From contig PNKH01000026.1 of the NCBI GenBank assembly GCA_013822345.1, positions 1-64,000 of the forward strand: DNA of 64,000 nucleotides, given 5' to 3'. The DNA is from Isosphaera sp. GTDB lineage: Bacteria > Planctomycetota > Planctomycetia > Gemmatales > Gemmataceae. How positions within the stretch are numbered: the stretch's first letter is position 1; every line of letters begins with the position of its first letter. Below the pieces are notes generated by a model. That model saw only the letters and a list, made by a program, of their open reading frames with translations. It did no database searches and was not told where the DNA came from. Positions 1 to 64,000 of the stretch are shown here, piece by piece. The translations under genes and the position numbers were made by a program.

Positions 1-829
1 TTCGCCCGGCGGACCGGTCGTCAACGACCGCGGCGAACTCGTCGGCGTGCTGTCGGAGAAGGAGTCGGCGCAGGTGGTCGGGTACGCGGTGGCGGCGGAC
101 GAGGTCGCCGCGTTCCTCGACGCCGTCCGCCCCGACCGCCCGGCCCGGACACTGGCCGGGTTGGTGGCGCGGGTCGAGGCGCTGCCCGCGGCGTTCGCCG
201 CCGCGGCGGCCGCCGGCCTCGGGCGGCGGGCCGAACAGCTCTTCCGCGACGGGCGGGGGGAGCTCGCGGCCGCCGACATCCGGGCCGCCCTGCGGCTCGA
301 CCCGAGGTGCGTCCCGGCCCTGCGGGCGGGGGCGATGCTGCACCTCGCCGGCGGCCGCCTGGGCGCGGGCCGCGCCGACCTCGACGCGGCCGCCGCGGCC
401 GGGCCGTTCGACCGCCTGGTGCTGTCCGTCCGGGCGGACCTGGCGGCGGACGCGAAGGACTGGCGGGCGGCCCGCGGCGACCTGGAGCGGCTCCTCGGGG
501 TCGACCCGACGAACCAGCACGCCCGCCGCCGGCTCGTCCCGGTGCTGCTGGAACTCGGCGAGGACGCCAAGGCGGCCGCGGCGGTGGCCGACGTGCTGCG
601 GGTCGACCCGAAGCTCCTGATGGCCGTCGCCGCGGACCTGCTCGCCCAGGCCGAGGTATTGGCGAAGAAGTTCCCGGACGCCCCGTCGGTCCCGGCCGGG
701 TGGCTGGTGCGGGCGATGACCGCGGCGAAGCGGGACGAGTTCGCCGCCGCGCTGAAGCGGGCCGCAGCCGCGACGGACGACGCCGCCCGCCTGGCGGCGC
801 TCCGCGACGGGTTGCGGAAGTTGAGGTAG
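1..829 (+). CDS. Trypsin-like serine protease carboxyl end with TPR-like region (partial, 5' end outside window)
   Basis: The gene enters from the left edge in frame 2 and ends at a TAG at 827-829. The first residues, SPGGPVVNDRGELVGVLSE, look like the end of an S1C/DegP-type trypsin-like domain, where GGPVV follows the catalytic serine and a G-x-LVGV strand comes next. Most of the catalytic triad lies outside the window, so activity cannot be judged. After a short linker come about 170 residues of alanine-rich paired helices with TPR character (for example AALRLDP and LLGVDP turns). Protease-TPR fusions are common among planctomycete exported proteins. A GTG at 47 is inside the domain and is not the real start. 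The gene is followed directly by a long palindrome. Confidence 0.6.
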   Translation, partial: SPGGPVVNDRGELVGVLSEKESAQVVGYAVAADEVAAFLDAVRPDRPARTLAGLVARVEALPAAFAAAAAAGLGRRAEQLFRDGRGELAAADIRAALRLDPRCVPALRAGAMLHLAGGRLGAGRADLDAAAAAGPFDRLVLSVRADLAADAKDWRAARGDLERLLGVDPTNQHARRRLVPVLLELGEDAKAAAAVADVLRVDPKLLMAVAADLLAQAEVLAKKFPDAPSVPAGWLVRAMTAAKRDEFAAALKRAAAATDDAARLAALRDGLRKLR

Positions 830-834
830 CTGCC

Positions 835-927
835 GTAGGGTGGGCCGAGCCGGCGCCTCGCCGGCGAGTCCCACCGGACCCGAAGAGGTGGGACTCGCCG
901 GCGAGGCGCCGGCTCGGCCCACCCTAC
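835..927. repeat. Long inverted repeat, family P (arm type A on both sides)
   Basis: Two 41-base arms (835-875 and 887-927) are exact reverse complements around an 11-base loop. The outer end reads GTAGGGTGGGCCGAGCC. Related elements lie at 27903, 44754 and 58967. This copy fills the gap between the protease/TPR gene and the flavoenzyme gene, both on the plus strand, and ends 10 bases before the flavoenzyme start codon. It could fold as a strong intercistronic hairpin. Confidence 0.9.
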
Positions 928-936
928 AACACCCCA

Positions 937-2070
937 ATGAACCGCACCTTCGACGTGATCGTCCTCGGGGTCGGCGGGATGGGGTCCGCCACGTGCCTGG
1001 AGCTGGCCCGCCGCGGCCGCCGCGTCCTCGGGCTGGAGCAGTTCCCGCTCGCCCACGCCCGCGGCAGCTCGCACGGCCACACCCGGATCATCCGCACCGC
1101 GTACTACGAGCACCCCGGGTACGTCCCGCTCCTCCGGACCGCCTTCGCGAAGTGGCACGAGCTGGAACAACTCACCGGCCGGCACCTCCTCACCGCGTGC
1201 CCGTGCCTGAACGTCGGCGTGCCAGGCAGCGAACTGGTCGAGGGGGTGCGGGCGTCGGTCCGGGAGCACCGCCTGGCGGCCGAGGAGCTGACCGCCGCCG
1301 ACCTCGCCCGCCGCTACCCGCCGTTCGCGTTCCCCGCGGACTGCGCCGCGGTGCTGGAGCACGCGGCCGGGTTCCTGTACGTCGAGGACTGCGTCCGGAC
1401 CCAGATTGACGCCGCGGTGTCACTCGGGGCGGATGTCCGCGCCGAGGAGCCGGTGCGCGGGTGGAAGGCTGTCGGCGAAGGGGTCGAGGTGACGACCGAC
1501 CGGGGGACGTACCACGCGGCGAAGCTGGTGGTCACCGCCGGGGCGTGGGCGACCCGGCTCCTCGCCGACCTCGGCGTCCCGCTCGCCGTGATGCGGCAAA
1601 CGCTCCTGTGGTTCGACGCCGGCGGCCGCGCCGCCGACTTCCGCCGCGACCGGTTCCCGATCTTCATCGCCGACGTGCCCGGCGGACCGTTCTACGGGCT
1701 CCCCGCGGTCGACCGGTTCGGGGTGAAGGTCGCCCGCCACTACGGCGCCCCGGAACTGCCCGACCCGGCCGGCGTGACCTGGGACGTGACCGCCGCGGAC
1801 GTGGCCGCCGTCCGCCCGCTCCTCAGCCGGCACCTGCCCGGCCTCGGGCCGCTGACCAAGGGCCAGGTGTGCATGTACACGGTCACCCCGGACCGGCACT
1901 TCGTCGTCGACACCCACCCGCGCCACCCGCAGGTGGCGGTGGCGTGCGGGTTCTCCGGGCACGGGTTCAAGTTCGCCCCGGTGGTCGGCGAGGTCCTCGC
2001 CGACCTCGCCCTGACCGGCGCCACCACGCACGGGGTCGGCCTGTTCTCGGCGCGGCGGTTCGTCGGCTGA
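937..2070 (+). CDS. FAD-dependent amine oxidoreductase, monomeric sarcosine oxidase / N-methyltryptophan oxidase type
   Basis: This 377-residue protein has the length and layout of the monomeric sarcosine oxidase family, which oxidises N-methyl amino acids to the free amine, formaldehyde and hydrogen peroxide. The FAD-binding motif GVGGMGSA is at residues 11-18, and the family block ARGSSHGHTRIIR is at about 41-53. The segment VCMYTVTPD near 311-319 contains Cys312, at the position where this family attaches FAD covalently. GFSGHGFKFAP near 338-348 is the family's carboxyl-terminal flavin-contact block. I chose the ATG at 937 because GxGGxG starts there; longer in-frame readings run through the upstream palindrome and look like no protein. 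The substrate (sarcosine, N-methyltryptophan or another secondary amine) cannot be told. There is no signal peptide, so it should be cytoplasmic. Confidence 0.85.
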   Translation: MNRTFDVIVLGVGGMGSATCLELARRGRRVLGLEQFPLAHARGSSHGHTRIIRTAYYEHPGYVPLLRTAFAKWHELEQLTGRHLLTACPCLNVGVPGSELVEGVRASVREHRLAAEELTAADLARRYPPFAFPADCAAVLEHAAGFLYVEDCVRTQIDAAVSLGADVRAEEPVRGWKAVGEGVEVTTDRGTYHAAKLVVTAGAWATRLLADLGVPLAVMRQTLLWFDAGGRAADFRRDRFPIFIADVPGGPFYGLPAVDRFGVKVARHYGAPELPDPAGVTWDVTAADVAAVRPLLSRHLPGLGPLTKGQVCMYTVTPDRHFVVDTHPRHPQVAVACGFSGHGFKFAPVVGEVLADLALTGATTHGVGLFSARRFVG

Positions 2071-2154
2071 CCGGGCACCTGCGGGCCGGTGAACGGCACC
2101 CGGTTTGCCGTCCACACCTCCCGTCGGGATTCGCCCCAACCACGGGAGCCGTCC

Positions 2155-3156
2155 ATGACCCGCGCCGCCTGGCTCGCCGCCCTCGGGGCCGGCGGGTATC
2201 TCGCCTACCGCGCCTTCCGGCCGCGGTACGACTTCCGCGACCGCCACGTCCTCGTCACCGGCGGGACCCGCGGCCTCGGCCTCGTCATGGCCCGGCAGCT
2301 CGCCGCCGCCGGCGCCCGGCTGTCGGTCTGCAGCCGCGACCCGGCCGAGGTCGCCCGCGCCGCCGCCGACCTGACCGCCCGCGGGGCCCGGGTCGTCGCC
2401 GCCGCGTGCGACGTGACCGACCGCGACCGGGTCCGCGAGTTCGTCGCCGCCGCCCGCCGCGGCAACGGCCCGGTCGACGTGCTCGTCAACAACGCCGGCG
2501 TCATCCGCGTCGGCCCGGTCGAGGAGATGACCGAGGACGACTTCGAGCAGTCGCTCCGGACGCACCTCTGGGCCGCCCTGTACACCACGCTCGAAGTCCT
2601 GCCGGAGATGCGCGCCCGCCGCGCCGGCCGGATCCTGAACGTCTCGTCGTTCGGCGGGAAGGTCGCCGTCCCGCACCTGCTGCCGTACACGGCGGGGAAG
2701 TTCGCCCTGGTCGGGCTGTCGCACGGGCTGCGGGCGGAACTCGCCAAGGACGGGGTGGTGGTGACGGTCGTCTGCCCCGGCCTGGTCCGGACCGGGAGCC
2801 ACCGGAACGCCGAGTTCAAGGGCCGCCACGACGAGGAGTACGCGTGGTTCGCCCTCGGGAACGCCACCCCGGGGCTGTCGATGAGCGCCGAGGCGGCGGC
2901 CCGGAAGGCGCTGGCGGCGTGCGCCCGCGGGGACGCCGAGGCGGTGCTCGGGCTGCCGGCGAAGCTGGCGGTCGCCGCCCAGGGCGTCGCCCCGAACCTG
3001 TTCGCCGGGCTCCTCGCCCTGGTCAACCGGTGGGTGCTGCCGGACCCTGGCGGGATCGGCACCGCGGCCGCCCGGGGCCGCGACAGCCGCGGGGCGCTGC
3101 CGGAGTTCGTGACCGCCCACACCGACCGGGCCGCGGCCCGGAACAACGAAGGCTAG
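2155..3156 (+). CDS. SDR family NAD(P)-dependent oxidoreductase with amino-terminal hydrophobic anchor
   Basis: A 333-residue classical short-chain dehydrogenase. The dinucleotide-binding motif TGGTRGLG is at about 35-42, NNAG at 112-115, and the catalytic set is Ser164/165 with Tyr178 and Lys182 in PYTAGK. The first 20 residues are hydrophobic and may form a membrane anchor or hydrophobic lid. The ATG at 2155 is preferred because GGGAG lies eight bases upstream; an in-frame GTG at 2089 is possible but has poorer context. The tail beyond residue 230 is longer than in the smallest SDRs. The substrate is unknown. The gene is convergent with the next one, and a palindrome lies between their ends. 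Confidence 0.85.
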   Translation: MTRAAWLAALGAGGYLAYRAFRPRYDFRDRHVLVTGGTRGLGLVMARQLAAAGARLSVCSRDPAEVARAAADLTARGARVVAAACDVTDRDRVREFVAAARRGNGPVDVLVNNAGVIRVGPVEEMTEDDFEQSLRTHLWAALYTTLEVLPEMRARRAGRILNVSSFGGKVAVPHLLPYTAGKFALVGLSHGLRAELAKDGVVVTVVCPGLVRTGSHRNAEFKGRHDEEYAWFALGNATPGLSMSAEAAARKALAACARGDAEAVLGLPAKLAVAAQGVAPNLFAGLLALVNRWVLPDPGGIGTAAARGRDSRGALPEFVTAHTDRAAARNNEG

Positions 3157-3167
3157 AGCGGTTTCGG

Positions 3168-3216
3168 GTCCGCCGCTTGCGGCGTTGCGGGCCCCGCAAC
3201 GCCGCAAGCGGCGGAC
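3168..3216. repeat. Perfect palindrome, family Q, between convergent genes
   Basis: A 49-base inverted repeat with almost no loop, arms GTCCGCCGCTTGCGGCGTTG and complement. It begins 11 bases after the SDR stop and ends two bases before the stop of the opposing gene, so it could act as a bidirectional terminator. The same arm recurs at 26805 and 30106. No U-tract follows, so factor-independent termination is unproven. Confidence 0.88.
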
Positions 3217-3218
3217 GG

Positions 3219-5159
3219 TCACCGCCCGAACCCGGGTAGCAACTCCAGGTCGTTCCACACGCCGCGGTTCCGGCGGTCGGCCCCGGCCAGCCCGCCGGCC
3301 TTCTCCAGCCACACCGCCCCGGCGTCGACCACCGCCTTCAGCCCGCCGTTCTGCACCCCCGGCTGGAACACCTCCAGCCGCACCTCCGCCCCCGCCCGGG
3401 TCGCGGCCACCGTCGCCGGCGGCAGCCCCCCGACCGCCGCCGCGAACCCCGCCCGGGCCTTCTTCACCTCGTCCCGGAACGACTCCGGCAGCGGGTTCCC
3501 GTTCCGCAGGATGATCGGCTCGTCCCGCGGCACCACCGGCCCGGCCGCCGGCGGCGGGTCGAACACCCCGGCGGCCACGCGGCCGAGCGACACCACCCCG
3601 AACGCGGCCGCCCCGGCCGGCGGGGCCACCGCCCGGTCCCCGCCGGCCACCGAGGCGGCCGGGTCCGCGGCGACCGCCGCCGCCACCACCTTCCGGTCCA
3701 GCCCGACGGCTAGGACCGACCCCTTCCGGGCGTAGTGGACCGGGGCGTTCGGCGGCAGCCCGGCCGCGGACACCGAGAACACCTTCACCCCGCCGACCAC
3801 CTCGGTCGACGGCTGCGGCGCGGCCGCCCCGGACAGGTGCCCGACCAGCTTCGGCAGGAAGTCCTCCCAGGCGGCGGCCGCGTCCCCGTCCGCCAGGTGG
3901 AGGACGACCGTCGGCAGCGGCTTCGCCCCCTTCGGCAGCTCCTGCGCCGCCGGGAGGAAGACGGTCGCCCCGGTCGTCTTCCCGATCAGGGCGTCGGACA
4001 CCGGGATCTTCGATTGCTGCTCGAGCTCGCGGACCGCCTCGCCCGGGAGCCGGCCGAGTTCCCCGCCGGCCTTGGCCAGGGCGTCGAGGAACCCGAGCAC
4101 GGCGGCCGCCCGGTCCTTCTCCGGGAAGGTGACGGCGAGCGCGTACCCGGCCGGGCGGCGGGCGTGGTGGAGCATCTCGACCTTCACCCCCGGCCCGGCC
4201 AGGAAGTCGGCGAACGGGCTCTTCACGGCCGGGTCGAGCGTCGCGGACACGGTCGCCGCCACCCCGCCGTCGCGGAACCGGACGCTCCCGGCGACCGCCC
4301 TCACGGCCTTCGGGTTGGCGGCCAGGTTGAACCACGCGACCGGGTCGACGCCGAGCCACTCGCCGACCCCGGCGGGCGCCCCGCGGGCCTTCCCGGCGGC
4401 GTCCGTCCTGGCGGTGAACTCGGGGTAGTCGACGAAGAAGAACAGCCCGGGCTTGCGGTGGGCGGCGGCAGCCGCGGCGAACGCGGCGGACCTGGCGAGC
4501 CCGCCGTCCTTGTCCTCGCCGGCGAACCGCCGGAGGGCGTGCCCGACCGCCGTCTTGCTCGACCCGAGGACGAACAGCCCGGGGGTGTACGCGACCGTCG
4601 GCTCGTGCCCGCCCTCGGCCTGCGGCCGGTCCTTGTCGAGCTTCGGGACGCCGTCGTTGTCGTAGTTGACGTTCGGGGTGCGGTGCTGGAACACGGGGAC
4701 CTTGCCGACCTCGCCGACCTTCCGGAGGGTCGGGGTGAGGGTGACGTAGGCGCGGGCGGCGAGGCCGGCGGCCGGGCTGTCGGCGGTGAGGGCGACGAGG
4801 TACGCCTCGGGCTCCCCGTTGGGGGTGTACCCGACCAGCCCGGCGGCGAGGCGGACGTTCTTGAACTCGCCGGCCAGCTCCGGGGAGGCGAGGAGCCCGA
4901 CGAGGGCCAGGTGGCGGCTGCCGCCGAGGTCGAACAGGGTCTTGGCCGCGTCCTTCCGGGCGTGGACGAACGGGATGCTGTCCTCCAGCGCGGTCCCCTT
5001 GACGAGGGCGGCGAGGTCCGGGGCGAGGGCGGCCGGGTCGACGACCTCGGCGTAGGCGAGGGTGCCGGGCGGGAACAGGGTGGCGGGGTCGGGCGGGGCG
5101 GCGGCCGCGGGGGCGGACAGCAGCAGGGCTGCCGCCAGGGACCGGGTGAGCGTTCGCAC
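3219..5159 (-). CDS. Exported protein of unknown function, DUF3352-like in overall style
   Basis: A 646-residue protein with a signal peptide (RTLTRSLAAALLLSAPAAAA, cleavage near residue 21). The rest is a soluble repeat-like fold rich in short strands, with phrases such as PPGTLAYAEV near the start and LFFFVDYPEF in the middle. Planctomycete genomes carry many secreted proteins of this build that fall near DUF3352. I see no catalytic motif, heme site or membrane segment after the signal. The start is a GTG at 5159 with GGAG ten bases upstream; a longer reading from 5720 crosses the neighbouring gene and is rejected. It lies 41 bases downstream of another exported protein on the same strand and is probably co-transcribed with it. 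Confidence 0.72.
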   Translation of the reverse strand: MRTLTRSLAAALLLSAPAAAAPPDPATLFPPGTLAYAEVVDPAALAPDLAALVKGTALEDSIPFVHARKDAAKTLFDLGGSRHLALVGLLASPELAGEFKNVRLAAGLVGYTPNGEPEAYLVALTADSPAAGLAARAYVTLTPTLRKVGEVGKVPVFQHRTPNVNYDNDGVPKLDKDRPQAEGGHEPTVAYTPGLFVLGSSKTAVGHALRRFAGEDKDGGLARSAAFAAAAAAHRKPGLFFFVDYPEFTARTDAAGKARGAPAGVGEWLGVDPVAWFNLAANPKAVRAVAGSVRFRDGGVAATVSATLDPAVKSPFADFLAGPGVKVEMLHHARRPAGYALAVTFPEKDRAAAVLGFLDALAKAGGELGRLPGEAVRELEQQSKIPVSDALIGKTTGATVFLPAAQELPKGAKPLPTVVLHLADGDAAAAWEDFLPKLVGHLSGAAAPQPSTEVVGGVKVFSVSAAGLPPNAPVHYARKGSVLAVGLDRKVVAAAVAADPAASVAGGDRAVAPPAGAAAFGVVSLGRVAAGVFDPPPAAGPVVPRDEPIILRNGNPLPESFRDEVKKARAGFAAAVGGLPPATVAATRAGAEVRLEVFQPGVQNGGLKAVVDAGAVWLEKAGGLAGADRRNRGVWNDLELLPGFGR

Positions 5160-5200
5160 GGGGGCACTCCGGGGGTTGGGCCGCGTCCGGCGGGTCGGGT

Positions 5201-5686
5201 TTACTCCGGCCGGTCGTCGGGCCGGGCGGCGTCGACGAACACCGGCTTCGTCGGGTCGTAACTGTACGTACCCTGGTAGCTGGCGACCCCGAGCCCGGTC
5301 GCGGTGCGGACGGCCCGGACGGCCTGGCCGAACCCGTTCGCGTCCGGGCTGTGGGGGACGGAGACGTACGGCCGGTTCCCCCGCCCCTCGTGGAACAGTT
5401 CCGCAACCTCGATGCCTTTCGGCACCTCGGCCGCCTGCGTGTGATACCCGCACAAGACGACCTTGGTCAGCCGGGTGTTCGGCCCGACGATCACCTGCCA
5501 GGTGACCGGCTCGTACGCGCTGAGGACCAGCGTCACGTCCTTCCCGGGCCGGTTCACCGCGACCTGGGCCTTGACCGAGACCTTCCCGCCGCCGGCCACC
5601 CGGGCGTACGACTCGTACAGCCCGACGACGTGCAACTCCGGCCCCGGCCCGGCCGCGGCCAGCACCGCCACCGCCCACGCGACCAT
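5201..5686 (-). CDS. Small exported protein of unknown function
   Basis: A 161-residue protein with a short hydrophobic leader (VAWAVAVLAAAGPG) and then a beta-rich domain: LHVVGLYESY, a GGKVSVKAQVAVNRPGKDV strand pair, and later PYVSVPHSPDANGF. It contains one cysteine (VVLCGYH). The composition suggests a periplasmic or surface immunoglobulin-like fold, but I do not recognise the family by name. The start ATG at 5686 has GGAGG ten bases upstream. It is probably co-transcribed with the following gene on the minus strand. Confidence 0.7.
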   Translation of the reverse strand: MVAWAVAVLAAAGPGPELHVVGLYESYARVAGGGKVSVKAQVAVNRPGKDVTLVLSAYEPVTWQVIVGPNTRLTKVVLCGYHTQAAEVPKGIEVAELFHEGRGNRPYVSVPHSPDANGFGQAVRAVRTATGLGVASYQGTYSYDPTKPVFVDAARPDDRPE

Positions 5687-5775
5687 CGGAAGCCCTCCGA
5701 AGGTGAAGCCGATCCGTCACCCCACCGCCCGCTCCTGGTCACCGACCCGATGACGTACTGAGACGACCCGTAGCC

Positions 5776-5802
5776 CCACCTCTCCCCGCCGGGGAGAGGT
5801 GG
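5776..5802. repeat. Short inverted repeat matching the core of the 45899 element
   Basis: Arms CCACCTCTCCCC and GGGGAGAGGTGG surround three bases. The same CCTCTCCCC / GGGGAGAGG hairpin is nested inside the arms of the long palindrome at 45899-46071. It lies between two minus-strand genes and may be a truncated copy or a simple terminator hairpin. Confidence 0.75.
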
Positions 5803-5837
5803 AGACCGCGTCCCCTTCCCCACGCACCCGTCCCACC

Positions 5838-8348
5838 TCACTCCCGCCACGCCTTCAGCCGGGCCAGCGCCGCCCCGGCGTCGGCCGCCACCTTGTGCCC
5901 GGCCGGGCCGGCCGCCCACCTCCCCAGCACCCCCCGGGCGTCCGCCGACCCCAGCCCCTCCAGCACCTCCACCGCCCGCGCCGCCCGCAGGTCGGCGGCC
6001 GTCGGCGGGCCGTTCGCGATCCGCACCAGAGCGTCCGCCGCCAGCTGCCGGGCCTCCGGGTTCGCCGACTTCTCGGCCACCGCCCGCAGCGCCGCCCCCG
6101 CCTCCCCGCCGATCTCCGCCAACCCCTTCACCGCCGCCGCCCGCACCGGGAAGTCGTCGCTGTCCAGGTCGGCGACCAGCTTCGCGATCCGCCCGGCCGG
6201 GGCCGCCGCCGGGGCCGGCACCCGCGCCGCCAGCTCCCCCGCCGCCTCCGCCGGCCGCCGGTACAGGTACTCCATCCCCCGCTGGGCGGCCGCCGGGTCC
6301 GCCGACCCGAGCAGCCGGACCGCCTCCTCGAACCCGGCCACCGCCGCCGCCTCCGGCCGCGGCGCCGCCTTCCCGGTCGCGTCCCACACCACCACCGTCC
6401 CGTCCTCCGACGCCGTCGCCAGCCGGTCACCGGCCGGCGACCAGGCCACCCCGCCCGACTGACCGTCCTGCCCCTCGAACCGCGTCACCTCCCCGCCGGT
6501 CGCCAGGTCCCACACGGTCACCGCCCCGGCCGCCCCGGCGACCGCCACCCGCTTCCCGTCCGGGGAGAAGGCAACCCCCGACCCGCCCGAGGCCGGCCCG
6601 TCCCCCGCCAGCCGGCGGGCCAGGGCGCCGACCCGCACGTCGTACACCGACACCGGCCCGCCCCCGCCGTCCCACGCCGCCAGGTGCCGGCCGTCCGGGG
6701 AGAACGCCATCCCGGCCGACACGACCTCGAACCCGAACCGTTTCTTCCCGGTCCCGACCTCCCACACCGACACCGTCCGGTCGGCCACGGCCACCAGCCG
6801 GCCGTCCGGGGACAGCGCCCCCGGCCAGGCCCCGTCGCCCGGCCGCCCGAGCGGCAGGGTGCGGACCGGCTTCCCGGTCGCCACGTTCGCCACCACCACC
6901 GACCCCGGGCAAAACGCCGCCGCCCGGTTCGGGTCGGTCGGGCAGAACGCGACCGACCCCGCCCCGCCCGCCGGCACCGGCACCTTCCCGACCACCTTCC
7001 CGGTGTCCGGGTCGAACACCCGCAGCTCCGGCTCGTCGTCCCCGAACAGGACCGCCGCCCGGCGGGCGGCCGGGTCCCAGTACACCGCCCGGTCCGCCGC
7101 GTCCGGCAGCTCGACGACCTTCCCCGGCTTGCCGGTCGCGGCGTCGAACGCGTGGACCCGGCCCTCGGGGGCCAGCACCCAAACCGTCTTGCCGTCGGCC
7201 GAGAACCCGGGTCCGGACAGCGGCGGGAGCCGGTCCGCCGCCGGCCCCTTCCCGGTCTTCGGGTCCCAGACGACGATCCCGCCGCCCTCGCCCACCCCGG
7301 CCGCCCGGGTGCCGTCCGGGGCCAGCGCGAACGGCGGGTTGACCTTCGCCCCGGGCGGCCGGGTCGCCTCCCCCGCCGCCCCGGTCGCGGCGTCCAACCG
7401 GACCAACTCGCCGTCCGGGCCCAGGGCGAGGACGGCCTTCCCGTCGGCGGTGAACCGCGGGCAGAAGAACGGCCCCTCGTGGGCCGCGTACCCGTCCTCC
7501 GCCTCCTCGGCGTCGGTCGGGAAGACGTGGAGCCGCTCCCCGCCGACCGCCAGCCGGGCGCCGTCCGGGCTGAACGCGAACTCGGTGGCGTCGTCCTCGA
7601 CCCGGTACGTCCGGACCCGCTTGAACGTCCGCAGGTCCCAGAGCGACACCCCGTTGCCGCCGGCCCCGCCGAGCCACCGCCCGTCCGGCGAGTAGGCGAG
7701 CCGCCCGACCGCCTTCCCCGGCGGGCACTTCAGCTCCCGCAGCGGCTTGCCGGTCCGGAGGTCGATCAGCACCACCTTCCCGGCGGCCGCCGCCGCGAAC
7801 GACCCGAGCCCGGGGTGGACGGCGACCGCCTCCGTCCCCTCCGGCAGCGCCCCCTCGGGCAGCTCGCGGGCGGCCCCGCCCGGCGTCCACACCCGCGCCC
7901 GGTCGTCCTCGCCGACGGTCAGCACCGTCCCGTCCCGGGCGAACGCCCCGAGCCGCACCCGGTGGTTCAGCCGGGCCAACTGCCGGCCGGTCTCCGGGTC
8001 CCACGCCCGCAGCCCGTCCGGGGTGTCGGCCGCGCTGCCGAGGACGCGGCCGTCCGGGCTGAACGCCAGGCCGACGGGGGCTTGCCCGTGGCGGAGGCGG
8101 ACGGTCCCGTACCGGGCGACCGCCCCGGGCGGGAGCGGGTCGCCGAACCGGTCGAGCTTCGCCGCCGGGTCGTCCACCGGCGGCCGGGCGGCCGCGGGGG
8201 CGGGCCGGGTGGCGGACACCTTCCCGCCTTCGCCGAGGGCGTTCGGCCGCAGCGCCGGCCGGCGGATCAGGGCGCACCGCTCGGCCCGGACCTCGACCAC
8301 CGCCGCGGCCAGCAAGACCAGCACGCCGCCGCACGCCCATCGGGTCAT
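5838..8348 (-). CDS. Exported WD40-repeat protein with carboxyl-terminal HEAT-like helices
   Basis: An 836-residue protein. A signal peptide (residues 1-22, ending VEVRAE) is followed by a low-complexity linker and then, from about residue 75 to 640, a run of WD40-like units with SPDGR turns and VWD or LWD ends (for example AFSPDGRHLAAWD), enough for one or two beta-propellers. The last 190 residues are alpha-helical, with HEAT-like pieces such as DDFPVRAAAVKGLAEIG. WD40-HEAT exported proteins of this kind are abundant in Gemmata-type genomes, and their binding partners are not known. There is no catalytic motif. The gap to the next gene on the same strand holds a long palindrome (8404-8477). 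Confidence 0.82.
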   Translation of the reverse strand: MTRWACGGVLVLLAAAVVEVRAERCALIRRPALRPNALGEGGKVSATRPAPAAARPPVDDPAAKLDRFGDPLPPGAVARYGTVRLRHGQAPVGLAFSPDGRVLGSAADTPDGLRAWDPETGRQLARLNHRVRLGAFARDGTVLTVGEDDRARVWTPGGAARELPEGALPEGTEAVAVHPGLGSFAAAAAGKVVLIDLRTGKPLRELKCPPGKAVGRLAYSPDGRWLGGAGGNGVSLWDLRTFKRVRTYRVEDDATEFAFSPDGARLAVGGERLHVFPTDAEEAEDGYAAHEGPFFCPRFTADGKAVLALGPDGELVRLDAATGAAGEATRPPGAKVNPPFALAPDGTRAAGVGEGGGIVVWDPKTGKGPAADRLPPLSGPGFSADGKTVWVLAPEGRVHAFDAATGKPGKVVELPDAADRAVYWDPAARRAAVLFGDDEPELRVFDPDTGKVVGKVPVPAGGAGSVAFCPTDPNRAAAFCPGSVVVANVATGKPVRTLPLGRPGDGAWPGALSPDGRLVAVADRTVSVWEVGTGKKRFGFEVVSAGMAFSPDGRHLAAWDGGGGPVSVYDVRVGALARRLAGDGPASGGSGVAFSPDGKRVAVAGAAGAVTVWDLATGGEVTRFEGQDGQSGGVAWSPAGDRLATASEDGTVVVWDATGKAAPRPEAAAVAGFEEAVRLLGSADPAAAQRGMEYLYRRPAEAAGELAARVPAPAAAPAGRIAKLVADLDSDDFPVRAAAVKGLAEIGGEAGAALRAVAEKSANPEARQLAADALVRIANGPPTAADLRAARAVEVLEGLGSADARGVLGRWAAGPAGHKVAADAGAALARLKAWRE

Positions 8349-8403
8349 CGCCGGTCCTCCCCGGGGGAACGGACAGGGCCATCAGGTTTTCAGGGTGTGG
8401 TCG

Positions 8404-8477
8404 GGTCACCCGCTCCCTGACGGTCGCGGTTCGCCCGACCGCCCCGGCGAACCGCGACCGTCAGGGAGCGGGTGACC
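8404..8477. repeat. Long inverted repeat between minus-strand genes
   Basis: Two 31-base arms (8404-8434 and 8447-8477) are reverse complements around a 12-base loop. The arm begins GGTCACCCGCTCCCTGACGG. It lies between the end of the cytochrome/ThuA gene and the start of the WD40 gene. I see no second copy of this arm in the window. Confidence 0.88.
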
Positions 8478-8535
8478 GTCCCACCTCAACCAACCCCACC
8501 CCACGAACCCGACGGCCCCGGGGGAACGGGGCCGT

Positions 8536-11500
8536 TCACTTCTTCAACTCCGTCTTTGCCGCCCACGCCAGGCCGTTCACCAGGAGCCGGACGAAGTTCG
8601 GGTCGGCGAAGTCGTCCGGGTGCCCCAGCGAGGTGTAGAACACCCGCCGGCCGTCCTTCTCCCGCACCCACGCGACCGGCTCCGACTGCTTCGGGATCGA
8701 CCCGGTGAGCAGAACGGTCACGTCCGCCGCCACGTTGGGGTTCTTGTACAGGCTGCCGTTCGACTTGAACGCCGACACGCCCTTCAGCACCGGGTGGTCC
8801 TTCCCCTTCTCCGCGGCCGCCACCTCGCAGACGATGTTCGCCCCGAAGTGGCCCTTGTAGTCGCCGCCGAACACGTCCTTGTCCATCTCCAGGAAGTTCT
8901 GGAACCCGTGGCTCGCCGTGCGGACCCCGACCACCGGCTTGCCGGACTTCAGGTACGCCTTCACCGCGTCCAGCGACTCGCCATCGATCTGGAGCCGGCG
9001 GGTGAAGAACACCGCCACGTCGGCGGTCGCCAGCGCCTCGACCCCGGCGAGCGCCTTGTCCTTCTCGGCCTTCGCCGCCACCAGGACGCACTCGACCGGG
9101 TACGTCGCCTCCAGGTGCTTCTTGAACGCCGCCAGCGACGCGTCCGACTTGTACTCGAACGACCCGGACACGAGCACCACCTTCAGCTTCTTCGCGGCCT
9201 TCGCCTCCGGCGGGCCGGGGGTGTCAGCCCCCGGAGTCTTCTTCGGGTCCGCCATCAGGAACGCGAACAGGTCGGCGACCTCGGCGTCGGACAGGCCGTC
9301 GAGCAGCTTCTCCGGCATCAGCGACACGGCCGACGGGCGGGCGTCGGCGATGTCCTTCTTCGGCACCGCCACCGTCACCACCTTGCCGTCGACCCAGTTC
9401 GACAGCTCGACCACCTCGCCGACCTCCTTGGCGATCCCGGACAGCTTCCGGTCGTCGACGGTCAGCACCTGCTGGACGACGTACTCCGGGCGGATGTACC
9501 CGGACGGGTCGACGACCTGGGCGATCAGGTAGCCGCGGTTCTTCCGGTCGGCGGTGGTCAGGTCCGGGCCGACCTTCCCGCCCTCCCCGTGCAGGACGTG
9601 GCACGCGGCGCAGTGCTTCGCGTACAGCAACTTGCCGCGGGCCGCGTCGGCGTTCTTCTCGCGTGGGATCTGGACGTTCAGCCACGTGATGCGGGCCTGC
9701 TTCTCGCCGGCGGTCGCCGGGGCGAGCTTGCCGAAGTGCTTCTCGACCAGGCCGGTCACGTCCTTGTCGCCGAGCCCGACCGCCGCCCGCGCCTGCTCCA
9801 CCGCGATGTCCGCTTTCGGGAACGTCCCGGCGTCGAGAGCCTTGAAGAGCGCGAGCGCCCACGCCGGCCGGGCGAGGAGGAGCTGCACCGCCCGCCTCTT
9901 CACCGCCGCCGGGTAGCCGGGGTAGCCCGCCAGCACCGCGGCGCCGACCTTCGGGTCGTCGTACCCCTCCAGCCCGGCGACGAGGGCGACCCGGACGGCG
10001 GCCGGCGTGGCGGACCCGAGTTCGGCGAGGAACAGGTCCTTGGCCTCCGGGTCGCCGACCTGCCGGAGGAGGTCGGCGGCCCTGGCCCGGTCGGCGTCGG
10101 GGGCCTTCGGGTCGGCGACCGTCTGGCGCAGGGCCGCCCGGGCCGGGCCGTCGTTCATCCGGGCGAGGACCTCGAGGACGAGCAGGTCCCCCGGCCGCTC
10201 CTTCCTCAGCTGCGCGAGCGTGGCCCGCAGCCCGGCCGGCACCTCGTCGAGCGGGCGGGCCTGGAGGGCGGTGGCCACGCCCCGCAGCACCGCCGACCGG
10301 TCGACGTTGATCCCGAACGGGAACAGGTTCGCCACCCGCCGCTGCCCGTCCCGGATGTCCCCGGACATGAGCCGGCGGGCGGTCCGCTCGTTGAAGAAGT
10401 CCTGGAGCCGGTGGCTCCGGCCGCTCGGGTACGGGAACCGGACCGTCCCGGTCGGGTCGGCGGCGTTCGCGTACTCCATCGCCCACCACACCAGCAGCGG
10501 CAGGTGCGGGTCGTCCTCGATCACCGGGTTCTCGAGCAGGGCGGACGCGAGGTCGACGGCCGCGGCCGGGTCGAGGCGGCGGGCCGAGCAGGCGAGCTGG
10601 GCGGCGACCGCCGGGCTCTTCTCGGCCCGGGCCATCCGGACCAGCTCCGCCCGGGTCTGGTCCGGGAGGACGCCGTCGTCCGCCAGGAACCGGACGGCCC
10701 ACGCCCGGACGTGCTCGTTCCGGTGCCCGCCGACCTGGTCGAAGTCGCGCTCCACCCACCCGCCGGCGGCGTACACCGCCCACAGCGACTCCAGGGCCAG
10801 GTCCCCGTCGGTGGTCAACAGCCACTGCCGGGCCTTGACCACGGCCGCCGCGTCGGCCCGCTCGGCGATCAGCCGGCGGGCCTCCCGCCGCCACCACGCG
10901 TTCGGGTGCTTCAGCAGTTCCGCCAGCTCCTTCCCGGTCTTCGCCCGCAGGTCGAACGCCGGGTACTTCGGCCCGCCCGTGTACTCGATCCGGTAGATGC
11001 GGCCGTTCGTCTTGTCCCAGTTGTCGACCGGGTCGAGGTGGGCCGCCCGGCGGTCGTAGAAGTCGACGACGTACACGCACCCGTCCGGCCCCTGGAGGCA
11101 GTCGACCGGGCGGAACCACGGGTCGTTCGCCTCCAGCAGCCCGCCGCCGTGGCTCGCCTTGAACGACGACTGGACCGGCTCCAGCTTGTGCCAGTTGACG
11201 GCGTTCGACAGGAGGTTCGCGGCGATGTACTGGTCGCGGTACTCCTCCGGGTACACGTCGGCCTGGTAGACGATGCCGCCGCAGGTGACGTGCCCGCCCT
11301 TGAAGCCCGTGTACGGGACGTGCTCGAAGTAGCCGTAGGCGTGCGGGTTGTGCAGCGGGCCGTGCTTCGCGAACCCCTTGACGTGGTACGCCCCCTGCAT
11401 CTGGTGGAGCATGGCGAACCCGCCGAAGTTCGTCCCGGCGATCACCTGGCCGTGGCGGTCGAAGTCGAGGCCGTAGGTGTTCCCGCCGCCCTCGCTGAAC

Positions 11501-12198
11501 AGCTCGAACTTCTTCGTCCTCGGGTGGAACCGCCAGACCCCCTGCTGGAACTCGACGACCGGGTCTTTCGGGTGGTGCGGGTTCTTGATCTTGCAGGTGC
11601 TGGTGCTGCCGGCGGCGCCGTACAGCCAGCCGTCGGGGCCCCACTGCAGCGAGTTGGCGAGCGAGTGGGTGTCGTCCATCCCGAACCCGGTGAGCAGCAC
11701 CTCCGGGTCGCCGTCCGGCACGTCGTCCTCGTCCTTGTCGGGGTAGTAGAGCAGGTACGGCGGCTGGGCGACGTAGACGCCGCCGTGGCCGAGGCAGAAC
11801 CCGCTGGCGATGTTCAGCCCGCCGACGAAGTCCTTCGCCTTCCGGAACACGCCGTTCTCGTCCGGGTCGGACAGGATGGTGATGCGGTCGGCCCCCTTCG
11901 GCCCGTTCGGCGGCGCCTCGGGGACCTTGTCCCAGATGGTGCGGAGGTACTGGTCCTGCTTGACCGGCTTGAGGCCGGCGTAGTTCGGGTACTGGAGGTA
12001 CTGGAGGACCCACATCCGGCCGCGGGCGTCGAACGAGATGCTGACCGGCTGGCGGACCATCGGCTCGGAGGCGACGCACCGGGCACTGAAGCCGTCGGGC
12101 AGCTTCATCGCCTTGACGGCCTGGTCGGGGGTCAGGCCCTGCGCGGCGGCGAGGGAGGGGAGGGTGAGGAGCGGGAGGGCGAGCGCGAGGCGGACCAT
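8536..12198 (-). CDS. PVC-type heme-binding CxxCH protein: beta-propeller dehydrogenase-like domain, HEAT region, cytochrome c, ThuA domain
   Basis: A 1220-residue exported protein. Residues 1-19 are a signal peptide ending AAAQ. From about 25 to 400 runs a glucose/sorbosone dehydrogenase-like beta-propeller (GFSARCVASEP, FDARGRMWVLQYLQYP, the family's usual opening). About 410-800 is helical HEAT-like material. A cytochrome c domain follows, with CAACH near residue 863 and downstream GPDLTTADRKNRGYL. The last 220 residues form a ThuA-like (class I glutamine amidotransferase-fold) domain: VVLVSGSFEYKSD, VFFTRRLQIDG, VVGVRTASHGFQ, YTSLGHPDDF. The first three parts match large periplasmic proteins expanded in Planctomycetes and linked to sugar use, but substrates are unproven. 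ThuA-like domains are tied to trehalose or sugar metabolism. ATG 12198 has GGAG about ten bases upstream. Confidence 0.85.
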   Translation of the reverse strand: MVRLALALPLLTLPSLAAAQGLTPDQAVKAMKLPDGFSARCVASEPMVRQPVSISFDARGRMWVLQYLQYPNYAGLKPVKQDQYLRTIWDKVPEAPPNGPKGADRITILSDPDENGVFRKAKDFVGGLNIASGFCLGHGGVYVAQPPYLLYYPDKDEDDVPDGDPEVLLTGFGMDDTHSLANSLQWGPDGWLYGAAGSTSTCKIKNPHHPKDPVVEFQQGVWRFHPRTKKFELFSEGGGNTYGLDFDRHGQVIAGTNFGGFAMLHQMQGAYHVKGFAKHGPLHNPHAYGYFEHVPYTGFKGGHVTCGGIVYQADVYPEEYRDQYIAANLLSNAVNWHKLEPVQSSFKASHGGGLLEANDPWFRPVDCLQGPDGCVYVVDFYDRRAAHLDPVDNWDKTNGRIYRIEYTGGPKYPAFDLRAKTGKELAELLKHPNAWWRREARRLIAERADAAAVVKARQWLLTTDGDLALESLWAVYAAGGWVERDFDQVGGHRNEHVRAWAVRFLADDGVLPDQTRAELVRMARAEKSPAVAAQLACSARRLDPAAAVDLASALLENPVIEDDPHLPLLVWWAMEYANAADPTGTVRFPYPSGRSHRLQDFFNERTARRLMSGDIRDGQRRVANLFPFGINVDRSAVLRGVATALQARPLDEVPAGLRATLAQLRKERPGDLLVLEVLARMNDGPARAALRQTVADPKAPDADRARAADLLRQVGDPEAKDLFLAELGSATPAAVRVALVAGLEGYDDPKVGAAVLAGYPGYPAAVKRRAVQLLLARPAWALALFKALDAGTFPKADIAVEQARAAVGLGDKDVTGLVEKHFGKLAPATAGEKQARITWLNVQIPREKNADAARGKLLYAKHCAACHVLHGEGGKVGPDLTTADRKNRGYLIAQVVDPSGYIRPEYVVQQVLTVDDRKLSGIAKEVGEVVELSNWVDGKVVTVAVPKKDIADARPSAVSLMPEKLLDGLSDAEVADLFAFLMADPKKTPGADTPGPPEAKAAKKLKVVLVSGSFEYKSDASLAAFKKHLEATYPVECVLVAAKAEKDKALAGVEALATADVAVFFTRRLQIDGESLDAVKAYLKSGKPVVGVRTASHGFQNFLEMDKDVFGGDYKGHFGANIVCEVAAAEKGKDHPVLKGVSAFKSNGSLYKNPNVAADVTVLLTGSIPKQSEPVAWVREKDGRRVFYTSLGHPDDFADPNFVRLLVNGLAWAAKTELKK

Positions 12199-12286
12199 CG
12201 GTGGGGACTCCGGAGGCTGCGCGAGCCAGGAGTCAGGATGGTCCGGAACGGGCCGGAATGCAAGGGCCGACCGGTAACGGGCGGGG

Positions 12287-12733
12287 TCAGGGGGAGGCCC
12301 CGTAGCGGTTCTCGAAGCACAGAATGACCGGCAGGACGGTCACGCACAAGACCGCCCCGGCCGTCGCCTTGGCCGCCTTCTCGCACCAATCGCGGGTACC
12401 GACGGCAAACCGCTCCGACCCGTTCGCCGGCGTGGGCGTGTATTTCCACGCGTAGCGGCCCTCGGGGAGGGAGGTCGTGTGTTCGCCGGCGAACGCGACG
12501 ACCAGCCCGTCTGGGTCCCGGCGGAAGCCAACGGCCGCGCCCTCGGGCACGTCGATCGCCACCGGGTACGCACCCCCGTCGCCCACGAGCTGGTACGCCG
12601 CGGCGCACCCCGCGACCGCACTACCCGGAGCCCCGCCCGGGGCGTGCTCGATCGCAACCACGTCCCGGTCGAGCGCCCGGCACCCGGCCGAGACGGCGAG
12701 CGTTCCGAGCGCGAGCAGCACGGGGCGGCGCAT
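12287..12733 (-). CDS. Small putative lipoprotein
   Basis: A 148-residue protein whose leader (RRPVLLALGTLAVSAGC) ends in a lipobox-like SAGC, so it is probably lipidated at Cys18 and anchored in a membrane. The body carries several cysteines (SAVAGCAAAY, DWCEKAA, AVLCVTV, ILCFENRYG) and a beta strand pattern (GFRRDPDGLVVAFAGEHT). There is a hydrophobic stretch near the carboxyl end. I do not recognise the family. It is divergent from the MFS transporter gene, with 96 bases between the two start codons. That gap contains TATAAC at 12783-12788, a possible -10 element for the transporter, but I find no convincing -35. Confidence 0.62.
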   Translation of the reverse strand: MRRPVLLALGTLAVSAGCRALDRDVVAIEHAPGGAPGSAVAGCAAAYQLVGDGGAYPVAIDVPEGAAVGFRRDPDGLVVAFAGEHTTSLPEGRYAWKYTPTPANGSERFAVGTRDWCEKAAKATAGAVLCVTVLPVILCFENRYGASP

Positions 12734-12829
12734 GGGCGGGTTGCCGTGGGTGCGGGTGTGATGTTCGGGTGCCGGCCCGCCGTATAACATCCCCACCGCC
12801 CGCTGCAAACCCGCCCCGGAAACTCGCCG

Positions 12830-14314
12830 ATGTCCCCCTCCCGCGGCCGCACCCTCGCCCTCGTCGCCGCCCTCCTCGGGTGGATGTTCGACGGGATGGA
12901 GATGGGCCTCTTCCCGCTGACCGGCCGCAGCGCCCTGCGCGACCTGCTCGGGTCGTCCGCCCCGCAGGCCGACGTCGACACCTGGTTCGGCGTCATCATG
13001 GCCTGCTTCCTGGTCGGGGCGGCGACCGGCGGGGTGCTGTTCGGGTGGCTCGGGGACAAGATCGGCCGGGTCCGGGCGATGACCGTCAGCGTGCTGCTGT
13101 ACTCGCTCTGCAGCGGGCTGTCGGCGGCGTCGCAGACCCCGGCCCAGCTCGGCGTCCTGCGGTTCCTCGGGGCGCTCGGGATGGGCGGGGAATGGGCGCT
13201 CGGGGTGGCGCTGGTGATGGAGGTGTGGCCGAACGCGTCGCGGGCCTGGCTCGCCGGCTGGATCGGGGCGTTCGGGAACCTCGGGTACACCCTCTGCGGC
13301 GGGATCGCCCTCGGCCTGAACCGCTACCGGGACGACCTTCCCGGGTGGCTCACCTCCGTGGGAATGTCCGAGGGGTGGGCGGCCGCGCTGACCGCGAACG
13401 GGAACTGGCGGCTCCTGATGCTCGTCGGGGCGGTGCCGGCGCTGCTGACGCTGTTCATCCGGCTGTTCGTGCCGGAGTCGGAGAAGTGGGAGAAGGAGAA
13501 GGCGGCCGGGAAGGCGTCGCACTGGTCCGGCCGCGACCTGCTCGGGGTCGTGATCGGGGCGGCGGCGGCGCTCGGCGTGATCGCCCTGTGGGCGCCGGGA
13601 GTGGAGTTGCCGCCGGCGGTCCGGATCGTCGGGTCGGTGGCCGGGCTGGTTGTGGTGGTGACCGGCTACCTGATGCCGGCGAGCGGGTATTTGTCGCGGG
13701 CCGGGCTGCCGGCCGGGGCGCGGGCCGAGACGCTCGGGCGGATGCTCCTGGCGGCCGGGCTGAGCGGGGTGGCGCTGCTCGGCACCTGGGCCGGGCTGAT
13801 GTGGGTGTACATGTGGGTGGACAAGATCCCCAGCGGGGCGGACCGGGACGCCCGGGCGTGGCTGCAGGTCGCCACGTCGCTGACCGCCGCGGCCGGGTGC
13901 CTGGTCGGGGCGGTGCTCGGCGGGGTGCTCGGCCGGCGGCCGGTGTACGCGGCGCTGTGCGTGCTGTCGGGAATCGGGATGGTAGCGTTCTACAACCAGC
14001 CGGACCCGGTGTACGGGGTGGGGTTCGTGCTGTCGGCGGGGGCGCTGGCGCTGGTGTCGGCGGCGTTCTACGGGTGGCTGCCGCTGTACCTGCCGGAGCT
14101 GTTCCGGACGGCGGTGCGGGCGACCGGTCAGGGGTTCGGGTTCAACTTCGGGCGGATCATCGCGGCGGTGGGGCAGCTGCAGATGGCGAACCTGCTCGGG
14201 GCGTTCGACGGGGACTACGCGAAGGCGTGCAGCGTGGTCGCCGGGGTGTACGCGTTCGGCCTGCTGCTGATCTACTTCGCCCCGGAGACGAAGGGGAAGC
14301 CGCTGCCGGAGTGA
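12830..14314 (+). CDS. MFS transporter (sugar/aromatic-acid symporter type)
   Basis: A 494-residue integral membrane protein with about twelve hydrophobic segments. The MFS signature between helices 2 and 3 is clear: GWLGDKIGRVRAM at about residues 76-88. A charged central loop (PESEKWEKEKAAGK) precedes the second half, and the carboxyl end shows FAPETKGKPLPE, the 'PETKG' signature of the sugar porter and related branches. The first helix motif GWMFDGMEMGLF is typical of the aromatic acid:H+ symporter branch, so the substrate is open: organic acid or sugar. No adjacent catabolic gene narrows it. The start ATG follows a short leader; no strong Shine-Dalgarno is visible. Confidence 0.85.
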   Translation: MSPSRGRTLALVAALLGWMFDGMEMGLFPLTGRSALRDLLGSSAPQADVDTWFGVIMACFLVGAATGGVLFGWLGDKIGRVRAMTVSVLLYSLCSGLSAASQTPAQLGVLRFLGALGMGGEWALGVALVMEVWPNASRAWLAGWIGAFGNLGYTLCGGIALGLNRYRDDLPGWLTSVGMSEGWAAALTANGNWRLLMLVGAVPALLTLFIRLFVPESEKWEKEKAAGKASHWSGRDLLGVVIGAAAALGVIALWAPGVELPPAVRIVGSVAGLVVVVTGYLMPASGYLSRAGLPAGARAETLGRMLLAAGLSGVALLGTWAGLMWVYMWVDKIPSGADRDARAWLQVATSLTAAAGCLVGAVLGGVLGRRPVYAALCVLSGIGMVAFYNQPDPVYGVGFVLSAGALALVSAAFYGWLPLYLPELFRTAVRATGQGFGFNFGRIIAAVGQLQMANLLGAFDGDYAKACSVVAGVYAFGLLLIYFAPETKGKPLPE

Positions 14315-14321
14315 GGTTCGG

Positions 14322-15467
14322 TCAGCCCAGACCGAGCACCCGGATGTGGGCGAACCCCGGCAGACGGCGCAAGTCCTCGCGCTCCTCCCGGGTCGGCTCG
14401 CCGTCAGCGAACAGGAGGGCGTCGAGCCGTCCGAGGTAGGGGCTTTCGGCCAAGGCGCGGATCCCGGCGGTCCCCAACCGGTTGCCGGCCAGGTTCAAGA
14501 ACCGGACGTTCCGCAGCCCCGGCCAGCCCGCGAGGAGCCGGCCCGACTCCGCCGTCAAGCCGGTCGAGTGGAGGTGAAGAAACTCGATCCCGGTCAGGTA
14601 CTTCGACCGGACCAGGGCGCGCACCCCGATGTCGCCCACCGGGTTGTCCTCGAGGAAGAGGGCCGTGGCGCCGGCCAGGTTGGGGGAGTCGAACAGGTCC
14701 CGGGCGGCGTCCGAGCGCATCGCGTCACCCAGGCTCAGCTCCCGGAGTTTGCGCAGGTGCGGGGAGCCGCCGACCACGAATCCGAGCGTGTCCCCGGCCC
14801 GGTCGAACCACACCCGGAGTGAGGTGACGTTCGCCAGCCGCGGGCTCCCGAGGCAGGCCCGCAGGGCCGGCACCTCGACCGTCCCGCTCGTCTTGCGGCC
14901 GGTCAGGCGCAGGGAACGGAGGGTGTCCAGTGCCGGCGAGGCGGCCAGGGCCCGGAGTTCGCCCGTCCCAACGCAGTCCAGACTGAGCTCGGTCAACCCG
15001 AACAGGCTCGGGTCCGTCACCAGCTCAGCAATCCCGTCGGCCCCGCCGTCGAGGCTCACGCACTCGATCGGCGCCGACGCCCGCACCTTGGGGCCGTCGG
15101 CCGCCCACCGCCCGGCGGCCATGTGGACCCGGGCGGGGAAACCCCGGCAGAACGTGACCGAGTGGCCACCCCACGGCCACGGCGGCAAGCCCGCCAGCCA
15201 CTGCTTCGCGTACCGACCGAGCAGGTCGCGCTCCCGCCGGTAGAGCGCCGCGGCGGCCGGGTCGAACGCCGCCCGGACCGCCTCGTCGGTGGCGTAGTCC
15301 GGGTGGAGGCGGTACAGCGCGATCTGCGCCCGGACGAACTCCGCCCGGTCCGGGTCGCCGTTCTCGTCGAGCCAGTCGGCGGCCACCAGCCGGGCGGTGT
15401 CGTCGGCCGGGTCGGCGATGATCGCGGCCAGGAACGGCCCGAACCCGGGCGGGTACGCGTCCGGCAT
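14322..15467 (-). CDS. TIGR02996 domain protein with leucine-rich repeats
   Basis: A 381-residue protein. Residues 5-50 (FLAAIIADPADDTARLVAADWLDENGD, cited here only in part as LVAADWLDENGD) match the TIGR02996 amino-terminal domain expanded in Gemmata-like genomes. From about 130 onward there are leucine-rich repeats with the LxxLxLxxN pattern (NVRFLNLAGNRLG, GIEFLHLHSTGLT). There is no signal peptide or enzymatic motif, so an intracellular binding role is likely. It starts five bases after the stop of the upstream ATPase gene and is probably translated from the same transcript. The gene is convergent with the MFS gene; only seven bases separate the stops. Confidence 0.85.
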   Translation of the reverse strand: MPDAYPPGFGPFLAAIIADPADDTARLVAADWLDENGDPDRAEFVRAQIALYRLHPDYATDEAVRAAFDPAAAALYRRERDLLGRYAKQWLAGLPPWPWGGHSVTFCRGFPARVHMAAGRWAADGPKVRASAPIECVSLDGGADGIAELVTDPSLFGLTELSLDCVGTGELRALAASPALDTLRSLRLTGRKTSGTVEVPALRACLGSPRLANVTSLRVWFDRAGDTLGFVVGGSPHLRKLRELSLGDAMRSDAARDLFDSPNLAGATALFLEDNPVGDIGVRALVRSKYLTGIEFLHLHSTGLTAESGRLLAGWPGLRNVRFLNLAGNRLGTAGIRALAESPYLGRLDALLFADGEPTREEREDLRRLPGFAHIRVLGLG

Positions 15468-15471
15468 CGGG

Positions 15472-16884
15472 TCACGTCTCGTAGGTGATCCGCCCGTGGC
15501 GGGTGCCGCGGCTGATCCGGTCCGTCGCGTACAGCCCGGCCAGGACGAACTCGGCGCAGCTCGCCCGCATCGCGTCCGACTCCCCGGCGTTCACCTCGAA
15601 CGCCTTCTCCCACGCCTTCGGCACCCGCTTCAGCCGCTTCGCGTACTCGGCACTCGGCAGCATGTCCCCGACCTCGATCTTCACCCCCTTGCCGAACACC
15701 TCCGCGACCTCGCCCAGCCCGTGCTCCTCCACGTACTCCTCGAACACCACCCGGATCGCGTCGGCGACGATCGCCTCCAGCACCTGCCGCTCGCCCATCT
15801 GGTGCGACCCCATCAGGTCCAGCTCCAGCTTCCCGATCGACGACGTCGGCAGGTGCCCGAGGTCCGAGATCCGCGGGACCGCCGGCTTCTCCCCGAGCTT
15901 CACCCCGCGGTGCCGGGCCGACGCCACCATCGTCCGGTAGTTGGCGATCGAGAACCGGGCGCTCACCCCGCTCGCCTGGTCGACGTACTTCGACTTCCGG
16001 GCCGCCACGCTGATCTGCTCGATCACCTCCTTCATGAAGTACGGCACGACCACCGGGAACTCGCCGCCGAGGTCGAGGCCCGCCTCCTGCTCCATGATCT
16101 CGATCCCGAGCGCCCGCTCGGTCGGGTAGTGCGTCTGGATCAGGGAGCCGATCCGGTCCTTGAGCTGCGGGATCACCTTCCCGGACCGGTTGAACGTCGC
16201 CGGGTTCGCGGAGAACAGGACCAGCACGTCGAGGTCGAACTGGATCGGGTACCCGCGGATCTGCACGTCCCGCTCTTCCAGGATGTTGAACAGCCCGACC
16301 TGGATCAACTCGTCGAGCTCCGGGATCTCGTTCATCGCGAACAGCCCGCGGTGCATCCGCGGGATCAGCCCGAAGTGGAGGGCGTCCTCGGCCGACATGC
16401 TCGCCCCCATCGCCAGCTTCGCCGGGTCGATCTCGCCGATCACGTCGGCGAACTTGGTCCCCGGGGCGAGCCGCTCGGCGTACCGCTCGGACCGGTGCCA
16501 CCACGCGATCGGGACCCGGTCTTCGGGGGTGTCGCGGACGAGGTCCTTGCCGGCCCGGGTGATCGGGGCGGACGGGTCCTCGTGGACCGGCGAGCCGGGG
16601 ATGTCGAGGTAGGGGACGGACTCGTCGAGGAACCGGACGAGGGACCGCATGAGGCGGCTCTTCGCCTGGCCCTTCTCGCCGAGGAACAGCATGTCGTGCC
16701 CGGCCAGCACCGCGATGCTGATCTCCGGGATGACGGTGTTCTCGTACCCGACGATGCCGGGGAAGAGCGTCTCCCCGGCCTTCAGGGCGGCGAGGAAGTT
16801 GTCGCGGAGTTCGTGCTTGACGGTCTTCGACTGCCAGCCGCTGTCGCGGAGCTGCTTGAGGGTGGCGGGCCGGGGTGCGGTCAT
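15472..16884 (-). CDS. MoxR/ChlI-like AAA+ ATPase (magnesium chelatase subunit I family)
   Basis: A 470-residue AAA+ protein. Walker A is GEKGQAKS near residues 68-75, of the MoxR/ChlI style with A before K. The segment [14 protein letters not shown] near 200 contains the Walker B-type strand, and [12 protein letters not shown] is the sensor-1 region. The carboxyl part is a helical lid domain. Related proteins usually act with a VWA-domain partner to remodel other proteins or insert metals. No VWA gene is next to it here; its only close neighbour is the TIGR02996 leucine-rich protein five bases downstream. The ATG at 16884 has AAGGA six bases upstream; readings starting further up (17055) have no support. 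Confidence 0.82.
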
Positions 16885-16990
16885 CGGGTGTCCTTCGCGG
16901 CGGGGGCGCTTACCCCCGCATTCTAGCCCGGCCCGCATTCCCGGAACAAACGCCCGGCGGGTATGCTGGGGGTGACCCCGGGGAGCCGAC

Positions 16991-17683
16991 ATGCCGATCC
17001 GTGACCACTTCCGCCCGCCGGTCGGGAACCGTCTGCCGTGGGAAAGCCTCTTCAACGGCTGGGCGTCCGGGATTGCCGACGTGCTGAACGGGCCTTACCT
17101 CCCGGAGGAGTACGTCGGCCTGGAGTACGTCACCCTACACGGGCGGCCGGAAGTGGACGCGAGGTCGTTCAGCGACCCTGCCACCGCGAGCCAGGGGTTC
17201 GTCCGCCCGCCGCCACCGCCACCGCACCAGACCCGGCCGATGGCCCTCCCCGACTCGGTCGAGGTGAGAGTCCGGGACCGGGAGTGGAAGACGTTCGTGG
17301 CCGCGGTCGTGCTCGTCACGCCGGCGAACAAGGGGACGACCGCTTCGCGGTTGGGTCTGGCGGCCCGCTGCGTCGGATACCTGCAACGGGGCATGGGCGT
17401 GGCGGTCGTGGTCGTGGTCACCACCGGCGAAGGGAACATTCACAACGACATCTGCGGGATGCTCGGCACTCCCGGGGGTCTGGAGCCGACCGGCTTGTAT
17501 GCCGAGGCGTACCGCCCGGCACTCAGGCAAGGGAGGGCGGAACTCGACATCTGGGTGAACCCGTTCTCAGTCGGCGACCCGCTCCCGACGATGCCGCTCC
17601 GGCTCATCGCCGACTACTTCGTGCCGGTCGAGTTGGAGGCGACGTACATGGAGGCGTGCCGCCGGCGGAGGCTGATCGCGTGA
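16991..17683 (+). CDS. DUF4058-like protein (PD-(D/E)XK-like; family by resemblance)
   Basis: A 230-residue protein starting [11 protein letters not shown], an opening I associate with a planctomycete/cyanobacterial family close to DUF4058. The centre has [11 protein letters not shown], which corresponds to the E-x-(L/V)-SP-x-NK core motif of that group. Here the residue two positions before VTP is not Glu, so a nuclease-like acidic residue may be missing. Downstream phrases [11 protein letters not shown] and NIHND also fit. No biochemical role is established for the family. The start ATG has GGGGAG about seven bases upstream, and TATGCT at 16962-16967 is a possible -10. Its stop overlaps the next start by four bases (GTGA), so the two genes are translationally coupled. 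Confidence 0.68.
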
Positions 17684-18324
17684 CCCTCGTCCTCGAACCC
17701 GCCGACCCGGCGACCGCCACCCCGGAGGTGTTCGCCCGGGTGTGGCGGACCGCCCTCGACCAGCCCGGGTTCGCCGTCCTGCGGTTCCCCCGGCCGGTCA
17801 CCTCGCGCGAACTCCGCCGGGCGATGCTCGACCTGGCCCGGGCGTTCCCGGTCCCGTTCGCGGTCGAGCGGCTCGGCCGGTTCGACCAGCAGGTCAGCTC
17901 CAAGTTCCACCGCGACGGGGCGCCGCCGGCGTCGCTGCTGCTCCTCGGGTACGAGCCGACCCCCGTCCGCGGCCGACTCTTCGTCGCCGACGGCAGCCGC
18001 GCCGCGGCCGGGGCGGGCGTCCCGCTGCCGGAGTTCGTCGCCCGGTTCAACCCGATGTTCCCGGCCGGGGAGGCGGCGTACCGGCCGTTCGTGACGGAGT
18101 TGGAGCTGCCGCACGGCGAGGCGCACGTCGTCGCGATCAACAACAGCCTGCTGCCCTTCGGTGACGGGAACCCGCTCGGGGTGCTGCACCAGGCGGTCAT
18201 CGACCGCCCCGACCCGGCCGCCCGGCGGGTCATCAACTCGGTCGGGCTGACCCCGGCCGGCGACCACGCCGGCAAGCCGCCGGCCGAGGTGGAACGATTC
18301 GTCACCCGCGACGACCTGGACTGA
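17680..18324 (+). CDS. Putative Fe(II)-dependent dioxygenase-like protein
   Basis: A 214-residue protein starting at a GTG that overlaps the previous stop; GGAGG lies about 12 bases upstream. The chain FHRDGAPPASLLLLGYEP supplies an H-x-D pair, and VLHQAVIDRP followed by RRVINSVGL supplies a distal His and Arg. This is the order (HxD...H...R) seen in 2-oxoglutarate/Fe(II) oxygenases, and the length is right for a compact double-stranded beta-helix. The amino-terminal part (PGFAVLRFPRPV) also resembles the opening strand of such enzymes. The substrate is unknown. It is coupled to a DUF4058-like gene. Confidence in the fold is moderate because the motif was read by eye. Confidence 0.55.
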   Translation: MTLVLEPADPATATPEVFARVWRTALDQPGFAVLRFPRPVTSRELRRAMLDLARAFPVPFAVERLGRFDQQVSSKFHRDGAPPASLLLLGYEPTPVRGRLFVADGSRAAAGAGVPLPEFVARFNPMFPAGEAAYRPFVTELELPHGEAHVVAINNSLLPFGDGNPLGVLHQAVIDRPDPAARRVINSVGLTPAGDHAGKPPAEVERFVTRDDLD

Positions 18325-18330
18325 CCGCCG

Positions 18331-19464
18331 TCAGTAATCCCCAGGGACGTCGCCGGCGTTGCGGGTGAGCAGCGCGACGAACGTCTGGGCGGCGATCCCG
18401 GACCGGAGGAACGCGACGTGCCCGTCGGCGAACACCACGTTCGCCCCGCCCGGGTGGAAGCTGTACACCTCGCTGTTGTTCGTGCAGTTCACCACGCACG
18501 TCCCGGGCCGGGTGTTGTTCGGCTCGTCGGCCGCCGCCACCGCCTTCGCCGGGTCGTACCCGCCGGGGGCCATGATCAGGTCCCGGTCCGGCCACGCCGC
18601 CCCCTTCGGCACCGCCGCCGTCCCGAACGGCCGGCCCTGCCGCATCACCAGCGTCCCGGCCGCCATCTCGGCGATCACCACCGTCTGGCTCGACCCGTCG
18701 GCGATCATCCGGAACGTCGGCGGCCGCGCCCCGGTCGCGGCCGTCACCATCACCCCGAGCAGCTGGTCGCTGTTCAGCGCGACGCCCGGGGCCAGGATGC
18801 CGGTGTTCGTCGTCGCCGGCGGCCCGGCCCCGGCCAGGCGGTCGCTCACCCGCACCGTCGGGGCGTAGTCCCCGACGTGCATCCCGTTCCGCACGTCCCC
18901 CGCCCCGTAGGCGACCGTCCGCGGGGTCCCGGCCGACGGGCAGAGCATCACCTTCATCGGCAGCCGGCCGAGGTCCGGGTTCGGCCCGGCCGGGTCGTTC
19001 CAGTTCCGGGTCAGGTCGTACGCCGCGACCACGTTCCCCTGCTCCAGGTTCGACAGGATGAACACCGCGAACCCGTGCAGCCGGTTCGGGTACGGCGGCG
19101 GGGCGGTGGTGCTGGTCGCGGCCGGCGGCAGCACCCCGTACTGCGACTCGTAGTTCAGGACCGCGATCCCCTGCTGCTTCAGGTTGTTGGTGCACTGCGT
19201 CTTGGCCGCCGACTCGCGGACCTTCTGGACGGCCGGGAGGAGCAGCCCGACCAGCACGGCGATGATGGCGACCACCACCAGCAGCTCGACCAGGGTGAAG
19301 CCTCCTGGACCGCGGCCGTCCCGGCCGCTGCGACCGCGATCGTTCCGCGACCGGGGCGGCCGGGGACGCGATCGGGGGCGTGCCGCGGAGCGGCCGGGAC
19401 GGCCGCGGTCCAGGGCGAGCATGAACGCCCCGCGCCGGCGCCGGAGAGGGGGTGACGGGCACAT
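18331..19464 (-). CDS. DUF1559 prepilin-like protein with leader enlarged by a palindromic insertion
   Basis: A 377-residue member of the large planctomycete DUF1559 family. It has a type IV prepilin cleavage/methylation motif, [18 protein letters not shown], followed by the usual [12 protein letters not shown] helix, a beta-rich head domain, and the carboxyl-terminal H-X9-DG motif ([17 protein letters not shown]). Such proteins are pseudopilins exported through a type II/IV-pilus-like machine. Counting from ATG 19464, the leader before the cleavage site is 55 residues and very Arg/Pro-rich; 37 of these codons are the palindrome at 19304-19414. Without it the leader would be 18 residues, which is normal. 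An internal ATG at 19422 is an alternative start. It is convergent with the oxygenase-like gene. Confidence 0.85.
19304..19414. repeat. Inverted repeat, family R, inserted in-frame in a coding sequence
   Basis: A 111-base element with terminal inverted arms CCTGGACCGCGGCCGTCCCG and complement. The same ends bound elements at 38820-38929, and a close variant bounds 58321-58434. The inner sequence differs between copies. Here it lies inside the DUF1559 gene between the basic leader and the FTLVE motif. Its length is 37 codons exactly, with no stop in the coding frame. Confidence 0.88.
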
Positions 19465-19611
19465 GAAGAGGCCTCGGACCGGGGGGGACGGTACGGGAGC
19501 CGACAAAGCGCTCATCATGCCCCGGCGGCGGGACTTCTGTCAACGGGGTGCCGGGAAAAACGAACCGCCCCCGGTGTCGGGGGCGGTGTGCGGAATCGTG
19601 GTCGCCGGCGG

Positions 19612-20952
19612 TCAGATCTTCAGCACACCGGTGCTGTCGCCGAACGACTTCGCCGCGGCCCCCATCCGCTCGAACAGGGCCAGGTACAGGTTCGTCAGCG
19701 GGGTGTCGTCCCGCTTCGGGAAGACCACGTGCCGGCCGGCCGCCAGCGACCCGCCGCCCTTCCCGGCCACCAGGATCGGCAGGTCGTCGTGGTTGTGCCG
19801 GTTCCCGTCCCCGATCCCGCTCCCGTACACCACCATCGCGTTGTCCAGGAGCGTCGTCCCGTTCGCCTCCTTCACCGCCGCCATCCGGCCGAGGAGGTAA
19901 GCCAGCTGCTCGACGTGGAAGGTGTTGATCTTCCGGATCTTCTCCAGCTTCTTCGGGTCGCTCCCGTGGTGCGACAGCTCGTGGTGCCCCTCCGCCACCT
20001 CCAGCATCTTGTACGGCCGGTTGCTCCCGTCGTTCGCCAGCGGGAACGTCGCCACCCGGGTCAGGTCGGTCTGGAACGCCAGCACCAGCAGGTCGCCCAT
20101 CAGCCGGATGTGCTCCTGCACGTCCTTCGGGACGCCGGTCGGGGCCGGCATGTTCGGCCTGGCGGCCGGCTTCCCCGCCCCCGCCCGGGCCTTCTCGATC
20201 CGCTGCTCCACCTCCCGGACGCTGGTCAGGTACTCGTCCAGTTTCTTCCGGTCGCCCTGGCCGAGCGTCTTGTCCAGCCCCTTCGCGTCCTCGTTCACGA
20301 AGTCGAGGACGCTCTTGTTGAACAGGTCGCGCTTCGCCCGGGCCTCGGCCACGTCCTTCGGGTCGTTCCCGCCGAACAGCCGGTCGAACACCAGCTTCGG
20401 GTCGGTCTCCTTGGCGTTCGGGGTGCTCTCCGACCGCCAGCTCAGGTTCGCCGAGTAGGCGCACGAGTACCCGCTGTCGCAGTTCCCGGCGTTCAGCCCG
20501 CGCTCGATCCCCAGCTCCAGCGACGGGAACCGGGTCGCGTCCCCGACCGCCGCCGCGACGTGCTGGTCGGCCGACATCCCGACCTTGATGTCCGCCCCGT
20601 GGGTCTTCCGCGGCTGCCGGCCGGTGAGGAACGCGGACATCGCCCGGGCGTGGTCGCCGGGGCCGTCCCCGTTGGCCCGGGCCTTGTCGCACGCCAGCCC
20701 GGAGATGACGGTCAGGTGCGACTTGACGCCTTCCAGCGGCTTCAGGATCGCCGGCAGCTCGCCGAGCGGCCCGGCCGCCTTCGGGGTCCAGTCGGCCATG
20801 TTCACGCCGTTCGGGACGTACAGGAAGGCGAGCCGCCGCGGCGGGCCGGCCGCGGCCGCCGGGGCCGCCCCGGCCAGCGACTCCAACCACGGCAGGGCGA
20901 CGGCGGTCCCCAGCCCCTTCAGCACGGTCCGGCGGGTGACGGCGGTCTTCAT
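19612..20952 (-). CDS. DUF1552 domain protein (Tat-type leader)
   Basis: A 446-residue protein with a twin-arginine leader (TRRTVLKGLGTAVALPWLESL) and the DUF1552 opening RLAFLYVPNGVNMADWTP. Further family blocks are FLTGRQPRKT, SLELGIERG and GDLLVLAFQTDLTRVATF; near the end AMVVYGSGIGDGNRHNHDDLP resembles the sulfatase/DUF1501-like metal-binding region. DUF1552 genes occur almost always next to DUF1592 genes in Planctomycetes, and this one follows DUF1592 at 98 bases on the same strand. The biochemical role is unproven; a link with polymer or sugar breakdown has been suggested for the pair. The gap between the two holds a palindrome (20992-21043). Confidence 0.87.
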   Translation of the reverse strand: MKTAVTRRTVLKGLGTAVALPWLESLAGAAPAAAAGPPRRLAFLYVPNGVNMADWTPKAAGPLGELPAILKPLEGVKSHLTVISGLACDKARANGDGPGDHARAMSAFLTGRQPRKTHGADIKVGMSADQHVAAAVGDATRFPSLELGIERGLNAGNCDSGYSCAYSANLSWRSESTPNAKETDPKLVFDRLFGGNDPKDVAEARAKRDLFNKSVLDFVNEDAKGLDKTLGQGDRKKLDEYLTSVREVEQRIEKARAGAGKPAARPNMPAPTGVPKDVQEHIRLMGDLLVLAFQTDLTRVATFPLANDGSNRPYKMLEVAEGHHELSHHGSDPKKLEKIRKINTFHVEQLAYLLGRMAAVKEANGTTLLDNAMVVYGSGIGDGNRHNHDDLPILVAGKGGGSLAAGRHVVFPKRDDTPLTNLYLALFERMGAAAKSFGDSTGVLKI

Positions 20953-20991
20953 CGGCTCGGCTCCGTGGGGGCACTTCGGAATGTTGTGAGG

Positions 20992-21043
20992 CCCCGGTTA
21001 GCGACGCGTCGAAGACGCGTCTTCGACGCGTCGCTAACTGGGG
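20992..21043. repeat. Palindrome, family T, between DUF1592 and DUF1552 genes
   Basis: The 42-base core at 20997-21038 is a perfect palindrome starting GTTAGCGACGCGTCGAAGAC, flanked by CCCC and GGGG with one mismatch. A shorter copy with the same outer arm lies at 32160-32200. It ends seven bases before the DUF1592 stop on the minus strand. Confidence 0.88.
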
Positions 21044-21050
21044 CTGCAGT

Positions 21051-23462
21051 TTACTCCGTCCGCTTGCCTTTGCGCTTCTGGAACGGGTCGGACTTCACGA
21101 CCGCCAGCACCAGGCCCGAGAACGTGTCGCCCTTCGCCTTCGACGCGGACACGATCTCGTCCAGGGCGCACTTGTCGTAATACTCCAAACCCCGGCCGAG
21201 GGCAAAGGTTACGAGCTTGTCGGCGAAGCACCGGCGGAACTGGTCGGCCTTCCCGAGCAGCACCTTCCGCAGCTCCGCCGGGCCGCCGAACTTCTCCCCG
21301 CCCGGCAGCACCCCGGACGGCTCGATCGGCCTCTTGTTGTCCTGCGTCCGCCACGCCCCGACCGCGTCGAAGTTCTCCAGCCCGAACCCGAGCGGGTCGA
21401 GCTTGTTGTGGCACGTCGCGCAGCTCGGGTTCGCCCGGTGCTGCTCCATCTGCTGGCGGAGCGTCCCCTTCAGCTGCGGCGTCGGCGGCAGCTCCGGCAC
21501 GTCCGGGGCCGGCGGCGGCGGCGGGGTGCCGAGGATGTTCTCGAGGATCCACTTCCCGCGCTTGACCGGGCTGGTCCGGGTCGGGTTACTGGTGACCGTC
21601 AGGGTGCTCGCCATCGTGATGACGCCGCCGCGGCGGCCGTCCGGCAGCTTCACCTGGCGGAACTCCGGCCCGGTCACGTTCGGGATGCCGTAGTGCCTGG
21701 CCAGCCGCTCGTTGACGAACGTGTAGTCGGCGTCGAGGAACTCCAGAATGCTCCGGTCGGCCCGGACCACGTGTTCGAAGAACGCCTCGCCTTCCCGGGC
21801 CATCGCCGCCCGCAGCGGCTCGTCCCACCCGGGGAAGTACCCCTTGTCCGGGTCGGCGGTCTTCAGGTTCCGCAGCTGCAGCCACTGCCCGGCGAAGTTC
21901 TCGGCCAGGGCCTTCGCCTTCGGGTCCTTCAGCATCCGCTTGACCTGCGCCTCCAGCACCGCCGGCTTCCGCAGCTCGTTCCTCGCGGCCAGGCCGAACA
22001 GCTCCTCGTCCGGCATGCTCGACCACAGGAAGTACGACAGCCGGGTGGCGAACTCCCAGTCGTTGATGACCCGGACGGTCTCCGGCGCCTTCGGGTCGTC
22101 CTCGACCCGGTAGAGGAAGTGCGGCGAGACGAGGACCGCCTTCATCGGCAGGGCCAGGGCCTTCTCGAACGGCTCGCCCTGCTTGGTGGCCAGGTCGAAC
22201 AGCTTCATCAGGCGGGCGGTTTCCTCCGGCTTGACCGGCCGGCGGTACGCCCGGCGGGCGAAGTTCGCCAGCACCTTCTCGGCGGCCGGGCGGGCGTCGG
22301 CGGCCGACGCCGGGCGGGCCACCTGGAGCAACTTCAGCGACGCGGACGGCGGCGGGGCGACGGCCTTGAACGGCCCCTCGACCTCGATCAGCTCGAGCCC
22401 GAACTCCCGGGCCTTCCCGTCCTTGTCGGTGAACCCGTTGGTGAACGCCACCGCCACCCGCTTCTCGCCGGCCGGCAGCCGGGCCGTCACCTCGTAGACC
22501 TTCGCCTTGGCCGCCTCGGCGTCCACGGTGAACGTCTTCAGGTCCTTCCCGTCGACCCGGACCGTCACCTTCGGGAACTCGCCGCCGACCTTCGACCCCC
22601 ACCCGCGGAACCGGACGACGTACTCGCCCTCGGCCGGGAAGTTGTACTTCTCCAGGAACCCGGTCCCCTCGGACGTGAAGGTGATCTTCCGGGCGCCGCC
22701 GTTGGCGTTCCGGATCTTCGCCTCCCGCGGGATCGTCTGGATCGCCTGCGGGTTGTACCCCTGCTTCGAGCTCTTCGCCGCCTCCTCGACTGCCAGCGCC
22801 GCGGCCAGCACCTTGTCGGCCGCCGCCATGTACTTCTCGAGCAGGATCGGCTGGAACGACAGCACGTCGCCGATGTTGTCGAACCCGTACCCCACGTCGT
22901 CGGACGGGAAGTCGTCGGCCGGCTTGTGGTCGACCCCGACGAGGTCGCGGATGGTGTTGTTGTACTCGGCCCGGTTGAGCCGCCGGAGGGTGACCCGGCC
23001 GGGGTCCTTCGGGGCGGTGCAGTCGACCTTGGTGAGGGTGTTCTCGATCCAGGTGATGAGGAACTCCTTCTCCTCCTTGGTCGGCTGCGGCTTCTTCTCC
23101 GGCGGCATGTCGCCGGCGGCGAGGGCGTGCTGGACCGCCCCCCAGTCCTTGCGGTTCTTCCGGGCGTGGGCCTCGCTCGTGTACCCGTCCAACTGCAGCC
23201 CGCCGGCCGCCTTGTCGGCGTTGTGACACGCCAGGCAGTACTTCTTCAGCAGCGGCAGAACCTTCGTCCGGAAGGTGGGGTCTTCCGGCGGGGCCTTGGC
23301 GGCGACGGGGGCGGCCGGGACGGGCTGGCCGGGCAGGACCGGAGTGGCCGGCTCCGCGGCGGGCGACCGCCGGGACCCGGACAGCGCCCACCACCCGACG
23401 GCGAGGCACGCGGCCGCGGCCGTGGCGCTACCGATCAGGACGAGGGCGGGGCGGGACGCCAT
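21051..23462 (-). CDS. DUF1592 domain protein with cytochrome c-like sites (DUF1587/1592/1588/1585 type)
   Basis: An 803-residue exported protein with an amino-terminal membrane segment (ALVLIGSATAAAACLAVGWWAL). A CLACH heme motif lies near residue 74 in a short cytochrome c domain. The planctomycete order of DUF1587 (RLNRAEYNNTIRDLVG), a carbohydrate-binding-like insert, then DUF1592 (FARRAYRRPV, WEFATRLSYFLWSSMPDEEL) and DUF1588/1585 (HYGIPNVTG, PSCATCHNKLDPLGFGLENF) can be followed. A second CxxCH, CATCH, is near residue 679. The family is thought to be an exported, possibly redox-active or polymer-acting protein paired with DUF1552. The second ATG (23462) is chosen because GGAG is eight bases before it; the ATG two codons upstream overlaps that GGAG. 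Confidence 0.88.
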   Translation of the reverse strand: MASRPALVLIGSATAAAACLAVGWWALSGSRRSPAAEPATPVLPGQPVPAAPVAAKAPPEDPTFRTKVLPLLKKYCLACHNADKAAGGLQLDGYTSEAHARKNRKDWGAVQHALAAGDMPPEKKPQPTKEEKEFLITWIENTLTKVDCTAPKDPGRVTLRRLNRAEYNNTIRDLVGVDHKPADDFPSDDVGYGFDNIGDVLSFQPILLEKYMAAADKVLAAALAVEEAAKSSKQGYNPQAIQTIPREAKIRNANGGARKITFTSEGTGFLEKYNFPAEGEYVVRFRGWGSKVGGEFPKVTVRVDGKDLKTFTVDAEAAKAKVYEVTARLPAGEKRVAVAFTNGFTDKDGKAREFGLELIEVEGPFKAVAPPPSASLKLLQVARPASAADARPAAEKVLANFARRAYRRPVKPEETARLMKLFDLATKQGEPFEKALALPMKAVLVSPHFLYRVEDDPKAPETVRVINDWEFATRLSYFLWSSMPDEELFGLAARNELRKPAVLEAQVKRMLKDPKAKALAENFAGQWLQLRNLKTADPDKGYFPGWDEPLRAAMAREGEAFFEHVVRADRSILEFLDADYTFVNERLARHYGIPNVTGPEFRQVKLPDGRRGGVITMASTLTVTSNPTRTSPVKRGKWILENILGTPPPPPAPDVPELPPTPQLKGTLRQQMEQHRANPSCATCHNKLDPLGFGLENFDAVGAWRTQDNKRPIEPSGVLPGGEKFGGPAELRKVLLGKADQFRRCFADKLVTFALGRGLEYYDKCALDEIVSASKAKGDTFSGLVLAVVKSDPFQKRKGKRTE

Positions 23463-23837
23463 CGGCACATCTCCGGCGAACTGCAGGCAGGCGGGGGCGG
23501 GCAGGCGAGTGAAACACTATACCGGCGGCGGGGGAGGGATTCTTCACAACTTAGCCGAAAACCGACCGCGTCGCAATCGAATAACCACGGGTCGGGGGTC
23601 CGCGGGGGGGTTCTCATCCGCCCTTCACACCCCCGTTTAGCCGCGACGCGGAGTCTTCGGAGCGGAGCGCGGCGTATGACTCGCGCTCCGCTCCGAAGAC
23701 TCCGCGTCGCGGCTAAACGCGAGCCCCGTGTGCGCTTGCCTCCGGCAACGGGATCGGCCACAATGTTCAGCAGAGTGATCGGGCCGCCCACCTCCCCCTG
23801 CCCGGCCCCGCCCGCCGTCTCGTCGCCGAGGCAACCG
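23463..23837. other. Divergent intergenic region (375 bases)
   Basis: This gap separates divergently transcribed genes and should hold promoters for both. ACTATA at 23516-23521 reads TATAGT on the minus strand, a fair -10 for the DUF1592 gene, though no -35 is evident at 16-18 bases. The stretch 23540-23590 is less GC-rich than its surroundings. A long palindrome occupies 23634-23719. I see no convincing small gene. Confidence 0.5.
23634..23719. repeat. Long inverted repeat in a divergent intergenic region
   Basis: Arms of about 37 bases (beginning CGTTTAGCCGCGACGCGGAG) enclose a loop around GCGTATGA. The TTAGC-GCGACGCG ends resemble family T but the interior differs. The position between two divergent starts argues against a plain terminator role for this copy. 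Confidence 0.88.
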
Positions 23838-25307
23838 ATGTCCGCCGGCCGCCGCGCCCTCCTGTCCGCCGCGCTCCTCGGCTCCGCCGCCCTCCTCGCC
23901 GGGGGCCGGGCCCGGGGCCAGGACCGGTCCCACGACCTCTGGCAGTCCGACCTCAGCGCGGACCGAATCCGCGCCGCCCTCGCCCGCCTCAAGACCGACG
24001 GGGCCGGCCTCGACCCGTTCCAGCGGGCGGTCAAGGACCACCTGTTCAGGAACAACCCGGACGCGCTAAAGAACTTCCCCCCCGGGATGATCGACCAGGC
24101 GATCAAGAAGATCGCCGAGAACCCGGACATGATGCGGAAGCTGGAGCAGGTCGCCCGCGAGAAGGCGGGCGACCCGGGGCGGCCCGGGAACCCCGACCCG
24201 GAACAACTGGGCAAGCTCCTCGAGTCGATGGGGAAGAACGGCGGGCTGCCGAAGGAGTTCGACAACTTCAAGGGCTTCGGCCAGCCCCGCGACGACCCCC
24301 GGCCCGCCGACCCGAAAGTCGGGCCGCGGCCGCCGCCGGACGTGAACCCCGCCGACCCGAAGGTCGCCCCCCGTCCGGAACGGAACCCCGACCGCCCGCC
24401 GGCCCGCCCGGCCGACCCGCCGGCCCCCCCGGAGAAGAAGGACCCGATCCGCCTGAACGAGAACCCGTTCGGCAAGCCGGAGGGGCCGGACGACCCGCGG
24501 GCCAAGTCGCTCGACGCCCTGACCGCGTTCTGGGAGCGGAACGTCGGCCCGCTCGACCAGACCCCGGAGCTGAAGCGGGCCCTGTTCGACCTGGCCGGGG
24601 AGAACGGGTTCGACTTCGACCTGACGGACGCCAACGGGAACAGCTTCTGGGACGCGCTGAAGAACGGCACCGCCGACGGCGGGTCGCTCGGCGACCTGTT
24701 CAGCGGGGCCGGCGGGAAGTGGTCGTTCGGCGACTGGGAGTTCCCGAAGCTCGGCGACTGGGGCCGGTCCGGCGGCGGGGGCGGCGGGTCGTCGTCGAGT
24801 TGGTGGAACCGGGGCGGCTCGTCCGGCCGGTCGGGCGGCGGGTCGTCGCGGTCCGGGGGCGGGTCCGGCTGGGGCGGGTCCGGGGGCGGCCTCGGCGGGC
24901 TCGGCGGGAACCCCCTGCCGTTCCTGGTCCTGCTGCTGGTGGTCGTCGGGTTAGTCGTGTTCCTGAAACTGCGGTCGATGGAGTGGCAGCGGGCGACCCC
25001 GGCGTTCGCCGGCGCGGGGGTCGGCGGGTGGCCGGTCGACCCGCGGGCGATCAACACCCGGGAGGACGTGGTGAAGGCGTTCGAGTACCTGAGCGTCCTG
25101 GTGTGCGGCCCGGCCGCCCGGAACTGGACGCACGGGGCGATCGCCGAGGCCCTGGCCGACCTCGCCCGCTCCGGCGGCGGGGCGGCGGTGCTGCTGGCCC
25201 GGCTGTACGAGCTGGCCCGGTACGCCCCGCTCGACGAGCCGCTGACGCGGGCCGAGCTGGTCGAGGCCCGGTCCCTGGTCTGCACCCTCGCGGGGGTGGA
25301 GTCCTGA
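23838..25307 (+). CDS. Exported/membrane protein with Gly-Ser-rich linker and DUF4129-like carboxyl end
   Basis: A 489-residue protein. A signal peptide (GRRALLSAALLGSAALLAGG) leads to a charged helical region, a Pro/Asp-rich linker, a second helical domain (about 225-300), and a striking Gly/Ser/Trp linker (roughly 310-355). One transmembrane helix (LPFLVLLLVVVGLVVFLKL) and a cytoplasmic domain follow. The cytoplasmic part, NTREDVVKAFEYLSVLVCGP through YAPLDEPL, resembles DUF4129, which accompanies MoxR-DUF58-transglutaminase-like gene sets. ATG 23838 has GAGG seven bases upstream; an in-frame ATG at 23763 is less well placed. It is the first gene of a plus-strand cluster, and its stop overlaps the next start by one base (TGATG). 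Confidence 0.7.
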   Translation: MSAGRRALLSAALLGSAALLAGGRARGQDRSHDLWQSDLSADRIRAALARLKTDGAGLDPFQRAVKDHLFRNNPDALKNFPPGMIDQAIKKIAENPDMMRKLEQVAREKAGDPGRPGNPDPEQLGKLLESMGKNGGLPKEFDNFKGFGQPRDDPRPADPKVGPRPPPDVNPADPKVAPRPERNPDRPPARPADPPAPPEKKDPIRLNENPFGKPEGPDDPRAKSLDALTAFWERNVGPLDQTPELKRALFDLAGENGFDFDLTDANGNSFWDALKNGTADGGSLGDLFSGAGGKWSFGDWEFPKLGDWGRSGGGGGGSSSSWWNRGGSSGRSGGGSSRSGGGSGWGGSGGGLGGLGGNPLPFLVLLLVVVGLVVFLKLRSMEWQRATPAFAGAGVGGWPVDPRAINTREDVVKAFEYLSVLVCGPAARNWTHGAIAEALADLARSGGGAAVLLARLYELARYAPLDEPLTRAELVEARSLVCTLAGVES

Positions 25308-26797
25308 TGCGGCCCGCCCGCCTCCTCGCCCCGCTCGCCGCGGCGGCCCTGCTCGCCGCCCCCGCCCCCGCCCAACCCCCCGGGCGGAAGGCCGCGGTGG
25401 TGGTGTCGGCCGACGGGACGGACTTGTTCCGCGGGCTGCTCGACCAGGCCGGGGTGCGGCCGGTCACCCGGAAGGAGCTGGCGGAGGGGGAGCGGCGGGG
25501 CCACGGCTTCCGGATCCGGCCCGGCCCGACCGAGGACCTGATCGTCATCGTCCTCGGCCCCCCGGGCGGGGGCCTGGAGGTCGACCCGGTCCGGTACGCC
25601 CGGGACGCGCTGCAGGCCGGGGGCGCGAGTCTGGTGGCGTCGGACGAGGAGATGGTCCTCGCCGAGCGGTGGGCGGCGGTCGGGCGCGGCCGGGTCCGCT
25701 GCGACGCCCTGGGAATGACCTTCGGCGGCCGCGCGCACTGCCCGTTCGTCGTCCCCACCCCCGCCGGGGACGAGCACGCCCCCCCCCCGGACTCCCCCCT
25801 CGCCGGCCTGTTCCGCGGGCTCGACCGGGTCGCCGTCAACGAGTCGGCCCGGCTCCGGGTCGGGGCGCACCTGAGCGAGTTCCGCCACGCCCTCGCCGGG
25901 TTCCCCCGCGGGTCCTGGCTGACCGACCGCGCCGGCGGCGACGTCCGGGACCTGACGGCCGACGACCTGTTCGCCGTCGGCGGGGTCGGCCCGGACCGGT
26001 GGAAACCGACGCCGTACCGGTTCCTGGCCCTGGCCGACCACAGCGTGTTCATCAACCTGCTGCTCGTCGACCCGGACGCGGACAACGTCCTGTTCGCCCG
26101 CCGGGTGGTCGACTACCTCCGCGGCCCGGAGAAGCGGTCCCGCTGCCTGTTCGTCGAGAACGGGCGGGTGGTCGAGCAGTTCGACGGCCTGCGGAAGGCG
26201 TTCGACAAGAACAGCGGGTTCCCGGTCCCGGACCTCGTCAAGCTGCAGGAGCAGGCGGTCGCCCTCGCCGACGCCGCGGTCGCCGACCTCCAGACCAACG
26301 ACGTGCCGAACCGGATCCTGAACAGCCTGTTCGAGCCGCCGGCGATCGCCCGGTTCGTCCTGGTCCTCGCCGCCGCGTACGCCACCTGGTACCTCCTCCG
26401 CCGGGCGTTCGCGGCCCGCAAGCCGGCCGACGCCCCGCCGCCGCCGAACGTCCCCGGGGCGCCGGCCGGCCCGCCCGGGGTGTTCGACCGTCGACAGCGG
26501 GAGCTGCTCCGCCGGGACAACCTGTACGAGCCGGTCCGGGACCTGGTCCGGGAGTTCTTCGCCGCCATCGGCGCCGGCGGCAGCCCGGGCGCCCCGCTGC
26601 CGCGGGTGGCGGTCGCCGCGACCGTCCGCCGGCCGGAGTCGCTGCGGAAGGCGGTGAAGGACTTCTGGGCGATCGCCTACGGCCCGCCGCGGGAGTTGAA
26701 GGCCGCCCGGTGGCGGGAGATGGAGCCGTACCTGGACCGGCTGTGGCGGGCCCACGCGGACGGGAAGTGGCGGTTCGAGTCGGCCGCGCCCGTTTAG
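25307..26797 (+). CDS. DUF4350-type membrane protein
   Basis: A 496-residue protein with a signal peptide (LLAPLAAAALLAAPAPAQ), a periplasmic Rossmann-like domain (GRKAAVVVSADGTDLFRGLL, LIVIVLGPPGGG), the block LALADHSVFINLLL, and PDADNVLFARRVVDYLRG, which is the DUF4350 core. A transmembrane segment near 350 (FVLVLAAAYATWYLLRRAF) is followed by a cytoplasmic tail. DUF4350 proteins regularly accompany MoxR ATPases and DUF58 proteins; the set is thought to be a chaperone-type or membrane-remodelling module, without a settled function. The ATG overlaps the upstream stop, so translation is coupled. A palindrome separates it from moxR. Confidence 0.75.
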   Translation: MRPARLLAPLAAAALLAAPAPAQPPGRKAAVVVSADGTDLFRGLLDQAGVRPVTRKELAEGERRGHGFRIRPGPTEDLIVIVLGPPGGGLEVDPVRYARDALQAGGASLVASDEEMVLAERWAAVGRGRVRCDALGMTFGGRAHCPFVVPTPAGDEHAPPPDSPLAGLFRGLDRVAVNESARLRVGAHLSEFRHALAGFPRGSWLTDRAGGDVRDLTADDLFAVGGVGPDRWKPTPYRFLALADHSVFINLLLVDPDADNVLFARRVVDYLRGPEKRSRCLFVENGRVVEQFDGLRKAFDKNSGFPVPDLVKLQEQAVALADAAVADLQTNDVPNRILNSLFEPPAIARFVLVLAAAYATWYLLRRAFAARKPADAPPPPNVPGAPAGPPGVFDRRQRELLRRDNLYEPVRDLVREFFAAIGAGGSPGAPLPRVAVAATVRRPESLRKAVKDFWAIAYGPPRELKAARWREMEPYLDRLWRAHADGKWRFESAAPV

Positions 26798-26804
26798 TGC
26801 TGTG

Positions 26805-26857
26805 GGGTCCGCCGCTCGCGGCGTTGCGGGCGCCGAAACGCCGCGAGCGGCGGACCC
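26805..26857. repeat. Inverted repeat, family Q, between DUF4350 and MoxR genes
   Basis: Arms GGGTCCGCCGCTCGCGGCGTT and complement around a short loop (GCGGGCGCCGAA region). It differs from the copy at 3168 by a T-to-C change in the arm that is matched in the other arm (CTTGCGGCG here CTCGCGGCG, with the complementary change), so pairing is conserved. It begins eight bases after the DUF4350 stop. Confidence 0.87.
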
Positions 26858-26897
26858 GAACGGGCCTCCAACGAGACGTGACACCACGGAGTGTGGA

Positions 26898-27899
26898 ATG
26901 AGTGCCGCCCCGACGAGGACCGCCGACGCCCCGCCCCCGGACACCGCGGCCGCCCGCGAGCTGGCCGCCCAGGCGAAGCAGCTGAACCAGAAGGTGGCGG
27001 CCGAGGTGGCCCGGGTGGTGGTCGGGGTGGACGCGGTCACCCAGCAGCTCTTGATCGCGCTGTTGGCCGGCGGGCACGTCCTGCTGGAGGGCGTCCCGGG
27101 GGTGGCGAAGACGACCCTGTCGAAGGTGTTCGCCCGGCTCCTCGGGTGCCAGTACCAGCGGGTCCAGTTCACCCCGGACCTGCTCCCGTCGGACGTGACC
27201 GGCACGAGCATCTTCGACCGGAACGCGAACGACTTCGTCCTCCGGAAGGGGCCGATCTTCACCCAGGTGCTGCTGGCCGACGAGATCAACCGGGCCCCGG
27301 CGAAAACGCAGTCGGCCCTGCTGGAGGCGATGCAGGAGTACCAGGTGACGGTGGACGGGCAGTCGCTCCCGCTGACCCTGCCGTTCCTCGTCCTGGCCAC
27401 CCAGAACCCGGTCGAGCAGGAGGGCGTGTACCGCCTGCCGGAGGCGCAGCTCGACCGCTTCCTGCTGCGGGTCGAGATGGGCTACCCCGGGTTCCGGCAC
27501 GAGGTCGGGCTGTTGCGGCTGCACAGCCGGCCGCCGGCGGCGGTCGAGCCGATGTTCACCCCGGACCTGATCCTGTCGCTGCAGCGGCGGCTGCCGGCGG
27601 TGTACGGGGCGGACGTGCTGTTCGAGTACATCGTGCAGCTGGCGGAGGAGTCGCGGCGGCACCCGGACGTGGCCCTCGGGGCGAGCCCGCGGGCGGCCCT
27701 GAACCTGCTGAAGTGCGCCCGCGCCCGGGCCGCCCTGGAGGGGCGGCACTTCTTCACCCACGAGGACGTGCAGGCGGTCGCGTTCGGGGTGCTCGGGCAC
27801 CGGCTGATCCTCCGCCCGGAGGCCGAGATCGAGGGGAAGCACGTCGCCGACGTGGTCCGCGACATCCTCCACGCCGTGCCCGTGTTGGAGACGGTGTGA
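26898..27899 (+). CDS. MoxR family AAA+ ATPase
   Basis: A 333-residue MoxR ATPase. Walker A is GVPGVAKT (near 75-82), Walker B is VLLADEINRAPAKTQSALL, sensor 1 is ATQNPVEQEGVY, and the arginine-containing YRLPEAQLDRF segment follows; a carboxyl-terminal lid (ASPRAALNLLKCARARAAL) completes it. MoxR proteins are chaperone-like ATPases that act on partners with VWA or DUF58 domains. The next gene encodes DUF58, the normal partner. ATG 26898 is preceded by GGAG at eight bases. Both flanks of the gene carry long palindromes, so moxR may have its own mRNA stability or level within the cluster. Confidence 0.92.
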   Translation: MSAAPTRTADAPPPDTAAARELAAQAKQLNQKVAAEVARVVVGVDAVTQQLLIALLAGGHVLLEGVPGVAKTTLSKVFARLLGCQYQRVQFTPDLLPSDVTGTSIFDRNANDFVLRKGPIFTQVLLADEINRAPAKTQSALLEAMQEYQVTVDGQSLPLTLPFLVLATQNPVEQEGVYRLPEAQLDRFLLRVEMGYPGFRHEVGLLRLHSRPPAAVEPMFTPDLILSLQRRLPAVYGADVLFEYIVQLAEESRRHPDVALGASPRAALNLLKCARARAALEGRHFFTHEDVQAVAFGVLGHRLILRPEAEIEGKHVADVVRDILHAVPVLETV

Positions 27900-27902
27900 C
27901 CC

Positions 27903-27998
27903 GTAGGGTGGGCCGAGCCGGCGCCTCGCCGGCGAGTCCCACCCCTCCCGCGACAAGAGGTGGGACTCGCCCGCAGAGCCGGGCTCGGCCCACCCTAC
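27903..27998. repeat. Long inverted repeat, family P, with two different arm types
   Basis: The left arm 27903-27943 is identical in type to the arm at 835 (type A). The right arm 27959-27998 is the complement of another version (type B: GAGCCCGGCTCTGCGGGCGAG). Outer and inner parts pair, while the middle of the stem is mismatched. It starts right after the MoxR stop and ends 12 bases before the DUF58 start. Confidence 0.88.
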
Positions 27999-28009
27999 CA
28001 CGGAAGCCG

Positions 28010-30109
28010 ATGCTCACCCCCCGCGGCACCTGGTTCCTCGTCGTCTCCGGCATCGTGCTGGCGGTCGGGGCGCTGGTCGTCCCGCTCTACTCCGTCGTCC
28101 CGGTCCTCCTCGCGCTGGCGCTGCTCGCGTGGTTCGCCGCCGAGTGGGTGGCGTTCCAGACCCGGTCGTGCGCCGCCGTGTCCCGGCTGACCGTCACCCG
28201 GACGGTGCTGCAGGGCGGCCGCGAGGTGCCGATGGTGTGGGCCGGGCTGGCGTTCGAGGTCCGGGTCACGGTCCGCAACCCGTCCACCTTCGACATCCCG
28301 TTCGCCGTCGTCGAGGACCGGCCGGCGGTGGCGACGGACCGCGCCCGGGGGGCGGGCCGGCGGTTCGTCCGGATCCCGGCCGGCGGGGAGGTCGAGCTGA
28401 CCCACACCGTCACCGCCCCGTCCCTCGGGGTGCTCCGGTTCGAGGGGGTGCAGGTGCGGGTCGCCGACCCGAACGGGTTCTTCCTCCGCCGGGTGTTCCT
28501 CCGCGACCCGGCCGAGTACCTGGTCCTGCCGCCGCTGACCGACGACGAGGGCCGGCAGCGGGCGACCAAGCGGTTCAACACGCTCCCGCCGCCGGGGGCG
28601 CACCGGCTCCGGCTGCCGGGGTCCGGGAGCGAGCTGCTCGACCTCCGCGACTACCGCCCGGGCGACCCGCCGAAGACGATCGCGTGGAAGGCGTCCGCCC
28701 GCCGGGACCGGCTCATCACCAAGGAGTTCGAGAACGACGTGCCGGTCCGGACGGTCCTGTTCCTCGACACCACCGACGGGGTCCGGCTCGGGCCGCCCGG
28801 GAACACGCTGCTGACCCGGATGGCGGCGGTCGCCGCCGGGGTCGCCCAGTCCGCGGCCGCGAACCGCGACCTGGTCGGGCTGACCACGTTCGACGAGCGC
28901 GGCGCCGCCGGGGCGTCGCCGGCCCGGACGAAGCTGCACATGATCGGCGTCCTCCGCCGGCTGGCCGAGGCGTCGGCCCTGCAGCCCGGGGCGGACGGGG
29001 TGCCGGCGGAGGTGCTGACCGCCCGGGCGTACCCGCTCGCCCGGGAGCTGTACCCGGAGCTGATGGACAAGCGGGCGAACGCGATGCCGCTCTCGCGGCT
29101 GTGGTTGCCGCTGCTCGACCGGCGGTTCGGGTGGCTCGTCCCGGTGATGGTGATCGTCGGGGTGCTGCTGTTCTACCTCGGGCTGCGGTCGCTCTACCTC
29201 GGCGTCTTCCGCCCGGAGGCGTTCGCCGACCGGGGGGCGTGGGACACCCAGGCCCTGCTCGGGGCCCGCCAGTGGCTCTTGCGGGCGCTCAACTTCGCCG
29301 CCTCGCTCACCCCCGCGAGCTGGCCGTTCCTGTTGAAGGTCGGGTGGCTGCTCCTGATGCTGGCGGTCACCTTCTTCCCGCCGGCGACGCTCGGGCTGAT
29401 CTTCTGGTTCTTCTTCGGGGCCCGCGGGTGGTTCGGGGAGCGGCGGCGGGAGCTGACCGAGCGGAAGCAGTTGGCCGCCCTGTTCGCCCTGCTCGACCGG
29501 GCCGGGCCGGACCCGATCGAGCGGTACGTCGCGGACGACCGGGCGTACGCCGCCCGGGCGGCGGCGTTCCTCCAGCAGCACCTCTTGCGGTGCCCGGTCC
29601 CGCTGTACGACGAGACGGGGCGATACCGGTACCGGTGCCCGGGGAAGGCGGCGGTGCTGGCCGGGGCGCTGGTCCGGGCGGTCGGGCGGGCCCGGGACAA
29701 CGAGCTGTACGTGGTGTTCGCCGACCTAGCCGAACTCGGGCCGGACCTCGCCCCGGTGGTGCGGGCGTGTCGGGCGGCGCGGGCCCGCCACCACCACCTG
29801 CTGGTGATCGTCCCGTGGCCGGCCGACGTGCCGCCGCCGGACGAGGCGGACGGGCCGCCGGTGGTCGCGACCCCGGACGAGGACGACCGGCCGACCCGCG
29901 GCCCGAGGGCCCGGCCGCGGCGGCCGGAGGGGGGCCTGGCCCGGCTGGTGCGGGAGAGCCTGACCCGGCAGTACCACGAGGCGTTCCGGGCGCTGCGGCG
30001 GGAGCTGGGGCGGGCCGGGGCGACGGTGATGCGGGTGAGCGACGGGGACCCGGTCCGGGTGGTGCTGGACCGGCTCGACCGGCTCCGCGGGCTGCGGACC
30101 CGGCGGTGA
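28010..30109 (+). CDS. DUF58 domain membrane protein
   Basis: A 699-residue protein with two amino-terminal transmembrane helices (GTWFLVVSGIVLAVGALVVP, then VVPVLLALALLAWF) and a beta domain. The DUF58 core follows: GSGSELLDLRDYRPGDPPKTIAWKASAR near 203-230, then a VWA-like TVLFLDTTDGVR strand. Unlike the usual short DUF58 protein, it continues with more membrane segments near 350-475 and a second domain up to the carboxyl end containing LYVVFADLAELGPDLAPVVR. DUF58 proteins act with MoxR; the cellular role is not settled. ATG 28010 lies just after the family P palindrome, and its stop codon is within the first bases of the next palindrome. Confidence 0.85.
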   Translation: MLTPRGTWFLVVSGIVLAVGALVVPLYSVVPVLLALALLAWFAAEWVAFQTRSCAAVSRLTVTRTVLQGGREVPMVWAGLAFEVRVTVRNPSTFDIPFAVVEDRPAVATDRARGAGRRFVRIPAGGEVELTHTVTAPSLGVLRFEGVQVRVADPNGFFLRRVFLRDPAEYLVLPPLTDDEGRQRATKRFNTLPPPGAHRLRLPGSGSELLDLRDYRPGDPPKTIAWKASARRDRLITKEFENDVPVRTVLFLDTTDGVRLGPPGNTLLTRMAAVAAGVAQSAAANRDLVGLTTFDERGAAGASPARTKLHMIGVLRRLAEASALQPGADGVPAEVLTARAYPLARELYPELMDKRANAMPLSRLWLPLLDRRFGWLVPVMVIVGVLLFYLGLRSLYLGVFRPEAFADRGAWDTQALLGARQWLLRALNFAASLTPASWPFLLKVGWLLLMLAVTFFPPATLGLIFWFFFGARGWFGERRRELTERKQLAALFALLDRAGPDPIERYVADDRAYAARAAAFLQQHLLRCPVPLYDETGRYRYRCPGKAAVLAGALVRAVGRARDNELYVVFADLAELGPDLAPVVRACRAARARHHHLLVIVPWPADVPPPDEADGPPVVATPDEDDRPTRGPRARPRRPEGGLARLVRESLTRQYHEAFRALRRELGRAGATVMRVSDGDPVRVVLDRLDRLRGLRTRR

Positions 30110-30173
30110 CGGGTCGCCGCTTGCGGCGTTGCGGGCGGCGTCGCCCGCAACGCCGCAAGCGGCGACCCGTCAC
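30106..30173. repeat. Inverted repeat, family Q, containing the DUF58 stop codon
   Basis: Perfect arms GTGACGGGTCGCCGCTTGCG and onward, about 34 bases each, with essentially no loop. It shares the GCCGCTTGCGGCGTTGCGGG block with 3168 and 26805. The TGA stop of the DUF58 gene (30107-30109) is part of the outer stem. Confidence 0.9.
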
Positions 30174-30212
30174 CGGGCTCGCTGACGACTTCGACCACCA
30201 CCGGTGAATCCG

Positions 30213-31175
30213 ATGAGTTCCCCCACGCCGTACGAAGTCGTCCCCGACCCGGCGGAGCCGGACGGGCCGGACCGGGCCGACGGGTCCGCAGAGCTGGACC
30301 AGAGGGAGACGTTCGCCCTGCTGTTCAACGACCCGGCGGTGCGGACGTACACGATCGCAGCCCTGGCCGCCCTGGCGGTCGTCTTCCTGGTCCTGTTCGA
30401 GAACGGCAGCGACCTCGGGGCGCTCCTGGTGGCGGCGGTCGGGGCGGCCGGGGTGTTCCTCCGGTGGACCACCGCCCCGGGGTTCGTCCTGGTCCTGGTG
30501 ACGTACTTCATGGTGTTCCCGCTCGGCCTGCCGGGGTCGGAGTTCGAGAGCCGGTCCGAGATCACCGACGGCCGGTTCCGCCCGCCCGACCTGATGCTGG
30601 CCGCGGCGGTGGTGGTGTACGCCGCGGCCCAGTTCCGGCTGTACGGGTTCGTCCGCCAGGCGGTCGCGTCCGAGGGGTCGGACCGCCGGCCCGGCGACCC
30701 CCCGGCCCGCCGCCCGCCGGCCCTGGTGTCGGCGAACGAGTTCGCCGTCCTGCTCGGGCTGTCGGCGGTCGCGGTCGTCCTCGGGCAGCTCGTCTGGTGG
30801 GCGGCGACCGGGGTCGAGGTGGTGCCGGGCGAGGACTGGCCGCTCCGGTGGGCGCAGGACTCGCGGTCGCAACGCCAGGCATTTCCCCGGGCGTTCCCCG
30901 GGGACGACGGGCGGTTCCGGGACGCCCCGGCCGAGCCCCTCCCGCCGCGGACGAGCCGGTTCGTCCTGCTGGTCGGGATGCTGTTCTTCACCACCGTGGT
31001 GGCCCGGCTGGTGTTCGGGTACTGGCGGCTGCGGGCGATGGGGCCGGCGGAGGGGGCGATGGTCGTCCAGGACGGCGGGTGGCTGGAGACGAAGCGGGAG
31101 CGGTCGCGGCTGGAGAAGTGGCGGGCGTGGGGGCGGAAGCGCGCCGGGGGCGACGAACCGGGGGGGACGGGATGA
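30213..31175 (+). CDS. Multi-pass membrane protein of unknown function
   Basis: A 320-residue protein (an in-frame GTG three codons upstream at 30204 would give 323). It has a charged amino end, then hydrophobic segments TIAALAALAVVFLVLF, GALLVAAVGAAGVFL, FVLVLVTYFMVFPLGL, LMLAAAVVVYAAAQF, FAVLLGLSAVAVVLGQLVWW and FVLLVGMLFFTTVVARLVF, so about six membrane spans, and a basic carboxyl tail. No family is recognised. It follows DUF58 in the same direction and overlaps the next gene by four bases (ATGA). It may be an extra membrane component of the MoxR/DUF58 cluster. Confidence 0.65.
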   Translation: MSSPTPYEVVPDPAEPDGPDRADGSAELDQRETFALLFNDPAVRTYTIAALAALAVVFLVLFENGSDLGALLVAAVGAAGVFLRWTTAPGFVLVLVTYFMVFPLGLPGSEFESRSEITDGRFRPPDLMLAAAVVVYAAAQFRLYGFVRQAVASEGSDRRPGDPPARRPPALVSANEFAVLLGLSAVAVVLGQLVWWAATGVEVVPGEDWPLRWAQDSRSQRQAFPRAFPGDDGRFRDAPAEPLPPRTSRFVLLVGMLFFTTVVARLVFGYWRLRAMGPAEGAMVVQDGGWLETKRERSRLEKWRAWGRKRAGGDEPGGTG

Positions 31176-31504
31176 GGTACACCTATTGGGCCCGGGAGGT
31201 CGCCGGGTGGTTGCTGGTGGCGGGCGGGCTGTGGGCCTTCTTGGAGGCGTACGGCCTGCTCCTCAACCGTCGGGTGTTCGAGGCCGGGCCGCTGGCGGTC
31301 ATGGGGTTCGTCGTGTTCCGCGGCGGCATCCACCTGCTGAAGGTGGCGGTCGCGGCCCAGGCCGCCCTCGGGCTGCCGGACGCCCCCGCCGCGGCCGCCG
31401 CCCGCCGGGCCCCGCGCCTCCCGACCCGGCAGGTCGGCCCGACCCCGCCGCAGAAGGTGCTGCCCGGGCCGCGGGGCCGCCGCACCTCGGCGACCGACCG
31501 ATGA
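31172..31504 (+). CDS. Small membrane protein of unknown function
   Basis: A 110-residue protein with two predicted spans (EVAGWLLVAGGLWAFLEAYG and LAVMGFVVFRGGIHLLKVAV) and a Pro/Arg-rich cytoplasmic tail. Its start overlaps the preceding stop by four bases, and its stop overlaps the next start by four bases, so it sits firmly in an operon with the six-span protein and the HAD hydrolase. I do not recognise the family. Confidence 0.65.
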   Translation: MRYTYWAREVAGWLLVAGGLWAFLEAYGLLLNRRVFEAGPLAVMGFVVFRGGIHLLKVAVAAQAALGLPDAPAAAAARRAPRLPTRQVGPTPPQKVLPGPRGRRTSATDR

Positions 31505-32169
31505 CCGCCGGCCTCCCGCCCGGCACCCGGGCCGTGTTCTTCGACGCGGTCGGGACGGTGCTGTTCCCGGCCGTGTCGGCCCCGGCGGTGTACGCGGACG
31601 TGGCGCGGCGCAACGGCCTGGCGGTGTCGGCCGACGCGGTCAAGGCCCGGTTCGTCGAGGCATACCGGGTGCAGGAGGGCGTGGACCGGGCGGCCGGGTG
31701 GGTCACGTCCGAGGAGCGGGAGCGGGAGCGGTGGCGGCACATCGTGTCGGCGGCGCTCCGCGGCGTCCCGGACCCGGACGCCTGCTTCGCCGAGCTGTAC
31801 GCCCACTTCGCGAAGCCGGCCGCGTGGGAGCTGAGCCCCGGGGTCGGGCGGGCGGTCACGGAACTCGCGGCCCGCGGCCTCGTCGTCGGGATGGGGTCGA
31901 ACTACGACTCGCGGCTGCTGTCGGTGCTGGACGGGTTCCCGGACCTGGCCCCGCTCCGCGACCGGGTGGTGGTCAGCGCGGCGGTGGGGTGGCGCAAGCC
32001 CGCGGCGGAGTTCTTCCGGGAGGTGGTGCGGGTCGCCGGGTGCGAGCCGGGCGAGGTGTTGTTCGTCGGCGACGACGTGGAGAACGACCTGACCGGGGCG
32101 ACCGCGGCGGGGCTGAACGCGGTGCTCGTGACGCCCGCGGTGTGGGATTCCTTCCGGTCCCCCGGTTAG
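31501..32169 (+). CDS. HAD superfamily hydrolase (HDHD3/REG-2-like subfamily)
   Basis: A 222-residue HAD-fold protein. Motif I is FFDAVGTV (residues 13-20): the nucleophile Asp15 is present, but the general acid/base Asp two residues later is Val. Motif II is MGSNYD, motif III GWRKPAAEFF (Lys present), motif IV VGDDVENDL. The DAVGT version of motif I is known from a subfamily whose phosphatase activity is doubtful, so the true activity is open. Its start overlaps the upstream membrane gene by four bases. The final codons (PG and TAG) are part of the palindrome at 32160-32200. Confidence 0.8.
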   Translation: MTAGLPPGTRAVFFDAVGTVLFPAVSAPAVYADVARRNGLAVSADAVKARFVEAYRVQEGVDRAAGWVTSEERERERWRHIVSAALRGVPDPDACFAELYAHFAKPAAWELSPGVGRAVTELAARGLVVGMGSNYDSRLLSVLDGFPDLAPLRDRVVVSAAVGWRKPAAEFFREVVRVAGCEPGEVLFVGDDVENDLTGATAAGLNAVLVTPAVWDSFRSPG

Positions 32170-32200
32170 CGACGCGTCTCCGACGCGTCGCTAACCGGGG
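32160..32200. repeat. Palindrome, family T, forming the ends of two convergent genes
   Basis: Perfect arms CCCCGGTTAGCGACGCGTC with a three-base centre. The arm read on either strand contains CCC GGT TAG, so the HAD hydrolase (plus) and the FAD oxidoreductase (minus) both end in the same Pro-Gly-stop supplied by the element. Their stop codons are separated by only 21 bases. Confidence 0.92.
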
Positions 32201-33444
32201 CCCAGGTCTTCCGCCACCGCCTCGGCCGCCCGCCGGCCGCTCGTCAGCGCCCCGTCGATCGACCCGTTGTCCCGGTGGTCGCCGCAGACGTACAGGCCGC
32301 GGGCCAGCCGGACCGGCCGCCGCCACGGGTCGAGCTTCCCCGCCGCCTGGTTCGGCAACGAGTGCGGGACGCGGTACACCCGCAAGAGCCGCCACCCGCC
32401 CACGTCCGGCCCGAACCAGTCCGTCAACTGTACCCGGGCGCGGCGGTCGAGTTCGGCGTCGTCCTCCGCCGGAATGCCGACGACCGACGCCGACACCAGC
32501 GCCTGCCCGGGCGGGGCGTACGCCGGGGCGGCGTTCGACATCACCACCAGGCTGTTCACCGGCCCCTTCCCGTCCCCGTCGAGCACCAGGATCGGCTCGG
32601 CGACCGGCGGCTTCGCCGCGGCGTAGTACAGGGCCGTGCTGCCGTTCGACCCGGGGTCCGGCACCCGCCCGCCGAGCAGCCGGGCGGCGGCCGGTCCCTC
32701 GACCGCGATCACCACCGCCCGCGCCGGCAGGTGCTCGCCGTCGGCGAGTGTCACCCCGGTGTCACCGACCGCCTCGGCCCGCGCCCCGAGCCGCACCGCC
32801 CCGGCCGGCAGCCCGGCCGCGAGCTGCCGCGGGATCACCTCCATGCCGAGCGCCGGCACCGCCCCCGGCCCGGCCGCGAAGGTCCGGGCGACGAACCGGA
32901 AGAACCGGGCCGACGTGGCCAGCGACCGGTCCAGACTCACCCCACCGAAGAACGGGCGGAACAGCCGGTCGGTCATCGCCGGGGTGAACCCGACCGCGCC
33001 CGCCAGGAAGTCGACGGTCGGGCCGTCCGGGACGGCGTCCTCGTCGCCGTCCCGGCCGAGCTTGCGGTACAGCCGCAGCATCCGGAGCTTGTCGCGGGCG
33101 GTGCCGACCGGGTTGAACAGCGACCCGACTGCCCCGAACGGCTCGCTCCGCGGGTCGGCGACGCGGCGGAACGTCCCGCCGAACCGGACCAGCGCCCCGC
33201 GGGTGAACGGCTTCAGGTCGAGGGCCGGGAGGTCGAGGACGCGCTTCCCTTCGGGGTACGCGGTGAGGTAGATCTGGAACCCGCGGTCGAGGCGGAACCC
33301 GTCGACCTCGTCCGTCCGCACCCGCCCGCCGACGGCGTCGGCCGCCTCGAGGATGGTGAACGGGATGTTCCGCCGGGCGAGTTCGCGGCCGCAGGCGAGC
33401 CCGGCCAGCCCGCCGCCGACGACCAGCACGTCCGGCCCGGTCAT
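32191..33444 (-). CDS. FAD-dependent oxidoreductase (protoporphyrinogen oxidase / phytoene desaturase-like)
   Basis: A 417-residue flavoprotein. The Rossmann motif VVGGGLAGLACGRELARR with an acidic strand end (ILEAADAVGGR) is at residues 7-42, and the carboxyl-terminal FAD block GLYVCGDHRDNGSIDGAL is near 385-402. The fold belongs to the NAD(P)-binding amine oxidase group that includes protoporphyrinogen oxidase, phytoene desaturase and many uncharacterised relatives. No carotenoid or heme gene lies nearby, so the substrate is unknown. ATG 33444 has GGGGAG seven bases upstream and overlaps the stop of the upstream membrane gene (ATGA), indicating an operon. Confidence 0.8.
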   Translation of the reverse strand: MTGPDVLVVGGGLAGLACGRELARRNIPFTILEAADAVGGRVRTDEVDGFRLDRGFQIYLTAYPEGKRVLDLPALDLKPFTRGALVRFGGTFRRVADPRSEPFGAVGSLFNPVGTARDKLRMLRLYRKLGRDGDEDAVPDGPTVDFLAGAVGFTPAMTDRLFRPFFGGVSLDRSLATSARFFRFVARTFAAGPGAVPALGMEVIPRQLAAGLPAGAVRLGARAEAVGDTGVTLADGEHLPARAVVIAVEGPAAARLLGGRVPDPGSNGSTALYYAAAKPPVAEPILVLDGDGKGPVNSLVVMSNAAPAYAPPGQALVSASVVGIPAEDDAELDRRARVQLTDWFGPDVGGWRLLRVYRVPHSLPNQAAGKLDPWRRPVRLARGLYVCGDHRDNGSIDGALTSGRRAAEAVAEDLGPG

Positions 33445-33857
33445 GGTCGCTCCCCGTTCACCCGGTGGGCGTGGCGCAGGATGAGGGCGAACGGCACCCA
33501 CCAGACCAGGTCGTTCGGGATGATGGTGATGAGGCCGGCCGGCGGGGACTCCTCCGTCAGCACGCCGAACGCCAGCCCGACCGGGCCGAACACCTTGCCG
33601 AGCAGGCCGACGAGCACGACCGGCCAGTGCCGGGCCGGGTCGCGGGCGGCGAGGAGGTAGCCGACGCCGTAGACGCCGACGACCATGCCGACGCACTGCC
33701 AGAGCTGCGGGTAGTGGAGCGGCTTGTCGGCGACTTGCATCCCGGACAGGGCGAACGACGCGGTCGGGAACAGGATCGTCCACGTCCCCCATGCGAGGTT
33801 GTACACCCCGGCGAGGGCGAGGACGGCGGACATCCAGCGCGGCGTCGCGGTCGGCAT
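33441..33857 (-). CDS. Small four-span membrane protein of unknown function
   Basis: A 138-residue protein with hydrophobic stretches MSAVLALAGVYNLAWGTWTIL, LWQCVGMVVGVYGVGYLLAA, WPVVLVGLLGKVFGPVGLAFG and LVWWVPFALILRHA. The spacing and the Gly-Tyr/Gly-Val helix packing recall small uncharacterised membrane proteins of planctomycetes. It is translationally coupled to the FAD oxidoreductase (four-base overlap), which suggests a shared membrane-linked redox role. No enzyme motif is visible. Confidence 0.68.
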   Translation of the reverse strand: MPTATPRWMSAVLALAGVYNLAWGTWTILFPTASFALSGMQVADKPLHYPQLWQCVGMVVGVYGVGYLLAARDPARHWPVVLVGLLGKVFGPVGLAFGVLTEESPPAGLITIIPNDLVWWVPFALILRHAHRVNGERP

Positions 33858-33886
33858 GCCCCATTCATAGCCGGCGGAAACCGCGC

Positions 33887-33953
33887 GGCGAGCCGGGGGC
33901 GCGAGCGACCGGAGGGGTTGACGCCCTCCGGTCGCTCGCGCCCCCGGCTCGCC
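33887..33953. repeat. Long inverted repeat, family S
   Basis: Two 30-base arms (33887-33916 and 33924-33953) starting GGCGAGCCGGGGGCGCGAGC around a seven-base loop. A second copy is at 41890-41958, and a lone arm is at 51018-51041. It lies between two minus-strand genes, 30 bases upstream of the small membrane protein start. Confidence 0.9.
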
Positions 33954-33969
33954 GGTGCCGGGCCGGCGG

Positions 33970-34422
33970 TCACCGCTGCACGTTCTCCATGAAGTAGTCG
34001 CGCGGGCTGCGGACGAACGTGTGGTGCGGGAACACGAGCGTCCCCTGCTGGACCGGGCCGTTCGGCCCGAAGGCGCCGGGCGGGTACCCCATCGGGTTGT
34101 ACGCCGGGCCGCCCTGCCCGTACCCGCCGGCCGCCCAGTTCGCCGGGTTGGCGAGCGGGTTGTGGGTGTGGCCGGGGGTGCCGCACTTGTCCTTCGACCG
34201 GAACAGCCGCTTGAACAGCGGGTTCCAGCCGTAGCAGTCGGGGCCCCGGTCCGGGGGCGCGTCGCCGGCCCCGAGCAGGGTGCCCGGCCCGCCCATCCCC
34301 ATCGACGGGACGCCCGACCCGCCGGACCGCGGCGGGGCGAACCCGCCGTGGTCGGCGAACGCCGTCCCCGCCCCGGCCGCCAGGCCCGCCGCGGCCGCCA
34401 GGGCGATCATCGTCCGCTTCAT
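33970..34422 (-). CDS. Small exported Gly/Pro-rich protein
   Basis: A 150-residue protein with a clear signal peptide (KRTMIALAAAAGLAAGAGTAFA, cleaved near residue 23). The mature part is rich in Gly, Pro and Asn, with two cysteines (PDCYGWN, KDKCGTP) and repeated P-x-NP-x-G and YNPMGYPPG elements. It could be an extracellular or cell-surface structural protein. The family is not recognised. A Gly-rich mature domain of this sort can bind surfaces, but there is no evidence here beyond composition. GGAGG lies upstream of ATG 34422. Confidence 0.65.
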   Translation of the reverse strand: MKRTMIALAAAAGLAAGAGTAFADHGGFAPPRSGGSGVPSMGMGGPGTLLGAGDAPPDRGPDCYGWNPLFKRLFRSKDKCGTPGHTHNPLANPANWAAGGYGQGGPAYNPMGYPPGAFGPNGPVQQGTLVFPHHTFVRSPRDYFMENVQR

Positions 34423-34534
34423 CTCCGGTCCCTCCGTGGGCCGGCCGGGCGGTCGCCCGCCGGCGAGTGTCGGTGGTATCGGCCGGGCGGGCGGGCGAAC
34501 GGGAGGGAAGTTCGCGGAATGCGGGGGGGCGGGG

Positions 34535-35236
34535 TCAGCGGGAGGAGAAGACGTACACCATGAGCAGGCCGAAGAAGACCCCGGCCGAGAACCCGGCCCC
34601 GCCGGCCGCGGCCATCAGCCACCGGGTGGCCGGGTTGTCGTCGGACGGGGAGTTCCCGGCCGCCTCCCGGAGGAGCCGCTCGGCCTCCCGGAACAGGGCC
34701 AGGTCCTTCGCCACCCACCGGAAGGTGACCGTCCGCCCGCCGTCGAACCGGTCGAGCTCGAACAGCGGGGTGCCGCCGGCCGCCCACACCCTCCCCTGCC
34801 GCGCGACCGGCCGGCCGAGCCGCTCGAACACCCCGGCGGCGTCGGCCTCGAACTCGTCCGGGTCGACGTTGTACACGACGAGGGACCGGCGGCGGTTGGC
34901 CAGGGCGAGGGCGACCCCGCCGCCGACCATCAGGAGGTAGGCGACGGACAGGAGCATCCAGGTGTACTTCTCGTCGCCCCACGCCCGGCGGAGGGACTCG
35001 AAGTTGCCGCGCATCCAGTACCGGACGTTCTCCTGGAGGACGGACAGGACGAGGCCGCCGCCGAACAGGAGGAACCCGGACAGGCCGGCGACGAGGGCGG
35101 CGAAGTCCCACGGCCCGGACACGACGGTCGGGCGGTCGCGGCGGGTGACGAGTCCGAGCCAGAGGAGGTAGACGGCGAGCGGGGCGAGGCAGACGAGCCC
35201 GGACAGGCAGAGGACGGGGACGAAGTTCGGGGGCAC
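34535..35236 (-). CDS. Membrane protein of unknown function
   Basis: A 233-residue protein with four likely membrane spans: VPVLCLSGLVCLAPLAVYLLW, FAALVAGLSGFLLFGGGLVL, WMLLSVAYLLMVGGGVALAL and, at the carboxyl end, AAGGAGFSAGVFFGLLMVYVF. A soluble domain of about 90 residues (residues 120-205) lies between spans three and four and has an alternating charged beta pattern (VYNVDPDEFEADAAGVFERLG). The family is not recognised. The start ATG 35236 is 153 bases from the divergent tRNA gene. Confidence 0.68.
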   Translation of the reverse strand: MPPNFVPVLCLSGLVCLAPLAVYLLWLGLVTRRDRPTVVSGPWDFAALVAGLSGFLLFGGGLVLSVLQENVRYWMRGNFESLRRAWGDEKYTWMLLSVAYLLMVGGGVALALANRRRSLVVYNVDPDEFEADAAGVFERLGRPVARQGRVWAAGGTPLFELDRFDGGRTVTFRWVAKDLALFREAERLLREAAGNSPSDDNPATRWLMAAAGGAGFSAGVFFGLLMVYVFSSR

Positions 35237-35345
35237 GGGGTGGCTCGTCGCGGGGGGTCGGGCCGGCCGGAGTTGGGTGGGTTATCGTAGGCCGCCGGGG
35301 CGGGGCGGTCAAACCCGCGACTTCCGGTCCGCCCCGAACGACCCC

Positions 35346-35374
35346 CTTTTCTTCCGCGCGGCCGCCGCTATGAT
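35346..35374 (+). promoter_or_regulatory. Candidate promoter of the initiator tRNA gene
   Basis: TATGAT at 35369-35374 is a good -10 hexamer about 16 bases before the tRNA. The position 17 bases upstream is T-rich (CTTTTCTT) but is not a good TTGACA match. The local AT content is above the surroundings. Confidence 0.4.
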
Positions 35375-35389
35375 ACAGGCACAACACGA

Positions 35390-35464
35390 CGCGGCGTGGA
35401 GCAGCCCGGTTAGCTCGCCAGGCTCATAACCTGGAGGTCGTAGGTTCAAATCCTACCGCCGCAA
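35390..35464 (+). tRNA. Initiator tRNA-fMet (CAT anticodon)
   Basis: The 75-base sequence folds into a full cloverleaf: acceptor stem CGCGGCG with CGCCGCA, D stem GAGC/GCTC, anticodon loop CTCATAA, T arm GTAGG-TTCAAAT-CCTAC. The first pair is C1 against A72, which cannot form a Watson-Crick pair; this mismatch and A11:U24 are hallmarks of bacterial initiator tRNA. CCA is not encoded. The anticodon stem has A29:U41 before G30:C40 and G31:C39, so the usual run of three G:C pairs next to the loop is only two. A terminator hairpin follows four bases later. Confidence 0.95.
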
Positions 35465-35467
35465 CTC

Positions 35468-35502
35468 GCAACACCCCTGGGCCACCAGGGGTGTTGCGTT
35501 TT
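35468..35502 (+). terminator. Rho-independent terminator after tRNA-fMet
   Basis: A 13-pair stem GCAACACCCCTGG / CCAGGGGTGTTGC with a four-base loop (GCCA) is followed by GTTTT. It lies four bases after the tRNA and before the next gene's candidate promoter. Confidence 0.85.
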
Positions 35503-35519
35503 CCGGTCTCCCGCGGGTG

Positions 35520-35548
35520 TGGAGCCCGGGCGGGGTGTGGGGTACAAT
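35520..35548 (+). promoter_or_regulatory. Candidate promoter of the beta-propeller gene
   Basis: TACAAT at 35543-35548 is a good -10. The hexamer 17 bases upstream (TGGAGC) matches the -35 consensus in three of six positions. It lies 35 bases before the ATG at 35584 and just after the tRNA terminator, where a new promoter is expected. Confidence 0.4.
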
Positions 35549-35583
35549 CGGCAGCCCGCCCGTCCCCTCCCCGCCGAGAAGCC

Positions 35584-36849
35584 ATGAGCCGCACACCGCC
35601 GCACCTCACCGACCGCCGCTCGGTCCTGAAACTCGCCCCGCTGGCCCTCGCCGCCGGCCTCGGCCGACCCGCCGCCGCGACCGACGCCCCTGCGGCGAAG
35701 GTCGAACCGACGCTCGACCCGAAGCCGGCCGTGCTGGAGAAACTCGCCGCGCTGAAGCCGAACCAGGCGGCCCTCCTCGGCAAGGCCGACGTGGTCGGCG
35801 AGTTCAACGACACCGCCAAGAAGTACGACCTGCACCGGACCGGGCCCAAGGGCCGCGACTTCACCATCAAGATGTGCTGGGCGCCGGACCGCAAGCGGGT
35901 TCTGTTCTGCGGGGCCAACCACGGCGTCCCGCACCGGCTCAACGACGTGTGGGAGTTCGACCTGCCGTCGCTCACCTGGGCCATGCTCTACGCCCCGGAC
36001 CTCCCCCGCGGGTACGGCGACCTCGGCAAGGACACCTCCGACGTCGAGTTCAAGGGCGGCGTCCTCGTCACCAGGCGCGGCGGGCCGGCGGTCATCGCCC
36101 ACACGTGGTGGGGGCTGACCTACGACCCGCGGAAGAAGGCCCTGCTGTTCATGAACACCTGGGTCACCGACCGGAAGAAGGCGGTCAAGGACCTCGGCGG
36201 CGACCCCGCCGACTTGTACGACGGCCCGCCGCTGTGGGCGTTCTTCCCCGCCGACAAGACGTGGAAGCCGTTCAAGGCCCCGAAGCCCTACCCGGTCGCG
36301 ATCTTCGGCGGGATGCTGGAGTTCGTCCCGGAGCTGGGCGGCAGCGTGTGGCACGCCAACAACTGGCAGATGCGCGGCACCTGGCGGCACGACTTCGACA
36401 AGGACGCCTGGACGGACCTGAAGGCCAACGGCGGCGGCAAGCCGTTCGAGCAGGAGTCGGCCGAGCCCGAACAGATCGGCTACCACGACCCGAAGCGGAG
36501 GATCGTGGTGGCGCAGCGGCACCACCACACGCACCACTTCGACCCCAAGAAGAACGAGTGGAAGAAGGTGCTCGCCGGCGACAAGGACGACGAGAAGTCG
36601 CCCTACGGACACGACGCCCGGTCGGTGGTGTACCACGACCCGGTGAGCGGGCACGGGCTGCTCGTCCAGTTCCAGACCAACACCGTCTGGGCCTACGACC
36701 CGGACAAGGTGGCGTGGACAAAGCTGGCCCCGGAGGGCGACCCGATGCCGACCGGCGGCAAGCGGCTGGCCTACCTCGACCCCGCCCTCAACGCGGTCGT
36801 CGTGATCGACGGCGTCACCGTCTGGGCCTACCGCTACAAGGCGGGGTAG
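35584..36849 (+). CDS. Exported kelch-like beta-propeller protein
   Basis: A 421-residue protein with a Tat-like leader (DRRSVLKLAPLALAAGLG). The rest is a run of kelch-like blades, each with W-x-F or VW-x-YD ends: NDVWEFDLPSLTWAMLYAP, PPLWAFFPADKTWKPF, GTWRHDFDKDAWTDLK, HHFDPKKNEWKKVL, NTVWAYDPDKVAWTKL. The spacing fits a six-bladed propeller. A His cluster (RHHHTHHFD) near residue 315 could bind metal, but this is speculative. No catalytic set is recognised. ATG 35584 is preceded by a weak GAGAA; an in-frame earlier start at 35491 would run through the tRNA terminator and is rejected. Confidence 0.75.
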   Translation: MSRTPPHLTDRRSVLKLAPLALAAGLGRPAAATDAPAAKVEPTLDPKPAVLEKLAALKPNQAALLGKADVVGEFNDTAKKYDLHRTGPKGRDFTIKMCWAPDRKRVLFCGANHGVPHRLNDVWEFDLPSLTWAMLYAPDLPRGYGDLGKDTSDVEFKGGVLVTRRGGPAVIAHTWWGLTYDPRKKALLFMNTWVTDRKKAVKDLGGDPADLYDGPPLWAFFPADKTWKPFKAPKPYPVAIFGGMLEFVPELGGSVWHANNWQMRGTWRHDFDKDAWTDLKANGGGKPFEQESAEPEQIGYHDPKRRIVVAQRHHHTHHFDPKKNEWKKVLAGDKDDEKSPYGHDARSVVYHDPVSGHGLLVQFQTNTVWAYDPDKVAWTKLAPEGDPMPTGGKRLAYLDPALNAVVVIDGVTVWAYRYKAG

Positions 36850-36955
36850 GCGGCTCGACCCCCGGCACGCCGCCGCCCCCCCGCACCGTCCCGCCGCCCG
36901 TCCGGACGGCGACGACCCTGCCCTGAGACGACTGCCGACCGCGGCCCCGGCCGCC

Positions 36956-36982
36956 CGGCTCGCCGGGTGGTCCGGCGAGCCG
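36956..36982 (+). terminator. Hairpin after the beta-propeller gene
   Basis: A perfect 11-pair stem, CGGCTCGCCGG / CCGGCGAGCCG, with loop GTGGT, 107 bases after the gene. There is no U-tract. It may end the upstream transcript or belong to the leuA leader region. The span 36850-37070 otherwise holds nothing that I can assign. Confidence 0.45.
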
Positions 36983-37070
36983 CTCCGGCCCGGGCCCGTG
37001 ACCGGCCGCCGGTTCCGGTCTGGCGGCCGCCAGCCCGGCCGGATAGGATGGGCGTAGGAGGTCCGTCCCG

Positions 37071-37151
37071 ATGCCGCGCGGCGCGATCCGTCCCGACCTG
37101 CTTCGACTCCTCCGGCCGGGCCGGGGCAGGTTCCCTTCGCGCGTCGGATGA
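37071..37151 (+). CDS. Candidate leucine-rich leader peptide of leuA
   Basis: A 26-codon reading frame with TAGGAGGT (37055-37062) eight bases before its ATG, the strongest ribosome site in this gap. It encodes Leu at codons 10, 11, 13 and 14 (DLLRLLRP), four of five consecutive codons, and it ends 19 bases before a strong hairpin and 79 bases before leuA. This is the layout of a leucine attenuator leader. Seven Arg codons also occur, which is common in GC-rich frames and weakens the case. I could not find an anti-terminator pairing with correct logic by eye. Confidence 0.45.
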   Translation: MPRGAIRPDLLRLLRPGRGRFPSRVG

Positions 37152-37169
37152 CCCGAACCACGAAGCACC

Positions 37170-37212
37170 CGCGGCCCCGGAACCGACAGGAGTTCCGGGG
37201 CCGCGTTCGTTT
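37170..37212 (+). terminator. Candidate attenuator/terminator before leuA
   Basis: A perfect 14-pair stem, CGCGGCCCCGGAAC (37170-37183) with GTTCCGGGGCCGCG (37192-37205), loop of eight, then TTCGTTT. It lies 18 bases after the leader peptide stop and 18 bases before the leuA start. A terminator at this place would block leuA unless relieved. Confidence 0.65.
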
Positions 37213-37230
37213 CCCCTCCCGAGGTGACGC

Positions 37231-38817
37231 ATGCCCGCGCCGACCGACCCGAACCGGGTGATCGTGTTCGACACCACCCTGCGCGACGGGGAGCAGAGCC
37301 CCGGGTGCAGCATGAACCAGGGCGAGAAGCTGGAGCTGGCCCACGCCCTCGCCGCCCTCGGCGTCGACGTCATCGAGGCCGGGTTCCCGATCGCCAGCCC
37401 CGGCGACTTCGAGAGCGTCCAGGCGATCGCCCGCCAGGTCCACGGCCCCGTGATCTGCGGCCTCGCCCGGTGCAACCCGGCCGACATCGACCGGGCCGCC
37501 GACGCCGTCGCCGACGCCGCCCGTCCGCGCGTCCACGTGTTCCTCGCCACCAGCTCGATCCACCGCGAGTTCAAGCTGAAGATGTCCCGGGACGAGGTCG
37601 TCCGGCGGGCGGTCGAGGGGGTGAAGCGCGCCCGCGACCGGGTCGAGGACGTCGAGTTCTCGCCCGAGGACGCGGCCCGCACCGAGCTCGACTTCCTGGC
37701 CGAGGTGGTCGAGAAGGCGGTCGAGGCGGGGGCGACCACCCTGAACATCCCGGACACCGTCGGGTACGCCGTCCCGAGCCACTACGCCGGCATCATCCGC
37801 CACCTGAAGCAGCACGTCCGCGGGATCGACCGGTGCGTCCTGTCGGTCCACTGCCACGACGACCTGGGCCTCGCGGTGGCGAACAGCCTCGCGGCGCTCA
37901 CCGAGGGCGCCCGGCAGGTCGAGTGCACCGTGAACGGGATCGGCGAGCGGGCCGGGAACACCTCGCTCGAAGAGGTGGTGATGGCCCTCCACACCCGCCG
38001 CGACTTCTACGGCCTCTCGACCGGGATCGACACCCGGCACCTGTACCCGGTGAGCCGGAAGCTGTCGAACGTGACCGGGATGCAGGTCCAGCGGAACAAG
38101 GCGATCGTCGGCCAGAACGCGTTCGCCCACGAGGCCGGGATCCACCAGGACGGGATGCTGAAGGAGCGGAGCACGTACGAGATCATGCGGCCGGAGGACG
38201 TCGGCATCCCGGCGACGGAGCTGGTGCTCGGCAAGCACAGCGGGCGGCACGCCCTGAAGCAGCGGGTCGCCGCCCTCGGGTACCACCTGACCGACGACCA
38301 GCTGAACCGGCTGTTCGACGAGTTCAAGCGGCTGGCCGACCGGAAGAAGGAGATCTACGACGCGGACCTCGAGGCGCTGGCCGAGAACCAGCTGCAGGCC
38401 GGGACCGGGAGCGTGTGGGCGCTGGAGGGGTTCACCAGCACCGCCGGGACCGGGTCGCAGACATCGGCGGCGGTGGCGCTGCGGCACCAGGACGGGTCGG
38501 TGCGGCGGGACGCGGCGGTCGGGAACGGGCCGATCGACGCCCTGTTCAAGGCGATCAACCGGGTGACCGGGGCGCAGGTGAAGGTGGTCGACTACCGAGT
38601 CCGGTCCGTGACCCAGGACATGGACGCCCTCGGCGAGGCGCAGGTGGAGGTGGAGCACGCCGGCCGGCGGTCGAGGGCCCGGGCGGTGAGCGTGGACGTG
38701 GTCGAGGCGAGCGCGCTGGCGTACCTGGAGGTGGTCAACCGGGTCGCGTCGCGGCAGCTCCGCGACCGCCTGAAGCCGACCGACAACGTCCCGACGGAGG
38801 TGGTCCCGGGGGCGTGA
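37231..38817 (+). CDS. leuA: 2-isopropylmalate synthase
   Basis: A 528-residue enzyme that condenses acetyl-CoA with 2-oxoisovalerate in the first step of leucine synthesis. The catalytic DRE-TIM barrel starts at [12 protein letters not shown] (near residues 14-25). The metal-binding segment [16 protein letters not shown] is near 207-222, and [12 protein letters not shown] and [13 protein letters not shown] follow. The length and the carboxyl-terminal regulatory LeuA domain (from about 390) fit the long bacterial LeuA rather than homocitrate or citramalate synthase. GAGGT lies five bases before ATG 37231. Control is likely through the leader described above and by leucine binding to the carboxyl domain. 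No other leu gene is in the window. It is convergent with the NT-HD gene. Confidence 0.92.
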
Positions 38818-38819
38818 AC

Positions 38820-38929
38820 CCTGGACCGCGGCCGTCCCGGCCGCTGCTGCCGAGGTCGTCGGGCGATCGAGTCCTCCGCAAGCACCCCGCCCGGCGTCGG
38901 TGGTGCGGCCGGGACGGCCGCGGTCCAGG
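38820..38929. repeat. Inverted repeat, family R, between convergent genes
   Basis: A 110-base element with ends CCTGGACCGCGGCCGTCCCG and complement, the same ends as the element at 19304. The interior (about 55 bases) differs from that copy. It fills nearly the whole gap between the leuA stop and the stop of the opposing NT-HD gene. Confidence 0.9.
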
Positions 38930-38932
38930 AAG

Positions 38933-40042
38933 TCACTTCCCGCGGTTGTCGCGCTCGAGCTGCCGCAGGAACGCGAGCGCCTCGTCCACCGTCGGGACGA
39001 CCGCCCCCGGCACCCGCCCGGCGTCGTCCAGCTCGCGCAGCAGCATCAGGTCGTCGAAGTCCTCCGACTCCTCCAGCCGCCGCCGGGCCCGCGCCCCGAG
39101 GGTGCCGGCCCGGTACTCCTGCGCCAGCATGTGGTGCTCGATCAACCACGCCGTCCGCGGGGTGACCAGGCCGTCGAGCGCCTGCAGCGCCGCCCCGACG
39201 TGGTCGTGCGGGTCGATCCCCTTCCCGACATCGTGCAGCAGCGCCGCGAGGACGAACTCCTCGTCCCACGGCCGGGCGTCGCGGGCCAACTCGAACACCT
39301 GCAGCAGGTGGTACAGCACGTCCCCTTCGGGGTGGTACCGCGGGTTCTGCTTCACGTTCTCCAACGGCAGCAGCAACAGCCGGAACAACTGGTACGGGTC
39401 GACCGCCTCGTCGCGCTCGGCCAGCGCCTCGTCGAGCCGCACGTCCGGGTGCTCCCGGGCGATGAGTTCTTCCAGCTCGCGGGTGCTGGCCCGCTCGATC
39501 GCCTTCCCGGTGATCGACGACTTGAACACGTAGTGGGCCTTGTCGTCCGGGTAGACCGTCAGCTCGAACGGGAACCGGTCGTGGACGTGGACGTGGGTGA
39601 AGACGCGGGCCTCGCCGTGCTTCTCGATGTGCTTCCGCTCGACATCGAACTGCAACCCCTCTTCTTCGAGCACCGCGGTGACCGGTTCGAGGTGGTCGCT
39701 GAACACGTGGAGGTCGATGTCCGACCCCTTGCGGACGTGGCCGGTCATCACGCTGCCGATCAGCCGGGGGCGGAACCGGGCGAGGCGGCGCATCAGCCAC
39801 AGGGCGGCGAGCCGCATGTCGCGGAGGTCGGCGGTCCGGCGCTCGCCCTCGTGCATCCGGGCGAACGCCTGCACCTGGTCGCGGATCTCGGCGTTGCTCG
39901 GCAGGTCGGACGGCTTGACCGACCCGCGGCACAGCCGGGCGGCGGCCTTCCGCTTGGCGGTGAAGTACTCGGACTCCTCCCGCTCGTACATCAGGCGGGC
40001 GGCCTCGAACGCGATCGCGTGGCGGAGCTTGGCGTCGGACAC
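38933..40042 (-). CDS. Nucleotidyltransferase-like and HD domain protein
   Basis: A 369-residue protein (GTG start at 40042; no strong ribosome site, so the start is uncertain). The amino half has a nucleotidyltransferase core, GSVMTGHVRKGSDIDLHVFS near 95-114, with the GS...D-x-D pattern, and a following acidic strand. The carboxyl half has HD-domain elements: YHLLQVFELA, LAALLHDVGKG and a later HH (LIEHHML). This pairing recalls tRNA CCA-adding/poly(A) polymerase and GlnD-like enzymes, but the long middle and order do not match either closely. The substrate (nucleotide, protein or RNA) is unknown. The upstream 181 bases hold the 40130 palindrome. Confidence 0.68.
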   Translation of the reverse strand: MSDAKLRHAIAFEAARLMYEREESEYFTAKRKAAARLCRGSVKPSDLPSNAEIRDQVQAFARMHEGERRTADLRDMRLAALWLMRRLARFRPRLIGSVMTGHVRKGSDIDLHVFSDHLEPVTAVLEEEGLQFDVERKHIEKHGEARVFTHVHVHDRFPFELTVYPDDKAHYVFKSSITGKAIERASTRELEELIAREHPDVRLDEALAERDEAVDPYQLFRLLLLPLENVKQNPRYHPEGDVLYHLLQVFELARDARPWDEEFVLAALLHDVGKGIDPHDHVGAALQALDGLVTPRTAWLIEHHMLAQEYRAGTLGARARRRLEESEDFDDLMLLRELDDAGRVPGAVVPTVDEALAFLRQLERDNRGK

Positions 40043-40129
40043 GGGGGCTGCGGCGGATGCGAGTTTAACGAGCCTGTCCGGTGCCGCCGCGAGGCTCGTC
40101 CCGGAATGATACGCGACTGGGTCGGGAAG

Positions 40130-40257
40130 ACGAAGCGATCGGAACGCGGATGAAGAGGATTGAAAACAGGATGCAGAGGATCGGACCGAACATGATTTCT
40201 GTCCGATCCTCTGCATCCTGTTTTCAATCCTCTTCATCCGCGTTCCGATCGCTTCGT
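40130..40257. repeat. Very long palindrome with 57-base arms, AT-richer than its surroundings
   Basis: The left arm 40130-40186 and right arm 40201-40257 are exact reverse complements (start ACGAAGCGATCGGAACGCGG) with a 14-base loop. The arms contain AT-richer stretches (GAAGAGGATTGAAAACAGG) unlike any neighbour. The right arm covers the last 34 bases of the rsmD gene, so it encodes that protein's final eleven residues. Confidence 0.93.
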
Positions 40258-40850
40258 TCCCCCGCCGGAGGGGTCCGCGACACGACGTAGAACAGCAGCA
40301 TGTTCCGGCCGTAGGTCCGCACGTCCCACGCGGCCGGGTCCGGGAGCTTGTCGAGCGGGAACCCGTCCTCGGCCTGGATCGCCAGCACCGACTCGTCCGG
40401 GGCCTTGTCGAGTAGGGTCCGGACCAGGCCGAGGAACTCGTCCGCCCGCTGGCTCAGGTCCGGGAACGGCGGGCTGAGGAACAGGTTGACCGGGTCGGTC
40501 CCGGCCGGGATCCACCGCTCCGCCCACCGGTACGCGTCGGCCTTCAGCACCTGCACCCGGTCGGCGACGGCGAACCGGTCGGCGTACTTCTGGATGTCGG
40601 CCGCCGCCCGGCCGTCCTTCTCGATCAGCCTGGCCGACGCCGCCCCCCGGCTCACCGCCTCCAGCCCGACCACCCCGGTCCCCGCAAACACGTCGAAGAA
40701 GACGCGCCCGGGGACGGCGTTCCCGAGGATGCTGAACAGCGCCTCGCGGACCATCTGCGGGGTCGGCCGCAGCCCCTCGTGGACGAACGCGGTCAGCTTC
40801 CGCCCGCGGAGGCTGCCGGCGACGATCCGGACCTCGGTCTTCTCTGCCAT
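40224..40850 (-). CDS. rsmD: 16S rRNA (guanine(966)-N2)-methyltransferase RsmD
   Basis: A 208-residue S-adenosylmethionine-dependent methyltransferase. The opening VRIVAGSLRGRKL and the block LRPTPQMVREALFSIL are typical of RsmD. The AdoMet loop is DVFAGTGVVGLEAVSRG near 52-68. The catalytic NPPF/DPPY motif appears as LSPPFPD near 122-128, so the usual Asn/Asp is Ser, a change seen in some relatives whose effect I cannot judge. RsmD modifies G966 of 16S rRNA during small-subunit assembly. The start ATG 40850 fits the family's amino end; longer readings to 41336 do not. The final residues, GERSDRNADEED, are encoded by the palindrome arm and are not part of the family. Confidence 0.85.
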   Translation of the reverse strand: MAEKTEVRIVAGSLRGRKLTAFVHEGLRPTPQMVREALFSILGNAVPGRVFFDVFAGTGVVGLEAVSRGAASARLIEKDGRAAADIQKYADRFAVADRVQVLKADAYRWAERWIPAGTDPVNLFLSPPFPDLSQRADEFLGLVRTLLDKAPDESVLAIQAEDGFPLDKLPDPAAWDVRTYGRNMLLFYVVSRTPPAGERSDRNADEED

Positions 40851-41043
40851 TTCGGGTCGGGGGGGTGTGGCGGGGCCGGGGCGACTGATCCGTCCGGGCA
40901 TTGTATCCGGCCGGCCCGCCCGCACGCCGCGCCCGGCCGGTCGCGATCGACCTTTTCCCCCCCGCCGGACAGGGCTATAAGGGCGCAAAGCCCGACGGCC
41001 CGGCCGTTCCCGGGTGGCCCGCCCGTCCGCACAGGAGACCCGC

Positions 41044-41886
41044 ATGCGACCCGCCGGCCTGGTCCTCGCCGCCCTCCTCGCCGCCGCCACGGCGGCCGGA
41101 CAGCCGCCGGCCGCCCCGCCGGGCCAGCCGCCCGCCCCCGCCGCACCGCCCCCCGGCAAGCTCGACGAGCACCTCGCGGCGTGGGAGAAGCGGATGGGGG
41201 AGGTGAGCAACTTCTGGCTCAGCCTGAAGCTGAAGCGGACCGACGCCCTGCTCAAGCAGGAGAAGACGTACACCGGGCTGGTCCTGTGCATGAAGCCGAA
41301 TCTGGCCCGGCTGCGGCTGGCGAACGACGCGGACAAGGAGGGACGGGACTACGAGGCGTACGTCTGCAACGGGAAGGCGGTGTACGAGTACAGCGGGCTG
41401 CGGCGGACGGTCACCGAGTGGCCGCTGCCCGACCCGAAGGCCGGAGCGACCGACAACCTGATGATCGACTTCGTCTCCGGGCTGAAGGCGAAGGACGCCA
41501 AGGAGCGTTTCGACCTGAAGCTGTTCAAGGAGGACGCCCACTACGTCTACCTGGATGTCCTGCCGAAGACGGCGAAGGACAAGCAGGAGTTCCAGCAACT
41601 GCGGATGGCCCTGTTCGGCCCGAACACCAAGTTCGCGTACCTCCCGGCCCAGGTGAACCTGGTGAAGCCGACCGGGGACGCCGAGTCGTGGTCGTTCTCC
41701 GACCCGCCGCCGCAGACGAACGTCCCGGGCATCACCCCGAAGCACTTCGAGTACGAGCCGGTGCCGGGGTTCACCCTGGTGAAGGGTCAGCCGCCGGCCT
41801 CCGGCCCGCGGCCCGGAGAGCCGAAACTCCCGGCCGGGGCCGGGCTGCCGCCCGGCGGGGCGGTCCGCCCGGCCGCCAAGCCGTGA
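41044..41886 (+). CDS. TIGR03009 family exported protein
   Basis: A 280-residue protein with a signal peptide (LVLAALLAAATAAGQ), a Pro-rich linker, and a domain that matches the planctomycete TIGR03009 family: LDEHLAAWEKRMGEV, the TYTGLVLCMKPNLARL strand, FVSGLKAKDAKERFDLKLFKED and AYLPAQVNLVKPTGD. The fold recalls outer-membrane lipoprotein carrier (LolA-like) beta sheets, which is an inference. The Pro/Gly-rich tail is probably disordered. GGAG is eight bases upstream of ATG 41044. TATAAG at 40976-40981 is a possible -10. A family S palindrome starts right after the stop. Confidence 0.82.
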   Translation: MRPAGLVLAALLAAATAAGQPPAAPPGQPPAPAAPPPGKLDEHLAAWEKRMGEVSNFWLSLKLKRTDALLKQEKTYTGLVLCMKPNLARLRLANDADKEGRDYEAYVCNGKAVYEYSGLRRTVTEWPLPDPKAGATDNLMIDFVSGLKAKDAKERFDLKLFKEDAHYVYLDVLPKTAKDKQEFQQLRMALFGPNTKFAYLPAQVNLVKPTGDAESWSFSDPPPQTNVPGITPKHFEYEPVPGFTLVKGQPPASGPRPGEPKLPAGAGLPPGGAVRPAAKP

Positions 41887-41889
41887 CCC

Positions 41890-41958
41890 CGGCGAGCCGG
41901 GAGCGTGAGCGACCGGAGGGGTAGACCTCCTCCGGTCGCTCACGCTCCCGGCTCGCCG
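41890..41958. repeat. Long inverted repeat, family S
   Basis: Arms of 30 bases (CGGCGAGCCGGGAGCGTGAG start) with a short loop. It differs from 33887 at GGGGGCGCGAG versus GGGAGCGTGAG, and both arms carry matching changes. It starts four bases after the TIGR03009 gene and precedes the first tandem paralogue by about 108 bases. Confidence 0.9.
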
Positions 41959-42066
41959 CGTCCCGGGTTTCTCACGAGCTTTTCACCCCCCCCGGCGTAA
42001 CGATGTGGCAGACGGCGGCCCGCGGGGCCGCCGGGTCCTCTCCACCTCACGTCCGGGGGGTTCGTC

Positions 42067-42780
42067 ATGCGCGGGTTGCGGTACGCGGTCGCCGGGGTGC
42101 TGGCCGCCGGGATGGCCGTCGTCGTCCAGGCCCAGCCGGGGTTCGGGTTCGGCGCGGGCGGGCCGAGCGGGCTGGTCAGCAACAAGGCCGTCCAGGAAGA
42201 CCTGAAGCTGTCCGAGGAGCAGGTGACCAAGGTGAAGACCTGGGCCGAGGAGTTCCGGAAGACGGCCCAGAAGATCCGCGAGGACAAGGGGGTCAAGGGC
42301 GGCGGGTTCGGCGGGAAGGTCGACGCCGAGATGCTGGAGAAGATGGCGGCGGCCAACGCCGAGATCTCGAAGGCGGCGTACAAGGAGTTGGGCGAGGTGC
42401 TGAAGAAGGAGCAGGTCGACCGGCTCCGGCAGATCGAGCGGCAGCAGATGGGGATCCGGGCGTTCACCGACGCCGACACCGCCACCGCCCTGAAGCTGAC
42501 CGACATGCAGAAGGCGTCGGCCAAGGGGATCGGCGGGGACTTCCAGAAGGAGTCGCGGGAGATGATGTCCGACCTGTTTAAGGGCGGCAAGGGCGGGTTC
42601 GACCAGGAGAAGATCAAGGAGATGCAGACCAAGACCCAGAAGCTGCAGAAGGAGTACATGGACAAGATCGTCGAGCTGCTCGACGCGGACCAGAAGAAGA
42701 CCTGGAAGCAGCTGACCGGGGAGGCGTTCGACCTGTCCAAGCTCCAGCAGGGCTTCGGGCCGCCGAGGAAGAAGGACTGA
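42067..42780 (+). CDS. Exported helical protein, first of two tandem paralogues
   Basis: A 237-residue protein with a signal peptide (YAVAGVLAAGMAVVVQAQ) followed by charged amphipathic helices: EDLKLSEEQVTKVKTWAEEF, EVLKKEQVDRLRQIERQQMG, ALKLTDMQKA and LLDADQKKTWKQLTG. The repeated 'L-x-LT/S-x-x-Q' helix starts resemble Spy/CpxP-like LTXXQ proteins, which are periplasmic chaperone or stress sensors, but I do not claim membership. The final part, LLDAxQKKxWKxLxGExFDxSKL, is shared with the next gene. GGGGGG lies just upstream of the ATG. A terminator-like hairpin follows. Confidence 0.7.
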   Translation: MRGLRYAVAGVLAAGMAVVVQAQPGFGFGAGGPSGLVSNKAVQEDLKLSEEQVTKVKTWAEEFRKTAQKIREDKGVKGGGFGGKVDAEMLEKMAAANAEISKAAYKELGEVLKKEQVDRLRQIERQQMGIRAFTDADTATALKLTDMQKASAKGIGGDFQKESREMMSDLFKGGKGGFDQEKIKEMQTKTQKLQKEYMDKIVELLDADQKKTWKQLTGEAFDLSKLQQGFGPPRKKD

Positions 42781-42795
42781 CCGCCCGCCGCCCCC

Positions 42796-42830
42796 CGAGG
42801 CCCGTCCGTTTCCGACGGCGGGCCTCGCCA
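42796..42830 (+). terminator. Terminator-like hairpin between the tandem paralogues
   Basis: The outer arms CGAGGCCCG / CGGGCCTCG enclose an inner short stem (TCC/GGA region), followed by CCATTTCCC. It is 16 bases after the first paralogue and could end its transcript. Confidence 0.5.
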
Positions 42831-42886
42831 TTTCCCGCCCGCCGCGGTATCCTCCCGCCATCCCTTCCCCTGCCCCGGAGGCGGTC

Positions 42887-43573
42887 ATGCGGCGGACCCT
42901 GCTGGCGTCGGCATTCCTGGTGCTCGGGGCGGCCGCGGCCGCCGACCCGACCGGCCTCCCCGGACCGCCCGCGGAGGTGAGCGTCAACGCCTACAAGCGG
43001 CTGGTCAACCACCCGGCGGTGGCCAAGGAGCTGGGACTGGACGCCAAGAAGGCGAAGGCCGCGTTCGACCTCGGGCTCGAGACGTCGAAGAAGTACACCG
43101 CCGGGATGGCCGCCCTTGGCCGGGTCCCGGGCCCGGAGCGGACGAAGAAGAAGGCCGAGCTGCGGGAGGCGACCGAGCTGGAGTACCGGGCCGGGCTGGC
43201 GAAGCTCCTGACCCCGGCCCAGCTCCGGCGGCTCGGGCAGGTCCGGGTGCAGGCGGAGGGGGTGGCGGCGTTCGCCTGGCCGGAGGTGGCCGGCCCGCTC
43301 AAGCTGACCGACGCCCAGAAGGCACAGGTCGGGAAGATCACCAAGGACATGGACGCCGCCCGGTCCACGATCATCCGCACCGACCTCCCGACCACCGGCG
43401 TCGACGCGGAAAAGGCGAAGGCGATGTCCGCGAAGATTTACGAGGTGCAGCGGAAGGCGGCGGCCGACGCCGTCGGGCTGCTCGACGCGGCCCAGAAGAA
43501 GGTGTGGAAGGACCTGGCCGGGGAGCCGTTCGACGTGAGCAAGTTGGACTTCGGCGCCGACCCGAAGGACTGA
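42887..43573 (+). CDS. Exported helical protein, second tandem paralogue
   Basis: A 228-residue protein with a signal peptide (RRTLLASAFLVLGAAAAA). It shares the architecture of the gene before it, with helices such as KELGLDAKKAKAAFDLGLE, KLLTPAQLRRLGQVRVQAEG and LKLTDAQKAQVGKITKDMD and the same LLDAAQKKVWKDLAGEPFDVSKLDFG end. The identity looks moderate, so the duplication is old. A possible -10, TATCCT, lies at 42848-42853. The gene is convergent with an alcohol dehydrogenase-like gene; a palindrome lies between the stops. Confidence 0.68.
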   Translation: MRRTLLASAFLVLGAAAAADPTGLPGPPAEVSVNAYKRLVNHPAVAKELGLDAKKAKAAFDLGLETSKKYTAGMAALGRVPGPERTKKKAELREATELEYRAGLAKLLTPAQLRRLGQVRVQAEGVAAFAWPEVAGPLKLTDAQKAQVGKITKDMDAARSTIIRTDLPTTGVDAEKAKAMSAKIYEVQRKAAADAVGLLDAAQKKVWKDLAGEPFDVSKLDFGADPKD

Positions 43574-43580
43574 AGAGAGC

Positions 43581-43641
43581 CGGGCCGCCACGGAGGGCGG
43601 CCCCTACCCGGCTGGTAGGGGCCGCCCTCCGTGGCGACCCG
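43581..43641. repeat. Long inverted repeat between convergent genes
   Basis: Arms of about 28 bases: left CGGGCCGCCACGGAGGGCGG, right the complement with one mismatch near the outer end, closing on CCTACC-CGGCT-GGTAGG. It fills the gap between two stops (8 and 3 bases away), a good place for a bidirectional terminator. No second copy of this arm was seen. Confidence 0.88.
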
Positions 43642-43644
43642 CGG

Positions 43645-44679
43645 TCACGCCCACTTCACCAGCACCCCGAGGTAGTGGTCCTTGTCCTTGAGCAGCCCCT
43701 CGTAGGCGCCGCCGAGCCCCTCCGGGGCGATCGTGTGGGTGACCAGCCCGGCGAGGCTCAGCCGCCCGCTCGCCAGCTGCCGCAGCAGCCACGTCTGGGC
43801 CTTGTTGATGTCCCACGCCCCGGCGAGCCGGGTGTGGGCCGGCTCGAACAGCATGTTCCCGTGCGCCCCGGTCACCTCGATGTACCGGCGGTGCAGGTCG
43901 TCGTAGAAGTTCACCTCCGCCGCCCTCCCGCGCGGGCTCCCGACCACCACCACCTGCCCGGCGTCGCACGCCAGGCCCATCGCCGTCGGGATCGCCGCCG
44001 GCACCCCGGTCGCGTCCGCCACCACCTCCGCCCCCCTCGCGTTCAGGAACGTTGCGAGCTGCTGCTTCACATCGCCGGCCGACGGGTCGATGACGTGGTC
44101 GGCGCCGGCGGCCAGGGCCGCGTCGCGCCGCATCTTCACCGCGTCGATCCCGACCACCGGCGACATCCCGGCCGCGATCGCGCACCGCAGGGCGAACTGG
44201 CCGATGATCCCGAGCCCGAGCACGGCGCAACTGCGGCCCAGGGTCAGCCCGGCCCGGACCGACGCCCCCATCCCGTACCGGGCGATGCACGCCACCGCCG
44301 CCTTCTCGGACGACAGGGCGTCCGGCATCTTCCACACCCGGCACCGCTCGTGCCCGACGGTCAGCAGTTCGGCCGACGCGTGGTTCCCCGGGAAGCTGAC
44401 CCGGTCGCCCTCCTTGAAGCCGCCGGGGAAGTCGCGGCCGACCTTCAGCACCCGGCCGGCGGCCGAGTACCCGGACCGGAACGGGAACTTCCAGTCCGGC
44501 AGGTTCGGGTCCTTGAGCCACTGGTGGGTGCCGGTGTAGACGGCCAGCTCGGTCCCGGCGCTGACCGCCGACCACTCGGCGGCGACGAGGATCTGGTCCG
44601 GGTTCGGGTCGGGGAGGTCGACCTCGCGGACGGCGGTCTGGTACGGCTCGGTGATGACGGCCTGACGTGCCCGGACCAT
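43645..44679 (-). CDS. Zinc-type medium-chain alcohol dehydrogenase-like protein (metal ligands not evident)
   Basis: A 344-residue MDR-superfamily protein. The amino half has the GroES-like fold with WSAVSAGTELAVYTGTH and RSGYSAAGRVLKVG. The cofactor-binding half begins LGLGIIGQFALRCAIAAG near 150-168. The catalytic-zinc Cys of classical ADH and the four-Cys structural zinc loop are absent, as in the subfamily that includes some sugar-nucleotide and bacteriochlorophyll-type dehydrogenases (VSAGTE motif). The substrate is unknown. ATG 44679 is chosen because the family opening starts there; GAGG is about nine bases upstream. The region upstream (44754-44889) is a complex palindrome. Confidence 0.78.
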   Translation of the reverse strand: MVRARQAVITEPYQTAVREVDLPDPNPDQILVAAEWSAVSAGTELAVYTGTHQWLKDPNLPDWKFPFRSGYSAAGRVLKVGRDFPGGFKEGDRVSFPGNHASAELLTVGHERCRVWKMPDALSSEKAAVACIARYGMGASVRAGLTLGRSCAVLGLGIIGQFALRCAIAAGMSPVVGIDAVKMRRDAALAAGADHVIDPSAGDVKQQLATFLNARGAEVVADATGVPAAIPTAMGLACDAGQVVVVGSPRGRAAEVNFYDDLHRRYIEVTGAHGNMLFEPAHTRLAGAWDINKAQTWLLRQLASGRLSLAGLVTHTIAPEGLGGAYEGLLKDKDHYLGVLVKWA

Positions 44680-44753
44680 GCGCGGCGCCTCGGGGAGGTG
44701 GCGGGGGGCGTGCGGGCGAATTGTAGACGGGCCGGAGACCGGCGGCGAACCCG

Positions 44754-44889
44754 CGGGTCTGGTAGGGTGGGCCGAGTCTTCGTGTCCCACCACCCCCATC
44801 CGCCGAGCGGTGGGCCGAGTCTTCGAGTCCCACCACCCCCATCCGCCGAGCGGTGGGACTCGAAGACTCGGCCCACCCTACCAGACCCG
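44754..44889. repeat. Compound inverted repeat, family P, with a duplicated left arm
   Basis: The outer ends CGGGTCTGGTAGGGTGGGCC pair with the complement at the right end. Inside, a unit of about 43 bases (GTGGGCCGAGTCTTCG... to CCGCCGAGCG) occurs twice in direct order on the left side, then a single inverted copy (GGTGGGACTCGAAGACTCGG) follows. The inner arm is a third variant (GAGTCTTCGAGTCCCACC) of the family P arm. It lies between the PEP-CTERM gene stop and the dehydrogenase start, both on the minus strand. Confidence 0.88.
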
Positions 44890-44891
44890 AC

Positions 44892-45713
44892 CTACCGCCG
44901 GCGGAGGCGGCGGGCGGCGAGGCCGAGCACCCCGACGGCCGCGAGCGCACCGCTCGCCGGCTCCGGGACGGCGTTCAGTTGGTTGTTGATGACGACGGCG
45001 TCGAGGAACGACCCGTTGGGGTTGGCGATCAGGCTCACGAACGAGACCTGGTTCAGCCGCAGCCCGCCCGCCGGGACGCTGCGGAACCCGAGCGGGTCCG
45101 GGGCGTTATACATGACCCCGTCCAGGAAGATGTTCCAGGTCCGGACGACCGGGTCGACCTCCACCCGCACCTCGTGCCACACCCCGGGGGTGATCCGCAT
45201 CCCGGTCAACTCCACGGGGCAGCCGGAGATGCACGAGTCCTCCACCCCGTCGAGCACCCCGAGCTGGAGGTTCGAGTTCACGAACCACTGGACGGCGATC
45301 CCGAAGATGTCCGCGAACCGGCTGTCCGCGACGCGGAAGATCAGGCTGTCGGTGACTGCCCCGGGGACCATGAACCGGACGCTCACGCTGAACGGGTCGA
45401 GGAGGTCCTGGGCCACGACGCGCAGCGCCGTGGCGGTGTTCTGGAAGAACGCGGCCGCCCCGTCGCCCTCGAACGCGGTCCGGCCGACCACGACCCCGCC
45501 GCCCTGCTGCCACGGCCCGGCCCACCCGGGCTCGCCGGCCCCCTGGTTCATCAGCGGGGCGTTGTTGACGTTGAACGGGGAGTTGTTGGCGACGCCGTCG
45601 GCGTTGATGCCGGTCACGTCGTTAAACCCGGACTGGATGATCGCGGCCGGGGCGGGGCCGGCGCAAAGGACGAGCAGGGCGGCCAGCGGGCCGCGGGCGG
45701 GGCGGGCGAGCAT
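44892..45713 (-). CDS. PEP-CTERM sorting domain protein
   Basis: A 273-residue exported protein. A signal peptide (LAALLVLCAGPAPAA) leads to a beta-rich, concanavalin-like domain (FSVSVRFMVPGAV, GVWHEVRVEVDPVVRTWNIFLDGVMYNA, cited in part) and the end VPEPASGALAAVGVLGLAARRLRRR: the VPEP motif, one transmembrane helix and a basic tail, the PEP-CTERM arrangement. Such proteins are handled by an exosortase and displayed with extracellular polymer. A Cys pair (SCISGC) near residue 160 may form a disulfide. The ligand or function of the domain is unknown; the LamG-like fold suggests glycan binding. No exosortase gene is in the window. Confidence 0.82.
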   Translation of the reverse strand: MLARPARGPLAALLVLCAGPAPAAIIQSGFNDVTGINADGVANNSPFNVNNAPLMNQGAGEPGWAGPWQQGGGVVVGRTAFEGDGAAAFFQNTATALRVVAQDLLDPFSVSVRFMVPGAVTDSLIFRVADSRFADIFGIAVQWFVNSNLQLGVLDGVEDSCISGCPVELTGMRITPGVWHEVRVEVDPVVRTWNIFLDGVMYNAPDPLGFRSVPAGGLRLNQVSFVSLIANPNGSFLDAVVINNQLNAVPEPASGALAAVGVLGLAARRLRRR

Positions 45714-46127
45714 CGGGCGAGACTCCGGCGGGTGGAACGGTAGGGGTGCGGCGGCGGGCGTCGGCCCGCGTCGGCCGCACGGACGAGACTACCGGACCGG
45801 CGGGCGGGTTGCAACGACGTGCCCGGTCAACCCCCACCGGCTCGCACCGCGGGGTGGTCGCGCTTCGCGACCCGACGACGCACCACCCGGCTCCACAGGT
45901 GGCATCCCCTCACCCGCCGCTCCGCGGCGACCTCTCCCCAGCGGGGAGAGGTGGGGCTGGTGCGATCCTTCTTCCGGTCACCGACCCGGGAAGCTGCCGA
46001 GGCGGCCGGCGGCCCCCACCTCTCCCCGCTGGGGAGAGGTCGCCGCGGAGCGGCGGGTGAGGGGATGCCACGCACCGTGAAGTCCGGCGGCCGACTCCGG
46101 CCCGTAGGCCCGAACCGCCCACCGGCG
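45714..46127. other. Intergenic region (414 bases) dominated by a palindrome
   Basis: It lies between the start of the PEP-CTERM gene and the end of the phosphoesterase gene, both on the minus strand. The span 45899-46071 is a long nested palindrome. The remainder (45714-45898 and 46072-46127) shows no convincing gene, and no clear promoter hexamers were found. Confidence 0.55.
45899..46071. repeat. Very long nested inverted repeat
   Basis: Arms of about 58 bases (45899-45956 and 46014-46071) start GTGGCATCCCCTCACCCGCC and its complement, with a 57-base centre. Each arm holds its own internal hairpin CCTCTCCCC-(AGC)-GGGGAGAGG, so a folded strand could form a clover or cross shape. The core hairpin also occurs at 5776-5802. 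Confidence 0.9.
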
Positions 46128-46739
46128 TCAGTCCAGGTCCACCACGACGGCGGTCCCCGGACCAGGCGTGCTGGCGTTCACGAACACGATCCCGTCCGCG
46201 TCGAGCCGGCCGGCCGCCTCGTGGATGTGACCGAAGACGTGCAGCCGCGGCCGGACCTCGAGGACGCGCCAGAACAGGTCCCGGCACCCGGCGCTGTCGC
46301 CACGACTCGTCGTGTCGAGGATCCCCTCCGGCGGGCCGTGGGTGACCAGCACGTCGACCCGGTCCGGGATCTTCGCCCACACCCGGGCCAGCTCCTCGCC
46401 GCGCGGCAGGTTGAACGCCCACCCGCCGAACCACGGCTGCCACGGACTCCCCCAGAACGTCAGCCCGGCCGCCTCACACCCGGAGTCCTCCAGGTAGGTC
46501 GCGTGCCGCAACCGGGTCCGGGCCTCGGCCGGGTTCTCCTGGAAGCAGAAGTCGTGGTTCCCACAGACCACCACCTTCACCGGGTGCGGCAGGCCGGCGA
46601 GCCACCGGTCGAACGCCTCCACGTCCTCCAGCTTGCCGCGCCGCGTAATGTCCCCGGCGTGGACGAGCACGTCCCCGTCCGGCACCGCCGTCAGGTGGTG
46701 CCGGGCGTGGGTGTCGGACACGCAGACGATCCGGGGCAC
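46128..46739 (-). CDS. Calcineurin-like metallophosphoesterase
   Basis: A 203-residue protein with the five metallophosphoesterase blocks: D-x-H in CVSDTHARH (residues 7-15), GD in VLVHAGDITRRG, GNHD in VVCGNHDFCF near 60, GPPEG/TH in VLVTHGPP near 132, and FGHIHE near 168 (GH-x-H). All metal ligands are present. The closest type is the small phosphohydrolase group that includes YfcE-like and MPP239-like proteins, likely acting on phosphodiesters or small phosphoesters; the substrate is unknown. It has no signal peptide. The next minus-strand gene upstream ends six bases before its start codon. Confidence 0.88.
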   Translation of the reverse strand: MPRIVCVSDTHARHHLTAVPDGDVLVHAGDITRRGKLEDVEAFDRWLAGLPHPVKVVVCGNHDFCFQENPAEARTRLRHATYLEDSGCEAAGLTFWGSPWQPWFGGWAFNLPRGEELARVWAKIPDRVDVLVTHGPPEGILDTTSRGDSAGCRDLFWRVLEVRPRLHVFGHIHEAAGRLDADGIVFVNASTPGPGTAVVVDLD

Positions 46740-46745
46740 GGGTGG

Positions 46746-47156
46746 TCAGCGGTGGTGCGGGTGGTGGAACAGCCGGTGGAGCGGGTGCGGGTGGCGCGGC
46801 GCGACCGTCGGCCCCCCGGGGCCGACGCCCGGCGGGGGCTCCGGGTAGACCATCCGGAAGTGGCCGGTCGACCGGACGAACCCGTCGGTCCCGCCGAGCA
46901 GCCAGTACCCGCTGTCGTACGGGTACCACCCGTCCGCCCCGACCAGCACCCCGTTGCTCTTGTAGAACCCGGCCCCGGGGGTGATGACCGGCGGGCCGGG
47001 GGTCGGGGTCGGGCCGGGGTACGCCGGCGGCGGCGGGAGCGGCGGCGGCGGGCCGACCACCCCCCCGGAGACCTGGCCCGGGAGGACCGGCAACTGGGCG
47101 GCCGCGTCGGTCGTGAACGCGAGGACCGGGGCGAGGGCGAGCAAGTACCGCGTCAT
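46746..47156 (-). CDS. Small exported Pro/Gly-rich protein
   Basis: A 136-residue protein with a signal peptide (TRYLLALAPVLAFTTDAAAQ), a Pro-rich stretch (GPPPPLPPPPAYPGP), a compact middle with Tyr/Trp (GWYPYDSGYWLLGG), and a His-rich end (PRHPHPLHRLFHHPHHR). The His cluster could bind metal, but the evidence is composition only. The family is not recognised. ATG 47156 has GGAG eight bases upstream. The phosphoesterase starts seven bases after its stop, so the pair is probably one operon. Confidence 0.6.
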   Translation of the reverse strand: MTRYLLALAPVLAFTTDAAAQLPVLPGQVSGGVVGPPPPLPPPPAYPGPTPTPGPPVITPGAGFYKSNGVLVGADGWYPYDSGYWLLGGTDGFVRSTGHFRMVYPEPPPGVGPGGPTVAPRHPHPLHRLFHHPHHR

Positions 47157-47297
47157 GGTGCGGACTCCGTCCGTGGCGGGGCGGGCGAACCGAAGCATTC
47201 CCGCGCCCGGGGCCGGGTCAACGGCCACCGGCCGACGCCCGCCCGCCAGCCGGCCGGCCGGACCGGCGCATCCACCCCATCCGTCCGAGCCGGACGC

Positions 47298-50200
47298 TCA
47301 CTTTGAGTCGGCCCGCTTCCGGGCGTCCTCGATCAGCCGCAGGTACAGCTCGGCGCCCGGGGCCCGCCCCAGCACAACCCCCCACCGTTCGAACTCCTTC
47401 CGCTCCTCCGCGCTCAGGGCGTCCGGCCGGGTCTGGAGGAACCGGTCGGCGGCTTCGGACACGTTCCCCTCGAGCAGGTGGAGGATGCCCCGGCGGGTGA
47501 AGAAATCGACCTGCTCGGCCCGCTTCCGGGCGAGGTTCCCCCGCAGCCCCTGGAACGAGGTGACGTTCGCGACCCTGGCCGCCCAGGCCAGCGGCCCCCC
47601 GACGGTGTCGGTCGGGAGAGGGGACAGCAGCCCGGCCCGCGGGGCCAGGGCCGCCCAGTCCGGGAGCACCTGCTTTTCCAGGAACGGCTTCGGGTCGAAC
47701 TTCTCCCGGACCGGCTTCAGCGGGTCGGCCCGCAGCGCCTCCCCGTCCAGTTCCTCCAGCGCCTTCCCGGCGTCCGCATAGTTCCCCTCCAGGAGCAGCT
47801 TCTGGTAGGCGAGCTGGCGGACGATCACCCGCAGCCCGGGGTCGGCCAGCCGCCGCTGGGCGCCGGCGTCGGCGGTCAGGGCGTCCAGGTCGGCCGCCGC
47901 CTCCTCCAGCCGGCCGACGGCCAGCTCGGCGGCGACCCGGCAGAGGACCAGCAGCGGCCCCTCCGGGCCGAGGTCCTTGTCCGGGTCCAGGTCCTTGTCG
48001 GTGAGGAGCCGGAGGGCCTCCCCGGGGAGTTGGTACTGGAGGGCGAGCCGGACCACCTGGCCCGGGTGCTTCGCCGCCCCCTTCCGGCCCTCGAACGCGG
48101 CGCTGGCCCGCCCCAGCTCCGCCTCCACCCGCCGCAGCCCGGCCCGGATCCGCTCCCGCTCCCGGTTCGCCTCGTCGCTCTGGTTCCACTCCACCGCCGC
48201 GTACGCCTCCGCCCGCTGCACCGCCTCCCGGGCCAGGTCCAGCGGCAGGAGGAACGGCCCGCCCGGGACCCGCGCCTGGGGCGGGATCGAGTTGTCCAGC
48301 GCCGGCCCGCGGACCACCCGCTTCCCGCCGTCCACCACCCCCACCGCCTGCGCCGCCCCGACCAGCTGCAGGACCTCCAGCCCCGGGACGGACACCGGGA
48401 CGCCGGTCGGGAACGCGGCCAGCTCGCCCCGCCACTTCCCGTCCTTGTCGCGGCCGACGTCCGCGGCCAGGATGCCGGTCGGGAACCCGCCGGCGTCGGC
48501 CCGCCACCCGCAGTACAGGTCGGCCAGGGCGATCGCCACCTGGGTCGGGGAGGCGGTGTACACCCCCGGGCGGAAGTCGGCCGGGTCCGGGAGCCGGGCC
48601 AGGCACTGCCGCAGGGCGGTCACCCGCCCGAGCCACCGCTCGGCTTCGGACAGCGGCAGGAACCGGTCCTGCAGCGCCAGGTCGAGGGCCACGTACCCGT
48701 CCGGGTGGTCCGGGGCGGCGGCGATCGCCCGCCGGGCCGCCCGCAGGGCCAGCAGCGGGGCCGCCCGCTGCCCGTCCTCGGGCGGCAGGGGCGGGGCGAA
48801 GTTCGACACCACCGCCACCCGCCGGTTCGGCCACGGGAACGTCACCCGGTCGACGAGCTGGGCGGCGAACAGCACCGCCCGCTGGCGGGCCGCCTGGACC
48901 TCCTGCCGGACGGCCGCGTACCCGACCCACCCGCGGGCCTCGTCCGCCGCCGGCGGGGGCGGGTCCGGGGCCCGGGCGAACGCGTCCCAGAACCCGCGCG
49001 GGGTCGGCGGCTTGGCCACCCCGGGCGGCACCGGCTCGACGTTCGGGCCGAACGCCAGCACCACCGGGTCGAGGCGGAGGGCGTCGAACGTACCCTTCCC
49101 GGCCCCGGGCTTCTCCCGCCACCCGCTCACCCCGACCCGCCCGTCGAAGTACCACAGCGACCAGTGGGCCTCGTCCGCGGCGTGGGACAGGGCCGACCCG
49201 AACGCCTGCGGCTCATTCGCCCCGGTGTACACCGCGACGTACTCGGCCCCGGCCTCCAGCAGCACCCGCGGCAGCGCTCCGGGCTCGGCCCCCTCGTCCG
49301 CCTTCACCAGCCTCAGCCCGGTCCGGGCGGCGACCAGGCCGGGGAGTTCCGGCCGGTGGTGGTTGTACCGGGCGTTGGCGTACACCTTCTCGGCCGGGGC
49401 GAACCACGCGAGGTAGTTGGCGAGGTCGGCGGACGCGACCAGCCCGCGGACCTCCGCCGGCAGCTTCCCGGACGCCCGCCACGCCTGGAGCTGCTCGGCC
49501 GCCCGGACCGCCGCCGGGTCCGGCTCGACCGCCCACGCCACCCGCCGGGCGTACGCCGGGTTCTGGGCCGGCGGGTGGACCCACCCGGGCCACGCCAGCG
49601 CGCACCCGACGGCCACCGCCAGCAGCACCGCCACCCGGCCGCCGGCCGACCCGAGCAGCAGCATGCGGGACCTCGGGTCGGTCCACTCCCGGAGGACGAG
49701 GCCGGCCGACAGCCCGTTCAGCGGCCCGGCGACGACCGGGACGGCGACGACGGCCAGGAACGGGATGGCCTGGATCGACCCGAGGCTGAGGAGTGCGAAC
49801 CCGACCCACAGGGCGACGTGGGCGAACCGGAGGCGGGCGGCCGCGAGGCCGAGGACCGCGGACCCGCCGAGGAACAGGGCGGCGAAGGCGAGGCCGTTGG
49901 CGTTGTACCCGAACGCGGCGTTGTTCCGGTACAGCTCGCCGAGCGGGCCGGCGACGGCCACCCGGAACCGCCCGTCGGCGAGCAGCTCCTTCGACCCGCC
50001 GACCAGCTCGAACGGCAGCTCCCACACCCGGACGTGGTGCGGGGTGAGCATGCACGCCACGACGCCGACGCCGAGGGCCTTGGCCAGGGTGGGCACGTCC
50101 GGGACCGGCCCGAGCGGGTCGGGGTCGCGGTCGGCCCGCGGCCCCTGGATCACCTCCCCGAGGAGGACCAGGCCGAGGGCGAGCGGGCCGACGAAGAACC

Positions 50201-50843
50201 ACTCGTCGGTCATCGCCCACACCCAGAACGTGACCCCGATCGCGGCCGGGAACCGCCACGACCCGGGCCGGTGCGGCATCCGGAACAGGAGGAACAGGGT
50301 GAGGGCGAGCAGCAGGATCGACCCGACGACCGGGCGGAGGGTGAGGTACGGGGCGGCGGCGACGGCCCCGACGGCGGCGACCGCGGCCCACGGCCAGAGG
50401 GGGAAGCCGGGCCGGCGGATGGCGAGGAGGAGCCCGAACGCGAGGGCGGCGGCGAGGGCCTTGGCGACGACGAGTCCGGCCCCGCCGGCGGCGTCGTACA
50501 GGAGGTACGAGGCGGCGTCGTAGAGGAGGCTGTGGTTGACCCAGGTGCGGTCGGCGGCGGAGTAGGAGAACGGGTCGGTGCCGGGGGTGTACTCGCCGGC
50601 GAGGAGCCGCTGGCCGGCGGCGAGGTGGAGCCAGACGTCGGAGTTGCGGGCGGCGAACGAGGCGAGGAGGAAGACGAAGACGAGGGCGAGGACGGCGAGG
50701 GTGAAGTCGGCCCCGGCGAACCACGCCGGCCAGGTGAGGGGCTTGTCGGTCGGGGCGGCCGGGACGGTTCGGCCTTCGGGAGGGAGGGCGGGGGTGGGCT
50801 CGTTCGGCTCCGGCGGCGGGGGCGGCGGGGCGGAGAGCTTCAC
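47298..50843 (-). CDS. Large polytopic membrane protein with TPR-like carboxyl half
   Basis: A 1181-residue protein. After a Pro-rich cytoplasmic start come about ten to twelve hydrophobic segments between residues 45 and 400 (FTLAVLALVFVFLLASF, VVGSILLLALTLFLLF, IPFLAVVAVPVVAGPL and so on), followed by a soluble region of about 750 residues with paired helices of TPR type (LALRAARRAIAAAPDHPDGY). The first loop, NSDVWLHLAAGQRLLAGEYTP, resembles the opening of glycosyltransferase-C-like membrane proteins (D-x-W-H motif), but a catalytic assignment is only a guess. The start is a GTG at 50843 with GAGG upstream; no nearer ATG is convincing. It is divergent from the kinase gene. Confidence 0.65.
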   Translation of the reverse strand: MKLSAPPPPPPEPNEPTPALPPEGRTVPAAPTDKPLTWPAWFAGADFTLAVLALVFVFLLASFAARNSDVWLHLAAGQRLLAGEYTPGTDPFSYSAADRTWVNHSLLYDAASYLLYDAAGGAGLVVAKALAAALAFGLLLAIRRPGFPLWPWAAVAAVGAVAAAPYLTLRPVVGSILLLALTLFLLFRMPHRPGSWRFPAAIGVTFWVWAMTDEWFFVGPLALGLVLLGEVIQGPRADRDPDPLGPVPDVPTLAKALGVGVVACMLTPHHVRVWELPFELVGGSKELLADGRFRVAVAGPLGELYRNNAAFGYNANGLAFAALFLGGSAVLGLAAARLRFAHVALWVGFALLSLGSIQAIPFLAVVAVPVVAGPLNGLSAGLVLREWTDPRSRMLLLGSAGGRVAVLLAVAVGCALAWPGWVHPPAQNPAYARRVAWAVEPDPAAVRAAEQLQAWRASGKLPAEVRGLVASADLANYLAWFAPAEKVYANARYNHHRPELPGLVAARTGLRLVKADEGAEPGALPRVLLEAGAEYVAVYTGANEPQAFGSALSHAADEAHWSLWYFDGRVGVSGWREKPGAGKGTFDALRLDPVVLAFGPNVEPVPPGVAKPPTPRGFWDAFARAPDPPPPAADEARGWVGYAAVRQEVQAARQRAVLFAAQLVDRVTFPWPNRRVAVVSNFAPPLPPEDGQRAAPLLALRAARRAIAAAPDHPDGYVALDLALQDRFLPLSEAERWLGRVTALRQCLARLPDPADFRPGVYTASPTQVAIALADLYCGWRADAGGFPTGILAADVGRDKDGKWRGELAAFPTGVPVSVPGLEVLQLVGAAQAVGVVDGGKRVVRGPALDNSIPPQARVPGGPFLLPLDLAREAVQRAEAYAAVEWNQSDEANRERERIRAGLRRVEAELGRASAAFEGRKGAAKHPGQVVRLALQYQLPGEALRLLTDKDLDPDKDLGPEGPLLVLCRVAAELAVGRLEEAAADLDALTADAGAQRRLADPGLRVIVRQLAYQKLLLEGNYADAGKALEELDGEALRADPLKPVREKFDPKPFLEKQVLPDWAALAPRAGLLSPLPTDTVGGPLAWAARVANVTSFQGLRGNLARKRAEQVDFFTRRGILHLLEGNVSEAADRFLQTRPDALSAEERKEFERWGVVLGRAPGAELYLRLIEDARKRADSK

Positions 50844-51017
50844 GACGGCCTCGGGGTGGTCGGACGCCCGGACGGGTGGGGTACACGCTAGGCGTCACCG
50901 GAGATACGGTCAAGCGGCGGGGGCGGTTCGGGCGACGGGCGGTTGCGTGGCGGACGGAATGTCGGAAAAATGTGGTGCGTCGCGGCCGCCGATTTCGCAT
51001 GTCGGGGTGGGTCCGTC

Positions 51018-51041
51018 CGAGCCGGGAGCGTGAGCGACCGG
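51018..51041. repeat. Lone family S arm
   Basis: CGAGCCGGGAGCGTGAGCGA and the next four bases match one arm of the element at 41890. No complementary arm follows. It ends 25 bases before the kinase start, so it may be a decayed or truncated copy. Confidence 0.65.
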
Positions 51042-51066
51042 TGGAACCCGCCGCGGAGGTACGCCC

Positions 51067-54000
51067 ATGACCGACGAGTCGCTGTTCGCGCGGGCGGTGG
51101 CGATCCCCGACCCGGCCGAGCGGGCCGCGTTCCTCGACCGGGAGTGCGCCGGCAACCCGGACCTCCGCCGCGAAATCGAGAGTCTGCTCGCCGCCCACGC
51201 CGGAGGCGGGTTCCTGGACCGCCCCGCGGCCGGACCCGCGGTCACTTCCGACCTGTCGGCGAGCCCGCCGTCGGCCACGTCCGGTGTGCCGGTCGCTGTC
51301 GCGAATAACACGCCCGGACCGGGCGTCGGGACCGTGATCGGCGGGAAGTACAAGCTCGTCGAGGAGATCGGCGAGGGCGGGATGGGCAGCGTCTGGATGG
51401 CGCAGCAGACGGAGCCGGTGAAGCGGTTGGTGGCGGTCAAGCTGATCAAGGCGGGGATGGACTCGAAGGCGGTGCTCGCCCGGTTCGAGGCCGAGCGGCA
51501 GGCGTTGGCCCTGATGGACCACCCGAACATCGCCACGGTGCTCGACGCCGGGGCGGCTCCGGACGGCCGCCCGTTCGTCGTCATGGAACTCGTGAAGGGC
51601 GTCCCGATCACGACGTTCTGCGACGACCGGCGGCTGACCGCCGAGCAGCGGCTGGAGCTGTTCGTGCCGGTGTGCCAGGCGGTCCAGCACGCCCACCAGA
51701 AGGGGGTGATCCACCGGGACCTCAAGCCGTCCAACGTGCTGGTCGCCCTGTCCGACGGCCGGCCGGTGCCCAAGGTGATCGACTTCGGGTTGGCGAAGGC
51801 GGCCGGGGAGCCGCTCACCGACCGGACCCTCGCCACCGGGTTCGGGGTGGTGGTCGGGACCCCGGAGTACATGAGCCCGGAGCAGGCCAGCTTCGGCACG
51901 CGGCTGGTGGACACCCGGACCGACGTGTACGCCCTCGGGGGGCTCCTGTACGAACTGCTGGCCGGCAGCCCGCCGTTCGCCCGGCCGGAGCTGGAGGCGA
52001 GGGGGGTGCTGGAGATCCTCCGGGTGGTCCGGGAGGAGGAGCCCCCGCGGCCGAGCGACAAGCTCTCGACGGCCGACGCCCTCCCGACCCTGTCCGCCAA
52101 CCGCGGGACGGACCCGGCGCGGCTGACCCGGCTGCTGCGGGGGGAGCTGGACTGGATCGTGATGAAGTGCCTGGAGAAGGACCGGGACCGGCGGTACGAG
52201 ACGGCCGCCGGGCTCGCGGCGGACGTCCAGCGGTATCTTACCGGAGAGCCGGTCCTGGCCCACCCGCCGAGCGCCGGGTACCGGCTCAAGAAGTTCCTAC
52301 GGCGGAACCGGGGGCGGGTGGCGGCCGGGGTGGCGGCGGTACTGGCCATGGCCGGGGCGGCCTACGCCGTGGTCGAGTCCCGGCAGCGGCGGGAGGTCAC
52401 CGGGCTGCTGCACGAGGCGACCACGGCCCGCGGGCGGGTGGAGGACCTGCTCGGGACCGAGACCCGGCTGCGGAGCGAACTCCAGACCACGAACGGGAAG
52501 TTGGAGACGGCCCTCAAGGGCGAGCAGGCCGCGCTGAAGCTGGCGGAGCGGGAGCGGGAGAAGGTGGCCCGGTTCGAGTACGGGCGGACGGTCCAGGTCG
52601 CCCACCAGGAGGCCCGGGACGGCGCCGCCGTCGCCCTGGCCCTGCTGGAGAGCACCCGGGCGGACTTGCGCGGGTGGGAGTGGCGGTACGTCCACCGGCT
52701 GTGCAACGGCCAGCGGCTCACCCTGAAGGGGCACGACGGGTGGGTGCAGTCGGCGTGCTTCCGCCCGGACGGGGCCCGGGTGCTGACCGCCGGGGGCGAC
52801 CACACCGCCCGGGTCTGGGACGCCCGGTCGGGGGCCGGGCTGCTGGTCCTGAAGGGGCACGCCGGGGACGTGCATTCGGCCGGGTGGAGCCCGGACGGGG
52901 CGAAGGTGGTGACCGCCGGCCTGGACCGGACCGCCCGGGTGTGGGACGCGAAGACCGGGGACGAGCTGCTGGCCCTGGAGGGGCACAAGGGGTGGGTGAG
53001 CGCGGCCGCGTTCGGCCCGGACGGGATGAAGGTGGCGACCGGGTCGGACGACCGCACCGCCCGCGTCTGGGACGCCCGGTCGGGGGTTCAGCTGGCGGTG
53101 CTGCGGGGGCACGGCGGGGAGGTGCACGCGGCCGGGTGGAGCCCGGACGGGGCGCGGGTGGTGACCGCGTCCGAGGACGGCACCGCCCGGGTGTGGGACG
53201 TGAAGACCGGGGCGGAGGTGCGGGTGCTGCGCGGGCACGTCCGGCGGGTGCGGTCGGCGGCGTTCGGCCCGGACGGGTCGACGGTGGTGACCGCCTCCGA
53301 GGACGGGACGGCCCGGGTCTGGGACGCGGACGGGGCGGCCGACCCGCCGACCTTCAAGGGGCACGCGAGCGGGGTCGACTGCGGCGCCTGGAGCCCGGAC
53401 GGGTCGCGGGTGGCGACCGCGTCCGAGGACGGCACCGCCCGGATCTGGGACGCGGCCACCGGGGAGCCGCTGCGGGTGCTGGAGGGGCACACCGGGCGGG
53501 TGAACACGGTCGCCTGGGGCCCGGACGGGGCGCGGGTGGTGACCGCGTCCGTCGACGGCACGGCCCGGGTGTGGGACGCGGCCACCGGGAGGGAGCTTCT
53601 GACCCTGGCGGGGCACACCGCGACGGTCCACTCGGCGGCGTGGAGCCGGGACGGGTCGAGGGTGGTGACGGCGGCGGAGGACCGGACCGCCCGGGTGTGG
53701 GACGCCGCGACCGGGGCGGAGGTGCTGGTCCTGACGCACCCCCGGTGGGTGCGGTCGGCGGCGTTCAGCCCGGACGGCGCCCGGGTGGCGACCGCGACCG
53801 ACGACCGGGCCGCCCGGGTCCGGGTGTGGGACGCGGGGACCGGGAGGGAGCTGCTAGTCACGGGCGAGCACAGCGTCCCGCTGTACTCGGCGGTGTTCAG
53901 CCCGGGGTGGGTGCAGTCGGTGGTGTGGAGCGCGGACGGGGGGCGGCTCCTGACGGCCAGCATGGACGGGACGGCCCGGGTGTGGGACCCGACCACCGGG

Positions 54001-54303
54001 AAGGAGTTGCTGGCGTTCCGGGGCCACGTCCGGCGGCTGCGGTCGGCGGCGTTCGGCCCGGACGGGTCGCGGGTCGTGACCGCGTCGGAGGACGGGACGG
54101 CCCGGGTGTGGGACGCCGCAACCGGGGCGGAGCTGTTGACCCTGAAGGGGCACGCCGGGTGGGTGCGGACGGCGTGCTTCAGCCCGGACGGGGGACGACT
54201 GCTGACCGCCAGCGCGGACGGGACGGCCCGGGTGTGGGACGCGACGCCGCTCGAACCGCAGTTCCGGTCGAGGGAGATCGCCCCCCCGCCGCGGGCGAGG
54301 TGA
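51067..54303 (+). CDS. Membrane Ser/Thr protein kinase with twelve WD40 repeats
   Basis: A 1078-residue protein. The kinase domain spans about 90-400: glycine loop IGEGGMGSV (101-109), ATP-binding Lys125 in VAVKLIK, catalytic HRDLKPSN (216-223), DFG (239-241), GTPEYMSPEQ. All key residues are present, so it should be active. One transmembrane helix (GVAAVLAMAGAAYAVV, about 423-438) and a coiled-coil lead to an extracytoplasmic carboxyl half made of twelve WD40 units (from about 553), most ending TARVWD and highly alike. Unit nine lacks the usual GH, and unit ten is longer. Planctomycetes carry many such kinases, usually beside an ECF sigma factor, as here. The short amino-terminal region (FARAVAIPDPAERAAFLD) is typical of the group. 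Confidence 0.9.
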   Translation: MTDESLFARAVAIPDPAERAAFLDRECAGNPDLRREIESLLAAHAGGGFLDRPAAGPAVTSDLSASPPSATSGVPVAVANNTPGPGVGTVIGGKYKLVEEIGEGGMGSVWMAQQTEPVKRLVAVKLIKAGMDSKAVLARFEAERQALALMDHPNIATVLDAGAAPDGRPFVVMELVKGVPITTFCDDRRLTAEQRLELFVPVCQAVQHAHQKGVIHRDLKPSNVLVALSDGRPVPKVIDFGLAKAAGEPLTDRTLATGFGVVVGTPEYMSPEQASFGTRLVDTRTDVYALGGLLYELLAGSPPFARPELEARGVLEILRVVREEEPPRPSDKLSTADALPTLSANRGTDPARLTRLLRGELDWIVMKCLEKDRDRRYETAAGLAADVQRYLTGEPVLAHPPSAGYRLKKFLRRNRGRVAAGVAAVLAMAGAAYAVVESRQRREVTGLLHEATTARGRVEDLLGTETRLRSELQTTNGKLETALKGEQAALKLAEREREKVARFEYGRTVQVAHQEARDGAAVALALLESTRADLRGWEWRYVHRLCNGQRLTLKGHDGWVQSACFRPDGARVLTAGGDHTARVWDARSGAGLLVLKGHAGDVHSAGWSPDGAKVVTAGLDRTARVWDAKTGDELLALEGHKGWVSAAAFGPDGMKVATGSDDRTARVWDARSGVQLAVLRGHGGEVHAAGWSPDGARVVTASEDGTARVWDVKTGAEVRVLRGHVRRVRSAAFGPDGSTVVTASEDGTARVWDADGAADPPTFKGHASGVDCGAWSPDGSRVATASEDGTARIWDAATGEPLRVLEGHTGRVNTVAWGPDGARVVTASVDGTARVWDAATGRELLTLAGHTATVHSAAWSRDGSRVVTAAEDRTARVWDAATGAEVLVLTHPRWVRSAAFSPDGARVATATDDRAARVRVWDAGTGRELLVTGEHSVPLYSAVFSPGWVQSVVWSADGGRLLTASMDGTARVWDPTTGKELLAFRGHVRRLRSAAFGPDGSRVVTASEDGTARVWDAATGAELLTLKGHAGWVRTACFSPDGGRLLTASADGTARVWDATPLEPQFRSREIAPPPRAR

Positions 54304-54307
54304 AGGT

Positions 54308-54412
54308 GTGAGCAACGTCACGCGACTCCTGGAGGCGGCCCACCGCGGCGGCCCGAACGCCGCCGCGGACCTGCTCCCGCTCGTCTACGACGAACTCCGC
54401 CGCCTCGCCGCC
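54308..54412 (+). pseudogene. 5' fragment of an ECF sigma factor gene
   Basis: GTG at 54308, four bases after the kinase stop, opens a frame whose first 35 codons (NVTRLLEAAHRGG... LLPLVYDELRRLAA) match the start of the complete sigma factor at 55222; 94 of 105 bases agree by my count. After codon 35 the sequence diverges. The frame stays open into the DUF4058 gene (54485 is in frame), so a 305-residue chimera could be translated. I treat it as a remnant, but its ribosome site (GAGG in the kinase end) is intact. Confidence 0.75.
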
Positions 54413-54484
54413 GTACCTCGTCCCACGGCCGCGCGAGGCGAAGCGGTGACCGCCCGTGGTACAATCCCGGCAGGAGGACCCGAC

Positions 54485-55225
54485 ATGCCGATCCACGACT
54501 GGACCCGCGTCGAAGCCGGCGACTTCCACGACTTCCACCAGTGCTGGGTGGTGGAAATCCGCAACGCCCTGAACCGGGGGCTACTGCCCCCGGGGTACAT
54601 GGCCATGACCGACCAGATCACCGGCCGGCCGATCCCGGATGTCGTCGCACTGCAGGCACGGCCGCCGAAGGGCGGTCGCGGCGGGGCGGCGGTCGCCCCC
54701 GCCCCCGCGCCGACCGCCCGCGTGGTCCAGAAGCTCGAGCGAATCAACTACGGGAAGCGTGCGGACCGGGTGGTCATCCGCCACGGCCGCGGGGAGGTGG
54801 TCGCGATCATCGAGGTCCTGTCCCCGGGGAACAAGGAGAGCCGGCACGCCATCCGCTCGTTCATCGAGAAGGCGTCGGACATCCTCTCCCAGGGGGTCAA
54901 CCTGCTCCTCGTCGACTTGTTCCCCCCGACCCCCCGCGACCCGCAGGGGATCCACAAGCTCCTCCTGAGCGAGTTCCTCGGGGACGAGCCGTTCCCGTTC
55001 GTCCCGGACAAGCCGCTGACGGTCGCGGCGTACCTCGGCGGCGACCGGCCGGAGGCGTACGTCGACCCGGTCGCGGTCGGCGACCCGCTCCCGTCGCCGC
55101 CGATCTTCCTGTCCGACTCGGACACGGACTACGTCCCGGCCCCGCTGGAGGAGACCTACAACCAGGCGTGGGCCGTGTACCCGGCCCTGCTCAAGGAGCT
55201 GATCGAGACCCCGCCCCCGACATGA
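54485..55225 (+). CDS. DUF4058 family protein
   Basis: A 246-residue protein starting MPIHDWTRVEAGDFHDFHQCW, an opening I associate with DUF4058. The core VVAIIEVLSPGNKES (near residues 100-113) contains the E-V-L-SP-x-NK motif, which gives a PD-(D/E)XK-like appearance (E, then K), and VNLLLVDLFPPTPRD follows. No activity has been proven for the family. AGGAGG lies seven bases before the ATG. TACAAT at 54460-54465 is a possible -10, so it may have its own promoter. It lies between a sigma-factor fragment and a complete sigma factor whose start overlaps its stop (ATGA). A second, more distant relative is at 16991. Confidence 0.78.
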   Translation: MPIHDWTRVEAGDFHDFHQCWVVEIRNALNRGLLPPGYMAMTDQITGRPIPDVVALQARPPKGGRGGAAVAPAPAPTARVVQKLERINYGKRADRVVIRHGRGEVVAIIEVLSPGNKESRHAIRSFIEKASDILSQGVNLLLVDLFPPTPRDPQGIHKLLLSEFLGDEPFPFVPDKPLTVAAYLGGDRPEAYVDPVAVGDPLPSPPIFLSDSDTDYVPAPLEETYNQAWAVYPALLKELIETPPPT

Positions 55226-55791
55226 CCGACGTGACCCGACTCCTGGAGGCAGCCCACCGCGGCGACCCCAAGGCCGCCGCGGACCTCCTCCCGCTCGTCT
55301 ACGACGAACTCCGCCGCCTTGCCGCCGCCAGGCTCGCCAAGGAGAAGCCCGGACACACCCTCGACCCCACCGCCCTCGTCCACGAGGCCTTCCTCCGCCT
55401 CGTCGGCGGCCAGCAGTTCGACGGCCGCGGACATTTCTATGCCGCCGCCGCCGAGGCCGTCCGCCGCATCCTGGTCGAGTCTGCCCGCCGCAAGAAGGCA
55501 GCCCGGCACGGCGGACACCTCCGCCGCGACGGCCGCGACCCGGCCGACCTCGCCGCCCCCGCCCCGCACGACGAGCTGCTCGCCCTCCACGACGCGCTCG
55601 ACGCCCTCGCCGCCAAGCACCCCGAGAAGGCCGAGTTGGTCAAGCTCCGGTACTTCGCCGGCCTCTCCGCCGACGAGGCCGCGGCCGCCCTCGGCATCTC
55701 GCCGAGCACCGCCGACCGGCACTGGACGTTCGCCCGGGCCTGGCTCCACCGCGAGATCTCGCGGGCCGCCCCACCGCCGCCCGGAACGTGA
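55222..55791 (+). CDS. ECF-type RNA polymerase sigma factor
   Basis: A 189-residue sigma factor of the planctomycete ECF group that accompanies Ser/Thr kinases. Region 2 has LLPLVYDELRRLAAARLAKE, TALVHEAFLRLVG and RGHFYAAAAEAVRRILVESARRKKA (given in part). Region 4 has AELVKLRYFAGLSADEAAAALG followed by the helix-turn-helix SPSTADRHWTFARAWLHREI. No membrane anti-sigma gene is nearby, so control by phosphorylation from the kinase at 51067 is a likely but unproven model. The start overlaps the DUF4058 stop by four bases. A near copy of its first 105 bases lies at 54308. Confidence 0.9.
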   Translation: MTDVTRLLEAAHRGDPKAAADLLPLVYDELRRLAAARLAKEKPGHTLDPTALVHEAFLRLVGGQQFDGRGHFYAAAAEAVRRILVESARRKKAARHGGHLRRDGRDPADLAAPAPHDELLALHDALDALAAKHPEKAELVKLRYFAGLSADEAAAALGISPSTADRHWTFARAWLHREISRAAPPPPGT

Positions 55792-55852
55792 TTTGCGGAC
55801 CGGTCTGCCGGCCGCGGGCAGCCGCTCCGGCCGTCCGACCGGAGCGACACCC

Positions 55853-56056
55853 ATGACCCCGAACCCGCCCGGCGTGCCGACCACGCCGCACCCGGCACCG
55901 ATGCCGCCGGACATCACCCCGCCGCAGCCCGGCACCGCCCCGGAACAGCCGGCCGTGCCGTACCCGGTCAACCCGCCGATGCCGTCGCCGCCGGAACCTG
56001 GCCCGCCGCCGGCCTACGGGTCCGGAGTCTGCGGGGCGGGGGCCGAAAACCCCTGA
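55853..56056 (+). CDS. Possible small proline-rich protein
   Basis: A 67-codon frame, starting TPNPPGVPTTPHPAPMPPD, that is about one third Pro. GGAG lies nine bases before its ATG. The end has two cysteines (SGVCGAGAENP). No signal peptide is visible. It may be real, but Pro-rich frames arise easily in GC-rich DNA, so confidence is low. A short hairpin (GGGCAC-GA-GTGCCC, 56058-56071) follows the stop. Confidence 0.4.
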   Translation: MTPNPPGVPTTPHPAPMPPDITPPQPGTAPEQPAVPYPVNPPMPSPPEPGPPPAYGSGVCGAGAENP

Positions 56057-56105
56057 CGGGCACGAGTGCCCCCGGCTCGGCAGGAGCCTCGCCCTCCCGG
56101 GGACC

Positions 56106-57071
56106 TCACTTCTTGCCGTCGGCCTTGCGGATGTCTTCTTCCGACTGGATGAAGATCGTCGGCCGAAGCGCCACCACCCACACCTTGTCCTTCGGCGCGT
56201 AGGCGAGGCGGAACACCACCAGGCCGCCGTCCGCGACCACCGCCGACCCGGCCGCCCCGAGGTCGTCCACCGCCGGCGACCGGGCCACCACCTTCTGACC
56301 CCCGACCTCGCCCAACTCCCGCTCCGTCACCCCGGTCACCACCGCCGACTGCTCGGTCAGCTTCAGCCGCACGAACCGCCGGTCCGCCGACACCACCGGC
56401 AGCCCGACCAGCTTGAACCCTTCCTTCACGAACTGCGGCGGGCCGGCACGCTCCTTCGCGGCGACCGGGCCGGGGCCGGGTTGGTACGTCCGCACCGCCT
56501 GCCGGGCCGAGAACGCGCCCTCCGCCCCGTTCACGAACCGCCCGTCAGACCGCTGCACCGCCCTGCCGGCCTTCACCGCCATCACCGCGGCTATCTGCTT
56601 CTCCACCGCCGCGTCGTCCGCCTCCGCGTACAGGATCGGCGACCCGGGCTTCCCCTTCCCCTCCTTCGGCAGCGCCTTCGCGAACGCCTCGAACCCGGCC
56701 GCGTCGAACTCGGCCACCTCGACCGTCACGTCGATCGCCACGTCCGCGAGTCGCCTCAGCGCCTCGATCAGGTCGGCGACCTCGCCCTGCACCTTCGCCG
56801 CCGCCCGGACCTCGAGCCTCCCGCCGTCGCGCTCGACCAACTGCGGGCCGTCGGTCCCGGGCTTCAACTCCCCGACCGCCACCGACTCGAGGATCACCTT
56901 GACGACGGCGTCCACGTCCGGGATGCCGTTCGCCCTCCCCTTCTCCCCGAGGATCGGCCGCAGGTCGTACACCTTCGTCACCAGATCGGCCGGCTTCTTC
57001 GGGTCGGGCTGGGCCGCGGCGAGCCCGGCGGCCGCGAACACCGCCCCGAGCGCGAACAGTTGGCGAAGCAT
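56106..57071 (-). CDS. Exported protein of unknown function, with secretin N-domain-like traits
   Basis: A 321-residue protein with a signal peptide (LRQLFALGAVFAAAGLAAAQ). The first half has KVYDLRPILGEK and VVKVILESVAVG, strand-helix elements like the N0/N1 domains of secretins, and DLIEALRRLADVAIDVTVEVAEF is a secretin-domain-like phrase (given in part). No beta-barrel follows, so it is not a full secretin. Planctomycetes have many such short exported proteins. The start ATG 57071 has GGAGG eight bases upstream. It is divergent from the nuo operon. Confidence 0.68.
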   Translation of the reverse strand: MLRQLFALGAVFAAAGLAAAQPDPKKPADLVTKVYDLRPILGEKGRANGIPDVDAVVKVILESVAVGELKPGTDGPQLVERDGGRLEVRAAAKVQGEVADLIEALRRLADVAIDVTVEVAEFDAAGFEAFAKALPKEGKGKPGSPILYAEADDAAVEKQIAAVMAVKAGRAVQRSDGRFVNGAEGAFSARQAVRTYQPGPGPVAAKERAGPPQFVKEGFKLVGLPVVSADRRFVRLKLTEQSAVVTGVTERELGEVGGQKVVARSPAVDDLGAAGSAVVADGGLVVFRLAYAPKDKVWVVALRPTIFIQSEEDIRKADGKK

Positions 57072-57190
57072 CCGGCACCTCCGTTGTCGTGTCGACCCGG
57101 GGCACAACGCCCCGGCCCCGCCGCCGTTGGCCGCGGCCGCCGTTCCTTGACGCTCCCCCCGGTCCCACTACCATCCTCTCAGGTAGCCCC

Positions 57191-57221
57191 CAACCTCGAC
57201 CCGCCGTCGAGGTTGTTTTTT
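57191..57221 (+). terminator. Rho-independent terminator upstream of nuoA
   Basis: A ten-pair stem, CAACCTCGAC (57191-57200) with GTCGAGGTTG (57206-57215), loop CCGCC, followed by TTTTTT (57216-57221). It points toward nuoA on the plus strand, yet the gene to its left is on the minus strand, so it would act only on a transcript that starts in the short region before it or on antisense readthrough. The last bases of the stem and the T-run overlap a candidate promoter. Confidence 0.78.
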
Positions 57222-57245
57222 GCCCCCGCAAGTGAAATAATTCAC
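57213..57245 (+). promoter_or_regulatory. Candidate nuo promoter with overlapping dyad
   Basis: TTGTTT (57213-57218), 17 bases, then AATAAT (57236-57241) form a fair sigma-70 pattern in an unusually AT-rich patch, about 45 bases before nuoA. The -10 overlaps a dyad, GTGAA-ATAA-TTCAC (57232-57245), which could be an operator. The -35 lies inside the terminator stem and T-run. Confidence 0.5.
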
Positions 57246-57286
57246 GAGCCCGGCCCCGGCCGGCCGGCACGACGAGGAACGGGACG

Positions 57287-57727
57287 ATGGCCGTGACCCC
57301 GGTGCAGACGCCCGCCGGCCTCGAACCCGCGTTCGACCCGTCCGCGTACTACCCGGTGCTGGTCTACGCCGTCGTGGTGGTGCTGTTCGCCGGCGGGACG
57401 ATCGCCGCGACGCACCTGTTCCCGTTCAAGCCGCGGAAGCCGACCCGGGTGAAGCAGATGCCGTACGAGTCCGGGATGGACCCGGTCGGGTCCGCCCGGA
57501 TGCAGTTCGATGTCAAGTTCTACCTGATCGCCATCCTGTTCCTGGTGTTCGACGTGGAACTCCTGTTCCTGTACCCGTGGGCGGTGATCACCTACGGCGA
57601 GGGCGGCGACCAGCTCTGGCGGCAGGTGTTCGGGACGGTGGTGTTCCTGGAGATCCTGGTGTTCATGGCGACGTTCGTGATCGCCTACGTGTACGCCTGG
57701 AAGAAGGGGGTGTTCCAGTGGCGCTGA
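57287..57727 (+). CDS. nuoA: NADH-quinone oxidoreductase subunit A
   Basis: A 146-residue membrane subunit of complex I. Three spans are evident: [40 protein letters not shown] and [21 protein letters not shown]. The loop [24 protein letters not shown] contains the conserved YESG-DP (Cys is replaced by a Met/Asp context in many bacteria) and the quinone-side segment. FDVE-LFLYPWA is diagnostic. It is the first gene of the nuo operon and overlaps nuoB by ten bases. The Pro-rich amino end is slightly longer than in E. coli. Confidence 0.95.
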
Positions 57728-58317
57728 CCGGGCTGCTGCCGGACTTCCTGGTGACCAGGCTGGACGCCGTGGCGAGCCTGCTCCGCAAGCACAGCCTCTG
57801 GCCGATGCCGTTCGCCACCGCCTGCTGCGGGATCGAGCTGATGGCGACCGCGTCGAGCCGGTACGACATCGCCCGGTTCGGCAGCGAGGCGATGCGGTTC
57901 TCGCCCCGCCAGTGCGACCTGATGATCGTCGCCGGCCGGGTGGTGATGAAGATGGTCCCGGTGATGCAGCGGATCTGGCTCCAGATGCCGGAGCCGAAGT
58001 GGTGCATCAGCATGGGGGCGTGCGCCTCGTCCGGCGGCGTGTTCGACACCTACGCCACCGTGCAGGGGATCGACCGGTTCATCCCGGTCGACGTGTACGT
58101 CCCCGGGTGCCCGCCGCGGCCGGAGCAGCTGATCCGGGCGGTCCTCGACATCCAGGAGAAGGTGCAGCGGACCGGGACGATCGACGCCCGCGAGTTCGCC
58201 GACCGGGAGACCTACGAGGGGCCGACCCCGCTGGCCCGGGAGCTCGGCCCGGAGCAGACGATCGTCGCCCCCGGCGACTACCGCACCGCGACGCGGCTGC
58301 GGGTGCCGCTGAACTGA
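57718..58317 (+). CDS. nuoB: NADH-quinone oxidoreductase subunit B
   Basis: A 199-residue peripheral-arm subunit that carries the N2 [4Fe-4S] cluster next to quinone. The four ligands are visible: tandem Cys36-Cys37 in TACCGIE, Cys102 in GACASSGG, Cys131 in VPGCPP, at the standard spacing of 65 and 29 residues. The start is a GTG at 57718 inside the nuoA end, a coupled overlap. The carboxyl tail extends past the core by about 40 residues. After the stop comes a family R palindrome. Confidence 0.95.
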
Positions 58318-58320
58318 CCT

Positions 58321-58434
58321 CCTGGAGCGCGGGCGTCCCGCCCGCACCACGCATGCGGTTCGGGAGCCGACAGAGTTTGTCCCGTCGCTCGCCGAGTTGG
58401 CGAGGTTTAGCGGGCGGGACGCCCGCGCTCCAGG
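58321..58434. repeat. Inverted repeat, family R variant, between nuoB and nuoC
   Basis: A 114-base element with ends CCTGGAGCGCGGGCGTCCCG and complement, close to the ends at 19304 and 38820 (GA-C versus GA-G and neighbouring compensated changes). It starts four bases after the nuoB stop. Its right end (CCAGG) runs directly into AAAGCAG and the nuoC ATG, so AGGA for ribosome binding is partly supplied by the element. Confidence 0.9.
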
Positions 58435-58441
58435 AAAGCAG

Positions 58442-58948
58442 ATGCCTGCGTACCTCGACACCCTGACCGCGAAATTCCCCGGGGCGTTCGCGACCTCGGA
58501 GTTCCGCGACAACCGGCGCGTGCTGGTGTCGGCGGAGAGGGCGGGCGAGGTGCTGGTCCCGCTGCTCCGGTGCCTGAAGGACGAGTGCGGGTTCGACTAC
58601 CTGGCGGAACTCGGCGGGGTCGACTACCTGAACTACCCCGGGGCGACCGACCGGTACGCCGTCGTGTACGGGTTGGCGAACACGGCGAACGCGGAGCGGC
58701 TGTTCGTGAAGGCGTTCGCCAACGACCCGGACCCGGAGCTGCCGTCGGTGGTCGACCTGTGGCGCGGGGCGGAGTGGATGGAGCGGGAGGTGTTCGACCT
58801 GTACGGGGTGCGGTTCGCCGGCCACCCGGACCTCCGCCGGATCCTGATGCCGCACGAGTTCGCCGCCCACCCGCTGCGGAAGGACTACCCGCTCCGCGGG
58901 TACGGGGAGCGGCACAACTTCCGCTCCGTGACCCGGGCCGAGAGCTGA
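58442..58948 (+). CDS. nuoC: NADH-quinone oxidoreductase subunit C
   Basis: A 168-residue peripheral subunit of complex I. The family block WMEREVFDLYGVRFAGHPDL (near 110-130) and RILMPHEFAAHPLRKDYPLRG are clear, and FDYLAELGGVDYLNYPG fits the amino half. It lies as a separate gene and is not fused to nuoD. The ATG follows the palindrome end by seven bases; AGGAAAG is the only ribosome site. An earlier in-frame start (58397) would lie in the palindrome and is rejected. Confidence 0.94.
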   Translation: MPAYLDTLTAKFPGAFATSEFRDNRRVLVSAERAGEVLVPLLRCLKDECGFDYLAELGGVDYLNYPGATDRYAVVYGLANTANAERLFVKAFANDPDPELPSVVDLWRGAEWMEREVFDLYGVRFAGHPDLRRILMPHEFAAHPLRKDYPLRGYGERHNFRSVTRAES

Positions 58949-58966
58949 CGGCGGGTTGGAGTGGTA

Positions 58967-59058
58967 GTAGGGTGGGCCGAGCCCGGCTCTGCGGGCGAGT
59001 CCCACCAGAGCCCAAGCGGTGGGACTCGCCGGCGAGGCGCCGGCTCGGCCCACCCTAC
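58967..59058. repeat. Long inverted repeat, family P, between nuoC and nuoD
   Basis: The left arm 58967-59006 is type B (GAGCCCGGCTCTGCGGGCG) and the right arm 59018-59058 is the complement of type A, so the centre of the stem is mismatched. The same two arm types occur in reversed order at 27903. It ends 11 bases before the nuoD start. Confidence 0.9.
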
Positions 59059-59069
59059 GAAAGGGACCG

Positions 59070-60305
59070 ATGCCGCTGGAAGCCGCGACCCCGGTCGTCG
59101 ATGAGGACATCGCCGGCGCCGACCGGGAGTACCTGTACACCCTGAACTACGGGCCGCAGCACCCGGCCACCCACACCACCCTCCGGCTCATCCTCACCCT
59201 CGACGGCGAGACGGTCGTGAAGGCCGTCCCGGACATCGGCTTTCTGCACAGCGGGTTCGAGAAGCTGGGCGAGGACCTCGACTTCAACCAGTACGTCACC
59301 ATCGTCGACCGGATGAACTACATCAGTCCGTTCGCGAACGAGTGCGCCTGGTTCGAGGCGGTCGAAAAGCTGCTCGGGGTCGAGCCGACCCCGCGGTGCA
59401 AGTACCTCCGCACCATCCTGGCGGAGCTGGCCCGCATCTCGGACCACCTCCTGTGCGTCGGCGCCGTCGGCCTCGACCTCGGGGCGCTGACCGCGTTCCT
59501 GTACGCCTTCAACCAGCGGGAGAAGGTGTACGACATCATGGAGTCGGCGTCCGGCCAGCGGTTCCACCCGAGCTTCTGCCGGGTGGGCGGCCTGATGAAC
59601 GACATCACCGACGACGTGGTGGCCAAGGTCCGGGCGTTCGTGAAGACGTTCCCGAAGGCCCACGCCGATCTCACCCGGCTCCTGAACCGCAACCGCATCT
59701 TCGTCGACCGCACCAAGGGGATCGGCGTCCTCACCAGGGACGAGGCGATCAACATGAGCTGCTCGGGGCCGGTGGCCCGGGCGTCGGGGGTGACGCGGGA
59801 CCTGCGGAAGGACGAACCGTACCTGGCGTACCCGGACCTGCAGGACTCGTTCAAGGTGGTGTGTGCCAAGGGCGGCGACTGCTACAACCGCTACCTGGTC
59901 CGGATGGGCGAGATGGCGGAGTCGCTGAACATCATCAAGGCAGCCGTCGAGAACATCCCGGGCGGGCCGGTGAACGTCGACCTCGAGGACAAGCTGACGA
60001 TCCCGGACAAGCAGGCGACGTACCGGAGCATCGAGGGGCTGATCCAGCACTTCGAGCTGTTCATGTGGAACCGGCGGTGGGAGACGCCGGTGGAAGAGGT
60101 GTACGGGGCGCAGGAGACGGCGAACGGCGAGCTCGGGTTCTACGTCGTCGCCGACGGGAGCGGGCGGGCGTGGCGGGCGCGGACCCGGCCGCCGTCGCTC
60201 ATCCACTTCTCCATCTTCCCGCACCTGATGGAAGGGCACCAGATCAGCGACGTGCCGGCCATCTTGGGGAGTCTCAACATCATCGCGGCGGAGTTGGACC
60301 GATGA
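59070..60305 (+). CDS. nuoD: NADH-quinone oxidoreductase subunit D
   Basis: A 411-residue subunit of the quinone-binding module. The opening LNYGPQHPATHTTLRL and IGFLHSGFEKLGED (HRG is HSG here) are typical of NuoD, as are DYV/NQYVTIVDRMNYISP, RISDHLLCVGAVGLDLGAL, QRFHPSFCRVGGL and GSGRAWRARTRPPSL. The carboxyl end, ILGSLNIIAAELDR, holds the usual D-x-x-(D/E)R. Quinone-site residues His (GPQHPATH) and Tyr (LNYG region) are present. AAGGGA is four bases before the ATG. Confidence 0.95.
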   Translation: MPLEAATPVVDEDIAGADREYLYTLNYGPQHPATHTTLRLILTLDGETVVKAVPDIGFLHSGFEKLGEDLDFNQYVTIVDRMNYISPFANECAWFEAVEKLLGVEPTPRCKYLRTILAELARISDHLLCVGAVGLDLGALTAFLYAFNQREKVYDIMESASGQRFHPSFCRVGGLMNDITDDVVAKVRAFVKTFPKAHADLTRLLNRNRIFVDRTKGIGVLTRDEAINMSCSGPVARASGVTRDLRKDEPYLAYPDLQDSFKVVCAKGGDCYNRYLVRMGEMAESLNIIKAAVENIPGGPVNVDLEDKLTIPDKQATYRSIEGLIQHFELFMWNRRWETPVEEVYGAQETANGELGFYVVADGSGRAWRARTRPPSLIHFSIFPHLMEGHQISDVPAILGSLNIIAAELDR

Positions 60306-60324
60306 CCCGAACCGAGGCGACCGG

Positions 60325-60576
60325 ATGAAACCCGCCGAGGAAGTGTTGACCCCGATCCTCGGGTGCTCGGTGATCGCGGCCATGACGTGGTTCTTCTCCA
60401 CCCGGCCACGGCTGTTCATGAGGGTGTTCGTCCCGGCCGAGTCCCGGTTCGCGTTCGGCCGGCAGGCGCTCGGGCGGCATCGAGTGACCTTCCGGCGGGG
60501 GATGCGGCAGATGGCCGGGCTCCAGTTCGCTGCGGGCTGGGTCTTGGGAGCGTGTTTGGCGGCGTGGCGGTTCTGA
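60325..60576 (+). CDS. Small membrane protein within the nuo operon
   Basis: An 83-residue protein with two hydrophobic stretches (VLTPILGCSVIAAMTWFF and MAGLQFAAGWVLGACLAAW) and a basic loop between them (RLFMRVFVPAESRFAFGRQALGRHR, partly cited). GAGG is six bases before the ATG. It lies between nuoD and nuoE, 19 bases after and 18 bases before. It is not a standard complex I subunit, and I do not recognise it; it could be an accessory or assembly factor or an unrelated passenger gene. Confidence 0.6.
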   Translation: MKPAEEVLTPILGCSVIAAMTWFFSTRPRLFMRVFVPAESRFAFGRQALGRHRVTFRRGMRQMAGLQFAAGWVLGACLAAWRF

Positions 60577-60594
60577 CCGGACCCGGGGCGTGAA

Positions 60595-61077
60595 ATGGGC
60601 GTTCTTTCCGACGACCTGAAGGCCCGCATCCGGGCGGTCCTGCCGAAGTACCCGCGGAAGCAGGCGGCGACGCTGCCGGCCCTGCACCTGGTGCACGACC
60701 AACTGCGGACGGTGTCGAACGAGGCGGTGGTCGAGATCGCCGAGATCCTCGACCTGCACCCGTCCGAGGTGTTCGACGCGATGACCTTCTACGCCTTCTA
60801 CAAGGGCGAGGGGGAGCGACTCGGGAAGACCAGGTTGTGGGTGTGCCGGGGCCTGGCGTGCATGCTCCGCGGGGCGTACGAGCTGATCGAGCACTGCGAG
60901 GCTAAGCTCGGCGTGCACTGCGGCCAGACGACGCCGGACGGGGCGGTCACGCTGGAGTTCGCCGAGTGCATCGGGGCGTGCGACGGCGCCCCGGCCTGCC
61001 TCCGTGACGACGTCCACGTCATGGACGTGACGCCGGAGAAGGCCGACGAGCTGATCCAAGAGCTGAGGCGGAAGTAA
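60595..61077 (+). CDS. nuoE: NADH-quinone oxidoreductase subunit E
   Basis: A 160-residue subunit with the N1a-type [2Fe-2S] cluster: Cys84 and Cys89 in VCRGLAC, Cys125 and Cys129 in CIGACDGAP. The amino helical bundle (LHLVHDQLRTVSNEAVVEIAEIL, given in part) and the YAFYKGEG turn fit NuoE. It works with NuoF in electron input from NADH. The stop is three bases before the nuoF start, so the two are tightly coupled. Confidence 0.95.
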   Translation: MGVLSDDLKARIRAVLPKYPRKQAATLPALHLVHDQLRTVSNEAVVEIAEILDLHPSEVFDAMTFYAFYKGEGERLGKTRLWVCRGLACMLRGAYELIEHCEAKLGVHCGQTTPDGAVTLEFAECIGACDGAPACLRDDVHVMDVTPEKADELIQELRRK

Positions 61078-61080
61078 CCC

Positions 61081-62445
61081 ATGCCGTACGAACCGGTACT
61101 CCTGGCCCGCGTCGGCAAGCCGGACAGCCACCGGCTGGAGGGCTACCGCGCCGACGGCGGGTACGCGGCGTTCGAGCGCGCGCTGAAGGAGAAGCAACCG
61201 GCCGATGTCGTCACCCAGGTGAAGGACTCGGGCCTCCGCGGCCGCGGCGGGGCCGGGTTCCCGACCGGCCTGAAGTGGACCTTCCTCCCGAAGGATCACC
61301 CAGGGCCGGTCTACCTGTGCGTCAACGCGGATGAGTCCGAACCGTGCACGTACAACAACCGCATCCTGATGGAGAAGGACCCCCATCAGGTGCTGGAAGG
61401 CATCTTGTTGGCCTGTTACGCCATCAAGGCCCGCACCGCCTTCTACTACGTCCGGTACGAGTACGGCGACGCCTACCGCAACTGCCAGGCGGCGGTCGAC
61501 GAGCTGTACGCCGCCGGGTTGCTGGGCAAGAACATCCTCAACAGCGGTTTCGACCTCGACGTGGTGATGCACCGCGGGGCCGGGGCGTACATCTGCGGCG
61601 AGGAGACGGGGCTGATCGAGAGTCTCGAGGGGAAGCGGGCGTGGCCGCGGATCAAGCCGCCGTTCCCGGCCGTCGAGGGGGCGTTCCGCAAGCCGACGAT
61701 CGTGAACAACGTCGAGACCCTGGCTTGCGTCACGCAGATCATGCGGCGCGGGAATGACTGGTTCAAGAGCCTCGGCGTCCCGCCCGACCCGAAGAACCCG
61801 CGCGACGCCGGCAGCTACGGCCCGAAGCTCTACACCCTGGCCGGGCACGTCGAGAAGCCGGTGTGCGTCGAGCTGCCGATGGGCGTCACCATCCGCGACC
61901 TGGTCGAGACGCACGGCGGCGGGGTGTGGAAGGGCCGGAAGGCGAAGGCGGTCAACCCCGGCGGGCTGTCGATGGGGTTCGTGGACTGCAACGCCAAGTT
62001 GAAGGACAGCGACCTCACCGAGTACGACATCCCGCTCGACTTCAACGGCCCAGGGCGGGTGCAGTGCCTCGGCCTCGGGACCGCCGCGGTGACCGTGATC
62101 GACGACCAGACATCGATGGTGGACGTGCTCCACAACGTCTGCCAGTTCTTCAGCCACGAGAGCTGCGGGCAGTGCACCCCGTGCCGGGAGGGCACCGGGT
62201 GGATGCTGAAGATCGTCGACCGGATGCGCCGCGGGCTGGGCCGGAAGGAAGACCTCGACATCCTGGTGGACGTGGCCGACCGGATCGGCATCATGCCGGG
62301 GACGACGATCTGCGGCCTGGCCGACGGGGCCGGGTGGCCGGTGAAGACGGCGGTCCGGAAGTTCCGCGGCGAGTTCGAGGCGGCGATCCGGGCCGGCACC
62401 CGGAGCCGGTACGCGAAGGGGCTGGAGGTCGTCGGGGCACACTGA
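61081..62445 (+). CDS. nuoF: NADH-quinone oxidoreductase subunit F
   Basis: A 454-residue flavoprotein that binds NADH and FMN. The FMN-binding GLRGRGGAGFPTGLKW (from about 53), the AGAYICGEETGLIESLEG nucleotide site, and the N3 [4Fe-4S] ligands Cys362, Cys365, Cys368 in SCGQCTPC plus Cys411 in TICGLADG are all present. VNADESEPCTYNNR is also diagnostic. It transfers electrons to the cluster chain of NuoE and NuoG. After the stop come two lipoprotein genes before nuoG. Confidence 0.96.
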   Translation: MPYEPVLLARVGKPDSHRLEGYRADGGYAAFERALKEKQPADVVTQVKDSGLRGRGGAGFPTGLKWTFLPKDHPGPVYLCVNADESEPCTYNNRILMEKDPHQVLEGILLACYAIKARTAFYYVRYEYGDAYRNCQAAVDELYAAGLLGKNILNSGFDLDVVMHRGAGAYICGEETGLIESLEGKRAWPRIKPPFPAVEGAFRKPTIVNNVETLACVTQIMRRGNDWFKSLGVPPDPKNPRDAGSYGPKLYTLAGHVEKPVCVELPMGVTIRDLVETHGGGVWKGRKAKAVNPGGLSMGFVDCNAKLKDSDLTEYDIPLDFNGPGRVQCLGLGTAAVTVIDDQTSMVDVLHNVCQFFSHESCGQCTPCREGTGWMLKIVDRMRRGLGRKEDLDILVDVADRIGIMPGTTICGLADGAGWPVKTAVRKFRGEFEAAIRAGTRSRYAKGLEVVGAH

Positions 62446-62459
62446 CCGGTGAGGTTCCG

Positions 62460-62963
62460 ATGCGATGCGTGTTCGCCGCCGCCGTGGTCGGCACGGTCAC
62501 CGCAGCCGCCGGCTGCGGGGGGAAGCCGGACACCCCGCCGCCGCCGCCCGTGACCCCGACCACCGCACGCACCGGCCCCCCCGCCGCCCCGACCGCCCCG
62601 GACCGGGCCTGGCCGCGCGAGCCGACCGCGCTCGAGCGGCAAAAGGCGGAACAGCAGGAGCGGAAGAAGCGGGCCGAGGACAACCGGGTGATCGCGAACG
62701 CGATGTCGGAGTTGTCGCAGCTCCGGGCGGGCGGGCACAACCCCCGGGAGTTCCCCACCTCGGGGGGCATCTCGGCGAAGTACCCGCACACCGCCACGGC
62801 GGTCGGCCTGGGCCTCGTCGTGCTGGTGCCGTTCCCGCGGGAGGACGGGCTGTGGGCGTACCCGAAGGACTGGCGGACGAGGCCGTCCTTCACGGTCGTC
62901 GTCGGCGGGTCGTCCGTCTTCACGACGCCGGACGAGTTCGAGAAGAAGTACCCGTCACGCTGA
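62460..62963 (+). CDS. Putative lipoprotein between nuoF and nuoG
   Basis: A 167-residue protein. The leader RCVFAAAVVGTVTAAAGC ends in a lipobox-like AAGC. A Pro/Thr-rich linker (PPPPPVTPTTARTGPPAAP), a charged coiled helix (ERQKAEQQERKKRAEDN) and a folded end (FPTSGGISAKYPHTA, VLVPFPREDGLWAYPKDW, SVFTTPDEFEKKYPSR) follow. GAGG lies six bases before the ATG at 62460. It is not a complex I subunit. Its position in the nuo operon suggests co-expression, but a role is unknown. Confidence 0.65.
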   Translation: MRCVFAAAVVGTVTAAAGCGGKPDTPPPPPVTPTTARTGPPAAPTAPDRAWPREPTALERQKAEQQERKKRAEDNRVIANAMSELSQLRAGGHNPREFPTSGGISAKYPHTATAVGLGLVVLVPFPREDGLWAYPKDWRTRPSFTVVVGGSSVFTTPDEFEKKYPSR

Positions 62964-62984
62964 CCGCCGCGCGGGGGATGGCCG

Positions 62985-63569
62985 ATGCGACGCCTGGCGA
63001 ATCTGCCGCTGCTACTACTCGCCGCGGGCTGCGCGAAGGAAGCCCCGCCGCCGGTCGTGTTGGCCGAGGCGCCTGAGGCAGCGCGGCGACAACCACCGAC
63101 CCCGGTACCCGAGGCCGCCGCGCCGGACCGGGCGAGCGACCTTCCGGGGCGGGCCGTTCCCGGCAACACGGACGCGACCCCGCCGGCGGTCGCCCCGCCG
63201 CCCCGGGCCGTCGCCGCGACCGCACCCCTTCCGCGGGCGAAGTTCGTGTCGGCGTGGCCGGCGGCCCCCGGCGGGAGGGCCGTCACCCGGGCCGACCTCG
63301 CCGACATCTGGGTGTTCGTCGAGGCCGCCTCCCAGGTCGGGACGATGCCCGGCCCGGACGTGATCTACGCCGCCCTCGTCCGGGCCAAGTCCCCGGCCGC
63401 CGACCTGGTCCGCGACGGGTCCATCGCCCTGAGCGGGGCGCGGCAGCGCGAAGGGATCTGGGCGTTCGACCGGCTCGCCCCGACCCGCGGCGGGTGGGTC
63501 GCCACCCACCAGGGGCCCGAGTTCCTGTCCGCCGAGGCGTTCGCCGGCCGGGCCGCCCTCGGCCGGTAG
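62985..63569 (+). CDS. Second putative lipoprotein between nuoF and nuoG
   Basis: A 194-residue protein with leader RRLANLPLLLLAAGC (lipobox LAAGC), a long Pro/Ala-rich linker, and a compact carboxyl domain (DLADIWVFVEAASQVGTMPGPD... DRLAPTRGGWVATHQ, cited in part). The tail resembles a small sensor-like domain, but I cannot assign a family. It may be related in layout to the gene before it; the sequences do not look homologous. It ends 28 bases before nuoG. Confidence 0.62.
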   Translation: MRRLANLPLLLLAAGCAKEAPPPVVLAEAPEAARRQPPTPVPEAAAPDRASDLPGRAVPGNTDATPPAVAPPPRAVAATAPLPRAKFVSAWPAAPGGRAVTRADLADIWVFVEAASQVGTMPGPDVIYAALVRAKSPAADLVRDGSIALSGARQREGIWAFDRLAPTRGGWVATHQGPEFLSAEAFAGRAALGR

Positions 63570-63597
63570 GCTTCCCCATACGAGACGAGTCCGCTTC

Positions 63598-64000
63598 ATG
63601 CCGACCGTGTACGTGAACGACAAGCCGGTCGAGATCGGCACCCGGAAGCTGAACTGCGTCCAGGCGGCGGACCTGGCCGGGGTGTTCGTGCCCCATTACT
63701 GCTGGCACGAGGCGCTGACCGTCGTCGCCAGTTGCCGGATGTGCCTGGTCGAGGTCGGGGAGCTGAAGGACGGCAAGTTGACGATGCAGCCGAAGGTCGT
63801 CCCCGGGTGCCAGACCCCGGTCAAGGACGGCACCGTGGTCGTCACCGGCGAGTACGCGAAGCGCCACCCGGCGCTGCCCGCCCTCCCTTACGATCCCGGG
63901 TACACCAAGGGCGGCCAACCCGGCGAGCGGGCGAAGAAGGCCCAGGCCGACACCCTCGAAGGGCTCCTCATCAACCACCCGCTCGACTGCCCGGTGTGCG
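63598..64000 (+). CDS. nuoG: NADH-quinone oxidoreductase subunit G (partial, 3' end outside window)
   Basis: The first 134 residues of the large iron-sulfur subunit. The N1b [2Fe-2S] ligands Cys35 (HYCWHEAL), Cys46 and Cys49 (SCRMCLVEV) and Cys71 (PGCQTP) are in place. INHPLDCPVC at the window end is the start of the next cluster motif (HxxxCxxC). Between VVTGEYAKRH and TLEGLLINH there is an extra segment of about 25 residues (PALPALPYDPGYTKGGQPGE) compared with typical NuoG. No gene between it and the edge is missed. Confidence 0.93.
   Translation, partial: MPTVYVNDKPVEIGTRKLNCVQAADLAGVFVPHYCWHEALTVVASCRMCLVEVGELKDGKLTMQPKVVPGCQTPVKDGTVVVTGEYAKRHPALPALPYDPGYTKGGQPGERAKKAQADTLEGLLINHPLDCPVC

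Follow-up and report, generated by a model that had tools for sequence, protein, structure and literature searches.

How does a palindromic element come to lie inside a reading frame, directly before the predicted cleavage site of a prepilin leader, and persist there? The question is raised by a DUF1559 prepilin-like gene in the 64,000-nucleotide stretch of DNA analysed here (the window), on contig C26 of its source genome (G000; 7.47 Mb, 226 contigs). An initial annotation of the window had described a 111-base palindrome, of a family called R, in this leader. We have followed the element through the genome, its leader insertions and its candidate transposase.

Results

The prepilin gene and the element in its leader

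The open reading frame at 18331-19518 on the reverse strand matches, in a profile search, both the N_methyl profile PF07963 (26.3 bits; cut-off 21.2) and the DUF1559 profile PF07596 (133 bits). The features of the locus are collected in Table 1. The two arms of the palindrome are 29 nt each, 97% complementary and 53 nt apart, and the fold of the 111-nt strand has a predicted energy of −96.2 kcal/mol, compared with −61.4 ± 3.8 for shuffled sequences (z = −9.3; 0 of 200 shuffles). The arms, the fold and the Pfam matches bear out the placing of a family R palindrome directly before FTLVE in a DUF1559 leader. The initial annotation had also stated that the element adds exactly 37 codons without a stop. 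The 37 codons are indeed open, but the net gain is probably 126 nt (42 codons) rather than 111 nt, because a decayed copy of the cleavage motif is present upstream of the element. The empty leader, for which 18 residues had been given, was for the same reason probably 13 residues long, the other five codons being the duplicated motif. An internal ATG at 19422, to which the leader was thought perhaps to have moved, lies within the decayed copy, upstream of the element in the reading direction, so its use would not remove the element. A start downstream of the element, which had been considered as well, was not found in the window gene, where no in-frame ATG, GTG or TTG occurs between the beginning of the element and FTLVE.

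Among the matches listed from 19 genus genomes, the best to the window gene has 47% identity. Because the genus orthologues are too distant for DNA alignment, empty sites are represented here by paralogues.

Table 1. Positions in the window of the prepilin gene, the parts of its leader and the family R copies.
Feature	Position	Strand	Remarks
DUF1559 prepilin-like gene with the element	18331..19464	-	putative start; ORF open to 19518
Working prepilin motif copy	19288..19302	-	GGC TTC ACC CTG GTC (G-F-T-L-V), then GAG (E5)
Family R palindromic element in the prepilin leader	19303..19413	-	in leader register; 111 bp, 37 codons (...GRDGRGPG)
Arm	19304..19332		REP-like hairpin GCGGCCG-TCC-CGGCCGC with foot CCTGGACC
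Inverted second arm	19386..19414		
Decayed second motif copy	19414..19428	-	GCG TTC ATG CTC GCC (A-F-M-L-A), no Glu after it
Probable ancestral leader	19426..19464	-	ATG at 19464, 13 codons before the left Phe; putative start codon
Second family R copy	38820..38929		away from DUF1559 leaders
Third family R copy	58320..58435		GGGCG/CGCCC arm variant; away from DUF1559 leaders

Family R in the genome

The top matches to the element elsewhere in the genome have 92, 90 and 82% identity over 109–113 bp, and with the 111-bp sequence as the query at least 40 near-full-length places were found (40 of 801 first-look candidates were scored). Arm sequences with up to two mismatches occur 180 times in the forward and 180 times in the reverse orientation in the 7.47 Mb, compared with 2 and 0 matches for a reversed-pattern control. 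From about 180 paired copies, 60 distinct ones were examined, 9 in leaders and 51 elsewhere. The dispersed unit consists of two REP-like palindromes in inverted orientation, and the arm, CCTGGACCGCGGCCGTCCCGGCCGC, carries no GTAG at its hairpin foot. One stem pair of the hairpin varies: in the 139 distinct arms compared, it is C-G in 125, G-C in 11 and unpaired in 3; the changes at this pair are compensatory. The middle of the element varies as well. Of the 51 non-leader copies, 20 have a core length of 107, as do five of the nine leader copies, and compact forms have 56–72 nt.

A test of codon-position bias flagged three of the 51 non-leader copies as lying in genes, one of them convincingly. 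Since the known leader copies went unflagged (seven of nine were scored as not in a gene, and two were too short), this test is blind to leader insertions. The copy at G000:C2:43142-43252 (L059:3543-3653) lies in frame in a 1066-codon acyltransferase-like ORF and is read there in another of its reading frames (WTAAVPAAA...AAGTAAVQ); at least one further gene thus seems to carry the element. A shorter copy at G000:C5:76287-76356 (L123) has a palindrome that extends past the usual ends (CGTCTGACCTGG / CCAGGTCAGACG). Two copies on C3 and C14 of the same genome (L073 and L081) have an additional tandem arm, suggesting that single arms can be gained or lost.

The window also holds other palindromes. 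Perfect inverted arms of 58 nt, 57 nt apart, are found at 45899-46071 and do not have the family R sequence. Long inverted repeats at 835-927 and 44739-44904 have GTAGGGTGGGCCGAG...CCCACC in common and are perhaps another dispersed palindrome family, one that contains GTAG. A 27-nt palindrome with no spacer is located at 20991-21044, between the ORFs 19612-20952 and 21051-23468. An Rfam scan of the window found only a tRNA.

A RAYT gene between family R arms

Five Y1_Tnp matches were found in the genome. A RAYT gene on C49 (L125:1195-1845) encodes a protein of 216 aa that scores 85.6 bits with the NCBIfam model REP_Tyr_transpos (cut-off 80). It lies between inverted R arms. The first, before the start of the gene, has no mismatches, and the second, which overlaps the ORF at its 3′ end, has one. 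R arms are also present at all four of the genus homologues with 65–69% identity, on both sides in three of them (L285–L287) and on one side in L288, which is cut by its contig. At the loci of seven genus homologues with 31–46% identity, no R arms were seen at up to three mismatches; four weaker genus matches, which came without a locus, were left out of this comparison. This association of gene and arms is the strongest sign that the palindromes are probably mobile, non-autonomous partners of the C49 RAYT.

A second RAYT, at G000:C14:8495-8758 (L126:1126-1794), has a REP_Tyr_transpos score of 87.9 bits and lies beside a different, AGGCATTCCTGCC-like repeat, which is perhaps the family that it partners.

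Recurrence at one codon of DUF1559 genes

The leaders of DUF1559 genes were surveyed in 115 of 137 matches; the other 22, which begin after profile position 2 and represent fragments or internal parts, were dropped. A recognizable leader motif is present in 109 of these 115 genes and absent in 6. Nine of the 115 leaders contain a complete palindrome: C26 (the window), C1, C18, C19, C29, C48, C51, C73 and C102. A tenth, C106, contains a single arm only. In all ten carriers the element is in frame and directly before the same Phe codon. About 0.03 copies would be expected by chance at these 115 codons, assuming an even distribution of 180 copies across one tenth of the genome. The DUF1559 match is free of stops and runs from profile position 1 to at least 263 of 268 in eight of the nine carriers of a complete element; in C19 it covers only 1–63. 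The nine in-frame cases at the same codon lend support to the view, put forward in the initial annotation, that an element has entered a coding sequence and been tolerated.

Patterns based on these leaders were searched for in other genomes. In the 19 genus genomes, the right arm followed by TTCAC within 9 nt gave nine matches, all in this genome, and six of the nine are at DUF1559 genes. With the spacing left free at 4–34 nt, there were eight matches in the same set, again all in this genome; seven have identical spacing and C73 has 3 nt more, and the pattern misses C102 and C106. A degenerate protein-level pattern gave nine matches, all in this genome, which include nine of the ten carriers (C73 is missed); the 94 other family genomes gave no match. 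As the pattern is absent from these and from the 18 other genus genomes, the insert was not found to be a feature of most orthologues, an outcome that had also been considered.

Four matches to the leader pattern were obtained in 84,980 named genomes, a set that perhaps does not include this genome. In the 240 nt upstream of three of them, no exact inverted repeat reaches 10 nt, the contig stretch being short at L275. The fourth, L272 (JALORE010000237.1, a Planctomycetota MAG), was rejected as a further leader insertion. The palindrome upstream of its FTLVE gene (L272:1414-1546; 21-nt arms, 90% complementary, 91 nt apart) is of a different dispersed family, with 68 similar matches in that MAG (40 of 367 candidates scored), and it is outside the leader, because it ends just before the likely GTG start. 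At C48:29062, where the leader DNA ends in CGCGGTCCAGG before GTTCACC, no second arm was seen by eye over 507 bases, and this leader was not counted. A GGAAC variant supposed to be common to the three compact leader copies was ruled out, since the sequence reads GAG.

A second copy of the cleavage motif

In all nine carriers of a complete element, a second, decayed (A)FTL(V)-like motif lies upstream of the element in the same register; in C18 it is only PVRLCLD. The distance between the two motif copies is 126 nt for the five full-length elements and 78 nt for the three compact ones and C19. Over the nine carriers, the left and right 15-mers agree at 90 of 135 positions, compared with a permuted mean of 85.5 (P = 0.048). 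In the window gene, the left motif is weak (9 of 15, a score that another upstream offset also reaches), and in C18, where the start codon is ambiguous, it is barely recognizable (7 of 15, with another offset reaching 10). Since agreement in such single genes is weak, the claim of a duplication rests on the fixed register across genes. In eight of the nine carriers, the left Phe position is preceded by an ATG or GTG at a distance of 4–13 codons (4–5 codons in three), and native leaders have a median of 9 codons from start to Phe, with a 10–90% range of 6–13. The simplest reading would be that the native start and leader have been kept, and that a motif copy lacking Glu5, then the element and then the working motif come after them.

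Other copies in the genome were examined for duplications of their flanks. The longest common substring of the two flanks gave no general target-site duplication (5.84 vs. 5.71 ± 0.18 for re-paired flanks; 58 copies including those in leaders). For the 51 non-leader copies, no flanking duplication was detected in an offset scan (maximum z of 2.99, with 17% of permutations as high) or in the geometry of the leaders (5.57 vs. 5.48 ± 0.15). When the flanks of 45 copies were searched for a target motif, nothing strong emerged beyond the element's own ends; the crude orientation score used there left 16 of 61 copies unoriented, including the window's, and disagrees with the direction given by the aligner for some.

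There are two candidates for the origin of the second motif: an insertion that duplicated 12–15 bp, or a combined unit of element and motif that spread as a whole. The latter is favoured by the right-hand motif of the carriers, which is TTCACC in 8 of 10, compared with 38 of 99 empty leaders (P = 0.017), and CACCCTGG in 5 of 10, compared with 3 of 99 (P = 1 × 10−4); Val4 is present in 6 of 10, compared with 14 of 99 (P = 0.002). The enrichment of CACCCTGG could reflect a common donor, rather than independent insertions.

We regard it as possible, if somewhat doubtful, that one early insertion made a unit of the element and GG-FTL(V), which then spread among the DUF1559 paralogues. The spread would have gone through recombination at the conserved FTLVELL stretch, or through cutting of TTCACC-CT by the RAYT at its CT, and would explain why codon, orientation and frame are identical. 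Together with the enriched motif, the shared orientation of the full-length leader copies speaks for such spread, all five middles beginning with TCC and ending with AGC or GGC in the reading direction, as do the compact elements of C29 and C102, which have most of the loop in common. However, the middles of the leader copies do not cluster together. The nearest relative of each of the five full-length copies is a different non-leader copy, with middle identities of 82, 89, 89, 84 and 74%, whereas the best identities to another leader copy are 62, 84, 84, 77 and 67%. Moreover, motif agreement is slightly greater within genes than between genes, at the P value given above, and this gene-specific agreement weakly favours local duplication at insertion.

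A further idea, which we consider unlikely, is that the mobile unit consists of the palindrome and the prepilin motif and homes, in frame, to the cleavage-motif codons of the paralogous family. The cut by the RAYT would fall on the 3′ side of the element, at the CT of TTCACC-CT-GG; rejoining would take place at the corresponding CT of a second prepilin gene, and the motif would be restored on each insertion. According to the available text of PMC8266576, the cut beside the REP is made at CT by the RAYTs of Escherichia and Stenotrophomonas and at CT or CA by that of Marinomonas. The idea is testable, because the foot CCTGG and TTCACCCTGG each contain CT; on the leader strand, the contrast for cutting at CT would be TTCACCCTGG vs. 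TTCACGCTGATC.

Reading frame and start of translation

All nine complete leader copies are in frame and open, compared with 25 of the 51 copies elsewhere that are in frame (P = 0.0035). If translation started within or downstream of the element, the element would be an extragenic 5′ element, which Di Nocera et al. (2013, PMC3733652) propose for many N-terminal REPs. In C51, C1 and C18, there is an in-frame GTG inside the element, with a TTG as well in C18; the different palindrome at L272, which ends shortly before the probable GTG start of its FTLVE gene, provides an example of such a position, and the available part of Di Nocera et al. warns of misannotated N-termini. We nevertheless find this explanation improbable, both from the frame of the nine copies and from the window gene and five of the other eight, which have no in-frame ATG, GTG or TTG inside the element.

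Probable independence of the insertions

In a 57-row tree of DUF1559 domains, from which C19 and the single-arm C106 are absent, the eight placed carriers need eight changes, and at least six of these are forced by supported branches. A single origin appears in 0% of 200 bootstrap trees, and the best match to the window gene in its own genome, among the matches listed, is C6:87075, whose leader has no element. Thus, although all carriers found are DUF1559 genes of the same architecture, it is most improbable that one element-bearing gene was copied and its copies diverged. With the carriers scattered and their nearest copies different, the set is not accounted for by a single gene duplication or by one element common to all.

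Misjoining of contigs at the 111-bp repeat in a 226-contig genome with about 180 similar palindromes is hardly credible as the source of these leaders, because nine junctions of the same register, with starts near the native distance, are unlikely to arise from random joins.

Discussion

We consider it likely that family R is a REPIN/TIRtron-like, non-autonomous palindrome that is mobilized by a RAYT, has repeatedly become established in prepilin leaders and is tolerated there. The element family, the RAYT gene between arms, and the recurrence, frame, position and scatter of the leader copies can be read directly from the sequence. With its two inverted REP-like hairpin arms and variable middle, family R would be mobilized in trans by a RAYT-type HUH transposase and would repeatedly become established right before the cleavage-site Phe of DUF1559 prepilin genes. 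Translation would begin at the ancestral start and pass through the decayed FTL(V) copy and then the element, in a frame predicted to give an Arg/Gly/Pro-rich peptide that fits the basic portion of a prepilin leader. Cleavage by the prepilin peptidase between G or A and FTLVE would discard everything upstream, and the mature protein would be unchanged. The element would be tolerated because the leader is predicted to be cut off, and the leader would be a refuge because insertions elsewhere in genes are presumably harmful in most cases. Mobility by the RAYT, translation, cleavage and neutrality are what we infer. A point against this explanation is the duplication of the motif, 12–15 bp at leaders and absent at the 51 other copies, which is unexpected for HUH transposition; insertion of the IS200/IS605 type gives no target duplication.

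These results suggest that a cleaved leader peptide can be a safe landing place for mobile DNA within genes. The nine carriers, all in one genome and filled at an identical codon of one family, form a replicated natural experiment on the survival of selfish DNA in genes, and the predicted reason for survival, that the leader is cut off, is directly testable. The 99 empty and 10 filled leaders in one genome also provide a concrete RAYT system for target choice. If the motif travels with the element, this would be a new way of homing; and if the palindrome and motif do home as a unit to these codons, the mobile element would have become adapted to the very gene family in which it finds shelter.

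Comparison with known systems

Rickettsia palindromic elements (RPEs) were reportedly described by Ogata in 2000 and 2002. As presented in the accessible part of a review (PMC10969869), they resemble family R in being short palindromes in frame in protein-coding genes. They enter unrelated genes, whereas family R is found in one paralogous family, at one codon of a leader that is predicted to be cleaved, and has a RAYT partner. The leader copies are RPE-like in that they are stop-free insertions in frame, and the protein appears otherwise intact in eight of the nine carriers.

Intragenic REPs, as covered in the available part of PMC3733652, lie within ORFs of several species, and some are N-terminal. 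In contrast with family R, many of them are in genes for DNA synthesis or repair and mostly at different sites. The nearest parallel in that part of the paper is recB of two Xanthomonas species, with a REP at about the same site. There is also a precedent for a small mobile repeat whose reading frame contributes to an N-terminal signal predicted to be cleaved. In the accessible part of its source, it involves a single gene, another element family and another type of signal peptide, and no recurrence at one codon is described. Palindromes in prepilin or DUF1559 leaders are not described in the titles and abstract beginnings of the literature searched. Likewise, recurrence at one codon in the discarded part of one paralogous family, with a RAYT partner, was not found in the available portions of PMC3733652, PMC3116915, PMC8266576, PMC10969869 and PMC2759123.

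Family R is also close to RAYT-associated repeats. REPINs, in the available text of Bertels and Rainey (2011, PMC3116915), also have inverted REP-like hairpins around a spacer, a high copy number and a RAYT gene flanked by the same repeats. They are described there as primarily extragenic, whereas at least nine copies of family R are in genes at one fixed codon, and the arms of family R, unlike those of REPINs, have no GTAG tag. TIRtrons with TIRYT (Di Nocera et al. 2013, PMC3733652, from the part available) share with family R a RAYT-like gene between inverted repeats without GTAG. Their repeats sometimes overlap the end of the gene, and they are self-complementary and dispersed as dimers, as in family R; recurrent in-frame targeting of one gene family is not described in that part of the paper. 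Because its arms are without GTAG, the system fits TIRtron/TIRYT better than the canonical GTAG REPIN.
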